Shown piece by piece: positions 1-39,423 of a stretch of DNA of 39,423 nt. The notes below the pieces were generated by a model, which did not search any database, was not told the DNA's origin, and saw only the letters and a list, made by a program, of their open reading frames with translations. Numbering within the stretch: the first letter of the stretch is position 1; each line of letters opens with the position of its first letter. The position numbers and the translations under genes were made by a program. The stretch lies in IMG/VR virus record IMGVR_UViG_3300017735_000029, positions 1 to 39,423 of that record; one strand, written 5' to 3'. This stretch comes from a virus.

Positions 1-123
1 AGGAACATAAAAGCTGGATTGATAACTGAAGACGAAAGAGAGAAGGTCCGTCAAAGCAGTAAAGCTGTAGAGGGCATGAACATCTTTACCAGTCACAGCG
101 TTCGCAATGTTGAAGATCTAATG
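1..123. repeat. Contig-end overlap, left copy
   Basis: The first 123 bases are identical to the last 123 (39301-39423). Both copies lie in the same reading frame of one helicase gene, so the simplest explanation is an assembly overlap of a circular or circularly permuted genome with a unit length of 39,300 bp. A true packaged terminal repeat inside a replication gene is less likely. Confidence 0.95.
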
Positions 124-552
124 ATCCAGGCTAGGTCAATGGTTCGCAAGCACGGGATAAAGCTGATAATAATAGACTACCTTCAGCTTGTCCCCTGGGA
201 CGCCAATAAATTCGGCAAGACCGCTGGTGTCTCTGACATCTCGCACAAGGTCAAGCAGATGGCCATTGAGCTCAATATAGCAGTAATACTGCTATCTCAA
301 GTCAACCGAGACGGCGCTCGTTCGGAGGGTGGCCTAGAAGTTTATCATCTACGCGATTCTGGGGACATTGAGAATGACGCTGACGTCATAATTATGATGT
401 ATCCAGAGCACATGGACATGAACAAGGCCAGCTACAAGGATAACGTGGGTGAATACAAGAATATGGTTTACAAGATCGGCAAGAACAGAGAAGGTGAAAG
501 GGACCTAATGGGAAACTTTAAATTTTATAATCAATACGGGAGGTTTTATTAA
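1..552 (+). CDS. DnaB-like replicative helicase, C-terminal part
   Basis: This is the in-frame continuation of the gene that begins at 38542; there is no real start near base 19. Seen: Walker B IIIDYLQLVPW, then LLSQVNRDG (the DnaB sensor region) and a basic KIGKNREG segment near the C-terminus that corresponds to the conserved arginine-finger region. The stop at 550-552 directly abuts the next ATG at 553. The gene is complete once the contig is circularised. Confidence 0.93.
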   Translation, partial: RNIKAGLITEDEREKVRQSSKAVEGMNIFTSHSVRNVEDLMIQARSMVRKHGIKLIIIDYLQLVPWDANKFGKTAGVSDISHKVKQMAIELNIAVILLSQVNRDGARSEGGLEVYHLRDSGDIENDADVIIMMYPEHMDMNKASYKDNVGEYKNMVYKIGKNREGERDLMGNFKFYNQYGRFY

Positions 553-747
553 ATGAGTAGTATAACAAGTTGCATTAAGTATTTTGAAAGCACACGCGGA
601 AAGTTAGTCACCCCTGTCCAGGAAGTAGAAGAAGTCTACTGCGGACCAGTACTAACAGATTTCGCCAAGGAGCTAATCGAAAGAGTAGAAAACAAGAAAA
701 ATAACGAGGACTCCTTGACACGCGTTCCCCCAGGCATTACAAAGTAA
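553..747 (+). CDS. Small hypothetical protein, last gene of the early arm
   Basis: A 64-residue unknown protein. The ATG directly follows the helicase stop and has a good Shine-Dalgarno (ggaggt at 539-544) inside the helicase 3' end, so it is almost certainly co-translated with the helicase. It has two cysteines (C7, C30) and a charged C-terminal half (KELIERVENKKNNED). I recognise no domain. Its position suggests a helicase-associated accessory role, which is inference only. Confidence 0.6.
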   Translation: MSSITSCIKYFESTRGKLVTPVQEVEEVYCGPVLTDFAKELIERVENKKNNEDSLTRVPPGITK

Positions 748-808
748 TGCGAGGTAAGCTCCTAGGTGACGAAGAGCGGGTTAGTTCTTGACCCTGTTTA
801 ACCCTCAG

Positions 809-841
809 CCCCTCTCGTGTAATCACGAGGGGGGTTTTTTT
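809..841 (+). terminator. Rho-independent terminator of the early arm
   Basis: An 11-bp stem (809-819 with 824-834, one G-U pair) has loop TAAT and is followed by seven T. It ends the plus-strand helicase operon and overlaps the stop codon of the convergent late gene at 840. It has no T-tract in the minus orientation, so it should stop plus-strand transcripts only. Confidence 0.9.
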
Positions 842-3800
842 ATCTAGATAGCAAGAGCGAGGCTACGTCGTTGCTTATTATCTTCTTCCTTCTCATTTCA
901 TTGAACAAGGATCTATCTATGTGGGCGTTCATCTGTCTTAGTAGGTCAGCCCTATCCCCCGCATTCAGATTCATCAACAACAGGTCCTGAGCGCTTCTTC
1001 CATATCTCTGGTTCGTGCGTCTCCTCTTTTCTTCGGCAATGAATCGGTCCGCCTGCATTCTTTCCGCGGCTCCCCCCATTCTCATCCTTTGAATTATGCC
1101 AGCTTTCTCCGCCTGGCTCTTGCCTGCCATTTTAGCGTCGTATTGCTCCTGGGTTGATTCCGTTGCGCCCTTCTTGAACGGTTCAAAGTCCATACCTTTA
1201 GTTATCCTGAAGATATCAGCGCTTCTTACGCCCGCGCTTTTCATTAGATCGATCTTCTCGTCTCTGCTATACCCGAACGAATCAAGTCTGTTGTAGGACT
1301 CTTCAATTCTATCGAAGGCAGCCTTGGAACTTTCCACGGCCTCCCTGTAGGACCTTTCGATCTGCTCTTCGGTCATCTTGCCTTCCTTGAACTTATGTTT
1401 GAAGTCAGTGCTGTAGTTGCCCCTGGCGTCAGAATATCTCTCAACAAAGTCCTGGATTCTCCTCTTAGCCATTTGGTTGAAGTCAATCTTCGTGAACCTG
1501 GCACCGACCTGGCGAAGCAGGACTTCTGACATAGTAAAGTCTCCAGTTCCATCCATTGAACCCTGAAGGTTTTCTAGCTCGCGCATTACACCTGGCTTGA
1601 AGGTCTCAAGAATTACAGAATTGACTCTTTCCTTAAAGGATTGAAACCCTTCTGTTGTAGATATCTTCTCTCCGTATATGTCCCTGTTATCAATAGCACG
1701 CATTACGTTTTGATTGATAAATGTGCCTTCGCCCAGGAGCTCCTCCGAAATTAATCCAGATAGGGTCTTGGTCGTGTCGTATTCATTTTCTTTTCCTTGG
1801 GAAGCTGCGTCGATGACAGCTGAAGCAAACTGCGTCAATGTTGCGTGAGGGAAGAGGTAACTGGTCATCGCAAAGGTTCCCTTCTTGGTTTCCTTGTCAA
1901 TAGTAGCCATGAAGTCCTTGTCTCTCATGTAACTGAATCCGAAGAAAGCAAAGTCGTCTCTCTCTTGTGATCCATCTAAAGCTTCTCCCTGCACTCCAGG
2001 TATCGTCTCTACGCCCCTGGATAAGAACTCCTTTGCTCCTGCGGAGGCAAAAAGGATTCCCATTAGCATTCCAGATCTTTTAAGCCCTTCATTTCGCACT
2101 GCATTCAGGACGGCGGCCCTCTGGGCTTCGTCCGCTGGAAGATCTATATCGAACCGCTTAAAGAAACTAGCTCCGTGAATCATCTCTCCAGCAATCCTAG
2201 CCTGGTTCATTGTGTTCCTGGCTAGCTCAAGTGTAAATGTAACGAAAGGAGGCAGCAGTCCCCTTCTCGAAAGATACTTGCCGAGTCTGGTTGTTCTTTC
2301 GTAGTTCTGGTAGGTGTCGTTCGTGATGGAAGCAGCCATTCTCTTGACCTGTTCGTCGGTCAAAAATACGCCGTTCTTGACCAGCTTCTTCCTTATCATT
2401 CCTTGGTTGGATTTCCAGATAGCGTATCTTGTTGCGCTGTCGGTGACGCTGTAAAGCTTGCCCATTGTCTTGGTCATGCGCTCAGCAAGATTGCCCACCT
2501 TGCCATTTCTTATGGCTGCAGCAACTTCATTTGCTGCAATACTTGCATTACCAATGCCGTATTCATACATTTCATCTACCTCTGAAACCAATTTTTTTCT
2601 GTAGGAGGCTTCTTGCTTCTTGGTTATCTTGCCTGCAACATTTCCAATGGCGGTTCCCTCAAGTTCGGACAGTGCAAGTCTAGCCCCCCTGAAATAGTCC
2701 TTGCTGAATATATTTACTCCGTTGGAAGCCGCAGAGATAGCTCCGCCGATTGCATTGACCGCATAGGATGGCGGATTGTATATAACCTTTACAGCTTTTG
2801 AATAAGCAACCATGCTTCCAAAAGCTTGATTGACGAACCCAGCAGTTCCTTCCGCCATCATTTCCGAAAATTCCGACTCGTAAAGCTTGCCAATAGCGTG
2901 CGCAGTTTCTGTTGGAATATAAAGCTGCCTTCCGTCTGAATCTACTCCCTTCATACCTGGTAAGCTTAACTCAGTGAACCCAAGCTCCTTACGGGTTCTC
3001 ACTTGTTTCGTGCTCTTGAGGGCATTTACTACAGCAAGGTTCGACTCTATCTGGGCTATATGTCTCCTGGAGTCTCTTATCCTGTATTTAGCCTGGTAAG
3101 CAGGCTTCTGTATACCAGCCGTGACTTCACCCAGGAAAGCTCTTTCGGCTGGACCTGGGAGGTGCCCCTCTAGCTTCATTTCAAATCGACCTGGCAGGCT
3201 AGCTACGAGAGCCTTTTGGGACATTCTTTTTTCCTTCGCCAGCATGCTATCTAAATGCTTAAAATGCGCATCTACTGCACTATTGATCTTCTTGGCAACT
3301 TTATCGTCAGAAATATCCTGACCAGCATCCTTAGCCTTTCTTTCAAGGCCAGAAAGAACTTCAGCTCTGGCTGCAGCTTCCTGAGCCTCGGTCGTAGTAA
3401 ATTTTTTATCAGTGAATGCCTTGTAGGTAGCGGTGTCATACTTCCTGTATCCCCGCTGTATTTCTTCCTGCATCCTCGTCATCAGAGTTTCTTTCTGAGC
3501 TTTAGGTAGAAGGTCGAATTCATCGGTTTCATCGAGAATGTCATAGAGATCACTCATCGCCTTGATCTCAATATCTCTCATTGCGTTGAGGTCTCCAGCA
3601 ATAGGCTCCTTGGCCAGCTTGTCTGACATCACGCCTCCATCCATGAAGTCACTTATGTCTTGCTTTAGGTCTTCCCTTTCCAAAACAACCTTCGTGATTT
3701 TGGCATCCAGTTTTGTGCTAAGCGCTTCGGCCCGCTGCATGTCGTTTTGAAATTTAAAGTAACCTTCTCTAGCGCCCTTACCAATCTGTTTCGCTGGGGC

Positions 3801-4532
3801 GATATAATTAAGTCCCCGTATTAGTGCATTCCGAATTGGAGTCTCGGACTGAGATAACTCGTTGGCAATGAACTCGCGCTGAAGTCTATCTTTGGTCTTT
3901 GCAATCTGTCTAGTTGTTGCGTCCTTACCCAGAATAGGAGAAAGAACGCTTGAGACGGCTTCATCCGTAAGCTGATCAGTCGCTATTAGCTCATCAATCT
4001 GCTTGGCACTCTTACCAACCAATTTATGAGCAGTGCTGAAATATTTAGCGTCTATGCTTCCTAGGCCCCTGCCCATAAGACCGCCAGTTCCCATCGCCAG
4101 TAGGGTTCCTTCTGCGTCTACTTCACCAGTATCAATGACGTCACCCAAAGCTCTTTCACCACCAGCAAGAGCTGCCCCCTTGAGCATCTGGCTGTTGGCT
4201 GGGTTAAGATTTACCCCCTTGCCCTTTAAGTCTACTGTATTAACTGCACCAGCAGCAAGTATTCTACCCAGGCTTAGGTCGGCGGATCCCTTGTCCTCAA
4301 AGCCCACTTGGGCTGCAGCGCTACCAATAGCTCCAGAGAGAAACCTGACTCCTGCCCTCGCAAAGGGTATTCTTGTCTTCAGGAACTGAGCGGCAATCTC
4401 TCCGCCTATACCAAAACCTATTTCGGTAGATGCTGACCCAGCAATCTGCCCAGCACTAAGAGGAGGTCTATCAGGAGCGCCCTCCGACTCAAGTTTAGTT
4501 TCTTCTTCGGCGTCGATTTCTTCTGGGTCCAT
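840..4532 (-). CDS. Large putative internal virion / DNA-ejection protein
   Basis: A 1230-residue protein, last gene of the late arm. Seen: an acidic N-terminus, a Gly/Ala-rich hydrophobic stretch at about residues 26-80 (GIGGEIAAQFL, SGAIGSAAAQVGF), a long helical charged middle, further hydrophobic patches (NPPSYAVNAIGGAIS, MLMGILFASAGAKEFL) and a basic helical C-terminus. No lysozyme or protease motif is visible. Size, membrane-active patches and position after the fibre genes fit podovirus ejection proteins (T7 gp15/gp16 role by analogy), but there is no recognisable homology to those. It starts by a TAATG overlap with the upstream gene, so the two are translationally coupled and may act together. 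Confidence 0.65.
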   Translation of the reverse strand: MDPEEIDAEEETKLESEGAPDRPPLSAGQIAGSASTEIGFGIGGEIAAQFLKTRIPFARAGVRFLSGAIGSAAAQVGFEDKGSADLSLGRILAAGAVNTVDLKGKGVNLNPANSQMLKGAALAGGERALGDVIDTGEVDAEGTLLAMGTGGLMGRGLGSIDAKYFSTAHKLVGKSAKQIDELIATDQLTDEAVSSVLSPILGKDATTRQIAKTKDRLQREFIANELSQSETPIRNALIRGLNYIAPAKQIGKGAREGYFKFQNDMQRAEALSTKLDAKITKVVLEREDLKQDISDFMDGGVMSDKLAKEPIAGDLNAMRDIEIKAMSDLYDILDETDEFDLLPKAQKETLMTRMQEEIQRGYRKYDTATYKAFTDKKFTTTEAQEAAARAEVLSGLERKAKDAGQDISDDKVAKKINSAVDAHFKHLDSMLAKEKRMSQKALVASLPGRFEMKLEGHLPGPAERAFLGEVTAGIQKPAYQAKYRIRDSRRHIAQIESNLAVVNALKSTKQVRTRKELGFTELSLPGMKGVDSDGRQLYIPTETAHAIGKLYESEFSEMMAEGTAGFVNQAFGSMVAYSKAVKVIYNPPSYAVNAIGGAISAASNGVNIFSKDYFRGARLALSELEGTAIGNVAGKITKKQEASYRKKLVSEVDEMYEYGIGNASIAANEVAAAIRNGKVGNLAERMTKTMGKLYSVTDSATRYAIWKSNQGMIRKKLVKNGVFLTDEQVKRMAASITNDTYQNYERTTRLGKYLSRRGLLPPFVTFTLELARNTMNQARIAGEMIHGASFFKRFDIDLPADEAQRAAVLNAVRNEGLKRSGMLMGILFASAGAKEFLSRGVETIPGVQGEALDGSQERDDFAFFGFSYMRDKDFMATIDKETKKGTFAMTSYLFPHATLTQFASAVIDAASQGKENEYDTTKTLSGLISEELLGEGTFINQNVMRAIDNRDIYGEKISTTEGFQSFKERVNSVILETFKPGVMRELENLQGSMDGTGDFTMSEVLLRQVGARFTKIDFNQMAKRRIQDFVERYSDARGNYSTDFKHKFKEGKMTEEQIERSYREAVESSKAAFDRIEESYNRLDSFGYSRDEKIDLMKSAGVRSADIFRITKGMDFEPFKKGATESTQEQYDAKMAGKSQAEKAGIIQRMRMGGAAERMQADRFIAEEKRRRTNQRYGRSAQDLLLMNLNAGDRADLLRQMNAHIDRSLFNEMRRKKIISNDVASLLLSR

Positions 4533-6340
4533 TATTTATTGTCGGTATCTGCAACTACAGGTCTAAATGGATTATCGTAATACTCGGCATTAGGACTCAA
4601 AAACTTGAAGATCATTTGTCGTCTCAAATCATCTAGCTCCTTTTCATCCATACCCTGTCCATCTTGACCTGTGTAACCTTCGAGTAGAGCGTCAGCCTGA
4701 GCTGCCGCGATGTCGTATTTGCTTGGGTCCTCGTTCTTCAATGAATTCAGTTTGGCATTGTCATACCTCTCTTGCCTTACTTTTTCGTCTAATTCGTCCG
4801 CAACCTTATTTCCCGTCATAGGATTAATGCCGTTCATTTCAGAGACCTTCATACCTCTAGCAACTTGCCGTGGGCTTGCGCCCTTGGCATTGCCTTCTGC
4901 GATGTCAACTAAGTCAGCCATGCTCATGCCTTCACCATTGGCGGCCCTTCTGTCGCGGTCACTTACCGCTGTATTGAAGTTCGTAGTTCCCGTCTTGATC
5001 CCTTGAATTCTCTTTTCTCGGGAGGTTGATTCCCTGGCAGGTGTGCTGCTTCCCCCATCTGAACCCTGAGGATTTAGAAGATTGGGCCGTCCCCCGTTTG
5101 AACCCTGAGGGTTTAAAAGATTGGGCTGTCCTCCAATTGAGTCCTGAGGGTTTAAAAGATTGGGCTGTTGTCCATTTGAACCCTGAGGATTTAGAAGATT
5201 GGGCCGCTGTCTATTATTTCCTGGGGCAATGTCGTTAATTCTATTTTCGCGGGCTATACTCTCTTGTGAGTATGTGCTGTCTCGAACGGCTTGTAATTGC
5301 CTATTGCTCATTTCCTTTGCCGCATCGGAAGCTAAGAATCTTTGCTGAGCTGCTATGTTCTCTTGAGCTTCCTTACCAGCCAAAGCGTTCATCGTGTTGG
5401 CTGTTTCAGGATCCGCGAAGGCTACCTGACCAGATTGATCTATGAAGGGGCGCATACCTTCGGGTTTTCCAGCTGCTCCAGGTATCGTTTGTCCGCTTGC
5501 GTCCGTAAGTCCACCAGATATAAACGAAGCTCCAGTATCAACCATTTGACCCGCCATAGAATCAAGCTGCTGTTGATTTATTGGGGCGTTGGGTTGTCCT
5601 TGGAACATCCCTATGTTTTCTCCGCCTGGCTCCTGGTAGCTGCCTATAAGAGTGCCTTCGGGTGCTGCCTGCAGAGATTGCGGGGTCTGTATTCCCTCCT
5701 GGGCATCTAGCCTAGCGTTAGTAGCATCGAATTGATTCGGGTTCATTGCATTTAAGAACGCTACACTCTCAGGAGCCGACATAGCTGCTTCTCCAGCAGC
5801 TTCCCGTCTTTCGTTCTCCTCGGCTAATGTACGCATGCCTTCGTTGTCGCCGTATCCGTCACCGCTGCCATACATCATTTTACCAATGGATCCACCAATG
5901 GCATCTCCGCCCATTTCCGATAAACCCCTACCGTCATCTCTCACAGCGCCTGTAATTAAATCTGCTGCAGTGTATATTCCTGCTGGAGTCAGCATGCTAC
6001 CCACCTGTGCTAACCTTGAGGCTTTTGCAGCGTTTCCAATTATTTGAGGAGCCTTGATCTTGTTGAGCTTGTCTGCGTATCCAGCTATCTTCTGGACGTG
6101 TTTCGAGCCCAAAATTCTACCTTCCCTTCCCGCGAGTCTAGCGGTGTCATGAACGGTTTCAGCGCCCGCCAAGGCTTTCTGAGACAGGGTAGGATCGCCT
6201 CCACGACCCGTAGGGGCGTCGCCTCGGTCAATCTTGAACGGTTCTTGACCGCCGCTGGACCCCTGGCTACCGAGCATTGCTCCGCGCTGAGCTGCTTCTT
6301 CTCTTAATCTTTGCTTTTTTTTGGATCTGGATTCTGCCAT
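4532..6340 (-). CDS. Putative internal virion protein with PNLLNPQ repeats
   Basis: A 602-residue protein of unknown function. Seen: a basic N-terminus (SRSKKKQRLREEAAQRG), a Gly/Ala-rich region with a possible membrane-active patch (MLTPAGIYTAADLITGA), long Gln/Asn-rich stretches, and four tandem 13-residue units containing PNLLNPQ at about residues 377-428. There is no signal peptide. It stops where the 1230-residue gene starts (TAATG). Composition and position suggest an ejected or core protein. It has its own promoter-like cassette directly at the ATG (6338-6355) and no Shine-Dalgarno, so it may be translated from a leaderless transcript. Confidence 0.65.
   Translation of the reverse strand: MAESRSKKKQRLREEAAQRGAMLGSQGSSGGQEPFKIDRGDAPTGRGGDPTLSQKALAGAETVHDTARLAGREGRILGSKHVQKIAGYADKLNKIKAPQIIGNAAKASRLAQVGSMLTPAGIYTAADLITGAVRDDGRGLSEMGGDAIGGSIGKMMYGSGDGYGDNEGMRTLAEENERREAAGEAAMSAPESVAFLNAMNPNQFDATNARLDAQEGIQTPQSLQAAPEGTLIGSYQEPGGENIGMFQGQPNAPINQQQLDSMAGQMVDTGASFISGGLTDASGQTIPGAAGKPEGMRPFIDQSGQVAFADPETANTMNALAGKEAQENIAAQQRFLASDAAKEMSNRQLQAVRDSTYSQESIARENRINDIAPGNNRQRPNLLNPQGSNGQQPNLLNPQDSIGGQPNLLNPQGSNGGRPNLLNPQGSDGGSSTPARESTSREKRIQGIKTGTTNFNTAVSDRDRRAANGEGMSMADLVDIAEGNAKGASPRQVARGMKVSEMNGINPMTGNKVADELDEKVRQERYDNAKLNSLKNEDPSKYDIAAAQADALLEGYTGQDGQGMDEKELDDLRRQMIFKFLSPNAEYYDNPFRPVVADTDNK
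5061..5216. repeat. Four tandem 39-bp repeats
   Basis: Four near-identical copies begin at 5061, 5100, 5139 and 5178, each coding on the minus strand for 13 residues with the core PNLLNPQ. The differences are mostly single-base. The perfect period and in-frame length suggest recent slippage or recombination and likely copy-number variation between relatives. Confidence 0.9.
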
Positions 6341-6355
6341 AGCTGTATTATATCA
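6338..6355 (-). promoter_or_regulatory. Extended -10 promoter fused to the start codon
   Basis: The minus strand reads TGATATAATACAGCTATG. This is an extended -10 (TGnTATAAT) ending six bases before the ATG of the 602-residue protein. Transcription starting about seven bases past the -10 would begin at the start codon, giving a leaderless mRNA. The same layout recurs at 19861-19878 and 29111-29128. Confidence 0.65.
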
Positions 6356-6366
6356 TAAAGGGTTAG

Positions 6367-6717
6367 TTAGTCTTCTTTTTCGTAATTCCATTTTTTTAGC
6401 GGGCATTGCTCCGTAGCAAATCCATGCTTCAGCCTAGTGCAACCGCACCCTGGGTGATTGCACTTGCCTAGACCTACGTTTCCGCCCTCGTCCCACAGGT
6501 CGCAGGACCTGCACACAGAAAGCCTATACTGCAGCTCCTCCTTTTCAACCCTAATAGCCTTTCCCGTCATTGCGGCCCTCAATATTCTGGATGCAGCTGA
6601 ATTAACATTTTTAGCCTGATCAAAAATCCCCGCATGCCTGCCCCCGTGAGATACCAAGAAATTTTCTTTGGCTTTAATGCTGTCGTGACCGAGCTCCTCT
6701 TTATCTTGTGAATCCAT
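6367..6717 (-). CDS. Zinc-finger-like CPLxKW-family protein
   Basis: A 116-residue protein. Seen: a basic/helical N-terminal half, then a cysteine cluster C69xxC72, C86, C91xC93 and C105 followed by PLKKW. This order (RLSVCRSC, GKCNHPGCGC, then QCPLKKW) matches a family of small probable zinc-binding phage and bacterial proteins ending in CPxGKW. Its role is unknown; a late structural-region neighbour suggests a virion or assembly role. It lies 21 bases after the cysteine-rich 702-residue gene. Confidence 0.7.
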   Translation of the reverse strand: MDSQDKEELGHDSIKAKENFLVSHGGRHAGIFDQAKNVNSAASRILRAAMTGKAIRVEKEELQYRLSVCRSCDLWDEGGNVGLGKCNHPGCGCTRLKHGFATEQCPLKKWNYEKED

Positions 6718-6738
6718 TTTCGTTATAAGTTAACATTT

Positions 6739-8847
6739 TTAAATGACATCAACGTCCATCGCCGTGAAACAGCTTACGCTTGAGATAGTGCACATACTGC
6801 CATCGGCATCCGACAAAGCGATTGAAATAGGAAATTTTCTCTTAACGGTCCAACTGTCGTCCTCCTTTTTGGGGTTGTTGTCTCTTGTAATCATCAATTG
6901 ATTGAAGGTTTTATGACTCAATATTGCCTTGTTAGGGTCTTCATTGTCCAACTCCGAAAGCAAATAATTGATATAGGTCCTGTGCTCGGCTGGTTTTTTG
7001 ATTTTTGGAATTGTCTCAACCTCAAATTCAGCCGAAATAAGCTTAATGTGAGACCTGAAGGCTCCAGAATATGTAATTGATTCGCTAATTGCTCCGTCCC
7101 TGTCTGGATCATCCAGGGTAACACTCTCATTAAAATTGCTCTCAGTGTTTACTTTGTCGCCCAGGCTTACTGTCCTTGTTGCGGTTGTCGATGATGATCC
7201 CGTTATACTTCCAGAGTAACCTGAGCCTTCGGGGGGGCCCTCACTACCACTTGCTTGGCCACTTGAAACTACGGTAACAGAATTTTTGCTATACGAAAAG
7301 GTTTTTGTGCCAGTGCCTTCTGCAGATAAACTGTATATCGCGTGGGAGGGCATGTTCCCGACACTAGCACCTGCACTTACAAATGTCTCAAAATCACAAT
7401 CATCATTGAGGGATGTATCGGCACCCCCACCGCGCACTGACATGCTCCCCCACTCATCCATGGGACCACCATCAGAGTAGCTAGTTTCATTGCATACCAA
7501 ACTGTCTGGGTCATTGGGATCGGTTCTTTTACATTTACAATAGGTCCCATTTTCCGAGTAATTGCCATTGATGTAGCCTCTATCTTCGTTATCTGCATCA
7601 TAATCTGAATCGCTTTCATTAGTGCCCTGGCTAGCACAACTGTATATTTTGCTGGTAGTGCTAGAAGTGTATCCCTGACTGATACTCCCGCTTGCAGTAA
7701 TAGAGACAGACATCGATCCGCTGTTTAACTCGCACGAATCAAAGGTATAATCATAAGAGGAGCTGTAGTCAGTGGATGCGCTTGACGATGACTCAGTTGA
7801 TGTTTCTTCTGATTTAGTTTGATACAGGTCTCCATTCGGAGCCCGAAATCTAGCTCCATATGCGAACTCGCAATCCTCGTATTCGTAGTCTACCTGGGCC
7901 TTTTTCTTTTCTTCCTTCGCCTCGGTATCTACCAGCGAAGAACTGCACAATGGCTGCAGGCAAGTAGCTAAAAACTGACAAGCATGAACTTCTATGAATT
8001 TATTTTTTCCCGACGGAGGATTTATGGTTATCGTGGAACCTGATGATGCTGTTTTTACAGATCCGTCTTGAAGGGGGTTATATTTATCGTCAACCTCTCC
8101 GTCTTCATCGTAGGACCCTTCTGCCACCGTGTAGGCCGTATCCTCATAAAACTTAACAATCAATTTACTCTTAGTGATTCCCTGTTTGGTTACGCGATGC
8201 ATTGCCCTCCAGGGCAGGTAACTGGGCATATTTTTTACGTTTGCCCCGCTACGTTCTTTTTTCCCGTCTGTCCCTGGAACTACATCAACAAATGTATTAT
8301 ATTCTGGAATGTTCGTAGTATCGAAGATGTCAAAATGGCCCAGCATCTTGCTTGCGTTTTGGCTTAATACTTCGTCTGTATTTTCTTTGGAAAACTTAAT
8401 ACTGTATCTTCTCTGGGTTGTGCTATCGTCATCGCACCCACCAGAGACGGTTTCGTTAGAAGTAATTGTTCTAGCTGTAATGCTATCCGTAGTGCAATTG
8501 TGGGCTGGGGGAGCGGTTATAGTGTGCTCAGTGTCTCCCTTCCTTTGAAGCAGTCCAGTAAATGGGTCGATTTCACTGGTGATCCTTTTTTCCTTGCTGC
8601 CGCCAAACACAGTCCAAATTGGCTTGCCATCATATAGATCGATGGCCTGCCCTCCGCTCGCGAAATTGCTTGTTTCCTCTTTGATTAAATATTTTTTCTT
8701 CTTTCCCGAGGTGCTCCCGTGAGGTCGGTCCTCGCAATCATATTGAAATGGGGTATGGCCTACTCTTTGTAATTCTGCATTTATATATATTACCTGCGCT
8801 GTCGGCCTGCATGCATTAAGGATTGGCTTGTCCTTGGATGTAGACAT
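6739..8847 (-). CDS. Ser- and Cys-rich unknown virion protein
   Basis: A 702-residue protein that I do not recognise. It is very rich in Ser, Thr, Gly and Asp, with an unusual number of cysteines (about 17, including YCKCK) spread along the chain. The middle third is low-complexity (SEETSTESSSSASTDYSS) and the C-terminal part looks beta-rich. It lies among the fibre-like genes, 9 bases after the 69-residue gene. A surface or baseplate-like role is inferred from position. Abundant Cys is uncommon in cytoplasmically assembled phage proteins and may mean metal binding or disulfides formed after release. Confidence 0.6.
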   Translation of the reverse strand: MSTSKDKPILNACRPTAQVIYINAELQRVGHTPFQYDCEDRPHGSTSGKKKKYLIKEETSNFASGGQAIDLYDGKPIWTVFGGSKEKRITSEIDPFTGLLQRKGDTEHTITAPPAHNCTTDSITARTITSNETVSGGCDDDSTTQRRYSIKFSKENTDEVLSQNASKMLGHFDIFDTTNIPEYNTFVDVVPGTDGKKERSGANVKNMPSYLPWRAMHRVTKQGITKSKLIVKFYEDTAYTVAEGSYDEDGEVDDKYNPLQDGSVKTASSGSTITINPPSGKNKFIEVHACQFLATCLQPLCSSSLVDTEAKEEKKKAQVDYEYEDCEFAYGARFRAPNGDLYQTKSEETSTESSSSASTDYSSSYDYTFDSCELNSGSMSVSITASGSISQGYTSSTTSKIYSCASQGTNESDSDYDADNEDRGYINGNYSENGTYCKCKRTDPNDPDSLVCNETSYSDGGPMDEWGSMSVRGGGADTSLNDDCDFETFVSAGASVGNMPSHAIYSLSAEGTGTKTFSYSKNSVTVVSSGQASGSEGPPEGSGYSGSITGSSSTTATRTVSLGDKVNTESNFNESVTLDDPDRDGAISESITYSGAFRSHIKLISAEFEVETIPKIKKPAEHRTYINYLLSELDNEDPNKAILSHKTFNQLMITRDNNPKKEDDSWTVKRKFPISIALSDADGSMCTISSVSCFTAMDVDVI

Positions 8848-8856
8848 AGATCAAGA

Positions 8857-9066
8857 TTACACAATTAGGCGACCCTGTATAGAGGCGTCAACAGCAACTC
8901 CATTTATGCATAATTCAGCGGTAAAAGCTTCCTGCTGAGATCCCATGCTGGGGGCAGGCTCTATGTATACGTCGCTGGAAGATACAGGTTCCCGCTGCAA
9001 GACTTTGTTTTCCGCGTCAAGGGGTTTCCCTTGAGGGACGTTGATGAACCTTTGAATGCTATCCAT
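8857..9066 (-). CDS. Small hypothetical protein between fibre-like genes
   Basis: A 69-residue protein, not recognised. Its C-terminal half (AELCINGVAVDASIQGRLIV) looks like beta strands. It lies 12 bases after the 1366-residue repeat protein and 9 bases before the 702-residue gene, so it is co-transcribed with both. A linker, chaperone or capping role for the neighbouring fibre is possible but unsupported. Confidence 0.6.
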   Translation of the reverse strand: MDSIQRFINVPQGKPLDAENKVLQREPVSSSDVYIEPAPSMGSQQEAFTAELCINGVAVDASIQGRLIV

Positions 9067-9078
9067 ATATTATTACGC

Positions 9079-12000
9079 TTACGCTGCTGAACCTGAGGAA
9101 CCTACCGTTATTGTCCTAACTTCATAATACTCTACTCCATCGAAGTCAACCAAAACAGGCCTAACGCTCCTTGATATTTCTCCAGCTTCTTTCCACGACT
9201 GGTCCTTTTCTGACGCACCACAACCAGTGCCAGTCAGTTTAGTGACCCTGGTTACCTCGTCTTCATTCCTGCTTATGGAATTACCCTGGGCTATAGGCTG
9301 AGAGCTAGATATATATTCTATTGAGCCCTCCTCATAAGTTTTATCCTTTAAGAAGTGCCCAGGGTAATTAGTTATACTCGTTTGGACCTTGAAGTCTTGA
9401 ACGAAACCAGTGTCGCTCATTATATTGTTAGTTCCCGCTCCGATGGTAACAGTTGAACCTGGTCCTATTGAAAGCTGCAAGTTCGTAGAGGTAACAGAGC
9501 AGGAAATTTCTCCCAGGTCATAAGCTGGATCTTGTATCTCGGGGATGGCACTCCTGCCTTTTACTATTTCTACTTTTATTTTAGCTTTTTTTCGAAGTAT
9601 TCTTTTTGGCTGAACATTTACTAGCGCAATTGTTCCAGATACGCCGCCAGAAGAAACATCTTCTTTAATGAGGTCAACTTCACCTGGGACTTCGACCTCT
9701 ATGTAGTCGTCGTATTCATTTGTTATTCCCTCGATCTCATTCTCAAGTGAAATTATAGTATGCACCTCGTAGCCGTCCTGTTGCTCTACCTTTTTACTAA
9801 CTATAACTCCCTCTGGTTCCTCTTCTGGCTCTCCCAGGTGCACAATGGTCCTCTCCCTTACCGTTGCAGGAAGAGCGGGGTCACCATTTGACTCAGTGTT
9901 TGATATTTCTCCTTTGCCGTGCACGAATGTAAACGCTTCCGTGGGTATACCTTCCTCGTCGCGGACCTCTTTGGATATTAAGAGGGAGTTGGAAATCGTT
10001 GGATCGGGTTCTTCTGAAGGCTGAAATACCTGAATTATCTCTCTCGTAAGCGCAAAATTCCCTTCCTCAAAACCTTTTCGATCATCAGTTGTCCTTGAAA
10101 TTACTGTGTTTGGGAGAAGGAGCGTGAATCTTTTGGTGGGGATCCCTTGAACATTGGACGTTTCCTCTTTGGCTACAATGTGATCGCCCTCGTCGGGGTC
10201 GTCTTCAGGCTTGAATACTTCGGTTAAAATCGCATTTTGAGATCCCACTTTATCTTCACTTCGCGAAAGCTCCACATTCTCTTTTAGAAATGTGTATTTT
10301 TCTGTAGGGATTCCGCCCATATTGGATTTTTCCACTTTAGCTATAACGTAGTCATCAATATTAGGTTCCTCTTCAGGATTGAACCATTCCTCGACTTTGG
10401 CTAGCTGACTTCCCACCCTGTCTTCAGATTCGCTTAACTTTATATTTGCTTTTAGGAATGTGTATTTTTCCGTAGGTATTCCGCCCACATTGGACTTTTG
10501 GACATTGGCTATTTTGTATTCTTCAATCGAAGGCTCTTCTAATGGCTTGAACCATTCCTCAACTTTGGCCAACTGACTCCCTACCTTGTCTTCAGATTCG
10601 CTTAACTTTACATCCTCCAGAAGGAAAGTATAGCGTTTGGTTTCTATTCCGCCGACATCGGACTTTTCAACCTTAGCTATTACATATGCATTTGATGCCG
10701 ACGAAGGTGGCATAGTTGGATCTGAAGTTAGTCCGAACCAATCTTGAACGATAGCTAGTTGAGAACCAACTTTATCCTCAGTTTCACTTAACTTTATGTC
10801 GCTCAAAAGGAAAGTAACTCGTTTTTTAACTACATTATTTATTTCCGATGTTTCCTCTTTGGCTTTTACAAATCCTCCATTCGGAGGAGTAGGATCTGTA
10901 TTCCCAATGGTTTCAACAATAGTTGCTTTCTGACTTCCAACTAAATCCTCAGTCCTTGATATTTCACCATTTCCAGTAGCCTTTACACTTCGGAATAAGG
11001 TGAACCCGTTTTCTTGTCTTTCTGTGGATTCCAGCTCAACATCACCCTCTGCATCGACCTTAGCTCCTAAGGACTCAACGGTAGTAATAGTTAATTTATT
11101 ATTGTTTCTTTTTTCTACAGTCCTTAATATTTCACCATTTCCAGTGGCCCTTACACTTCGGAACAAAATAAATCCGTTTTCTTGCCTCTCAGTGGACTCC
11201 AGTTCAACGTCTCCATCTGCGTCTATTTTTGTTCCTAAGGACTCAACTGTGGTGATGGTTAATTTGCCACTATTTCTTTTTTCAGTAGTTCTTGATATCT
11301 CACCATTACCCACTGCAAACACATTGCGGAACAAAGTGTAGCCATTTTCTTCTCTCTCAGTGGATTCAATTTCTAGTCCTGATGCATTACCTTTGCTTCC
11401 CAAGGATTCTACAGTAGTGATGGTTAAAGAACCCTTGTTGCGAGTTTCTACACTTCTTGAGACTTCTCCTGAGCCGTCTGCAAAAACATTTCTAAATAGA
11501 GTAAAACCGTTTTCTTCTCTCTCAGTGGATTCAATTTCTACACCACTCGCACTACCCTCAGAACCAAGGGACTCAACAGTAGTAATAGTTAAAGCACCCT
11601 TATTCCGAGTCTCGGTAGTTCTAGATATTTCACCAGAACCATTAGCAAATGCATTTCTAAATATAGTATATCCGTTCTCTTCTCTAGTAGTGGCTTCTAT
11701 TTCTACACCACTCGCACTACCTTCACTACCAAGTGACTCAACGGTGGTGATAGTTAATGCACCTTTATTGCGAGTTTCAGTAGTTCTGGAAACTTCTCCA
11801 TCACCCTCTGCAAAAACATTTCTAAATAATGTATAACCGTCTTGCTCCCTTGACGTGGCTTCTATTTCAACTCCCGTTGCACTACCCGCTGATCCTAGGG
11901 ATTCCACAGTAGTAATAACAAGTTTTCCATTATTTCGAGTTTCAGTAGATCGAGATACTTCTCCACTACCATCAGCAAAGACATTGCGAAATACAGTATA

Positions 12001-13179
12001 TCCGTTTTCCTGTCTAGTGGTTGCCTCAATTCCTGTGCCAGTTGCCGTACCAGCAGTGCCAAGTGATTCTACAGTAGTTACGGTAAGTTTGCCATTATTA
12101 CGAGTTTCTGTACTTCTTGAAACTTCGCCAGAACCAGTAGCAAATACAGCCTTCGTAGTTACTATAGCACCTACATTGGAATTCTGCTCGGATATCTTTA
12201 CTCCACTAATTGTACTAACTGGAGTTCCGTTGAACACCTCTACGGTTTGTATTCTTACCTTTCCAATAGAATTAGGTCCAGATTGTCTTTCTTCTATAGT
12301 GCTGGAGAGAACTGCACCATCCCTAAGGAACGTAAAGCGCTTAGTGGCTATACCAACCACATCAGAACTTTCTTCGCTTGCTATACTGTAACCTTCGGGA
12401 GTAGCTGGAGTTCCGTTAAATACTTCTTTTACAATAGCTTTTTGCGAACCTACCTTATCCTCAGACTCAGATAGCACCACATTGTTTTTAAGAAAGGTGA
12501 ACTGCTTTGTAGGGATTCCATCTACGTTGCTGATTTCTTTTTTGGCTTCTGAAAAACCTTCGGGAACAACTGGATCCTGAGCAAAGGTTTCCTGGACAAA
12601 ACTTTTTTGGCTGCCTTTAAAATCTTCAACACTGGATATAATTCCAGGCTGCACGTATACTTCAGTAACCTCTCGGTAACTGTCCGTATCATTAATCTCG
12701 TAAGAAGCTAATTTGCATTCAACTGTTGACTCACTGTCAATCCGCGAATCAATAGAGCTAGTACCAACGGTCCTCTGGAAATCGGTTCCAGCCGCAGCAA
12801 TGCTTTTTCTTGTTACTTTACGTAAACCACTTTCTGTGTAGCTAAAGGTATCGTCCTTTACTTGAACGAAGGAGGACCCTAGTGTAGCGTATACAAGAGT
12901 TACAATGTATTGTTCTTGCTGCGTGCTGGACTGCACGGATACAAGGCGCATATCCGCGTAGGCTTCTCCTTGCCGTGGCCCAAGTCCGTCTATTGATACC
13001 TGCGCTGACTGCAAGGATCCAAAGTCTGGAAAGATCCTGGCCTTGTTCGCACTGTACCAGTCTTCACGACTGTTAATAGTCGTGCAATTAACAGTCAGTT
13101 GATACCTGCCATTTTGAAGCTGTTCAACGGCTGGAGCTCCAAGGAGCTTAAGTCTGCTTGTCCTGTGAGATATTGACAT
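9079..13179 (-). CDS. Giant tandem-repeat fibre-like protein (about 17 units of 55 residues)
   Basis: A 1366-residue protein. After a unique N-terminal domain (about 1-185) come three degenerate units, then seven highly alike 55-56-residue units at about 351-735 (GEVSRSTETRN, LTITTVESLG, REENGYTLFRNVFADG), then seven of a sister type at about 736-1145 (LSESEDKVGSQ, AKVEEWF, GGIPTEKYTFLK). The two types align as one fold: charged strand, hydrophobic strand, variable linker, then an aromatic strand ending in F. A unique C-terminal beta domain follows. The pattern predicts an elongated beta fibre. It starts by TAATG overlap with the LamG tail-fibre gene, so it probably belongs to the same appendage. 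The name is structural inference; I recognise no family. Confidence 0.75.
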   Translation of the reverse strand: MSISHRTSRLKLLGAPAVEQLQNGRYQLTVNCTTINSREDWYSANKARIFPDFGSLQSAQVSIDGLGPRQGEAYADMRLVSVQSSTQQEQYIVTLVYATLGSSFVQVKDDTFSYTESGLRKVTRKSIAAAGTDFQRTVGTSSIDSRIDSESTVECKLASYEINDTDSYREVTEVYVQPGIISSVEDFKGSQKSFVQETFAQDPVVPEGFSEAKKEISNVDGIPTKQFTFLKNNVVLSESEDKVGSQKAIVKEVFNGTPATPEGYSIASEESSDVVGIATKRFTFLRDGAVLSSTIEERQSGPNSIGKVRIQTVEVFNGTPVSTISGVKISEQNSNVGAIVTTKAVFATGSGEVSRSTETRNNGKLTVTTVESLGTAGTATGTGIEATTRQENGYTVFRNVFADGSGEVSRSTETRNNGKLVITTVESLGSAGSATGVEIEATSREQDGYTLFRNVFAEGDGEVSRTTETRNKGALTITTVESLGSEGSASGVEIEATTREENGYTIFRNAFANGSGEISRTTETRNKGALTITTVESLGSEGSASGVEIESTEREENGFTLFRNVFADGSGEVSRSVETRNKGSLTITTVESLGSKGNASGLEIESTEREENGYTLFRNVFAVGNGEISRTTEKRNSGKLTITTVESLGTKIDADGDVELESTERQENGFILFRSVRATGNGEILRTVEKRNNNKLTITTVESLGAKVDAEGDVELESTERQENGFTLFRSVKATGNGEISRTEDLVGSQKATIVETIGNTDPTPPNGGFVKAKEETSEINNVVKKRVTFLLSDIKLSETEDKVGSQLAIVQDWFGLTSDPTMPPSSASNAYVIAKVEKSDVGGIETKRYTFLLEDVKLSESEDKVGSQLAKVEEWFKPLEEPSIEEYKIANVQKSNVGGIPTEKYTFLKANIKLSESEDRVGSQLAKVEEWFNPEEEPNIDDYVIAKVEKSNMGGIPTEKYTFLKENVELSRSEDKVGSQNAILTEVFKPEDDPDEGDHIVAKEETSNVQGIPTKRFTLLLPNTVISRTTDDRKGFEEGNFALTREIIQVFQPSEEPDPTISNSLLISKEVRDEEGIPTEAFTFVHGKGEISNTESNGDPALPATVRERTIVHLGEPEEEPEGVIVSKKVEQQDGYEVHTIISLENEIEGITNEYDDYIEVEVPGEVDLIKEDVSSGGVSGTIALVNVQPKRILRKKAKIKVEIVKGRSAIPEIQDPAYDLGEISCSVTSTNLQLSIGPGSTVTIGAGTNNIMSDTGFVQDFKVQTSITNYPGHFLKDKTYEEGSIEYISSSQPIAQGNSISRNEDEVTRVTKLTGTGCGASEKDQSWKEAGEISRSVRPVLVDFDGVEYYEVRTITVGSSGSAA
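10970..12140. repeat. Seven tandem ~165-bp coding repeats
   Basis: These are the DNA units encoding the seven most similar 55-residue repeats. Neighbouring copies keep long identical stretches (for example around 11360-11520 and 11520-11690), pointing to recent tandem duplication. The bias also creates long spurious antisense frames. Confidence 0.9.
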
Positions 13180-15785
13180 TATGAAGAGACTGCAGTAATT
13201 ACCGCAAAATTCAATTTAATGGCTTCGGACCTAGTGCTGCCACTCACGTTGGTAACGGTTATGCTGCAACTATTATTTGCTATCGCCCCTACGCTAACTT
13301 GATATGCTCCTGCAAGTCCACCACTAGCTACATTAACAATAACAACGCATCCCGCCTTGACACTGGTATTATCGAGGGTGAAACTAACGGTAGAATCAGT
13401 CGATAAGGATTCGTCGTCCATGACTATTTCGCCGCACGGTTTATTTAATTCAACAGAAGTGCTTTTACTTGTTTGTTGATCGACGCTTCCGCCACGTCCC
13501 AAGTTGGGCATATAACCATAGCCAATGTCTGATTCTCCTGTAACGCTAAGTCCAATTATTCCATCTGCACCCCTAATAACCGAACCAGTAATGTCTCCTG
13601 GAGTGGTTGGGTTAATAGAAACATTATCAAGCGAGGTAATTCTTGGATCGTTATATATAATTGTTCCAACGGTATAAACGGTATGGTTGTTGGTGCTTAG
13701 GTCGTAAAACATTTGCTCCGCCCTACGAAGATCAACCAGCAATAAAGCGTCTGGACTAACATTCTTAACTGTATCCGCCGAATGGTATATTGCACTAATT
13801 TCTTCGGACCCAAGAATTGTGTCGTAAACAGCTACGTAGTTCCCCAAGGCAATACCATCTGCAGAATTAGAACCGCCATCAGACCCAATTCTAAATTCAC
13901 CAGTGTTATCCAGGTCCCCTGCGGTTCCCGAGACATCAACTCCTGCGGTTCCGCTTGAATTAACTTGTGCAACATTATCTACATAAGCTATAGCGCTGCC
14001 AGATCGATCCACGGTAACCACGTAGGTGTGCCACTTACCATCATCAAGCCCAGAAGTTAGCTCAAAGGCCGCGGAACCTCCTGAATCCTGCATCGTCAAA
14101 ATGAGCTTTCCTCCATTAATAAATCTTAATCTGTATCCAGTTCCTGACAGCTTGGTCAGGACTGGCTGGGTGCCTCCTGCATCTAATCTAGCATAAAAAA
14201 CTAAACTGAAATCTCCAGTTCCTACATTTGTAAATGTATGGTCTACATATCCGCCAGTAACACCATATGCCCTAAGGTAGGAAGAACTATCGCTAAAGCT
14301 AATGCTGCGCGGGACAAAACTTGCAACTCGGTCGATGTCGTCGAGCTTATCGTGATCCGCATCAGTAAATACATTTGAGTTGGTTGCAGATTCAACTGCA
14401 GTTCTTATCTCTGCAGGTGTTTGGTCTGCGGTAGCCTCTTCTTCTATATCCTCTAACTTCTCGTGATCCGTATCAGTAAATACATTTGAGTCTGTCGCAC
14501 TTTCAACTAAAGCTCTAATCTCGGAAGCAGTTTGGTCTGCGGTCGCGGATGCCTCAATATTATTAAGCTTGGTTTTAAGTGCAGTTGTAAAATCTTGCTC
14601 TGTTTGAGAATCCACAATGAAATCTAGTGTTCCGTTGGAGTCGTCATACGTCACATTAATTCCACTTTCGGAATTACCCACTAGCATCGATCCGATGGCA
14701 TCTTGTACGTCTTCGGTTGATATGGTTCCTCCGCTTCCAGTAATCCCGTCAAGCTTTGTCTTTAGTGCAGTTGTAAAGTTTTCATCCGTTTGAGACGCTA
14801 CAGAAAGATCTATCTTCCCATTGGTATCATCGTAAGTAGCACTTATGCCAGTCTCGCTATTGCCAGTGAGCATGGCCCCTACTACATCCTGTATTTCTTC
14901 GTCCGTTTGATCCGCTGTAGCATTCGTTTCAATGCCGTCAAGTTTAGTATGATCGGCGGTCGTAAAATTTTCGTCCGTTTGGGATTCCACAACAAAATCT
15001 ATAGTCCCGTCAGAATCATCGTAAGTGACATTAATTCCATTTTCCGTGTTACCCGCAAGCATCCCGCCGACTACATCTTCTATTTCTTCGTCAGTAATTG
15101 AACCCCCGCTCGATGAAATGCCGTCGAGCTTCGTCTTGAGGGCAGACGTAAAATTTTCATCCGTCTGGGACTCTGCAACTAGATTTATCTTTCCGTTAGT
15201 GTCGTCGTAGGTAGCGCTTATGCCAGTCTCAGTATTTCCCGTGAGCATAGAGCCCACGATATCCTGGATCTCTTCATCCGTCTGGTCGGCGGTTGCGCTC
15301 GACTCTATTCCGTCGAGCTTAGTTTTGTCGCCATCGACAAAAGCCCCTTCTGAAGGTTTAAGCTGAATGGTATTTCTGTCCGTGGCATCTATGCTGCTCA
15401 GTGGCTGCACGCCAGTATGATTGGATCTCTTTATGGCATCAGAATAGACAGAACTTTGCTGCGCAGTAGAACCAGCAGGCTGATGAGTTGTTATGAGATC
15501 CGCAAGAGATATTGAAGTAGTGCCACTTGGTATGATAAATTGAAGCTTTTCCCCGTTAGGGAAAAGAACTTCATACAAACTATTGATATCAGAATCTCCA
15601 TTTGTAAATAGAGTAACGCTCCCAGTTCCATCGGATGCAGTTGTTCCTGTTGTAGAGCTAGGTAATACAACGTAATCCCCTGACGCATCCGCGCCAGTGG
15701 TAAGGAGTTTAAAGGTTAGCGTTTGATCCGCAAAAGGCGCGTCATTGGCATTCTTTATACTGAAGTTTACAGTTGTACTTGGCAT
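13179..15785 (-). CDS. Tail fibre with repeated stalk and LamG-like lectin domain
   Basis: An 868-residue protein. Seen: an N-terminal beta domain (about 1-110), an NHTGVQ motif near 122 typical of phage fibre shafts, four 62-residue repeats at about 169-411 (TDEEIQDVVGxMLTGN, GISATYDDTNG, QTDENFTTALKTKLDGI), two shorter ADQT/DHEKL repeats to about 485, a LamG/concanavalin-like lectin domain at about 495-680 (GTGDFSLVFYARLD, DGKWHTYVVTVDRSG) and a beta-rich C-terminus. Known: such modules form trimeric fibres that bind cell-surface sugars. Role: host recognition, with the lectin domain as candidate receptor binder. It starts 16 bases after the H1-like gene. Confidence 0.85.
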   Translation of the reverse strand: MPSTTVNFSIKNANDAPFADQTLTFKLLTTGADASGDYVVLPSSTTGTTASDGTGSVTLFTNGDSDINSLYEVLFPNGEKLQFIIPSGTTSISLADLITTHQPAGSTAQQSSVYSDAIKRSNHTGVQPLSSIDATDRNTIQLKPSEGAFVDGDKTKLDGIESSATADQTDEEIQDIVGSMLTGNTETGISATYDDTNGKINLVAESQTDENFTSALKTKLDGISSSGGSITDEEIEDVVGGMLAGNTENGINVTYDDSDGTIDFVVESQTDENFTTADHTKLDGIETNATADQTDEEIQDVVGAMLTGNSETGISATYDDTNGKIDLSVASQTDENFTTALKTKLDGITGSGGTISTEDVQDAIGSMLVGNSESGINVTYDDSNGTLDFIVDSQTEQDFTTALKTKLNNIEASATADQTASEIRALVESATDSNVFTDTDHEKLEDIEEEATADQTPAEIRTAVESATNSNVFTDADHDKLDDIDRVASFVPRSISFSDSSSYLRAYGVTGGYVDHTFTNVGTGDFSLVFYARLDAGGTQPVLTKLSGTGYRLRFINGGKLILTMQDSGGSAAFELTSGLDDGKWHTYVVTVDRSGSAIAYVDNVAQVNSSGTAGVDVSGTAGDLDNTGEFRIGSDGGSNSADGIALGNYVAVYDTILGSEEISAIYHSADTVKNVSPDALLLVDLRRAEQMFYDLSTNNHTVYTVGTIIYNDPRITSLDNVSINPTTPGDITGSVIRGADGIIGLSVTGESDIGYGYMPNLGRGGSVDQQTSKSTSVELNKPCGEIVMDDESLSTDSTVSFTLDNTSVKAGCVVIVNVASGGLAGAYQVSVGAIANNSCSITVTNVSGSTRSEAIKLNFAVITAVSS
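14553..15281. repeat. Four ~186-bp repeats in the tail-fibre stalk
   Basis: Four in-frame copies of a 62-codon unit encode the fibre stalk. Copies 1 and 3 and copies 2 and 4 resemble each other more than their direct neighbours, as if a two-unit block had duplicated. Confidence 0.8.
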
Positions 15786-15801
15786 TTGAAGCTATAGAAA
15801 T

Positions 15802-16515
15802 TTATTTTTTCTTGGAGGGAGAATTGATCTTTTTAATGCTTCCGTCCCTATTGCGGATAATACTTGATCCGATCTCTACCTTAGTTTTGCCAGACCCACC
15901 AAATCTACTGCTATTAGTTCGGATCATAGTGTATTTTTTTGGAGCACTCTTTGCGGTAGATTTTTTGCCGAGTTTAGCGAAAGCTGGAAGCGCTCTCTTG
16001 GCGGCTTTCTTGGCTGGAGTCTTTGCTGCAGTCTTAGAGGTTGCTGCTCTAGCTTTTGCTGCTGCTGCATCTCTCTTTGCTTTCGCGGCTGCCGCAGCCT
16101 TTGACTTCTTGGCGTTGCTTGCCTTGACGGACTTAGTTGTGCCGTATCCAGCTCCAATCGCAGATGCACCACCGACAACTTTCTTGCCTGTTTTTTTCAC
16201 GCTAGCCTTAGAAACAGAACGGATAGGCTTTGAGCCTCCACCCTTAAAGTATTTCCCTGTCTTGCTTCTCTTCAGGCCAGATGTAGAAGCGTAACCTACG
16301 TTCTCAACGACCTTACCGCCAACTCTTTTAGCGCCCTGGGCGACCTTAGTCTTGCCTGCCGCCTTTGCGGCGCTCTTAGCTTTCGACCCAGCTGCCTTTG
16401 CGCCTCTGCCAGTCGCTCTTGCGCCCGCCTTGGCACCTCTGCCTGTTGCTTTTGCGGCTTTTCCAGCCAATTTTGCTGCGCCCTTAGCCCCTCTTATTAG
16501 TAATCCAATATTCAT
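15802..16515 (-). CDS. Histone H1-like Ala/Lys-rich basic protein
   Basis: A 237-residue protein dominated by Ala, Lys, Gly and Ser. The N-terminus MNIGLLIRGAKGAAKLAGKAAK shares the pattern Gly-x-Ile/Ala-Arg-Ala-Lys-x-Ala-Lys with three adjacent genes. A middle stretch at about 130-190 (AAAAAKAKRDAAAAKARAATS, then KTPAKKAAKRA) resembles the disordered C-terminal tails of H1-type nucleoid proteins. The last 40 residues are more ordered (MIRTNSSRFGGSGK). Likely function: binding phage DNA or RNA, as a packaged internal protein or condensing factor. This is inferred from composition; low-complexity sequence alone cannot prove homology. Confidence 0.6.
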   Translation of the reverse strand: MNIGLLIRGAKGAAKLAGKAAKATGRGAKAGARATGRGAKAAGSKAKSAAKAAGKTKVAQGAKRVGGKVVENVGYASTSGLKRSKTGKYFKGGGSKPIRSVSKASVKKTGKKVVGGASAIGAGYGTTKSVKASNAKKSKAAAAAKAKRDAAAAKARAATSKTAAKTPAKKAAKRALPAFAKLGKKSTAKSAPKKYTMIRTNSSRFGGSGKTKVEIGSSIIRNRDGSIKKINSPSKKK

Positions 16516-16517
16516 AA

Positions 16518-16808
16518 TTAATCCTTTGTGACTTTATCGATAGTTTGTTGATATGTTCGCTCCATTTGCGGAGAAAGTTTTTTCTTGCCTGATATTATAG
16601 CAAAGAAATTTTCTAGTAGTTCCTCGGTGGTCTTGTCCTTCATTTTTGCCATTTCCTTGGGGAGCTCGAACTCTCCCTGAGTTAATTCTTTGTCTACTGC
16701 TTTTTTAGCGGTAGGCTTTCGCTTTAAAGCCCTGCTTGTACCTGGACCCTTAAGGGCTCCAGCTCCTTGCTTAGCAAGTTTAGCAGCTCTGATTGCACCC
16801 CCTAGCAT
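16518..16808 (-). CDS. Small basic late protein, AG/K family member
   Basis: A 96-residue protein. The N-terminus MLGGAIRAAKLAKQGAGALK matches those of the flanking genes at 15802, 16808 and 17116 in pattern. After residue 45 it becomes acidic/helical (ELPKEMAKMKDKTTEELLENFF), unlike its neighbours, so members share a basic head with different tails. It joins its upstream neighbour through TAATG and lies 2 bases from the downstream one. Function unknown. Confidence 0.65.
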   Translation of the reverse strand: MLGGAIRAAKLAKQGAGALKGPGTSRALKRKPTAKKAVDKELTQGEFELPKEMAKMKDKTTEELLENFFAIISGKKKLSPQMERTYQQTIDKVTKD

Positions 16809-17116
16809 TATTCAACGGGTCTACGACTAAAGACGTCATTCTTTGGGAGTTGGGGCTTAGTTTGAATCTTTTGCGGAGTATCCGAGAACTTTTTTAAGTT
16901 TCGCATGAGGTTGCCCTTCAGCTTATCTGGTGATGATAGCTGCGGTATAGGCATGCCTTTGGATGTTCTGGGGACGTCCGCCAGGAACTCCTTGCGCTTG
17001 TATGCTTCAGCTGCCCTGTCCATGCTGCTAAGCTTCTTGGGGACGTCCTTGACGCTTCTGATTTTTCTCAGGGCTTTTGCGCCCGCGCCTACTCCTCTTG
17101 CTATTGATCCGAGCAT
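16808..17116 (-). CDS. Small basic late protein, AG/K family member
   Basis: A 102-residue protein, strongly basic. It begins MLGSIARGVGAGAKALRKIR, the family head, followed by a Pro/Lys-rich, probably extended tail. It is translationally coupled at both ends (TAATG with 16518 and with 17116). No enzyme motif. It is a candidate virion-internal or membrane-interacting peptide. Confidence 0.65.
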   Translation of the reverse strand: MLGSIARGVGAGAKALRKIRSVKDVPKKLSSMDRAAEAYKRKEFLADVPRTSKGMPIPQLSSPDKLKGNLMRNLKKFSDTPQKIQTKPQLPKNDVFSRRPVE

Positions 17117-17295
17117 TACTTCAAGTTCTTTCTGGCAAAAGCCTTTTTAGCTTCGTCGTTCATTCTTGATATAGGATTGCCAGGTTTAAGAATTTTTTGA
17201 ACTTCTTGTCTGCGTTTCTGCCCTGGGGACTTCATCGAGTTCTTTATTGCCTTGGCAGCCTTTCCAGCCGCTCTTGCTATTGTTCCGTATGACAT
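17116..17295 (-). CDS. 59-residue basic protein, AG/K family member
   Basis: A short frame from ATG 17295 to TAA 17116, read directly from the sequence: it begins MSYGTIARAAGKAAKAIKNS and ends AKKAFARKNLK. It shares the family head with the next three genes and couples by TAATG to the 102-residue gene. It lies 25 bases after the DUF6321-like gene. Pattern, coupling and position make it real despite its size. Function unknown. Confidence 0.7.
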   Translation of the reverse strand: MSYGTIARAAGKAAKAIKNSMKSPGQKRRQEVQKILKPGNPISRMNDEAKKAFARKNLK

Positions 17296-17320
17296 AGTTA
17301 TTTATTGTTGTGGTTTATTG

Positions 17321-17557
17321 TTAGCACTTCCAGCGTTTCAAGGCTAGTGCCTTTCTCGTTGGTCGTCCTTTAGAATCTTTCATTGGTCCTTTTACTCCAG
17401 ACATTCTAGCACAGAATGATCGTTTGCGAGCTTTCTTCTTTCCTGTTGGTCTGGATTCGGTAACTGGAGCCTTTAGGTTCGCTCCAGTCTTGCGCTTGAA
17501 GTATGACCTTCCCGCGGCTGTAAGCCCCCCTTTTTTACTTTTGTGCACTTTTCGCAT
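17321..17557 (-). CDS. DUF6321-like small basic phage protein
   Basis: A 78-residue protein. The motifs KKGGLTAAGRSYFKRKTGAN, SFCARMSGVKGPMKDSKGRP and TRKALALKRWKC are the hallmark of a small protein conserved in many aquatic phages (the family I know as DUF6321). The function of the family is unknown. It is highly basic, with two conserved Cys. The start is chosen at ATG 17557 because family members begin just before the GLTAAGR motif. Confidence 0.85.
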   Translation of the reverse strand: MRKVHKSKKGGLTAAGRSYFKRKTGANLKAPVTESRPTGKKKARKRSFCARMSGVKGPMKDSKGRPTRKALALKRWKC

Positions 17558-17652
17558 CGTTTCTTTTCGAGATCTCTTGATGCCTTCAGCCTTTCCTTTA
17601 GAGAGGCGACGGTCATGTTTTTTCTTATGTTTCGACGTTCCGCAAGGCCCAT
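17473..17652 (-). CDS. Possible small basic protein (uncertain)
   Basis: An ATG at 17652 overlaps the stop of the 43-residue gene (TAATG), and the frame runs 59 codons to 17473, starting MGLAERRNIRKNMTVASLKE. It would fill the otherwise empty 94 bases before the DUF6321-like gene but overlaps that gene by 85 bases in another frame. The coupling pattern argues for translation; the long overlap argues against. Confidence 0.3.
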   Translation of the reverse strand: MGLAERRNIRKNMTVASLKERLKASRDLEKKRCEKCTKVKKGGLQPREGHTSSARLERT

Positions 17653-17783
17653 TACTTGCATTTCTTTCGTTTAGGGAAGCCAGCCTTCATATTTTTGTAA
17701 GCCTTCTTCGAGATTGTAGACTTGGACTTGGGGCGACTGCTTCCTGCCTTCTTACGCTTGTTTATGTTTTCATATAAACTCAT
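17652..17783 (-). CDS. 43-residue basic phage protein (SLYENI type)
   Basis: A frame from ATG 17783 to TAA 17652: it begins MSLYENINKRKKAGSSRPKS and ends KAGFPKRKKCK. This start and the KSKSTISKKAYKNMKAGFP middle match a tiny protein repeatedly found beside DUF6321-type genes in aquatic phages. Its function is not known. It is 5 bases after the preceding small membrane gene. Confidence 0.75.
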   Translation of the reverse strand: MSLYENINKRKKAGSSRPKSKSTISKKAYKNMKAGFPKRKKCK

Positions 17784-17788
17784 ATTAT

Positions 17789-17944
17789 TTAATCTTTTCT
17801 TTTATTGTGAAAATCAAACAGAACCTTTACTTTCTCCGTAAGGGCTTCTAGGTTGTAGTGCATTCTGGCTAGTACAATAATGAGCGTAATAACGCCAATA
17901 CCGATAGGCCAGAGGGAAGTAATGATTTGCAAGATTTCATTCAT
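17789..17944 (-). CDS. 51-residue single-TM protein, lysis or membrane accessory
   Basis: A frame from ATG 17944 (ATGA overlap with the upstream membrane gene) to TAA 17789. It begins MNEILQIITSLWPIGIGVIT, has one hydrophobic span at about 6-27, then a charged coiled tail (HYNLEALTEKVKVLFDFHNKRKD). This layout resembles small holin-accessory or i-spanin-like proteins, but no family signature is certain. Its place directly after two membrane genes suggests a lysis cassette. Confidence 0.7.
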   Translation of the reverse strand: MNEILQIITSLWPIGIGVITLIIVLARMHYNLEALTEKVKVLFDFHNKRKD

Positions 17945-18342
17945 TTGATTTGTGAAGAACCAAAGTAGAAACCCACGATGGCTAAGGCAGTCTGCCTAAT
18001 TTCTGGTAAAATGACGAATCCCTGCACAGTGTCCCATTTAATGCCCTTAAATAGCCCTAGAAAGCCGTTTGTCTCTCTAGCTACGCTTACACCTACATCA
18101 GTCCACGCAAAGACAAATGGAGCTATTACAATGGCAAAGACAGTGGATACTACTAGGAACCTACGAACTAATACACCACCATTACGTTTAGCCGCTGCAT
18201 CCGCTGAGTCATCCGCTTCTTGCTGATACGTGATCATACGCTCGAACTGGCGAGCCTGGCTCTCCATCTGAGTGCCAATGAGCTTCATGACGAAACCACT
18301 TATTCCTCCTCCGAGCATTGCTAGTAGTTCTGGGGTCATCAT
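17941..18342 (-). CDS. Putative membrane protein of the lysis cluster
   Basis: A 133-residue protein. Seen: an N-terminal amphipathic/hydrophobic stretch (LAMLGGGISGFVMKLIG), a charged helical loop (QARQFERMITYQQEADDSADAAAKR) and a clear membrane span at about 59-80 (FLVVSTVFAIVIAPFVFAW), with a further hydrophobic C-terminal segment ending FYFGSSQIK. Similar proteins occur next to holins in aquatic podoviruses. It overlaps the holin-like gene by ATGA. A holin or antiholin partner role is inferred. Confidence 0.65.
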   Translation of the reverse strand: MMTPELLAMLGGGISGFVMKLIGTQMESQARQFERMITYQQEADDSADAAAKRNGGVLVRRFLVVSTVFAIVIAPFVFAWTDVGVSVARETNGFLGLFKGIKWDTVQGFVILPEIRQTALAIVGFYFGSSQIK

Positions 18343-18503
18343 TTGTTTAGAAGTTCTTTGATTACCTTTATGGCGGATGCTGACATATACAGGAAAGTTG
18401 CTAGACCTACGCAGAAACCAAGCACTTCGTTAATGGAAGATAGTTCAATGGTAGCAATAAAGCCACCTGTTCCGATTGTTGATCTGTATATAATATCTTG
18501 CAT
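18339..18503 (-). CDS. Holin-like small membrane protein
   Basis: A 54-residue protein starting MQDIIYRSTIGTGGFIAT at ATG 18503, chosen over an upstream in-frame ATG (18533) because it forms a TAATG overlap with the preceding gene, the rule in this operon. Two hydrophobic segments (GTGGFIATIELSS and VLGFCVGLATFLYMSASAI) and a short basic tail fit a class II holin. The recognised endolysin is far away on the other arm. Confidence 0.65.
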   Translation of the reverse strand: MQDIIYRSTIGTGGFIATIELSSINEVLGFCVGLATFLYMSASAIKVIKELLNK

Positions 18504-19558
18504 TATCTTGGTGAGGGTAAATTTACAGTCCATCCCGCTGCCACGAGTGTGTCCTTGTCGGCCAATCCTGCCGATGTAGGGTAGCCATTGCTACCACTTA
18601 CATCTATAATGTTTGGGCTAGTTGTGCCAGCGTTGGCAAAAGCATTTAATAATTTATCAATCTCCGCCGTCGATAGTAGGCAATTACTTGCGTAGAATCT
18701 TGACAGTTTATTGGTTACATCGAAGTCAGATGCTAGGCTAAGATCGTTCTTGAATCCACGATTCCAGGGTTCACCTGCACCAACGTGATAAAATGTTAAA
18801 GCTGTAGCGCCAGACAAGTTTGGTATTTCACCCGTCAGCATAATCTTCGGATCATTCGCTCTATTATAACTGTTCCCATCATCCTGACCGTATGCTAGGT
18901 ATGCTTCTATTACCGTATTAGCACTTAAATCGTGTATGCTTCCTTCAAATGCGTTACCTTGAATTTGATACTTTTTTGTAGTTGAGCTTAAATTTGGAAG
19001 TCCTCCAGTAAATTTATTGCCCTGAATGAACATATTTTTAGCGGTAACGTTTGAAGGAAATTTCCCAGGAATTGAATTACCCTTAAAGTTTATTGTTGTG
19101 TAATCTACACTTGCACCATTTTTCCACTTAGGCATCGGTTGCTTTATACCTAGGTTTTCCAATTTTAATGTTCCTGATCCTCCAGTAATTGCATCCCAAT
19201 AAAACTCTAGTCCTCCTAAATTTTTTATAGAAGATGCGCCAGCCCCAGAATCAATTCCAAAACCAAATACGGCATCCGTAGTTACGGAAATTACATCGCC
19301 CGAAGTAAGACCACTGTAGGTTTTACTAGCAGTAAGAGAAGCACTTGAGCTTGTTCCGTCACCAAAATAAACAGTAGTATTACCGCCTCTACCAAAAGTA
19401 AAAGACTCTGAAGCAGCACCGCTAGCAATAAAAGAAAACAACCTTAACCGAAGAGGGTCAGGAGTTGGCAAATCGTTGACGCCAACAACCCCTGCGCCCA
19501 AGTCCTCAAAGCCTTCTTGCGCCAGACCGCCAACACATGTTAGCTGCTGGGTTTCCAT
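18503..19558 (-). CDS. Leucine-rich-repeat surface protein
   Basis: A 351-residue protein. Seen: an N-terminal beta domain (about 30-115) with alternating Ser/Gly/Thr strands, then leucine-rich repeats at about 125-290 with the signature NxFxGxIPxLS (GNSIPGKFPS, GNKFTGGLPNLS, GNAFEGSIHDLS, LTGEIPNLSGAT), and a C-terminal LRR cap (LSTAEIDKLLNAFANAG, LVAAGWTVN). The plant-type LRR pattern is clear. Such domains bind proteins or glycans, so this is a good candidate for a head or tail adhesion protein. It overlaps its upstream neighbour by TAATG. Confidence 0.75.
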   Translation of the reverse strand: METQQLTCVGGLAQEGFEDLGAGVVGVNDLPTPDPLRLRLFSFIASGAASESFTFGRGGNTTVYFGDGTSSSASLTASKTYSGLTSGDVISVTTDAVFGFGIDSGAGASSIKNLGGLEFYWDAITGGSGTLKLENLGIKQPMPKWKNGASVDYTTINFKGNSIPGKFPSNVTAKNMFIQGNKFTGGLPNLSSTTKKYQIQGNAFEGSIHDLSANTVIEAYLAYGQDDGNSYNRANDPKIMLTGEIPNLSGATALTFYHVGAGEPWNRGFKNDLSLASDFDVTNKLSRFYASNCLLSTAEIDKLLNAFANAGTTSPNIIDVSGSNGYPTSAGLADKDTLVAAGWTVNLPSPR

Positions 19559-19863
19559 TATGTTGTTAGCTCAGAGCCAAATATAGCAGCAGTTCCAGAC
19601 GCAGATATAAACTTGGCGACTTTTGCCGAGCCAGAACTAATAGTGTAAGCTCTTCCCGCATACAATTTGTGACCGTTTGTACTGGTTGGCGTGGACCCGT
19701 CAATCGTCATAAAGACATCCTCGGACTGGATATCAAAAGAAACCGACTTGGTTGCGCTATTGACCGCGGAGAAAGAGGCGACGGTAGATGCAGTTGGAAG
19801 TAAGCGTTGAGAAGTCGCACCAGGGGTCGGCTTCATGTATAAATTGGTAACAAATGAATTCAT
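19558..19863 (-). CDS. Putative virion decoration protein
   Basis: A 101-residue beta-rich protein with VFMTIDGSTPTSTNGHKLYAG in the middle and a KFISASGTA tail. The DGSxPTxxNGHxLYAG motif recurs in small virion-region proteins of many phages, possibly head or neck decoration. No catalytic motif. It has its own promoter-like cassette at the start codon (19861-19878) and no Shine-Dalgarno, so it may be expressed at a different level from the neck gene above it. Confidence 0.6.
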   Translation of the reverse strand: MNSFVTNLYMKPTPGATSQRLLPTASTVASFSAVNSATKSVSFDIQSEDVFMTIDGSTPTSTNGHKLYAGRAYTISSGSAKVAKFISASGTAAIFGSELTT

Positions 19864-19878
19864 GGTCGTATTATATCA
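19861..19878 (-). promoter_or_regulatory. Extended -10 promoter fused to the start codon
   Basis: The minus strand reads TGATATAATACGACCATG: a perfect extended -10 (TG-A-TATAAT), six bases, then the ATG of the 101-residue gene. It shares 15 of 18 positions with 6338-6355. A leaderless transcript is predicted. No good -35 was found 17 bases upstream, as is usual for extended -10 promoters. Confidence 0.7.
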
Positions 19879-19886
19879 CAGGATTA

Positions 19887-20849
19887 TTATCGGGATTGTT
19901 TATTTACGTAGGTTGAAATTTTCTTGCTTATGATGTTATTGTTTGATCTGAGATCTATCTTTTCTAGTTCTTGGAATAGGTAACCCTGGGCCACCTGCTC
20001 TTCAGCCATAGCCTGCTCCTGTCGGTTCTGGACCCTTAGGAAGTCGGCGTAAGCAGCGTGCGCAATGAAATTAAAGAACTCACCTGGAACTTCTACCGTC
20101 GAGTTGTAGTAATCCGCGTTGACGTTAAATGGAGTGAACTGATTCTTGTAGGAGACAAATGCTGAATTGTCAGTGGAGTTAGCAATGTTTAAAATGTTAG
20201 CTCCATCAAAATCTACAAAAAAATCATACTCCATAGAGGAGTTGTTTTGGAATGCTTTTTGCCTATGTATTCTATTAAAGTCCCCAATGGTAGTTTTATT
20301 TATTTCAGCGTAGGGAATAAGATTTTTGGCAGCAACTAATAAAGCTTCTGACGTTTGACTAGGTGTCCAGGTTTCTACATCTTCAACTCTGTCTTTTTTT
20401 ATAGAATCTGCTTCAGTAAATTGAGTTGTTCCAGCACTAGTAATATCTATTGTTCCATCAGCATTTATTGAAAACCCAGCATCATAGGTTACTATCCAAG
20501 CATTACTGCTATTTTTGTATATTAAATTTACAGGAGCGCCTGGATTTGAGTCTTCGTAAACCTTAGTTCCAGCTGTTCCTATGTCCCCATCGTTAAGACC
20601 TATAAATCTATAGTTTCCATTAGCTCCAGAAACATTTCCAGTTGCCCCTGAAAGAACATATGAGATAATATTACGTTTTTCTGAACTAACAAGATACCTA
20701 GGCCACGCTGGGCTCTCGTCGAACGCTTGCTGGAACCTGCGGTTAATGAAGTGACTTAACTGAGACTGTTCTCCTGCATCAAGTTCTCCTCCAGCTCCTA
20801 TGAGAGATGATGCTGTCTTAAATAGATTTCCGTAGGTTCTAGTCTGCAT
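19887..20849 (-). CDS. Neck / head-tail adaptor protein with inserted beta domain
   Basis: A 320-residue protein. The N-terminus (YGNLFKTASSLIGAGGELDAGEQSQLSHFINRR, split here by context) and the C-terminal half (FFNFIAHAAYADFLRVQNRQEQAMAEEQVAQGYLFQELEKI, likewise) look like helical podovirus adaptor proteins that bind under the portal. Between about 60 and 150 sits a Gly-rich beta insertion (SGATGNVSGANGNYRFIG, NAWIVTYDAGF). Position two genes after the capsid gene supports the adaptor call. The insertion resembles short beta modules scattered in bacterial surface proteins and may be exposed. Confidence 0.65.
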   Translation of the reverse strand: MQTRTYGNLFKTASSLIGAGGELDAGEQSQLSHFINRRFQQAFDESPAWPRYLVSSEKRNIISYVLSGATGNVSGANGNYRFIGLNDGDIGTAGTKVYEDSNPGAPVNLIYKNSSNAWIVTYDAGFSINADGTIDITSAGTTQFTEADSIKKDRVEDVETWTPSQTSEALLVAAKNLIPYAEINKTTIGDFNRIHRQKAFQNNSSMEYDFFVDFDGANILNIANSTDNSAFVSYKNQFTPFNVNADYYNSTVEVPGEFFNFIAHAAYADFLRVQNRQEQAMAEEQVAQGYLFQELEKIDLRSNNNIISKKISTYVNKQSR

Positions 20850-21157
20850 TAGATTTTGTTTGGTGTAAGCTCTGGAAACTTCTTATTATAATACTTTAAA
20901 AATTCTTTAGAATGCACGGTCTCTCTGCCGTAAGTCTTAATTAGTCGGAAATATTCTCTGTGAGGAATAGTTGCGACTGGTTTGCCAAGAACTGGGTGCA
21001 CTTTTCCCCTCAACTCTTTAGCTTCTTTTGCTGCCTGAGCAACTCTGGTGTGCTCTGTCCTTCTTTCTAGCTCGAAACCGTTTTCGATTTCTTTCATGAA
21101 GGCACGGTCGATCTCCCCGTCGGAGTATCGCTTTAGATTTGGAACAATTATATCCAT
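20849..21157 (-). CDS. Hypothetical late protein after the capsid terminator
   Basis: A 102-residue basic, mostly helical protein (KEIENGFELERRTEHTRVAQ, YFRLIKTYGRETVHSKEF). No family recognised. It is the first gene after the terminator behind the capsid gene and overlaps the neck gene by TAATG, so a head-completion role is likely by position. Confidence 0.6.
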   Translation of the reverse strand: MDIIVPNLKRYSDGEIDRAFMKEIENGFELERRTEHTRVAQAAKEAKELRGKVHPVLGKPVATIPHREYFRLIKTYGRETVHSKEFLKYYNKKFPELTPNKI

Positions 21158-21160
21158 ATT

Positions 21161-21186
21161 AAAAAGGCGGGGGGCTTTCGCCCCCC
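21161..21186 (-). terminator. Terminator behind the capsid gene
   Basis: In the minus-strand transcript GGGGGGC and GCCCCCC (7 bp, positions 86-80 with 75-69 of 21100) close a GAAA tetraloop, followed by GCC and five U. It lies 19 bases after the capsid stop and ends just upstream of the next ATG. Likely a partial terminator that raises capsid mRNA over downstream genes. Confidence 0.85.
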
Positions 21187-21204
21187 AACCAGAATTTAAT
21201 TACC

Positions 21205-22224
21205 TTACTCAGAAGGTACCACACTTGAACCGATCTTGCCGTGAGCGCCTGGGTGGTATACACCAAGGGTCAAAGCGCAATCAACGAATCCACGCTCACC
21301 ACCACCTAGGTTAGGTAGGCGAGTGCTTCCCATTGGGATAAGCTCGTGAATACCGTAGTATTCAGGGTTGATCAAGTATCCAGACATTCCCGCTGTGCCA
21401 GCTTGCTCAGGCATGCAGTCAGGGTTACCGTTTACGATAGAAACTACACCGTGATCGGACTGATAGAGGTCAACGGATAGCTTAATGGTGCCATTGTTGC
21501 CATCGTAGTTAACGCTGCGAGTGTTGACTGCGCTGCCTCCAGGTGTAGAGATACGAGCGAAATCGCTGATATCCTTACGTAGTGCAGTGTCAGCAACGAG
21601 CATCAGGTCATCAGTCGAACCAGTTACCTGGAAGATCGATGTAATGAGATCATTAAGCTCGGTTTCACCGAAGCTTCCGTCAGTCACGTCAACGATACTT
21701 GTGCCAGGAGTTCTGAATGCAGCTGGAACTACTGCTGAACCAGCAGCGTTTTGGATCCAGTCACCTAGACCGCCAAGTTCATTTGGCTGACTTGAACCGT
21801 CTTCAATTTCTTGAGTGTTGTCGGATGCAAGTGTGTACTCGATGTCGCGCTTCATTTCGCGGATAGCCTTAGCTTCAGCTTGGGCAATCTTTGCTGGACC
21901 AACAGAATCGACTGCTTCTTGCAGATCGGATACCATGTAGTCACGGCGGAATTTTTGAACGCGGTTACCAAGACGAGCACGACCAGCGAACTTGTCGTGG
22001 AATGTTCCAACGTCAGCACCTTCAGAAATACCAGCTTTCTGAGGATTAGATAGTGAGTCAACGGTCCACTCAACCTTAGTTGCGTTTGCGCGTTTCTTGT
22101 TAGCGGATGAAAGGATGGGTGTTTCTTCTGGGGCGAGGATAGTCAAGACATCTGTCAAGTCTTCGCGATTAGAAACAGCCGAACCTGTGTTTGTGTTCTC
22201 GTATGTATTTGAGAATTGTGCCAT
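21205..22224 (-). CDS. Major capsid protein, SU10 / DUF5309 type
   Basis: A 339-residue protein with the typical start of SU10-like major head proteins (TYENTNTGSAVSNREDLTDV, APEETPILS, KVEWTVDSLS, ISEGADV) and the family's later blocks (DYMVSDLQEAVD, AIREMKRDIEYTLAS, NPEYYGIHEL). Known: this family takes the HK97 fold and forms the icosahedral shell. The length is usual for the family. The gene follows the scaffold gene and is followed by a strong terminator, as expected for the most abundant virion protein. The leader 22225-22260 is AT-rich without a clear Shine-Dalgarno. Confidence 0.9.
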   Translation of the reverse strand: MAQFSNTYENTNTGSAVSNREDLTDVLTILAPEETPILSSANKKRANATKVEWTVDSLSNPQKAGISEGADVGTFHDKFAGRARLGNRVQKFRRDYMVSDLQEAVDSVGPAKIAQAEAKAIREMKRDIEYTLASDNTQEIEDGSSQPNELGGLGDWIQNAAGSAVVPAAFRTPGTSIVDVTDGSFGETELNDLITSIFQVTGSTDDLMLVADTALRKDISDFARISTPGGSAVNTRSVNYDGNNGTIKLSVDLYQSDHGVVSIVNGNPDCMPEQAGTAGMSGYLINPEYYGIHELIPMGSTRLPNLGGGERGFVDCALTLGVYHPGAHGKIGSSVVPSE

Positions 22225-22260
22225 AGTATTTAATTATTTATTGATTAGCGATTTAATGGG

Positions 22261-23370
22261 TTAAGAGCGTGAAGCCATTTGCAACCTTCTTAAGGCAGCG
22301 AAATCTCGGGGATTACCCGAATTTTTGAATTGATCACTGGCGGCTCTAATAGATTTTAGGGCGTTTGACACTTTCTTATCGGACTTAGCCGATCCAGGAG
22401 TTCCAGATGGTGGAACTAATCGTGACGGTTTGGCTTTAGTTGATCCTTTCGCGGGTTCCGCTAGGGTCTTCCTGCCATACATACTGTTGGCTGCATGCGC
22501 TAGAAGATAGGGCATTTGAGCAGCTACCTCAGGGTCCAGTCCATCAATGTTTGATAGTCTTGGGTCCTCAAGCATCTCTTTGTATTTTTGGCTTACTTCA
22601 TTGTCATCCTTCATCCAACTCAGCTCTTCATTGGCTTGCTCCTGCAGAGATACTTTTAGTTCTGCAGCGCTTTGTCGCCTTTGAATTGCTTTAATTTGGG
22701 CTGGGATATACTTTTTCTCTGCTTTTCTAGCAGTCTGCAAGTGCTTTCTTACTTGGGACTTGGTGACTTCTTTGCCATCAATCTCAGTAATAAAGTCATC
22801 CGCAGAGTAACCGTCACTGTTGAATATTAAATCCTCCGCCCACTCAATGACCTGCTCAACTTCTTCCTGCACACTTTGCAGTTTTTCCATTGAGTTTACG
22901 TCCCTGTATGGGTTCTCGGATTCCTTGACCTTCGGTTCCAGCTTATTGGACATTTCAGATCTGAGTCTTTCTAACTCAGCTTCAGCTGCCTTTCGCTTTG
23001 CCGTCAGTTCTCCGAATCTAGCTACAGCTCTGCTCCCGAGTTTATCGGAAAGCTCACGAAGCTCTTCATCGGACATGTCATCCAGTTCAATCTGTGAAAG
23101 AACATCATCTTCACCCTCGGCTTCCTCCTCTTGCGGCTCTTCCTCTACAGCTTCATCAGTTTCGACCGCTTCTTCAGCGACTACTTCAGGAGATTCTTCT
23201 GGCTCCTGGTTGACTTCTTCTGTAGTTTCTTCAACTGCAATTTGATTATCTTGTTCTTCAGCGGGAGGACTGAGTTGACCAATCCTCCTATTAATGAACT
23301 CCGACTGTGATATGTTAGTCGCTTGCTTTGGTTCAGCTGCAGCGTCAGCTGTTTCGTTGACTTCACTCAT
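22261..23370 (-). CDS. Scaffolding protein
   Basis: A 369-residue highly charged protein: a very acidic region at about 40-95 (EEEPQEEEAEGEDDVLSQIE), long coiled-coil-forming stretches (ELTAKRKAAEAELERLRSEM, KLQSVQEEVEQVIEWAEDL), and a basic C-terminus (SDKKVSNALKSIRAASDQF) suited to bind the capsid protein. Position directly before the capsid gene is the standard place. Role: directs procapsid assembly and leaves before maturation. A consensus extended -10 and a 5' hairpin precede the gene. Confidence 0.85.
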   Translation of the reverse strand: MSEVNETADAAAEPKQATNISQSEFINRRIGQLSPPAEEQDNQIAVEETTEEVNQEPEESPEVVAEEAVETDEAVEEEPQEEEAEGEDDVLSQIELDDMSDEELRELSDKLGSRAVARFGELTAKRKAAEAELERLRSEMSNKLEPKVKESENPYRDVNSMEKLQSVQEEVEQVIEWAEDLIFNSDGYSADDFITEIDGKEVTKSQVRKHLQTARKAEKKYIPAQIKAIQRRQSAAELKVSLQEQANEELSWMKDDNEVSQKYKEMLEDPRLSNIDGLDPEVAAQMPYLLAHAANSMYGRKTLAEPAKGSTKAKPSRLVPPSGTPGSAKSDKKVSNALKSIRAASDQFKNSGNPRDFAALRRLQMASRS

Positions 23371-23385
23371 AATATACGCTTTTTA

Positions 23386-23416
23386 CGCCAGCGATGGCGA
23401 TGTTTGGATTATAGCA
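23386..23416 (-). promoter_or_regulatory. Promoter with 5' hairpin upstream of scaffold/capsid
   Basis: The minus strand has TGCTATAAT (extended -10, 23416-23408). Predicted transcription start is near 23401, immediately followed by a 5-bp hairpin CGCCA/TGGCG (23399-23386). A stem at the very 5' end could protect the abundant scaffold/capsid mRNA. No clear -35. Confidence 0.6.
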
Positions 23417-23428
23417 CACGATTTTTGT

Positions 23429-23644
23429 CTAAGAGTCGGGGAATCTTTTAATTAAAGAATCCCAACCGCATAGGCCAATGATTTCATCGTAAGCCAAAAT
23501 TTTACCAGATATCTGGCTGAGCCTGTCTATGTCTGCCGAGTGCAGCTCCTTGATGCAGTCTTCCCGCATAGTTACTACCTCCCTGACTAGACCTGCGAAT
23601 GCTTCGTGCCCCTGGAGCACATTTAAATTATCCTGTAGTCGCAT
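23429..23644 (-). CDS. Small hypothetical protein after portal
   Basis: A 71-residue helical protein (MRLQDNLNVLQGHEAFAGLV, EIIGLCGWDSLIKRF). It starts one base after the portal stop. Small helical proteins at this position occur in many podoviruses and their function is not established. No motif recognised. Confidence 0.6.
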   Translation of the reverse strand: MRLQDNLNVLQGHEAFAGLVREVVTMREDCIKELHSADIDRLSQISGKILAYDEIIGLCGWDSLIKRFPDS

Positions 23645-23645
23645 A

Positions 23646-25742
23646 CTAACCTTGCCCTTCTAGATCTTGAGTTTGGACCTCGCCGACGGACGCCGCTTCA
23701 GTTCCGTATATTCCGAACTGCGTAGCATTTACTTGCTGCTGCTCTTGGAATGTGTATTGCTGCATGTATTTCTGCATTCTCTGCCCGAATGCTTGATCCT
23801 GCTGCATTCTTTGAGCAATGTCAGGCTGCTGCATGTAGTTCTGTATGATTGGCATTGCTGCTCCTCCACCGTTAGGTCTAGCGGGCATCTCTATGCCAGC
23901 AAAGATTTTGGAAAGGTCATCAAGGACATCCCTCTGGACGTCTTCTGCTGCGGTTTCCGACTTCTGTAAAATAACGTCAGCAAGGATTGGGTCAATGCTG
24001 CTGGCGTAGGCAATCAATAGATTGTCTACATTTATTCTTCCGTTTCTGTCTAGTTTAACCAGGTCCACGAGTTGCTTGAGTTTTGCTTCCTGCGTATCTG
24101 GATCAGTATTGATACTGTCGTAGGAGATACTTATGTCGAAGTTTTCACTGGGGTCTCCCTTGCTGAACTCTTGAGGGTCTGGAACTCCAGTTACCCTAAA
24201 GAAAACATAGTCAGGGCCGAAGCGCTGAAAGCAAGTAAAGCACATGCGCATTACCTCTGCGCTGTGCTCAAGGAACTTGTCCACAAGGAACTGCTTCTTT
24301 ACCTTTGAGATCTCGCTGTCCTCATCCAACCCCATAAGTCTATCGGCCTGGTTAAGTTGCGTTTTCTCCATTTCGATACTGCCCTCTAACCCTGCGGCGT
24401 CTGGTACATCGGCAAACTCGTAGTCGTCCTTCCTTCTGCGGGGAATGTATCTACCTGGGCCCCAATCCTGAGGAGCCTGGTTAACTGGGTGCATGATCGG
24501 AGGCAACGTGACTAGGCTGTTTCTGTCTATTCTGCTATCTCTTTCAACCTTTACCTGGTTCTGTATACCTCTTAATAGGTCTGGAACGGTGGTTGTATCG
24601 TATAGTCGCTTGCTGTCTTCTGCTAGCCTGGTTACAACAACGGGGTAGTCGTCATAACCATTCATAAGCTCGAATTTAGCGTATTGACTGTCTGCGTGGC
24701 TGCCAAGTTCTCTGTGGAAAATTGTTCTATAGATTCCCTCTGCACCGTCGTCAGGGTCAATCAATCTTTGAAAGCAGTGAATGATTTCAACGAGGTCATT
24801 GGATTCGTAGGCACCCTCTCTCAGCCCTTCGTTTCTACCTACCCCTTTTTCGCCGTCTATGATGTCTTGGCTTACACCAGAGTATCTCTGTATTACATCT
24901 TGAACGAAGTCAGCGTCCCAGTCGTCCGTTAGTATTTTGTTTTCTAGTTCTTGGGGAGTGTAATAACTCCTCCAGAAGCAGTAAGGGCTGCGCTGAGGGT
25001 CCGTAACATAAGAAGGGAAGAAAAAGTCTCCGTCGGGGGATAGTGTTTTTACGTCGGGGGCATCGATGCTTCGTTTGATTGTCGGAAGCTCCGCGTATCC
25101 AGTTTTTCTTAAATCCTTTAGCGCCTTTTTCCCTCTCTTGTCGGTTACGCCGTCATAGGCTGACTTGAGCCTATCGATGATAGCTTCGTCGTCGCCTTCT
25201 TCCATGAGGGTTCCAATCTCTGGAACTGCCTGAACAATTTGATCCAGGTTCAGCTTTTGAATAATTCGTCTATCTTCAATTAGCCATCCTACGTATGTAA
25301 TTAGGACGCCCCTCTCAAGGAGGTAGTTTGCGCCCAGTTCCATTTCACGCATGAAGCGAGGTATGTATCCACTACTAACCATCCACTTCAAGAAACTGGA
25401 TACTATTTTGGCTCGTTCTGCGTCCGTACCTTCGGTCGGAAACGCCCTGACGTTGGCCCTTTTAAGACTGGATACTAGTAGGGATACAAGTCTCGATATT
25501 CTTTCTTCAATGACGTGGGCCTCCATGTCACTGGCACCTTCCCACGGGAAAGCATCCGCCCCGTGCTTGCGTAGGTCCCTGCTCTTCCCAGGCCAGAAAT
25601 TTCGCCTGTCGTCGTAGGAGTTCCTGCACTGGTCAAAGTATGACTCAAGTTCAGTTACTGTTTGATCGTAGGCATTTCTCAATGATCCTACGTCTGGTTC
25701 TTTACTAAGATATGTTAATGCTTCGGAAGCGTCGGTTTGCAT
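23646..25742 (-). CDS. Portal protein
   Basis: A 698-residue protein, the size of P22-type portals. Features: an N-terminal helical segment with FPWEGASDME, a wing-like middle domain (PSYVTDPQRSPYCFWRSYYT, GADFYF-like beta strands), LLRGIQNQVKVERDSRIDR with the helical stem region after it, and a Gln/Met-rich C-terminus (MQQPDIAQRMQQDQAFGQRM) that resembles the barrel helices of P22 gp1. Position between terminase and scaffold supports this. It forms the dodecameric DNA channel at one vertex and docks terminase and neck. It overlaps the upstream small gene by 28 bases. Confidence 0.88.
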   Translation of the reverse strand: MQTDASEALTYLSKEPDVGSLRNAYDQTVTELESYFDQCRNSYDDRRNFWPGKSRDLRKHGADAFPWEGASDMEAHVIEERISRLVSLLVSSLKRANVRAFPTEGTDAERAKIVSSFLKWMVSSGYIPRFMREMELGANYLLERGVLITYVGWLIEDRRIIQKLNLDQIVQAVPEIGTLMEEGDDEAIIDRLKSAYDGVTDKRGKKALKDLRKTGYAELPTIKRSIDAPDVKTLSPDGDFFFPSYVTDPQRSPYCFWRSYYTPQELENKILTDDWDADFVQDVIQRYSGVSQDIIDGEKGVGRNEGLREGAYESNDLVEIIHCFQRLIDPDDGAEGIYRTIFHRELGSHADSQYAKFELMNGYDDYPVVVTRLAEDSKRLYDTTTVPDLLRGIQNQVKVERDSRIDRNSLVTLPPIMHPVNQAPQDWGPGRYIPRRRKDDYEFADVPDAAGLEGSIEMEKTQLNQADRLMGLDEDSEISKVKKQFLVDKFLEHSAEVMRMCFTCFQRFGPDYVFFRVTGVPDPQEFSKGDPSENFDISISYDSINTDPDTQEAKLKQLVDLVKLDRNGRINVDNLLIAYASSIDPILADVILQKSETAAEDVQRDVLDDLSKIFAGIEMPARPNGGGAAMPIIQNYMQQPDIAQRMQQDQAFGQRMQKYMQQYTFQEQQQVNATQFGIYGTEAASVGEVQTQDLEGQG

Positions 25743-25930
25743 ACTTTTTGTGCTCGTTTAATGACGTTAAAAACGTAGTTCTTTGGGACACCTATCTTAT
25801 CACATAATTTTTGTGACGGAATTTCACTGTAATCTACCATTAGACCTCGCCTCAAAAGCTCCCAGGCAAGAAGCCTATCCGTGTTTTCGTCTAGCCATTC
25901 TTGATTTAAAGTGATGTCTTCTTCTTGCAT
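25715..25930 (-). CDS. Small HTH-like protein between terminase and portal
   Basis: A 71-residue protein starting MQEEDITLNQEWLDENTDRL at ATG 25930, chosen because it forms TAATG with the upstream gene and the earlier in-frame region is basic nonsense antisense to nothing conserved. The C-terminal half (PSQKLCDKIGVPKNYVFNVI) looks like a helix-turn-helix. It overlaps the portal start by 28 bases. Role unknown; possibly a packaging accessory or a late regulator. Confidence 0.6.
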   Translation of the reverse strand: MQEEDITLNQEWLDENTDRLLAWELLRRGLMVDYSEIPSQKLCDKIGVPKNYVFNVIKRAQKVCKPTLPKH

Positions 25931-26316
25931 TAGGAACGATTTTTTTTCTTTACGTATCTGAACGTGGAGCCCTTGTTGTCTTTTATTTCTTCGATAGAAA
26001 TGGCCTTGCCCATTAGGGATTCCTGGATGCCCCTCGGGACTACACAAGCTACGGTCTTTTTTATATCTTTTACCCTTACATAAACATAGCTCCGATTTGG
26101 GGCCAGCCTTACAACTTGACCATGATATTCGGCAGGGTGCAGTTCTTGGGCTAGGAGCAATCGATCCAGGATATCCTGACCTTCTTCGCTCACCCATGTC
26201 GCTTTTCCTTTGCCCGTCAGCATTTCTTCTTTCAGGTTTTCCCTTGCTATTTTGAAAGCTAGTTCAAAATCGAATTCATTTTCTTCAGCTATATGTATTA
26301 ATTTTACCTTAGGCAT
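25930..26316 (-). CDS. Hypothetical protein following large terminase
   Basis: A 128-residue protein, helical at the N-terminus (EFDFELAFKIARENLKEEML) and beta-rich after residue 60 (GQVVRLAPNRSYVYVRVKDI), ending in a basic tail. No recognised domain. It overlaps the terminase stop and the next start by one base each, so it is tightly coupled. It may serve packaging or procapsid completion, by position only. Confidence 0.6.
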   Translation of the reverse strand: MPKVKLIHIAEENEFDFELAFKIARENLKEEMLTGKGKATWVSEEGQDILDRLLLAQELHPAEYHGQVVRLAPNRSYVYVRVKDIKKTVACVVPRGIQESLMGKAISIEEIKDNKGSTFRYVKKKNRS

Positions 26317-27971
26317 TAGTATCCTTTATTTCTGGTATCAAGTGCATTTATGATACTAGGGTTGTAGTGGTCTGGTCCGTCGCCAGAGTTTATCATGCGC
26401 AGATAGCGCATTACGTCAAAAAAGTCCTTCAGTGCTTCGTCGTTTTTCCCGTTGCTATTGTAGTTAATTATGCTGTCCAGGGTGTTCTCGCAGCTTTCGT
26501 GCAGGTAGCACAAGGGCTTATTTGCTGCATCCACGCTGGCATTTGGATTGTAAGCGAACCATTCGTCCAGCGCTGCTATGCCCGTTTCCTCCATTACTCC
26601 GCTGCTAGGAATGAAGTCCATGCCGTGATCCGAGAATACCGTGAATAGATCCTCGTTGTTCTCGTTTTCCCTGGCGAAGTATCTGCTGTCCCCTACGCGC
26701 TCGTAGACCTCAATACCCATTTCTTCTTCTATTTCGCGGAACAACTCTACATAGGCGGCAATGTCAAAGCCGATCTTCTTCGAGGCTGGCCCGTATTTCC
26801 ACCTGGGTTGACCGAACAGCGCCCATTCACCGTAGTTGTATCTGTCTGGCCACTCCCTAATGACGTATACTTCTCCTGCTTCATTTACAGCAGCCCAGAT
26901 AGACACAAAGTTCCTGGCACCCGCAGGGTCCAAGACCTGGTAGCAGGTGAAGTCCTTCTTTGAGGTTACGTCGGGAAAGCGCATTCCGTGCTGATTCTCC
27001 TTATCTCCCAATACATTTACCGATGTACTGAACATAGGTATAAGGGAGGTCATGCTCTTCACGGGTATACCGTAAGCACGAACCATAATTTCTTCTTCGG
27101 ACTGAGAAGCTAGATCCTTAGCGATTCTCGTGTAACCACCCCAAGGGTTTTCGTCGGAGTGCAGGTAGACAATCTTGGCGTCTCTCTCGCTGCAGGTCTG
27201 CACAACGGGTAGCTCCCTGTCCAGCAGTTCAGCGTATCTAGTCTCCTGTATCTCTGCCCCAGCTAAGTATTCAGCCACGAAGGGCGTGAAGCCGTCAATC
27301 GGTGTAAAACCAATAAGCATCTTGCTGTTTCGGGTAGCCAATCTGAACCTAAGGGTATTGACCAGGGTAGCGTCACCCAGGTATTCGTCCAACCAAGTCC
27401 CTATATTTATACCCTTCGGGTCCTTGAACCCGAACTCCATACCTTCTAGGATCGTCTGGTTATTACTGAACTGCGTGTAAGTCTTAAAATCTACCCGAGT
27501 TCTGGTGTCAGGGAAGATGAAGCTCTTGGCTGTGAAGCCATTCTGCATACTGTAGTTAATGTATCCCTCTATGCTCTTGGTCTTCTTCTTGAACTCCTTC
27601 GGCATCATTTCCCAGATTGCAGCTTGCTGCACCTTGATGCTAGTGTCTTCATTCTGGCTAAAGCATACAATGTGCCCGTCCATGCTTTCCTGGACGGCCC
27701 GCATGACCGCCTTGGCGCATCCTGTAGTCTTTCCACTTCTGTTGCCCCCTAGGACCAGTGCTTCATCCGAGGTTTCCAGGGCATCCTGGATCCGACTCCA
27801 ACCCGCCAAGTTGAACCCGTATCTAAGTGGGTCTTCAACGCTAGCCTGGATTCTCTCTTCGTGCTGCTTGTGCAGGTTCTTCAGTAAACCTGGGTCCTTG
27901 TCCCAGAGCTTAACTATCTCTGCATCCGTCAGAGACGGCAGCATGGGGTGCTTAGTAAATATTAAGGACAT
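26316..27971 (-). CDS. terL: Terminase large subunit
   Basis: A 551-residue protein. The ATPase domain has Walker A GGNRSGKT at residues 75-82 and a Walker B-like INIGTWLDE at about 188-196. The RNase H-like nuclease domain shows VLDPAG with D348, a GDSR motif near 426 and DFFDVMRYL near the C-terminus. Known: TerL pumps DNA into the procapsid through the portal and cuts the concatemer. Length and order of motifs are normal for the family. The gene starts 8 bases after the 66-residue gene. Confidence 0.93.
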   Translation of the reverse strand: MSLIFTKHPMLPSLTDAEIVKLWDKDPGLLKNLHKQHEERIQASVEDPLRYGFNLAGWSRIQDALETSDEALVLGGNRSGKTTGCAKAVMRAVQESMDGHIVCFSQNEDTSIKVQQAAIWEMMPKEFKKKTKSIEGYINYSMQNGFTAKSFIFPDTRTRVDFKTYTQFSNNQTILEGMEFGFKDPKGINIGTWLDEYLGDATLVNTLRFRLATRNSKMLIGFTPIDGFTPFVAEYLAGAEIQETRYAELLDRELPVVQTCSERDAKIVYLHSDENPWGGYTRIAKDLASQSEEEIMVRAYGIPVKSMTSLIPMFSTSVNVLGDKENQHGMRFPDVTSKKDFTCYQVLDPAGARNFVSIWAAVNEAGEVYVIREWPDRYNYGEWALFGQPRWKYGPASKKIGFDIAAYVELFREIEEEMGIEVYERVGDSRYFARENENNEDLFTVFSDHGMDFIPSSGVMEETGIAALDEWFAYNPNASVDAANKPLCYLHESCENTLDSIINYNSNGKNDEALKDFFDVMRYLRMINSGDGPDHYNPSIINALDTRNKGY

Positions 27972-27979
27972 TATTCGTC

Positions 27980-28180
27980 TTATTCATCTTCGTCGTCCCA
28001 GACGACCTCCACGGAGTCATCCTTGAATTCTAGGGCAGCTTCTCTCATAAGCATCCTAGCTACGGAAACGGTCGTGTAATCGGACTGCACTTCTCCTGAT
28101 TCATCCAGGACAATGATCATATAATTAGGGTAGTATTCCCCCAGGATCTCCTTTAGCTTACCTAGAACTTCTTCGTCCAT
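27980..28180 (-). CDS. Small acidic protein between terminase subunits
   Basis: A 66-residue acidic protein (MDEEVLGKLKEILGEYYPNY; ends VEVVWDDEDE). It starts in a TAATG overlap with the small terminase gene. The core YMIIVLDESGEVQSDYTTVS looks like a short alpha-beta fold. Similar small acidic proteins occur between terS and terL in other podoviruses. Function unknown. Confidence 0.65.
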   Translation of the reverse strand: MDEEVLGKLKEILGEYYPNYMIIVLDESGEVQSDYTTVSVARMLMREAALEFKDDSVEVVWDDEDE

Positions 28181-28770
28181 TAAGCATCCTCTTCTATGTC
28201 AATGACTTCCGCTTCTTCCGCCAGGGCAGCCTTGACCTTTGCAATCTCCTTGGCGTAGTCCTCGTCCGAGAAGGACTTGCGCTCTTCCACTATACTGGTA
28301 GCTTCGCCCCTGGCAGTGAGGGCTTCCCTACTAGCGTTGATCTTAGCTATTGAAAGCTCCTTTAGGTCCTTGAAGGATACCTGCATGTCTGGGTCGTTCT
28401 GCATTCTGTCTCGGACCTTCTCTATGAGGTCCTCCTCCAGGCTGGACATATTGACGTAGTTCCTGGCAGCTAGCTTACCCCCGAGTTCCTTGAACTTCTT
28501 AATGTGATCCGCGAACTCTACCATTATATGCACAACGGTATTCCTGGGGATCTTATAGTGCCGCACTATTCTAGTCTGGCTGTTGCCAGTGCTGAACAAA
28601 TAAAGCACCTTGGCTACCTTCTCAGGATTATGCCTGGCTAAGGACTTCACCTTTCGGACCTGCATCTCCTCTGCGTATTCCTGCACGGCGGACCTGATGT
28701 CCAGCATCAACTCTTCCTCGATTTCATCGAAGGCATTTTTTTCTTCATTTTTGGGGTTGACTTCTTTCAT
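28180..28770 (-). CDS. terS: Putative terminase small subunit
   Basis: A 196-residue protein with a helix-turn-helix at about residues 60-82 (GNSQTRIVRHYKIPRNTVVH), a long helical middle (EDLIEKVRDRMQNDPDM) and an acidic tail ending VIDIEEDA. First gene of the late arm and immediately upstream of terL, the usual place for the DNA-recognition subunit that selects phage DNA. It is driven by the strongest promoter found here (28797-28825). The ATG has no clear Shine-Dalgarno. The assignment rests on HTH plus context. Confidence 0.75.
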   Translation of the reverse strand: MKEVNPKNEEKNAFDEIEEELMLDIRSAVQEYAEEMQVRKVKSLARHNPEKVAKVLYLFSTGNSQTRIVRHYKIPRNTVVHIMVEFADHIKKFKELGGKLAARNYVNMSSLEEDLIEKVRDRMQNDPDMQVSFKDLKELSIAKINASREALTARGEATSIVEERKSFSDEDYAKEIAKVKAALAEEAEVIDIEEDA

Positions 28771-28795
28771 TTGGTGCCGTAGGACTGCGTGCGTA

Positions 28796-28804
28796 TGTTA
28801 TAAT
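28796..28804 (+). promoter_or_regulatory. Plus-strand extended -10 overlapping the late promoter
   Basis: The plus strand reads TGTTATAATAC: a perfect extended -10 (28796-28804) whose hexamer overlaps the minus-strand -10 by four bases. Predicted plus start is near 28811 and minus start near 28790. One symmetric -10 region could thus fire both arms, and only one polymerase could occupy it at a time. Confidence 0.55.
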
Positions 28805-28825
28805 ACACCACAGAAAGCCTGTCAA
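28797..28825 (-). promoter_or_regulatory. Late promoter, near-consensus sigma70
   Basis: The minus strand has -35 TTGACA (28825-28820), a 17-base spacer and -10 TATAAC (28802-28797). Only one -10 base deviates from consensus. Predicted start is near 28790, about 20 bases before the small terminase ATG. It should be read by unmodified host RNA polymerase, so it probably needs a repressor or other control to be late. Confidence 0.85.
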
Positions 28826-28969
28826 GGGTTTTCAGACATAGTCCCTAGGGTAAGCCTTTTACGGTGCAAACGACCCTACAGATAGCATCTGACGCGACAC
28901 AAAACGAACGCAGTCCAGCTGGATAAAGAACTGATAGGGATATTGGTTCTCTACCTGGGCTATGGGTTT

Positions 28970-28994
28970 GTTCCCCTGAATACATGAAGGGAAC
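28970..28994. repeat. Inverted repeat GTTCCC/GGGAAC
   Basis: A 6-bp perfect inverted repeat with 13 bases between arms, in the putative early leader. Could be an operator or an RNA hairpin. Confidence 0.5.
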
Positions 28995-29045
28995 TATAAA
29001 ATAACGCTGCAGTATTACGGATCACTTTTCGATAATACCTAGTCC

Positions 29046-29064
29046 GACAATACCTCGTATTGTC
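29046..29064. repeat. 19-base palindrome GAC...GTC (8-3-8)
   Basis: GACAATAC, spacer CTC, GTATTGTC: a perfect 8-3-8 inverted repeat. The same geometry, with the same GAC/GTC ends, occurs at 29548-29566. It is a candidate binding site for a dimeric regulator, or an RNA stem-loop with a 3-base loop. Confidence 0.6.
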
Positions 29065-29075
29065 TACTACTGCAT

Positions 29076-29094
29076 GCTTTGCTAATGGCGAAGC
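29076..29094 (+). repeat. Hairpin upstream of the HNH-like gene
   Basis: GCTTTGC and GCGAAGC form a 7-bp stem (one G-U) around loop TAATG, ending 17 bases before the -10 at 29111. It occupies the -35 position of that promoter, so it may mark an activator or repressor site. Confidence 0.5.
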
Positions 29095-29110
29095 TGTATC
29101 TAAAAATCTA

Positions 29111-29128
29111 TGCTAAAATACATCCATG
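29111..29128 (+). promoter_or_regulatory. Extended -10 promoter fused to the start codon
   Basis: TGCTAAAATACATCCATG: extended -10 TG-C-TAAAAT, then six bases to the ATG at 29126. It matches the cassettes at 6338 and 19861 (consensus TGMTAWAATACRNCYATG). It predicts a leaderless mRNA for the HNH-like gene, which has no Shine-Dalgarno. Confidence 0.65.
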
Positions 29129-29368
29129 ACCTATAAAGAAAAAATTGCTAAGCTCAAAGACAAGGCATACAATGCCAGACCAGAGCAAAAGAAACGCAGA
29201 GCTCAACGTAATAAAGCCAGAAGAGCTGCAATCCGTAAATACGGAAAATCCGCCCTCCAGGGCAAAGATATAGATCATAAAGATGGTAACCCTATGAATG
29301 GATGCAAATCCAACCTAAGAGTTATGTCTATTAAGACTAACAGAGGAAGAAACAATCGACCTAGATAA
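29126..29368 (+). CDS. Small HNH-endonuclease-like protein
   Basis: An 80-residue very basic protein. The N-terminal half is Lys/Arg-rich (RPEQKKRRAQRNKARRAAIR), the C-terminal half has DIDHKDGNPMNGCKSNLRVM, which fits the DH...N...N core of HNH nucleases (H51 region), followed by a basic NRGRNNRPR tail. It is shorter than classical HNH enzymes and lacks zinc-binding Cys pairs. Possible roles: packaging-associated nicking or a host-DNA attack early in infection. It is the first gene of the plus arm, with its own promoter and terminator. Confidence 0.7.
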   Translation: MTYKEKIAKLKDKAYNARPEQKKRRAQRNKARRAAIRKYGKSALQGKDIDHKDGNPMNGCKSNLRVMSIKTNRGRNNRPR

Positions 29369-29369
29369 A

Positions 29370-29393
29370 GCCCCCTTGAGGGGGTTTTTTTTT
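29370..29393 (+). terminator. Terminator of the HNH-like unit
   Basis: CCCCC TTGA GGGGG followed by nine T, starting two bases after the stop codon. Isolates the HNH-like gene as a single-gene unit. Confidence 0.9.
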
Positions 29394-29457
29394 ACGACGT
29401 AGTGAATGCATTACTGGATTGCTGCTGACTGCGATCGACTGACACCCCCACCCCTTT

Positions 29458-29526
29458 ATGACAGCCAATCCTGCGCAAGCTATGCTGCTTCGCTATTATA
29501 GCATACTTGCTTGTATTGGCTCTCAT
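29458..29526 (+). ncRNA. Long hairpin element 1 (possible structured RNA or cis element)
   Basis: ATGACAGCCAAT pairs with ATTGGCTCTCAT (11 of 12), followed inward by CAAG/CTTG and TATGCT/AGCATA with a bulged C, and a 13-base loop. Its outer arms recur in element 2 (30074-30155) as TGAYAGCCA and TGGCTCTCATCA, while the cores differ. Whether it acts as RNA or as DNA is unknown. Confidence 0.5.
29495..29503 (-). promoter_or_regulatory. Possible minus-strand extended -10 inside element 1
   Basis: The minus strand reads TGCTATAAT in the loop and inner arm of the hairpin. No good -35. If active it would make an antisense RNA across the HNH-like unit toward the late promoter. Confidence 0.35.
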
Positions 29527-29547
29527 CAATCGGGCTAATGCTGGGGC

Positions 29548-29566
29548 GACTTTCTATTAGAAAGTC
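29548..29566. repeat. 19-base palindrome GAC...GTC (8-3-8), second site
   Basis: GACTTTCT, spacer ATT, AGAAAGTC: a perfect 8-3-8 inverted repeat 30 bases upstream of the promoter-like pair at 29597. Same geometry and ends as 29046-29064, different core. Confidence 0.6.
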
Positions 29567-29596
29567 TTATACGTATCATTTTGGGCAAATAAGTTA

Positions 29597-29625
29597 TCGA
29601 CCATTTTTTGAATCTGTGAAATAAT
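29597..29625 (+). promoter_or_regulatory. Putative promoter of the 83-residue gene
   Basis: TCGACC (4 of 6 for -35), 17-base spacer, AATAAT (5 of 6 for -10). Predicted start near 29632 gives a leader of about 47 bases containing a GGCAG/CTGCC mini-hairpin. Confidence 0.5.
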
Positions 29626-29678
29626 CTAGTCAGCCAAGGCAGTCTGCCGAAGCACTAACAGAAAAAGAAAGTTCAAAT

Positions 29679-29930
29679 ATGAGTGGTTCTTACACCATCA
29701 AAGTCACATCATCCGTAAAGGATGCCATCCTCAAAGCAGTTGAATCAGAGCACGAAAGAGCTCATGAAGCCGCTTCACTGATCACCTTCAAAGCAGATGA
29801 CTCCTTCGAGGAGTGGACTCGCGTCAACGAGCCAGAGTTAACTCGGCTCAAGAACGCGACTCTGCTTGCCACTGAGATCGGCTACAACTTCAAGTGGAAG
29901 TTGGTCGAGGAAGAAGATTCCGCTGAATAG
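29679..29930 (+). CDS. Small acidic hypothetical protein with own promoter and terminator
   Basis: An 83-residue protein starting MSGSYTIKVTSSVKDAILKA, mostly helical and acidic (ends KLVEEEDSAE). No family recognised. It forms a single-gene unit: promoter-like pair upstream, GNRA-capped hairpin and terminator downstream. The A-rich leader (aaaaagaaag) has only a weak Shine-Dalgarno. Individually wrapped small early genes are often host-takeover or anti-defence genes; that is inference. Confidence 0.6.
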   Translation: MSGSYTIKVTSSVKDAILKAVESEHERAHEAASLITFKADDSFEEWTRVNEPELTRLKNATLLATEIGYNFKWKLVEEEDSAE

Positions 29931-29942
29931 CGACTGTTAGCT

Positions 29943-29970
29943 GACCTGCCCAGAGCAATCTGGGTGGGTC
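29943..29970 (+). other. 3' hairpin with GCAA tetraloop
   Basis: GACCTGCCCAGA pairs with TCTGGGTGGGTC (12 bp, two G-U) around a GCAA (GNRA) loop. No T-tract follows; a true terminator comes 14 bases later. It may stabilise the 3' end or act as a protein or RNA contact. Confidence 0.65.
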
Positions 29971-29983
29971 TTAACAATACAAG

Positions 29984-30010
29984 CTCCGCCAGAAATGGCG
30001 GGGTTTTTTT
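29984..30010 (+). terminator. Terminator of the 83-residue gene
   Basis: CTCCGCC AGAAAT GGCGGGG (7 bp, one G-U) followed by seven T. Confidence 0.9.
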
Positions 30011-30041
30011 GTGCCTATGTATCTGGGTCTATCTACAAATT

Positions 30042-30068
30042 GGGGGGCATACAGGGGGGATACGGGGG
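30042..30068 (+). repeat. Three spaced G-runs (5-6 G each)
   Basis: Runs of six, six and five G separated by six and four bases, each followed by an AYA/AAA-type tail, like three short iterons. A fourth close run for a canonical G-quadruplex is lacking, so any quadruplex would need bulged or longer-loop geometry. Confidence 0.5.
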
Positions 30069-30073
30069 CAAAC

Positions 30074-30155
30074 GTGATAGCCAGATGAACAAAAAACTAT
30101 TTATAGTTTGTGGCAAGAGCCACTATATAGTTTTTCTACATCTGGCTCTCATCAC
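30074..30155 (+). ncRNA. Long three-part hairpin element 2
   Basis: Outer stem GTGAT and GCCAGATG with CATCTGGC and ATCAC (small internal loop), middle stem AAAAACTAT with ATAGTTTTT, inner stem GTGGC/GCCAC around AAGA. The outer arms match those of element 1 (TGAYAGCCA; TGGCTCTCATCA); the core is different but also self-complementary, which supports selection for structure. Confidence 0.55.
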
Positions 30156-30309
30156 CTAGGGGCATTAGCTCAGCTTATTCTGTCACCTTTGCGCAGAACC
30201 TGTCTTACTGGTTACTTATGAGGGTTAAATTGCTCTCGGTTTGCTGTATATATTCCGATACACTCGGCATGCACGCACTGTGCACAATACAAACCAAACC
30301 AAAAAGAAC

Positions 30310-30726
30310 ATGAAAATACAAATCAATACCGAAGCAGAACTCGACATCGACGCACTAGCAGACGCCCTCGACTCAAGCATTGAGTCGAAGGTTGACGCTT
30401 TCGTCGATTCGGCAATCGATAACTACAATTTCTATGACATCGTTCGCGATCAAATCGGAGATATCGATCTCAGCTACGAAGTCAGCTCATGCATTGACGA
30501 CAGAGACGACTTAGTCGGCAATGACGAAATGGTAGAGGTCGAATCGAGAATTACCGACCTGGAGGAGACAATCGCTCGACTAAGCCAAGCACTGCCGAAC
30601 GCCGAGCTCGCTAAATCGATCACAGCGAACGAAGAGCTGCAAACGAAATACAACGAGCTAGAATCGAAGTTCAAGAAAATGGCGGGACTTGAAGACGTCT
30701 CGGATTACGAAAAGGATCAAATATAA
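30310..30726 (+). CDS. Very acidic hypothetical protein with coiled coil
   Basis: A 138-residue protein from ATG 30310. About 30 percent Asp+Glu. N-terminal DIDALADALDSSIESKVDAF, an acidic middle (SCIDDRDDLVGNDEMVEVE) and a predicted coiled coil at about 78-125 (ITDLEETIARLSQAL, ELQTKYNELESKFKKM). The leader is an A/C-rich tract (acaaaccaaaccaaaaagaac) without Shine-Dalgarno. It has its own terminator. Strong acidity allows a DNA-mimic or protein-interaction role, but nothing proves it. Confidence 0.65.
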   Translation: MKIQINTEAELDIDALADALDSSIESKVDAFVDSAIDNYNFYDIVRDQIGDIDLSYEVSSCIDDRDDLVGNDEMVEVESRITDLEETIARLSQALPNAELAKSITANEELQTKYNELESKFKKMAGLEDVSDYEKDQI

Positions 30727-30743
30727 TTTGTTCAATGGTTCAA

Positions 30744-30772
30744 GGTGGCGGGTTTATCCCGTCGCCTTTTTT
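30744..30772 (+). terminator. Terminator of the 138-residue gene
   Basis: GGTGGCGGG TTTAT CCCGTCGCC (9 bp, two G-U) followed by six T. Confidence 0.9.
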
Positions 30773-30830
30773 CGTGCAATTTTAAAACAAAACAAAAACC
30801 CAAACAGAAGCCCAAGGGAGGGCAAAAGAT

Positions 30831-31436
30831 ATGATAAAAATCACAGACACAACGGACAGAAAAATATACAATAGCCTTGATCGTTGGCTACAGCACGCAA
30901 ACAGAGGGCAAGTCAAGGCGGGCAAGGTATGGTATGAAGAAGCGCAAGCATGGTGCCAAGAAACCGCGAACGAGTTCAAGATTGATCCTTACAAAGTCGC
31001 GGGCGTCTTGTCTGCACTTTCACCGAATAACAAATGGGAGCGCAACAAGCAAGATGCCTACAGCGTAATCAATGCGCACTGGTATGGATCTGGTGCGGAC
31101 TCCGTCAAATGTTGCACTTACAACGCGAACAAGTTGAAAGCTTTCGCCATACTGGCGGACAAGGTTTCACTCTCGGAGAAGTCACCGAAGACGCACGCTT
31201 TCGCAATGAATGTCGGTTTGCTTTCACCTGATCACATCACAGCGGACAAGTGGCACATCCGAGCTTGCCTAGTTCGTCCAGAACAGGGCGTAACGGAAAC
31301 CGCCGAGAGTTGCACGTCTGCACAATACCGCCGAATTGAAGCAGTGACTGTGAAACTTGCGCACGCAAACGAGCTCAAGGGATACGAAGCGCAAGCGATC
31401 ATCTGGTGCACAATCAAGGACACTTGGGACAGGTAA
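30831..31436 (+). CDS. Uncharacterised phage protein resembling HhH-GPD DNA glycosylases
   Basis: A 201-residue protein belonging to a widespread uncharacterised phage family (I believe the one catalogued as DUF7178). Seen: KVAGVLSALSPNNKWERNKQ (residues 55-74), NANKLKAFAIL (98-108), SPKTHAFAMNV (118-128) and HITADKWHIRA (135-145). This order resembles HhH-GPD base-excision glycosylases: a LSxQTS-like helix, the KAxxL helix, the hairpin GKxTAxxV, then VDTHVxR with catalytic Asp (here D139). The resemblance is pattern-level only. It has a good Shine-Dalgarno (gggagg near 30816) and its own terminator. Confidence 0.65.
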   Translation: MIKITDTTDRKIYNSLDRWLQHANRGQVKAGKVWYEEAQAWCQETANEFKIDPYKVAGVLSALSPNNKWERNKQDAYSVINAHWYGSGADSVKCCTYNANKLKAFAILADKVSLSEKSPKTHAFAMNVGLLSPDHITADKWHIRACLVRPEQGVTETAESCTSAQYRRIEAVTVKLAHANELKGYEAQAIIWCTIKDTWDR

Positions 31437-31440
31437 CAGC

Positions 31441-31473
31441 AAACCCTAGTCGGTATATCTGGCTAGGGTTTTT
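31441..31473 (+). terminator. Terminator of the HhH-like gene
   Basis: AAACCCTAGTCGG TATAT CTGGCTAGGGTTT: a 13-bp stem with two G-U pairs followed by T. It starts 4 bases after the stop codon. Confidence 0.88.
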
Positions 31474-31539
31474 CTCGTGCATCAGCTATCACACATACAG
31501 AACGGAGCCCAAACCGAATAAAAGGGGGGACAATTTATT

Positions 31540-31845
31540 ATGAAAACAGAACACAAAGAATACAGCAAGACAACTACCGAGCATCTCACACTTGAGAACT
31601 CGTTTGGAATCATCAGGGAAAATGCAGAAGTCAAACTCAACTGCACAGTCGGCATCAAGGACAGCACCTACGGGTGGTTTGAGATCTTTGACGAAGAGAC
31701 GGGGGGTCATGACTGGCACGCCGAAGGCGGTCTCTGGTTCGACAACAAGGAAGTCACCGATTACGACGGGGTCTTCTCTCTGCCATCTGGCGTAATTGAG
31801 CTACTTAATGAAAAGGGCTACAACACAGAGGAGGTAGCAGGATGA
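31540..31845 (+). CDS. Hypothetical protein, first gene of the small-protein operon
   Basis: A 101-residue protein: beta-rich with many aromatic residues in the middle (STYGWFEIFDEETGGHDWHA, EGGLWFDNKEV), acidic C-terminus. Strong Shine-Dalgarno-like ggggggac upstream. It overlaps the next gene by ATGA. No family identified. The protein begins an operon of nine or ten tiny genes. Confidence 0.65.
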   Translation: MKTEHKEYSKTTTEHLTLENSFGIIRENAEVKLNCTVGIKDSTYGWFEIFDEETGGHDWHAEGGLWFDNKEVTDYDGVFSLPSGVIELLNEKGYNTEEVAG

Positions 31846-32138
31846 AGGAGACAATACTCAGAGGGACAATCGCAAAGTTGGACATCGAGGTGCAGTCAGC
31901 ACTCGACGAAACAGAACCGCACGATTACTACGAGAGACTGGTGCGGATAGAAGCACTGGTGAAGGAGTTGTCGCCGATGGCGAAGGACATAATGATCCTG
32001 TCGATGACCGCATACAATACTGGCTATACCGACGGAATGTCTGGGGACAACTACAAGTCGCCATACTCAACTAAAGATGAACGAAGTGCCGATTACGCTT
32101 TCGGCTTTCAAATGGGAACAAAGGAATACGAATCATGA
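31842..32138 (+). CDS. Hypothetical helical protein
   Basis: A 98-residue, mostly helical protein (GTIAKLDIEVQSALDETE, EALVKELSPMAKDIM) with a GYTDGMSGD...YAFGFQMG C-terminal part that resembles repeated helix-turn motifs in small phage proteins. ATGA overlaps at both ends. Good Shine-Dalgarno (aggagg) inside the upstream gene. Function unknown. Confidence 0.6.
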   Translation: MKETILRGTIAKLDIEVQSALDETEPHDYYERLVRIEALVKELSPMAKDIMILSMTAYNTGYTDGMSGDNYKSPYSTKDERSADYAFGFQMGTKEYES

Positions 32139-32338
32139 AAACAAACATAGAAAAAGTAACTAGCGCGATGGACTTCGGTTCACCGCTGAATCAAGTAGTG
32201 ATCCTCTCGGCAATTGAAAAATACTGCGAGCAGGTGTCGAAGATAGAAGAGCAACCCGAGAACTGGACTAATGGTCTGGTCTCCTGGGAGGCTTGGAAAC
32301 AATCATGCAAGGACGTAGAAAGGAGGATCTTTGAATGA
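32135..32338 (+). CDS. Hypothetical small protein
   Basis: A 67-residue acidic helical protein (MDFGSPLNQVVILSAIEKYC). The pattern of a short N-terminal region followed by QxxILxAIxxYC and a WxxWxxxCxxxxxR tail is typical of small proteins in T7-like and aquatic phages whose function is unknown. ATGA overlaps at both ends. Confidence 0.6.
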   Translation: MKTNIEKVTSAMDFGSPLNQVVILSAIEKYCEQVSKIEEQPENWTNGLVSWEAWKQSCKDVERRIFE

Positions 32339-32652
32339 GAAGTTTCATACAGGTAGAACTAGAACTGCGAGGTAGAGAATGCTTTGCCGAGACCGAAGTC
32401 TACTGGAGGCTAAAGCACTGCGAGTGCACTTCCACCTTCGGGGACGACAAGAACTGCACTGAAAAGTGGGACGAAGTCGAGATTGAGTGCGTGGACATCT
32501 GCGCAGTTAAACTCCTCAATGACGCCGAAGACAGAGAACTTGACTGGCTCAAGGAGGAAGACATGCGGGGAATACTGATCCCGCTAACAAAAGAAGAACT
32601 GCGACTGATTGAAGATCTCGCAGGCGAACAACTAATGGAGGAAGAGATATGA
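32335..32652 (+). CDS. Hypothetical Cys-containing protein
   Basis: A 105-residue acidic protein with cysteines at about 15, 28, 30, 40, 51 and 55 (RGRECFAET, HCECTSTF, NCTEKWDE, ECVDICAV), possibly metal-binding, and an acidic helical C-terminus. A good Shine-Dalgarno (aaaggagg) lies inside the upstream gene. It is coupled by ATGA to both neighbours. No family identified. Confidence 0.6.
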   Translation: MRSFIQVELELRGRECFAETEVYWRLKHCECTSTFGDDKNCTEKWDEVEIECVDICAVKLLNDAEDRELDWLKEEDMRGILIPLTKEELRLIEDLAGEQLMEEEI

Positions 32653-32927
32653 TGCCAGAAGGCGAACATAAAGAAGGGTGCATCGACGACATCACCAACA
32701 TGGTAATGGACGAAGTCCGCGAAGTATTGGAAAAATACAAGATGCACTTCCCTGAGTGGGACAACGACGACGTGAACTGCAATCTGGACGACACGATCTA
32801 CAGATGCATTCACTCCGAGGTCAGATACGCCCTGAACCCCGAGCCACACGAATACGTATCGCCCGACGAACACCTAAGCAACGCATTCTGCGACGCTATT
32901 AAAAAACAGAAAGGAAACAATGAGTAA
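32649..32927 (+). CDS. Hypothetical acidic protein
   Basis: A 92-residue acidic protein (MMPEGEHKEGCIDDITNMVM; DNDDVNCNLDDTIYRCIHSE) with four Cys. The helix-rich pattern DITNMVMDEVREVLEKYK suggests a small helical bundle. It overlaps the next gene by 8 bases. Function unknown. Confidence 0.6.
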   Translation: MMPEGEHKEGCIDDITNMVMDEVREVLEKYKMHFPEWDNDDVNCNLDDTIYRCIHSEVRYALNPEPHEYVSPDEHLSNAFCDAIKKQKGNNE

Positions 32928-32929
32928 AA
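32908..32929 (+). repeat. 22-bp duplicated translation-start region, copy 1
   Basis: The 22 bases spanning the Shine-Dalgarno (aaagga), spacer and first codons (MSK) of the gene at 32920 are identical to 33462-33483. This marks two adjacent genes that probably arose by duplication or shuffling of a start cassette. Confidence 0.85.
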
Positions 32930-33117
32930 AAACATATATATGCAGAGCATACGTAGGAGTAATAGTTGAAGCCGAGGATGAATTTGAAGCCGAGGCACTA
33001 GCAGGACTAGAAATGGACATTGGAGACATTGATTGGGAAGCTGAAGAGTCAGCTCCTGGGCATGACTACTTTACCGCACTACAGAACTACACAATAGAAG
33101 GAGGAAACAATGGGTAG
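32920..33117 (+). CDS. Small acidic protein, start-cassette paralogue A
   Basis: A 65-residue acidic protein: MSKKTYICRAYVGVIVEAED, then EAEALAGLEMDIGDIDWEAE. A beta strand followed by the EAEDEFEAEALA helix resembles the fold pattern of small DpnD/PcfM-like proteins (strand, EAEA helix), as does the protein at 33474. This resemblance is weak. The gene overlaps the next by 8 bases. Confidence 0.6.
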   Translation: MSKKTYICRAYVGVIVEAEDEFEAEALAGLEMDIGDIDWEAEESAPGHDYFTALQNYTIEGGNNG

Positions 33118-33460
33118 ATACTACAACGGAGATATAGAAGGTAAATTCTGGTTCGGACTGCAATCATCAGATGCCGCCGACAGGTTCGGCTCAGAAGGAA
33201 CTTGGACGCACTTGGATTACTACTTCGACGAGGAAGAGTTACCTACTGTCGAGGCGGAAATCAAGAGCATTGAAGAGTCAGTCGACGTTAAGAAGATTGA
33301 TGACTTCTTCGATAACAATAATAGTTACAACGACAAAAAATTGAAGGATGCGAACATTACCGAAGCTGAACTCAGTCAATACGCCGACCTGTATCTTGGT
33401 AGGCAGATCAGGGATTGCATAAAGAAAACAGGTGAATGCAACTTCACAGCAGAAATATAA
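33110..33460 (+). CDS. Hypothetical protein of the small-protein operon
   Basis: A 116-residue acidic protein. N-terminal GRYYNGDIEGKFWFGLQSSD suggests a small alpha-beta domain; aromatic and acidic residues dominate (THLDYYFDEEELP), then a helical C-terminus with YLGRQIRDCI. Similar starts (RYYxGDIEGKFWFGVQ) are common in uncharacterised phage proteins. Shine-Dalgarno ggagg lies just upstream. Function unknown. Confidence 0.65.
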   Translation: MGRYYNGDIEGKFWFGLQSSDAADRFGSEGTWTHLDYYFDEEELPTVEAEIKSIEESVDVKKIDDFFDNNNSYNDKKLKDANITEAELSQYADLYLGRQIRDCIKKTGECNFTAEI

Positions 33461-33461
33461 T

Positions 33462-33483
33462 AGAAAGGAAACAATGAGTAAAA
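33462..33483 (+). repeat. 22-bp duplicated translation-start region, copy 2
   Basis: Identical to 32908-32929, spanning the Shine-Dalgarno and first codons of the gene at 33474. Confidence 0.85.
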
Positions 33484-33692
33484 CATACGAAAAACCTATA
33501 GCTTTCGACGTGGATCAGCCCGTCTCGGGAGTGCGAAGATACACTGTCTACGCACGAAGCGAAGCAGAAGCCGTAGAGAAAGTTAAGTGCAACGACCTAG
33601 GTCGAAACGACACCGAGTGGTTTGAGGAATTAGAGTCCGATACCTGCTACGTGGTCGATGCCGACGAATCAAACATACTAGAGATACAATGA
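33474..33692 (+). CDS. Small acidic protein, start-cassette paralogue B
   Basis: A 72-residue very acidic protein starting MSKTYEKPIAFDVDQPVSGV at ATG 33474, chosen for its good aaagga Shine-Dalgarno; the in-frame upstream extension overlaps the previous gene without a site. A strand RRYTVYARSEAEAVEKV (ARSEAEA helix) parallels the EAEDEFEAEALA region of the 65-residue protein. About a quarter of residues are Asp or Glu. ATGA-coupled to the next gene. Confidence 0.65.
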   Translation: MSKTYEKPIAFDVDQPVSGVRRYTVYARSEAEAVEKVKCNDLGRNDTEWFEELESDTCYVVDADESNILEIQ

Positions 33693-34033
33693 AAAATATA
33701 ACAGAGATAATGGAAACAATACCCGAGATAGAAGATATGGCTAAGCAGTTGTTCGGAGAAGAACCCTTCACTTACTTCAGCGAGGTCAGGCGACTGCTGA
33801 AGGAGGAGGGCTCAGTCCGAATGCTAGCGCAGACTGACGGGCAATACACCGCGATAACGCACGACGACGTTCTAGCGCACTTCACCGACGAAGGGTTCTT
33901 GACGGACTGGAATGCGCCTAATGACATGCCAATGGAAGACAGTCTAGAAAGGCAACGGCTCTTCATGCTGGAGCTGGACAAGGTCTTCGTGAACTTAGGA
34001 CTGCAGTCAGGTGAGGAGGTGCAGGGTGCTTAG
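33689..34033 (+). CDS. Hypothetical protein before the microprotein
   Basis: A 114-residue acidic helical protein (MKNITEIMETIPEIEDMAKQ; SEVRRLLKEEGSVRMLAQT; RLFMLELDKVFVNLGLQSG). No family recognised. Its 3' end carries the Shine-Dalgarno (gtgaggagg, 34011-34019) for the microprotein at 34026, which overlaps its stop codon. Confidence 0.65.
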   Translation: MKNITEIMETIPEIEDMAKQLFGEEPFTYFSEVRRLLKEEGSVRMLAQTDGQYTAITHDDVLAHFTDEGFLTDWNAPNDMPMEDSLERQRLFMLELDKVFVNLGLQSGEEVQGA

Positions 34034-34106
34034 GGCTCTTGGAGATGCCTTCGATCTGCTTCTGGTCGTTGCAATAGCCATAATAATTCTAAGCAACATG
34101 AAGTGA
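34026..34106 (+). CDS. 26-residue single-span membrane microprotein
   Basis: GTG start at 34026 with a strong Shine-Dalgarno (aggagg at 34014-34019, six bases upstream), overlapping the previous stop; TGA at 34104-34106. The product is a basic/charged head (VLRALGDAFD), a hydrophobic run of about 14 (LLLVVAIAIIIL) and SNMK. It fits one short membrane helix. It is the last gene before the operon terminator. Position and ribosome site favour translation; function unknown (membrane-active early protein or small lysis accessory). Confidence 0.55.
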   Translation: MLRALGDAFDLLLVVAIAIIILSNMK

Positions 34107-34139
34107 CGGCATCGCCGAGAAATTAGATTAAAAACAGCA

Positions 34140-34183
34140 AGCTCTTTAAGCCTTGACAATCAGGGTTTAAAGGGCTTTTTTTT
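34140..34183 (+). terminator. Terminator of the small-protein operon
   Basis: A 17-bp stem (34140-34156 with 34160-34176, with several G-U pairs) around loop CAA, followed by eight T. It ends only five bases before the next start codon at 34189. Confidence 0.88.
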
Positions 34184-34188
34184 GGGCT

Positions 34189-34551
34189 ATGGAAAAACTC
34201 AACGTATATCCAGAAGGGGGGGCTAACCTCTTAGAGCCCGATGCAATGGTGTCAGTAGTCCAAGGAGACAGCATTCAAGAGAAGATGGTATCGCAGTTGG
34301 CAACTGGCGATGTTTACACGACTAGAATCAAAAGGGAAATGCACAAGCGCACAGTCAAGCAGTGCATAGAGCAGATGATAGCTAGGAAGATATCGGTAAC
34401 GTATAAGTTCTTCCCTTGCTGTTACCTGGTGATAAGTCACATCACAAAGGGAGAGATTCTGAACTTCCCAATAGAAGAAGACCTCGATGTAGACGACATA
34501 CAATACATATTTAATTACGTCCTGGACTGCATAGAAGAGGACGAGCTTTGA
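34189..34551 (+). CDS. Hypothetical protein, first gene of the recombination operon
   Basis: A 120-residue protein (MEKLNVYPEGGANLLEPDAM; then SVVQGDSIQEKMVSQLATGD; C-terminus acidic). No recognised domain. The ATG lies five bases after the T-tract of the previous terminator and lacks a Shine-Dalgarno, so either transcription reads through, an internal promoter exists upstream, or the true start is later (ATG 34246). It overlaps the next gene by one base. Confidence 0.6.
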   Translation: MEKLNVYPEGGANLLEPDAMVSVVQGDSIQEKMVSQLATGDVYTTRIKREMHKRTVKQCIEQMIARKISVTYKFFPCCYLVISHITKGEILNFPIEEDLDVDDIQYIFNYVLDCIEEDEL

Positions 34552-35111
34552 TGCGAGGTCAGAAGGGTCAGACATACCAAGATTGGGTGGGGACGGAGTC
34601 CTGGGCTGACGGGCAGGAGACGGAGGCGTCCTTCGGCAAACTCCTGGAGGAGAGATACCCAGGCGCTAGACCCGCGACCCTAGCCGAGCAATACATGCAC
34701 ATTGACTGGGTCTGCTCTGCGGGTAGCATAGACGTCAAGGCGCTGAAACGTAAAAGCAGAACAGGGGCCAAAACGGAGGACTTCATCTGGCTGGAGTTCA
34801 AGAATAACAAGGGGGACAAGGGCTGGCTCTACGGACAGCAGGATTTCATAGCCTTTGAGTGCATTGATCACTACATGGTAATCCGAAGGGAGCACCTACA
34901 AAATTTAGCCGAGGAACTTTGCGATACAAATAAAAGTGTTGCAACCGCCTCGGATGCCCTATACAAGGGCTACACAAGAAGCAACAGGGATGACCTCATC
35001 TCGATGATTCGCAGATCAGATCTGCTTAAAATCCAATACACCAAACTAAATAAGATATGTCGCACTTCTACAAATACAACAAAGGCAACCCCATCTTCCT
35101 CGAGGATGTAG
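34551..35111 (+). CDS. PD-(D/E)XK nuclease-like protein
   Basis: A 186-residue protein from ATG 34551. Seen: ASFGKLLEERYPGARPATLAE then YMHIDWVCSAGSIDVKALKR: D52 followed by D61-V-K63 gives a PD-(D/E)xK-type core, then EDFIWLEFKNNKGDKGWLYG and HYMVIRREHL. This arrangement fits small phage resolvase/restriction-like nucleases. Likely role: DNA processing in recombination or host DNA degradation. It overlaps the following nuclease gene by 55 bases, so the two are probably coupled. Confidence 0.6.
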   Translation: MRGQKGQTYQDWVGTESWADGQETEASFGKLLEERYPGARPATLAEQYMHIDWVCSAGSIDVKALKRKSRTGAKTEDFIWLEFKNNKGDKGWLYGQQDFIAFECIDHYMVIRREHLQNLAEELCDTNKSVATASDALYKGYTRSNRDDLISMIRRSDLLKIQYTKLNKICRTSTNTTKATPSSSRM

Positions 35112-35815
35112 CAACCCCAGCTCAAGCAAAGAAAATACAGGGGGCATGGCCTTCGGTCACAACTGTCCTGGGAATAATCAAGGATCCATTTCTTGACAGC
35201 ATCTATAAACCCATGAAGATCACTGAGTTAGCTAGGGAGATGCCTGGCATGCACTGGAGAGGCATAGCGGACTTGACCTACGGCACCAGGGAAAGCCCCG
35301 TTACGGGAGAGCAGATACCTTCCTCCGAGTTTGGGACAGCCGTGCACAAGCGCATAGAGGACTTCGTCCTGGCGGACATGGATGCCAGGTTACCATCAAA
35401 TAAGACCCCCTGGGACGGATGGGCTCGTCCGTTCATAGATTGGTATATTGACAACGACGTAACTCCAGTTGCCGTAGAGCACATGCTGGGCGAAGGGACA
35501 GTCAAGATCGTAGGTAGCGTTGACTTCATCGGCAAGGATGCCTCTGGTGAAGCGTTCCTGGCTGACTACAAGTGCAGAGCCAACTGCAAGGGGACGGGAA
35601 AGTTCTACCCCAAGGACCTGTATCAGTTGGCTATTGAATCCTGGATGCTTTCCAAGCGAGCCAAGATGGACTACATACCTGGGTGCATATCAATTTGTAT
35701 TGATTGCGACACCAAGAAGCATTATCACAAGGTCTGGAACCCAGAGCAGATTCTCGAGGGCGTTGAAATCGCAAAGCTCTGCAGTAAACTATATTGGAGA
35801 ACCAGAATGAAATGA
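35057..35815 (+). CDS. Cas4/RecB-like PD-(D/E)XK exonuclease
   Basis: A 252-residue protein. Catalytic set visible in order: GTAVHKRIEDF (H97), VGSVDFIG (D156), ADYKCR (D170xK172) and KDLYQLAIESW (Q190). This is the RecB/Cas4-type motif order. It likely resects DNA ends to feed the Erf annealing protein encoded downstream, as lambda Exo does with Beta; pairing is inference from neighbourhood. Length is normal for phage members. ATG 35057 lies inside the end of the previous gene. Confidence 0.85.
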   Translation: MSHFYKYNKGNPIFLEDVATPAQAKKIQGAWPSVTTVLGIIKDPFLDSIYKPMKITELAREMPGMHWRGIADLTYGTRESPVTGEQIPSSEFGTAVHKRIEDFVLADMDARLPSNKTPWDGWARPFIDWYIDNDVTPVAVEHMLGEGTVKIVGSVDFIGKDASGEAFLADYKCRANCKGTGKFYPKDLYQLAIESWMLSKRAKMDYIPGCISICIDCDTKKHYHKVWNPEQILEGVEIAKLCSKLYWRTRMK

Positions 35816-36198
35816 CATTGATAAGCCTTATACTAATTTTAATACAGGTAGAAAGCGCTGGAGATGATCTAGCAATAGGGGACAATGGCTTAGCCTATGG
35901 TTGCCTGCAAATGCACAAAGCCTACGTCCAGGACGCCTCAGAATACGCAGGGAAGGACTGGAAGCATGAAGACGCCTTCGACCGAGAAACAAGCATAGAT
36001 ATATTTATTGCTTACGCCTCAAGATACGCGACCGAAGATCGCATAGGGAGACCCGTTACAGTTCAAGACATAGCTCGGATACACAACGGCGGACCAAATG
36101 GATGGAAGAAGGAATCAACGAAAGCATACTGGCGGAAAGTGAAATCCCTTATAATAAAAGAAAAAAACAAAACAATCATAGCAAAATGTATAGACTAA
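35812..36198 (+). CDS. Lysozyme / lytic transglycosylase-like endolysin
   Basis: A 128-residue protein from ATG 35812 (ATGA overlap with the nuclease). Seen: IQVESAG with catalytic-type E14, LAYGCLQMH (residues 28-35) matching the GLMQI motif of lysozyme-like folds, and ARIHNGGPNGWKKESTKAYW near the C-terminus. It belongs to a family of short phage transglycosylase-like enzymes. The hydrophobic start (LISLILILIQ) is the first fold helix and not a cleavable signal, so release would need the holin encoded on the late arm (18339-18503). Confidence 0.82.
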   Translation: MTLISLILILIQVESAGDDLAIGDNGLAYGCLQMHKAYVQDASEYAGKDWKHEDAFDRETSIDIFIAYASRYATEDRIGRPVTVQDIARIHNGGPNGWKKESTKAYWRKVKSLIIKEKNKTIIAKCID

Positions 36199-36446
36199 AT
36201 TATCATCCAGAGAAAGAAGAAGAAAACCTATTTGGTCTAGCCGATGAAGCTGTTATATTTCATGGGCTAGAAAAGTGCATCACTGGCATGGACCAATTCG
36301 GTTACGCGGTCTATGACTACCTCAGAATGATTGACGTCTTCACTGAAGATGGAATGACGAACGAAGAGGCGGAGGAGTGGATTGACTTCAACGTGGCATG
36401 CGTGAATGCTGGCAGAGGATTCGTCATTCATTACCCCAAGCTGTGA
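36186..36446 (+). CDS. Conserved small phage protein (AVYD type)
   Basis: An 86-residue protein from ATG 36186. The core FHGLEKCITGMDQFGYAVYD and DGMTNEEAEEWIDFNVACVN matches a family frequent in phages (GLxxALxGxxxxxGxxAVYDYxK, then DGMTYEEAxExxxFNV). The role is unknown. Its acidic N-terminus and position between lysis and nucleotide genes give no clue. It overlaps the endolysin by 13 bases. Confidence 0.75.
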   Translation: MYRLNYHPEKEEENLFGLADEAVIFHGLEKCITGMDQFGYAVYDYLRMIDVFTEDGMTNEEAEEWIDFNVACVNAGRGFVIHYPKL

Positions 36447-36466
36447 ATCAATACTTGATAAAGTAT

Positions 36467-36640
36467 ATGAGATTTGATATGCCAGAAGGTTACATTGGGT
36501 CCGCAATCAAGTGGGCAAGAACGAAGAACGACGCAGTTAAACTAATCCTTAAAAAACTACCAGACTCCCAGGGGTATTGCATTTTCAAGCGAGGCGGAGG
36601 AGGAAAAATAATATCAATAGAACAGATAGAACAAATATGA
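36467..36640 (+). CDS. Hypothetical small protein
   Basis: A 57-residue protein from ATG 36467, starting MRFDMPEGYIGSAIKWARTK; the upstream in-frame ATG (36398) would overlap the previous gene by 49 bases. Basic N-terminal helix, Gly-rich turn (FKRGGGGKIISI). The stop overlaps the diphosphohydrolase start (ATGA). Function unknown. Confidence 0.55.
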   Translation: MRFDMPEGYIGSAIKWARTKNDAVKLILKKLPDSQGYCIFKRGGGGKIISIEQIEQI

Positions 36641-36978
36641 AACTACCAGACTCAGGAAACAGATCAAACTTTAGCACTGGAGCAGTGCGAGATGCAATGC
36701 GAGGCAAGGGGTTACCCAGTCTAATTCCCGTTAGCGCACTCAGGGCCGTAGCCAGGCGCTTTGAAGACGGCGCAGAGAAATACGGAAGGGATAACTGGAA
36801 GAAGGGTATCCCTGTCTCAAGATACGTGGACAGCATTAACAGGCACCTATGGCAATTCATGGAAGAGGATCGCGCAGAGGATCATCTGTCCGCTGTAATC
36901 TGGAATGCCATGTGCCTTTACGAGACAAAAAACAGGATTGACAAGGGGGAATTGCCCAAGGATCTTTATGACTTATGA
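36637..36978 (+). CDS. dATP/dGTP diphosphohydrolase-like protein
   Basis: A 113-residue protein. Seen: FSTGAVRD (residues 12-19), SLIPVSALRAVARRFEDGAE, KYGRDNWKKGIPVSRYVDSI and EEDRAEDHLSAVIWN (76-90). This pattern is the dATP/dGTP diphosphohydrolase N-terminal-like family (MazG-related fold; the EE..ED set fits metal binding). Relatives include MazZ of Z-genome phages. No PurZ- or DatZ-like gene is present here, so base replacement is not supported; a nucleotide-pool or housecleaning role is more likely. Confidence 0.8.
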   Translation: MKLPDSGNRSNFSTGAVRDAMRGKGLPSLIPVSALRAVARRFEDGAEKYGRDNWKKGIPVSRYVDSINRHLWQFMEEDRAEDHLSAVIWNAMCLYETKNRIDKGELPKDLYDL

Positions 36979-37250
36979 TAACAAAAACACAAAAGAAGAA
37001 CGAGAAGAAGCGCAAGCTGGACAAGGAAGAGTCAAAGCACAGGAACGTATTCAATCATAAGGTTCCTTCCTCCCCGAAGGAGGTCCGAGTTTTAAAGCGT
37101 CATGCTCAGTCTTTGATACACCGCCATAGAATTCTTAGTTGCAGGATAAAAAGACTCAAGAGGCAGAAGGCGTCAATGAACCAAGAGTTAGATGAAATCG
37201 CAAAATGCATGAGCTTAACTTACGAAAGGGGAAGTAGCTCAGCTGGATAG
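36975..37250 (+). CDS. Basic coiled-coil protein ending inside the tRNA gene
   Basis: A 91-residue Lys/Arg-rich protein (KTQKKNEKKRKLDKEESKHR; RHRILSCRIKRLKRQKASMN) with a predicted coiled coil. No family recognised; an RNA- or DNA-binding role fits the charge. It starts by ATGA overlap. Its last eight codons and stop (TAG 37248-37250) lie within the tRNA D-arm, so mRNA and tRNA share 23 bases. Confidence 0.65.
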   Translation: MITKTQKKNEKKRKLDKEESKHRNVFNHKVPSSPKEVRVLKRHAQSLIHRHRILSCRIKRLKRQKASMNQELDEIAKCMSLTYERGSSSAG

Positions 37251-37304
37251 AGCATCGGTTTTCTAAACCGAGGGTCGCAGGTTCGAGTCCTGTCTTCCCT
37301 ACCA
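37228..37304 (+). tRNA. tRNA-Arg(UCU)
   Basis: A complete cloverleaf: acceptor GGGGAAG with CTTCCCT (one G-U), D-arm GCTC/GAGC, anticodon stem TCGGT/ACCGA with loop TTTCTAA (anticodon TCT, reading AGA and AGG), T-arm GCAGG/CCTGT with TTCGAGT loop, discriminator A and encoded CCA (37302-37304). Its 5' 23 bases overlap the previous gene. The next ATG follows CCA by four bases. It may help decode AGA/AGG codons, which appear often in this genome. Confidence 0.95.
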
Positions 37305-37308
37305 CATT

Positions 37309-37755
37309 ATGAAATATATAACTCAAAGCAGGCTCTCCGAATGGAGAAAGGCAAACGAACCTAAGAGGTGCCCTATAAGCCAAGGTAGCATGCACGACAC
37401 TGTAGTGGATCATTGTCACGCAAGCGGGGAAGTAAGAGGAGTTCTGCACAGGCAGAGCAACGCCTTCCTGGGGAAGGTGGAGAACGCATGGAAGCGATAC
37501 GCATGCAGGAGCGCAAATGTGTCTCTACCAGAAGCACTTAGGCGCATGGCCGACTGGATTGAGTTCAGCAGGACAGGATTGTTGCACCCCATCGGGGCAA
37601 CTCAATTGCAGAAAAGATTCAAGCAGAAAAAAAATCAAGAACAGCTGGAAATTTTACTTGACCTCGGTGTAGACGTTGTCAGCATGGATGCAAGCAACTC
37701 GGATAAGAGATCCAAGTTGTATAGAAAACAAATAACAAAAACCAAGTATGACTAA
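37309..37755 (+). CDS. Endonuclease VII-like recombination nuclease
   Basis: A 148-residue protein. Seen: CPISQGSMHDTVVDHCHASG and GEVRGVLHRQSNAFLGKVENA, split by two residues. The core DH...H...RGxL...N..LG with D34, H35, H37 and N51 is the His-Me/HNH core of the T4 endonuclease VII family, which resolves branched DNA. Of the four Cys that bind structural zinc in T4 endonuclease VII, only C21 remains (CPIS; LHRQSN), so the zinc knuckle looks lost. The start lies four bases after the tRNA CCA, with no Shine-Dalgarno outside the tRNA. Confidence 0.8.
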   Translation: MKYITQSRLSEWRKANEPKRCPISQGSMHDTVVDHCHASGEVRGVLHRQSNAFLGKVENAWKRYACRSANVSLPEALRRMADWIEFSRTGLLHPIGATQLQKRFKQKKNQEQLEILLDLGVDVVSMDASNSDKRSKLYRKQITKTKYD

Positions 37756-38218
37756 AGCAAGTACGAATACAAATATACGTAAGAAGCTACAGAGGATACA
37801 ATCCTCTTTGAAAGCCCCCAAGGGGCAGACCAATAAGTTCGGTGGATACAGTTACCGATCCTGTGAAGATATCTTAACTGCTCTTAAGCCTCTCTTGATC
37901 ATTCAAGAGTGCAGTATCGTCATAGGTGACGAGCTGGTTGCCCTGGAGGGCAGAGTTTTCGTGAGGGCCGTAGCTAGACTTCTTGACAACGACACGGATG
38001 ATGCAATCAATGCAAGCGGTTTTGCTGAGCACGCCGTAACTAAGAAGGGCATGGACCAAGCGCAGGTTACTGGCAGTGCTAGTTCTTACGCTCGCAAATA
38101 TGCACTGAATGGACTTTTTGCTATCGATGACGCAAAGGATGCTGACGCAACCAATGATCATGGAAAAGCATCAAACAAACCCAACACTAATAACAAAAAG
38201 ACAGAGGAGCTGTTTTAA
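37748..38218 (+). CDS. erf: Erf-family single-strand annealing protein
   Basis: A 156-residue protein. Seen: NKFGGYSYRSCEDILTALKP, then VRAVARLLDNDTDDAINASG and QAQVTGSASSYARKYALNGL followed by FAIDDAKDAD: these are the hallmark blocks of the ERF family (annealing at recombination). A Ser/Asn-rich tail ends KTEELF. It likely pairs with the Cas4/RecB-like nuclease for recombination-dependent replication or genome circularisation. It overlaps the endonuclease VII-like stop by 8 bases and is followed 2 bases later by the SSB-like gene. Confidence 0.9.
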   Translation: MTKASTNTNIRKKLQRIQSSLKAPKGQTNKFGGYSYRSCEDILTALKPLLIIQECSIVIGDELVALEGRVFVRAVARLLDNDTDDAINASGFAEHAVTKKGMDQAQVTGSASSYARKYALNGLFAIDDAKDADATNDHGKASNKPNTNNKKTEELF

Positions 38219-38220
38219 TT

Positions 38221-38466
38221 ATGCCAGAAAAATACGATAACACTAATAGCGGAGCTATATTCAAAAACAAATACAAGGAGAGCGACAAGCACCCAGACTT
38301 GACTGGTCCTCTCAATGTAGAAGGTGTTGAATATAACATCGCCGCATGGAGCAACGTGAGTGATTCTCAGGGTAAATACCTGAAGATCAGCATCAGCAAG
38401 AAGGAGGACAAGGGAAGTAAAGTCCCTTCGGCTTCCGCTAGCGGTTCTACAGACGAGCCGTTCTAA
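38221..38466 (+). CDS. Putative SSB-like protein with acidic DEPF tip
   Basis: An 81-residue protein. A compact beta-rich core (SGAIFKNKYKESDKHPDLTG; EYNIAAWSNVSDSQGKYLKI) is followed by a Ser/Gly-rich linker and the C-terminal tip TDEPF, close to the DDIPF tip by which bacterial SSBs recruit partners. It may bind single-stranded DNA alongside Erf and DnaB. The core does not clearly match canonical SSB, so the call rests on size, tip and neighbours. Confidence 0.5.
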   Translation: MPEKYDNTNSGAIFKNKYKESDKHPDLTGPLNVEGVEYNIAAWSNVSDSQGKYLKISISKKEDKGSKVPSASASGSTDEPF

Positions 38467-38489
38467 GCTGATCACGGCTTAATGATTCT

Positions 38490-38520
38490 GGGGAGGGGGT
38501 TATGCCTCCTCCCCTTTTTT
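38490..38520 (+). terminator. Terminator between recombination operon and helicase
   Basis: GGGGAGGGGG TTATG CCTCCTCCCC (10 bp, one G-U) followed by six T. It lies 24 bases after the SSB-like stop and 21 bases before the helicase ATG. Confidence 0.92.
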
Positions 38521-38541
38521 GACCAACAAACAAAACAAGAA

Positions 38542-39423
38542 ATGATACCACAAAATACAGAAGCAGAAGAATGCCTTCTTAGCAGTTTCGTAACTGCAGG
38601 GGGAGCGAGCAAGTTTGATGAAGTGGCTACAATGCTAGAAGCATCAGATTTTTATAAGGTAGAGAATCAAATCATATTCAAGTGCATGCGCCAGATCGTA
38701 GTATCTGGTAATGAGCTGGACGAAATATCATTGTCCGAGGAACTCAAGAAGGACGGCATGCTGGATGAAATCGGTGGCATAGCGGGGATGATGGAGCACG
38801 TCAATAAGACGGGCATGGTCCAGGTTAAGATGTGTGCTGAAATAATAAAGGAGAAGTCCAACCTTCGCCAGCTGATCAAGCAGTTCAGGTCCAGCGTTGA
38901 AGAGATGCAGTCCGAAGTGAAGGACAGCAAGGAAGTCTCCTCGGAAATTGAGAGCCTCCTTCTGGGTCTTAACGACATGTCCGATTGCGACAAGAGTGTC
39001 AAGTCCGCCCTAGCCGAGATACAGGAGGAGTTCGAGAGCATGCTGGACGGGAGCTACGAAGCTGACGTAGTCAAGACGCACATCGATCACCTGGACATCA
39101 AACTGCACGACGGAGGCATATGCATGGGGGAGGTTTGCGTTATCGCGGCTCCTACGTCCTGCGGTAAGTCTCAGTTGGCTCTGAACATAGCTAGCAGGGC
39201 CGTGGACAGGCAGGGCATATCCGCCTTCATATTTTCATTTGAGATGCCCCAGAAGCAAGTTCTCAAGCGAATGATGCACTCTATGTCGGGGGTTAACCCC
39301 AGGAACATAAAAGCTGGATTGATAACTGAAGACGAAAGAGAGAAGGTCCGTCAAAGCAGTAAAGCTGTAGAGGGCATGAACATCTTTACCAGTCACAGCG
39401 TTCGCAATGTTGAAGATCTAATG
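38542..39423 (+). CDS. DnaB-like replicative helicase, N-terminal part (gene crosses contig junction)
   Basis: The frame starts at ATG 38542, is open to the window end and continues at base 1, giving a 436-residue protein. Seen: an N-terminal DnaB-type domain beginning MIPQNTEAEECLLSS, then the RecA-like domain with Walker A APTSCGKS at about residues 203-210 and FSFEM at about 231-235, the position of the FSLEM motif in DnaB. Known: DnaB-family hexamers unwind the replication fork and recruit primase and polymerase. The length is close to the family's usual 430-470 residues. The start has only a weak A-rich Shine-Dalgarno. The gene lies 21 bases after a strong terminator, so it is probably expressed apart from the upstream operon or by read-through. 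No phage polymerase was found, so it presumably loads the host replisome. Confidence 0.93.
   Translation, partial: MIPQNTEAEECLLSSFVTAGGASKFDEVATMLEASDFYKVENQIIFKCMRQIVVSGNELDEISLSEELKKDGMLDEIGGIAGMMEHVNKTGMVQVKMCAEIIKEKSNLRQLIKQFRSSVEEMQSEVKDSKEVSSEIESLLLGLNDMSDCDKSVKSALAEIQEEFESMLDGSYEADVVKTHIDHLDIKLHDGGICMGEVCVIAAPTSCGKSQLALNIASRAVDRQGISAFIFSFEMPQKQVLKRMMHSMSGVNPRNIKAGLITEDEREKVRQSSKAVEGMNIFTSHSVRNVEDLM
39301..39423. repeat. Contig-end overlap, right copy
   Basis: This is the exact repeat of bases 1-123. Joining the two copies restores one uninterrupted helicase frame from 38542 through the junction to 552, which supports circularity. Confidence 0.95.

Follow-up and report, generated by a model that had tools for sequence, protein, structure and literature searches.

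What are two long hairpins with matching arms and different cores, each in front of one small phage gene, and what, if anything, acts on them? The window (the whole stretch of DNA analysed, 39,423 nt) was a 39.4-kb circular, complete phage genome, bases 1-123 being identical to 39301-39423. These identical ends fell inside a DnaB-like helicase gene. The phage was probably marine. The late genes (large terminase and major head protein) were located on the minus strand and the early genes (exonuclease, endonuclease VII, Erf and SSB) on the plus strand; a protein encoded at 36577-36978 matched dATP/dGTP diphosphohydrolase (PF18909, 3.9e-21). The hairpins, designated as H1 and H2, were both intergenic and were positioned where the late and early modules diverge, and the cumulative GC skew had its minimum in this region, at about 30 kb. 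Each hairpin was located between the T-tailed terminator of the preceding small gene and the start of the following gene. The features of the region are listed in Table 1.

Table 1. Features of the hairpin region, with positions in the window
Feature	Position	Strand	Basis or remark
Putative small terminase gene, first late gene	28180-28770	-	Position beside large terminase; without family match
Small HNH endonuclease gene	29126-29368	+	HNH_3 at family cut-off
Intrinsic terminator of HNH gene	29367-29388	+	Terminator scan; upstream of H1
C run	29443-29454 (run proper 29445-29454)	+	CACCCCCACCCC (run proper CCCCCACCCC); accompanies the H1 site in almost every relative
Hairpin H1 (alpha core)	29459-29528		Family covariance model R1, 72.8 bits
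Conserved mismatch in H1	29462 opposite 29522		Alignment; break point between TGAY and AGCY at 29462 and 29463
Recombination junction	29516-29545	+	Comparison with L030
Gene A, 83-aa protein without assigned function	29679-29930	+	Cassette after H1
Intrinsic terminator of gene A	29981-30006	+	Terminator scan; upstream of H2
Three G runs	30042-30068	+	Upstream of H2; tied to the H2 site with any core
Hairpin H2 (beta core)	30075-30154		Same family covariance model, 57.7 bits
Point between TGAY and AGCY in H2	30078 and 30079		Equivalent of 29462 and 29463 in H1
Gene B, 138-aa protein without assigned function	30310-30726	+	Cassette after H2

Both hairpins proved real, and the limits given by the sequence-only reading were within 1-2 bases of those in Table 1. 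As that reading had described, the arms TGAYAGCCA and TGGCTCTCATCA were common to H1 and H2, and the cores were different and self-complementary, the pairs TATGCT/AGCATA, AAAAACTAT/ATAGTTTTT and GTGGC/GCCAC all being found. The left arm was TGACAGCCA in H1 and TGATAGCCA in H2; the right arm TGGCTCTCATCA had two exact matches in the window, in H1 and H2, and none elsewhere there. At full length, the arms of H1 were TGACAGCCAAT (29459-29469) and ATTGGCTCTCA (29515-29525), plus TCA, around an inner stem of GCAAG(C)TATGCT/AGCATACTTGC. Those of H2 were TGATAGCCAGATG (30075-30087) and CATCTGGCTCTCA (30139-30151), plus TCA, around an inner stem of AAAAACTAT/ATAGTTTTT and an apical stem of GTGGC/GCCAC. 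One correction concerned the outer stem, which was mismatched at the fourth position (C.C in H1, T.C in H2), a feature shared across the family. The run of C or G before each hairpin was also present, and so was the single small ORF downstream of each, gene A for H1 and gene B for H2. The C run was a property of the H1 site and the G runs of the H2 site, irrespective of the core type present.

RNA folding compared with dinucleotide shuffles gave z scores of -2.5 and -3.4 for H1 (plus and minus strand) and -6.2 and -6.1 for H2, and shuffling of the cores with the arms fixed gave p <= 0.005 for each. The family covariance model matched only H1 and H2 in the window; both had been included in its training, and the informative part of this result is that the window held no further copies.

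A search with the both-arm pattern found the element at two places in a related contig (L003), and a third copy was recognised upstream on reading its sequence. About 15 related viral contigs had members of the family, from one to three in each. Full copies were carried by 13 of the 29 related contigs examined through neighbour-gene and pattern searches; beyond these, additional full copies were found in L121 and a short form in L075. All copies were located in the same early region, from the HNH gene to the DUF7178 gene C or its equivalent, and the HNH gene was always to the left of H1 in the hairpin-bearing relatives that spanned the region. The arms were 9-14 bp, the arm-to-arm distance was about 37-80 bp across the family, and the hairpins were about 150 bp upstream of the start codon. 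In one contig, as many as three genes in a row had the layout of terminator, hairpin and gene. L124 had three copies, the third of which was a three-way junction on a 14-bp stem. The core types were named alpha (after the HNH gene), gamma (before gene A), beta and delta (before gene B), epsilon, zeta, eta and theta. The proposal of a hairpin family was thus borne out by homologous copies in related genomes, with conserved ends and variable, mostly structured cores.

No convincing copies were found outside the clade. Matching hairpins were absent from Phage C75C1, a named relative, and from the distant relatives that share DUF7178 (L033-L061, many with a putative terS); L033 and L120 gave weak hits only, at chance level. 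Pattern hits in bacterial genomes were rejected as members, scoring only about 24 bits with the family model. A 68-bp TGATAGCCAA..TTGGCTATCA inverted repeat in about 20 isolate phages was rejected at the same score (about 24 bits). This repeat (L129, 2004-2077; L131, 2212-2285; L138, 1349-1422; about 17 more loci) had family-like arms but a single fixed core sequence, and it may be a chance likeness or distant kin. In L129 it was located between terminase-like genes, after a terminator and directly before a large-terminase-like gene.

Alignment of 21 distinct full elements showed that the foot of the hairpin, GA-Y-AGC paired with GCT-V-TC, is the constant feature. The feet were GAYAGCY/RGCTVTC in all aligned elements, and the columns GA, AGC/GCT and TC were invariant (21/21), the mismatch column excepted. 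The bases in that column did not form a standard plus-strand pair in 14 of the 21 elements; they were usually C.A, sometimes C.C or T.C, otherwise T.G and once T.A, and never C-G in the aligned set. The next three arm pairs beside the foot were changed on both sides in 4, 2 and 5 elements. The covariation that the sequence-only reading had proposed to look for in relatives was therefore present as double-sided changes. For all elements pooled, doubly changed pairs were no more numerous than in shuffles (286/500), and the set exceeded the shuffles in cells with double changes (14/500) and in covariation score (9/500), pooled scores being inflated by the relatedness of the sequences. The H2 set alone had five pairs with double changes, a value equally high in 3/500 shuffles. 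The alpha set gave weak covariation only, in part because its alignment did not place paired indels together; matched indels were seen by eye in its inner stems (GCAAG/CTTGC, GCAAAAG/CTTTTGC, GCGCAAG/CTTGCGC and CGAAAG/CTTTCG). The alpha, beta, gamma, eta and theta cores folded better than shuffled cores, and zeta was marginal. Because at least two cores (delta and epsilon) folded no better than shuffles, a structured core is usual but not obligatory.

Comparison with L030 located a recombination junction at H1. On its left side, the window matched the alpha-hairpin copy of L030; on its right side, the match was to the copy at gene A, which has the gamma hairpin. The window lacked the X/Y cassette in between, and the switch was within about 30 bp of the H1 right arm. 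At the H2 site, relatives with beta and delta cores had common flanks upstream and further downstream, and differed over the hairpin itself and the next 40 bp or so. Judged by such comparisons, the copies mark the edges where gene cassettes were lost or whole hairpins replaced. The junctions at the hairpins are seen in the comparison, and any causal role of the hairpin in the exchange is putative.

Other elements were observed near the cassettes. A conserved stretch of about 150 nt (L003, about 11988-12138; L024, 4027-4178; L026, 1634-1785; L172, 1778-1948) was placed between gene A (gene B in L124) and that gene's terminator. Its closing stem was ATCTAATCGAAT/ATTCGGTTAGAT in most cases and ATCTGATTAAAT/GTTTAATCAGAT in L124 (double changes). 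It had no Rfam match and is probably structured, and it may be either a novel small RNA or a short ORF; the window was without it, the flanks being joined. Operator-like repeats between hairpin and gene (L024, 3510-3635; L080, 3870-3932; L026, 1199-1246), with sequences such as CTAATACTGG..CCAGTATTAG and TAGGTGCTCAGGTGTGCAC twice, were different in each relative, and their differences suggest fast-changing regulators of the early cassettes.

Contig ends were recorded at the foot itself. Among 58 contig ends examined, the right-hand ends of five contigs from different metagenome records (L066, L068, L070, L077 and L081) were exactly after TGAY of H1; one further end was 5 nt before this point, and two more contigs (G002 and G009) ended within hairpins. 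The contigs had been picked for nearness to the region, and breaks at some point within it are common among them, so that the information lies only in the coincidence to a single base. Microdiversity alone was ruled out as the cause of these ends, the following bases AGC being invariant. No contig starting at AGCC, on the other side of the H1 break, was found. At the start of L027, a complete Illumina adapter was joined to AGCTAGATG, at the point between TGAC and AGCT in an H2. This public contig (IMGVR_UViG_3300011252_000401) carried the untrimmed Illumina P7 adapter at 1-79.

Repeated contig ends at one exact foot point suggest a DNA cut or stall. A real cut would explain both sides of the point between TGAY and AGCY. 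The contig ends may, however, be polymerase stops, which counts against reading the point as a cut site; such a stop is possible because a stable stem begins directly after the mismatch. A polymerase stop accounts for the ends after TGAY but not for the L027 adapter junction, which could itself represent one duplicated molecule.

The explanation that we favour, tentatively, is a DNA hairpin site that is acted on at its foot, at the edges of exchangeable early gene cassettes. It starts from the family, its conserved feet, its position at cassette boundaries and the recurrent contig ends at the same base, all of which were observed. The copies would be one DNA element, with the hairpin formed as a cruciform or on exposed single strands, and would stand at the upstream boundary of small-gene cassettes that are transcribed independently and can be exchanged, within the clade's early region. 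The recognised part would be the foot, GA-Y-AGC paired with GCT-V-TC, with a deliberate mismatch; the core would need only to bring the feet together and would be replaceable. We infer that a phage or host enzyme for branched or hairpin DNA may act on the foot beside the mismatch, between TGAY and AGCY. Candidate enzymes encoded by the phage are endonuclease VII, the HNH protein and terminase. Breaks or stalls, together with the common arms, would favour cassette loss, cassette gain and core replacement. In this reading the element would work as DNA and not as RNA, and cleavage of its foot, the enzyme and any benefit to the phage are putative. It is unlikely that the element is, more specifically, a structure-recognised, phage-specific DNA site cut between TGAY and AGCY as the junction of an early cassette array, integron-like or packaging-linked and without a classical recombinase.

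Action as RNA is possible but rather doubtful. Transcription across the hairpin, by read-through or from a promoter close by, would then yield an RNA that serves, for example, as an RNase III-type processing site or a small RNA with a conserved foot. The compensatory changes and matched indels fit such an element, and in many copies one strand has a G.U wobble at the mismatch, which RNA tolerates (minus in alpha and gamma, plus in beta). With a lower stem of 13 bp and an upper stem of 9 bp on either side of an internal loop, the layout is also akin to that of RNase III substrates. However, RNase III would not need the invariant GA-Y-AGC foot, and the wobble strand varies between sites, being flipped in H2 of L028 and H1 of L124. 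No Rfam family was above the gathering threshold, and nothing credible was found even at the relaxed threshold of E <= 1. Moreover, the hairpins follow an intrinsic terminator and are upstream of the promoter region of the next gene. With these two results, the earlier ideas of a small RNA or a decoy gained no positive support. In L124, promoter-like sequences (TTGAC-N-TACTGT) were seen by eye downstream of two hairpins, and those hairpins would therefore be outside that mRNA; an automatic promoter scan gave no support for these promoters. The cores of alpha and gamma contain an extended -10 (TATGCTATAAT), but a minus-strand promoter within the hairpin was rejected as a common function, the delta and epsilon cores being without it.

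A cos-like packaging site, at which terminase and the adjacent HNH protein would cut the H1 foot and the other copies would be alternatives or relics, is improbable. H1 adjoins the HNH gene and the putative small terminase gene, the HNH protein gp74 aids terminase in cos cleavage in HK97 (PMC9410871), and five contigs end exactly at the H1 foot. Against this, there are 1-3 copies about 0.6-0.8 kb apart, the contig ends lack the AGCC counterpart across the H1 break, and the assembled window closes into a circle whose overlapping ends fall within the helicase gene. HNH homologues occur in other phages without such a hairpin; the HNH gene was rejected as the hairpin carrier on the same ground. 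If both feet were cut symmetrically, the overhang would be about 60 nt long, and known cos ends are far shorter. Nor do we think it likely that the element is a regulatory or architectural DNA site, placed before each early promoter and with its two arms serving as half-sites for a regulator. Conserved arms around a spacer that varies, in front of some of the small early genes, would suit a regulator, and the ESAS of mycobacteriophages are built on the same general plan (PMC3203893). However, the arm-to-arm distance of about 37 to 80 bp shows no helical phasing, by which phased DNA looping between the arms was also rejected, and a regulator that binds duplex DNA needs neither paired cores nor the mismatch. 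It is distinctly unlikely that the hairpin is a passive palindrome kept by recombination and template switching, the contig ends being sequencing or assembly stops at a strong hairpin. A polymerase stop is expected where the stable stem begins, G002 and G009 end inside hairpins, many contigs end somewhere in the variable region, and template switching driven by hairpins could yield paired cores without selection. Yet the feet do not vary among the 21 elements, whose flanks and cores turn over; a stop on entry does not account for the adapter fused on the far side of the foot in L027, and other contigs read through.

An origin element, which the sequence-only reading had also named, may be present: the GC-skew minimum is at about 30 kb, yet divergent transcription gives the same skew. 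A bidirectional origin with each hairpin on the template of the lagging strand (around the skew minimum, minus for alpha and plus for beta) was rejected, the orientation differing in L028, L067 and L124. A flip-flop of the core, as in terminal-resolution hairpins, was rejected as well, core orientation being constant within each core type. The miniature transposon of the sequence-only reading was abandoned: the two copies in the window were confined to one region, as the family was to one region of one clade, and the flanks (TTTA..ATCG and AACG..CCTA) were not duplicated, so that the hairpins did not resemble MITE or REP elements.

Small host-takeover and counter-defence genes turn over fast in phage early regions, and the swapping of single-gene units is poorly explained outside T4-type phages. 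An invariant foot with a replaceable core at each cassette edge is a concrete, testable device. If the foot is truly cut at one base, cassette exchange would be tied to DNA processing or packaging, and GAYAGC..GCTVTC would be a sequence handle to find such arrays.

Integron attC sites are imperfect palindromes with conserved ends, a variable structured core and unpaired bases, and they border small gene cassettes. Their core sites are R' GTTRRRY and R'' RYYYAAC. The hairpins found here are likewise imperfect palindromes with conserved ends, a variable core and unpaired bases beside small cassettes. They differ in that GTTRRRY/RYYYAAC is absent, the feet being GAYAGCY/RGCTVTC, and in that the cassettes carry their own terminators; no integron-type tyrosine recombinase was found among the 29 window proteins scanned, a subset of the ORFs. 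The HK97 cos site, with its HNH-assisted terminase cleavage (PMC9410871), is similar in that H1 is beside an HNH gene and a putative small terminase gene, and in that contigs stop at a single base; it differs from the multiple copies and hairpin geometry found here, where a genome end at the site is only putative.

The ESAS of Cluster K mycobacteriophages are 17-bp imperfect inverted repeats with a 4-13 bp spacer, located at the translation start beside a 13-bp SAS (PMC3203893). Like the hairpins, ESAS are imperfect inverted repeats whose spacer varies and which precede some of the small non-structural genes, and neither element has an assigned function (PMC3203893). The hairpins had arms of 9-14 bp, long structured cores and a distance of about 150 bp from the start codon, and the 17-bp repeat, the 4-13 bp spacer and the SAS at the start codon were not found with them.

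PeSLs of T4-type phages are described in a citing paper as mobile promoter and stem-loop cassettes (Arbiol 2010 and Comeau 2014, cited in PMC4503421). By that description, both are repeated intergenic stem-loop units among small early genes and are tied to gene shuffling (PMC4503421); here, cassette loss was seen at H1 and a core swap at H2. To judge by the title of Comeau 2014, PeSLs are promoter-terminator composites, whereas the hairpins had no T tail, were preceded by separate T-tailed terminators and had conserved feet flanking non-homologous cores. The sole terminator-like call within a hairpin was the H2 apical stem (30110-30123), with a weak tail. As far as the citing paper describes PeSLs, stem-loop cassettes that lie between genes and move along with small phage genes are thus a known general kind (PMC4503421), and ESAS are a known case of inverted repeats that precede small genes and have a variable spacer (PMC3203893); the hairpin family differs from both in defining features, for PeSLs as they are described there.
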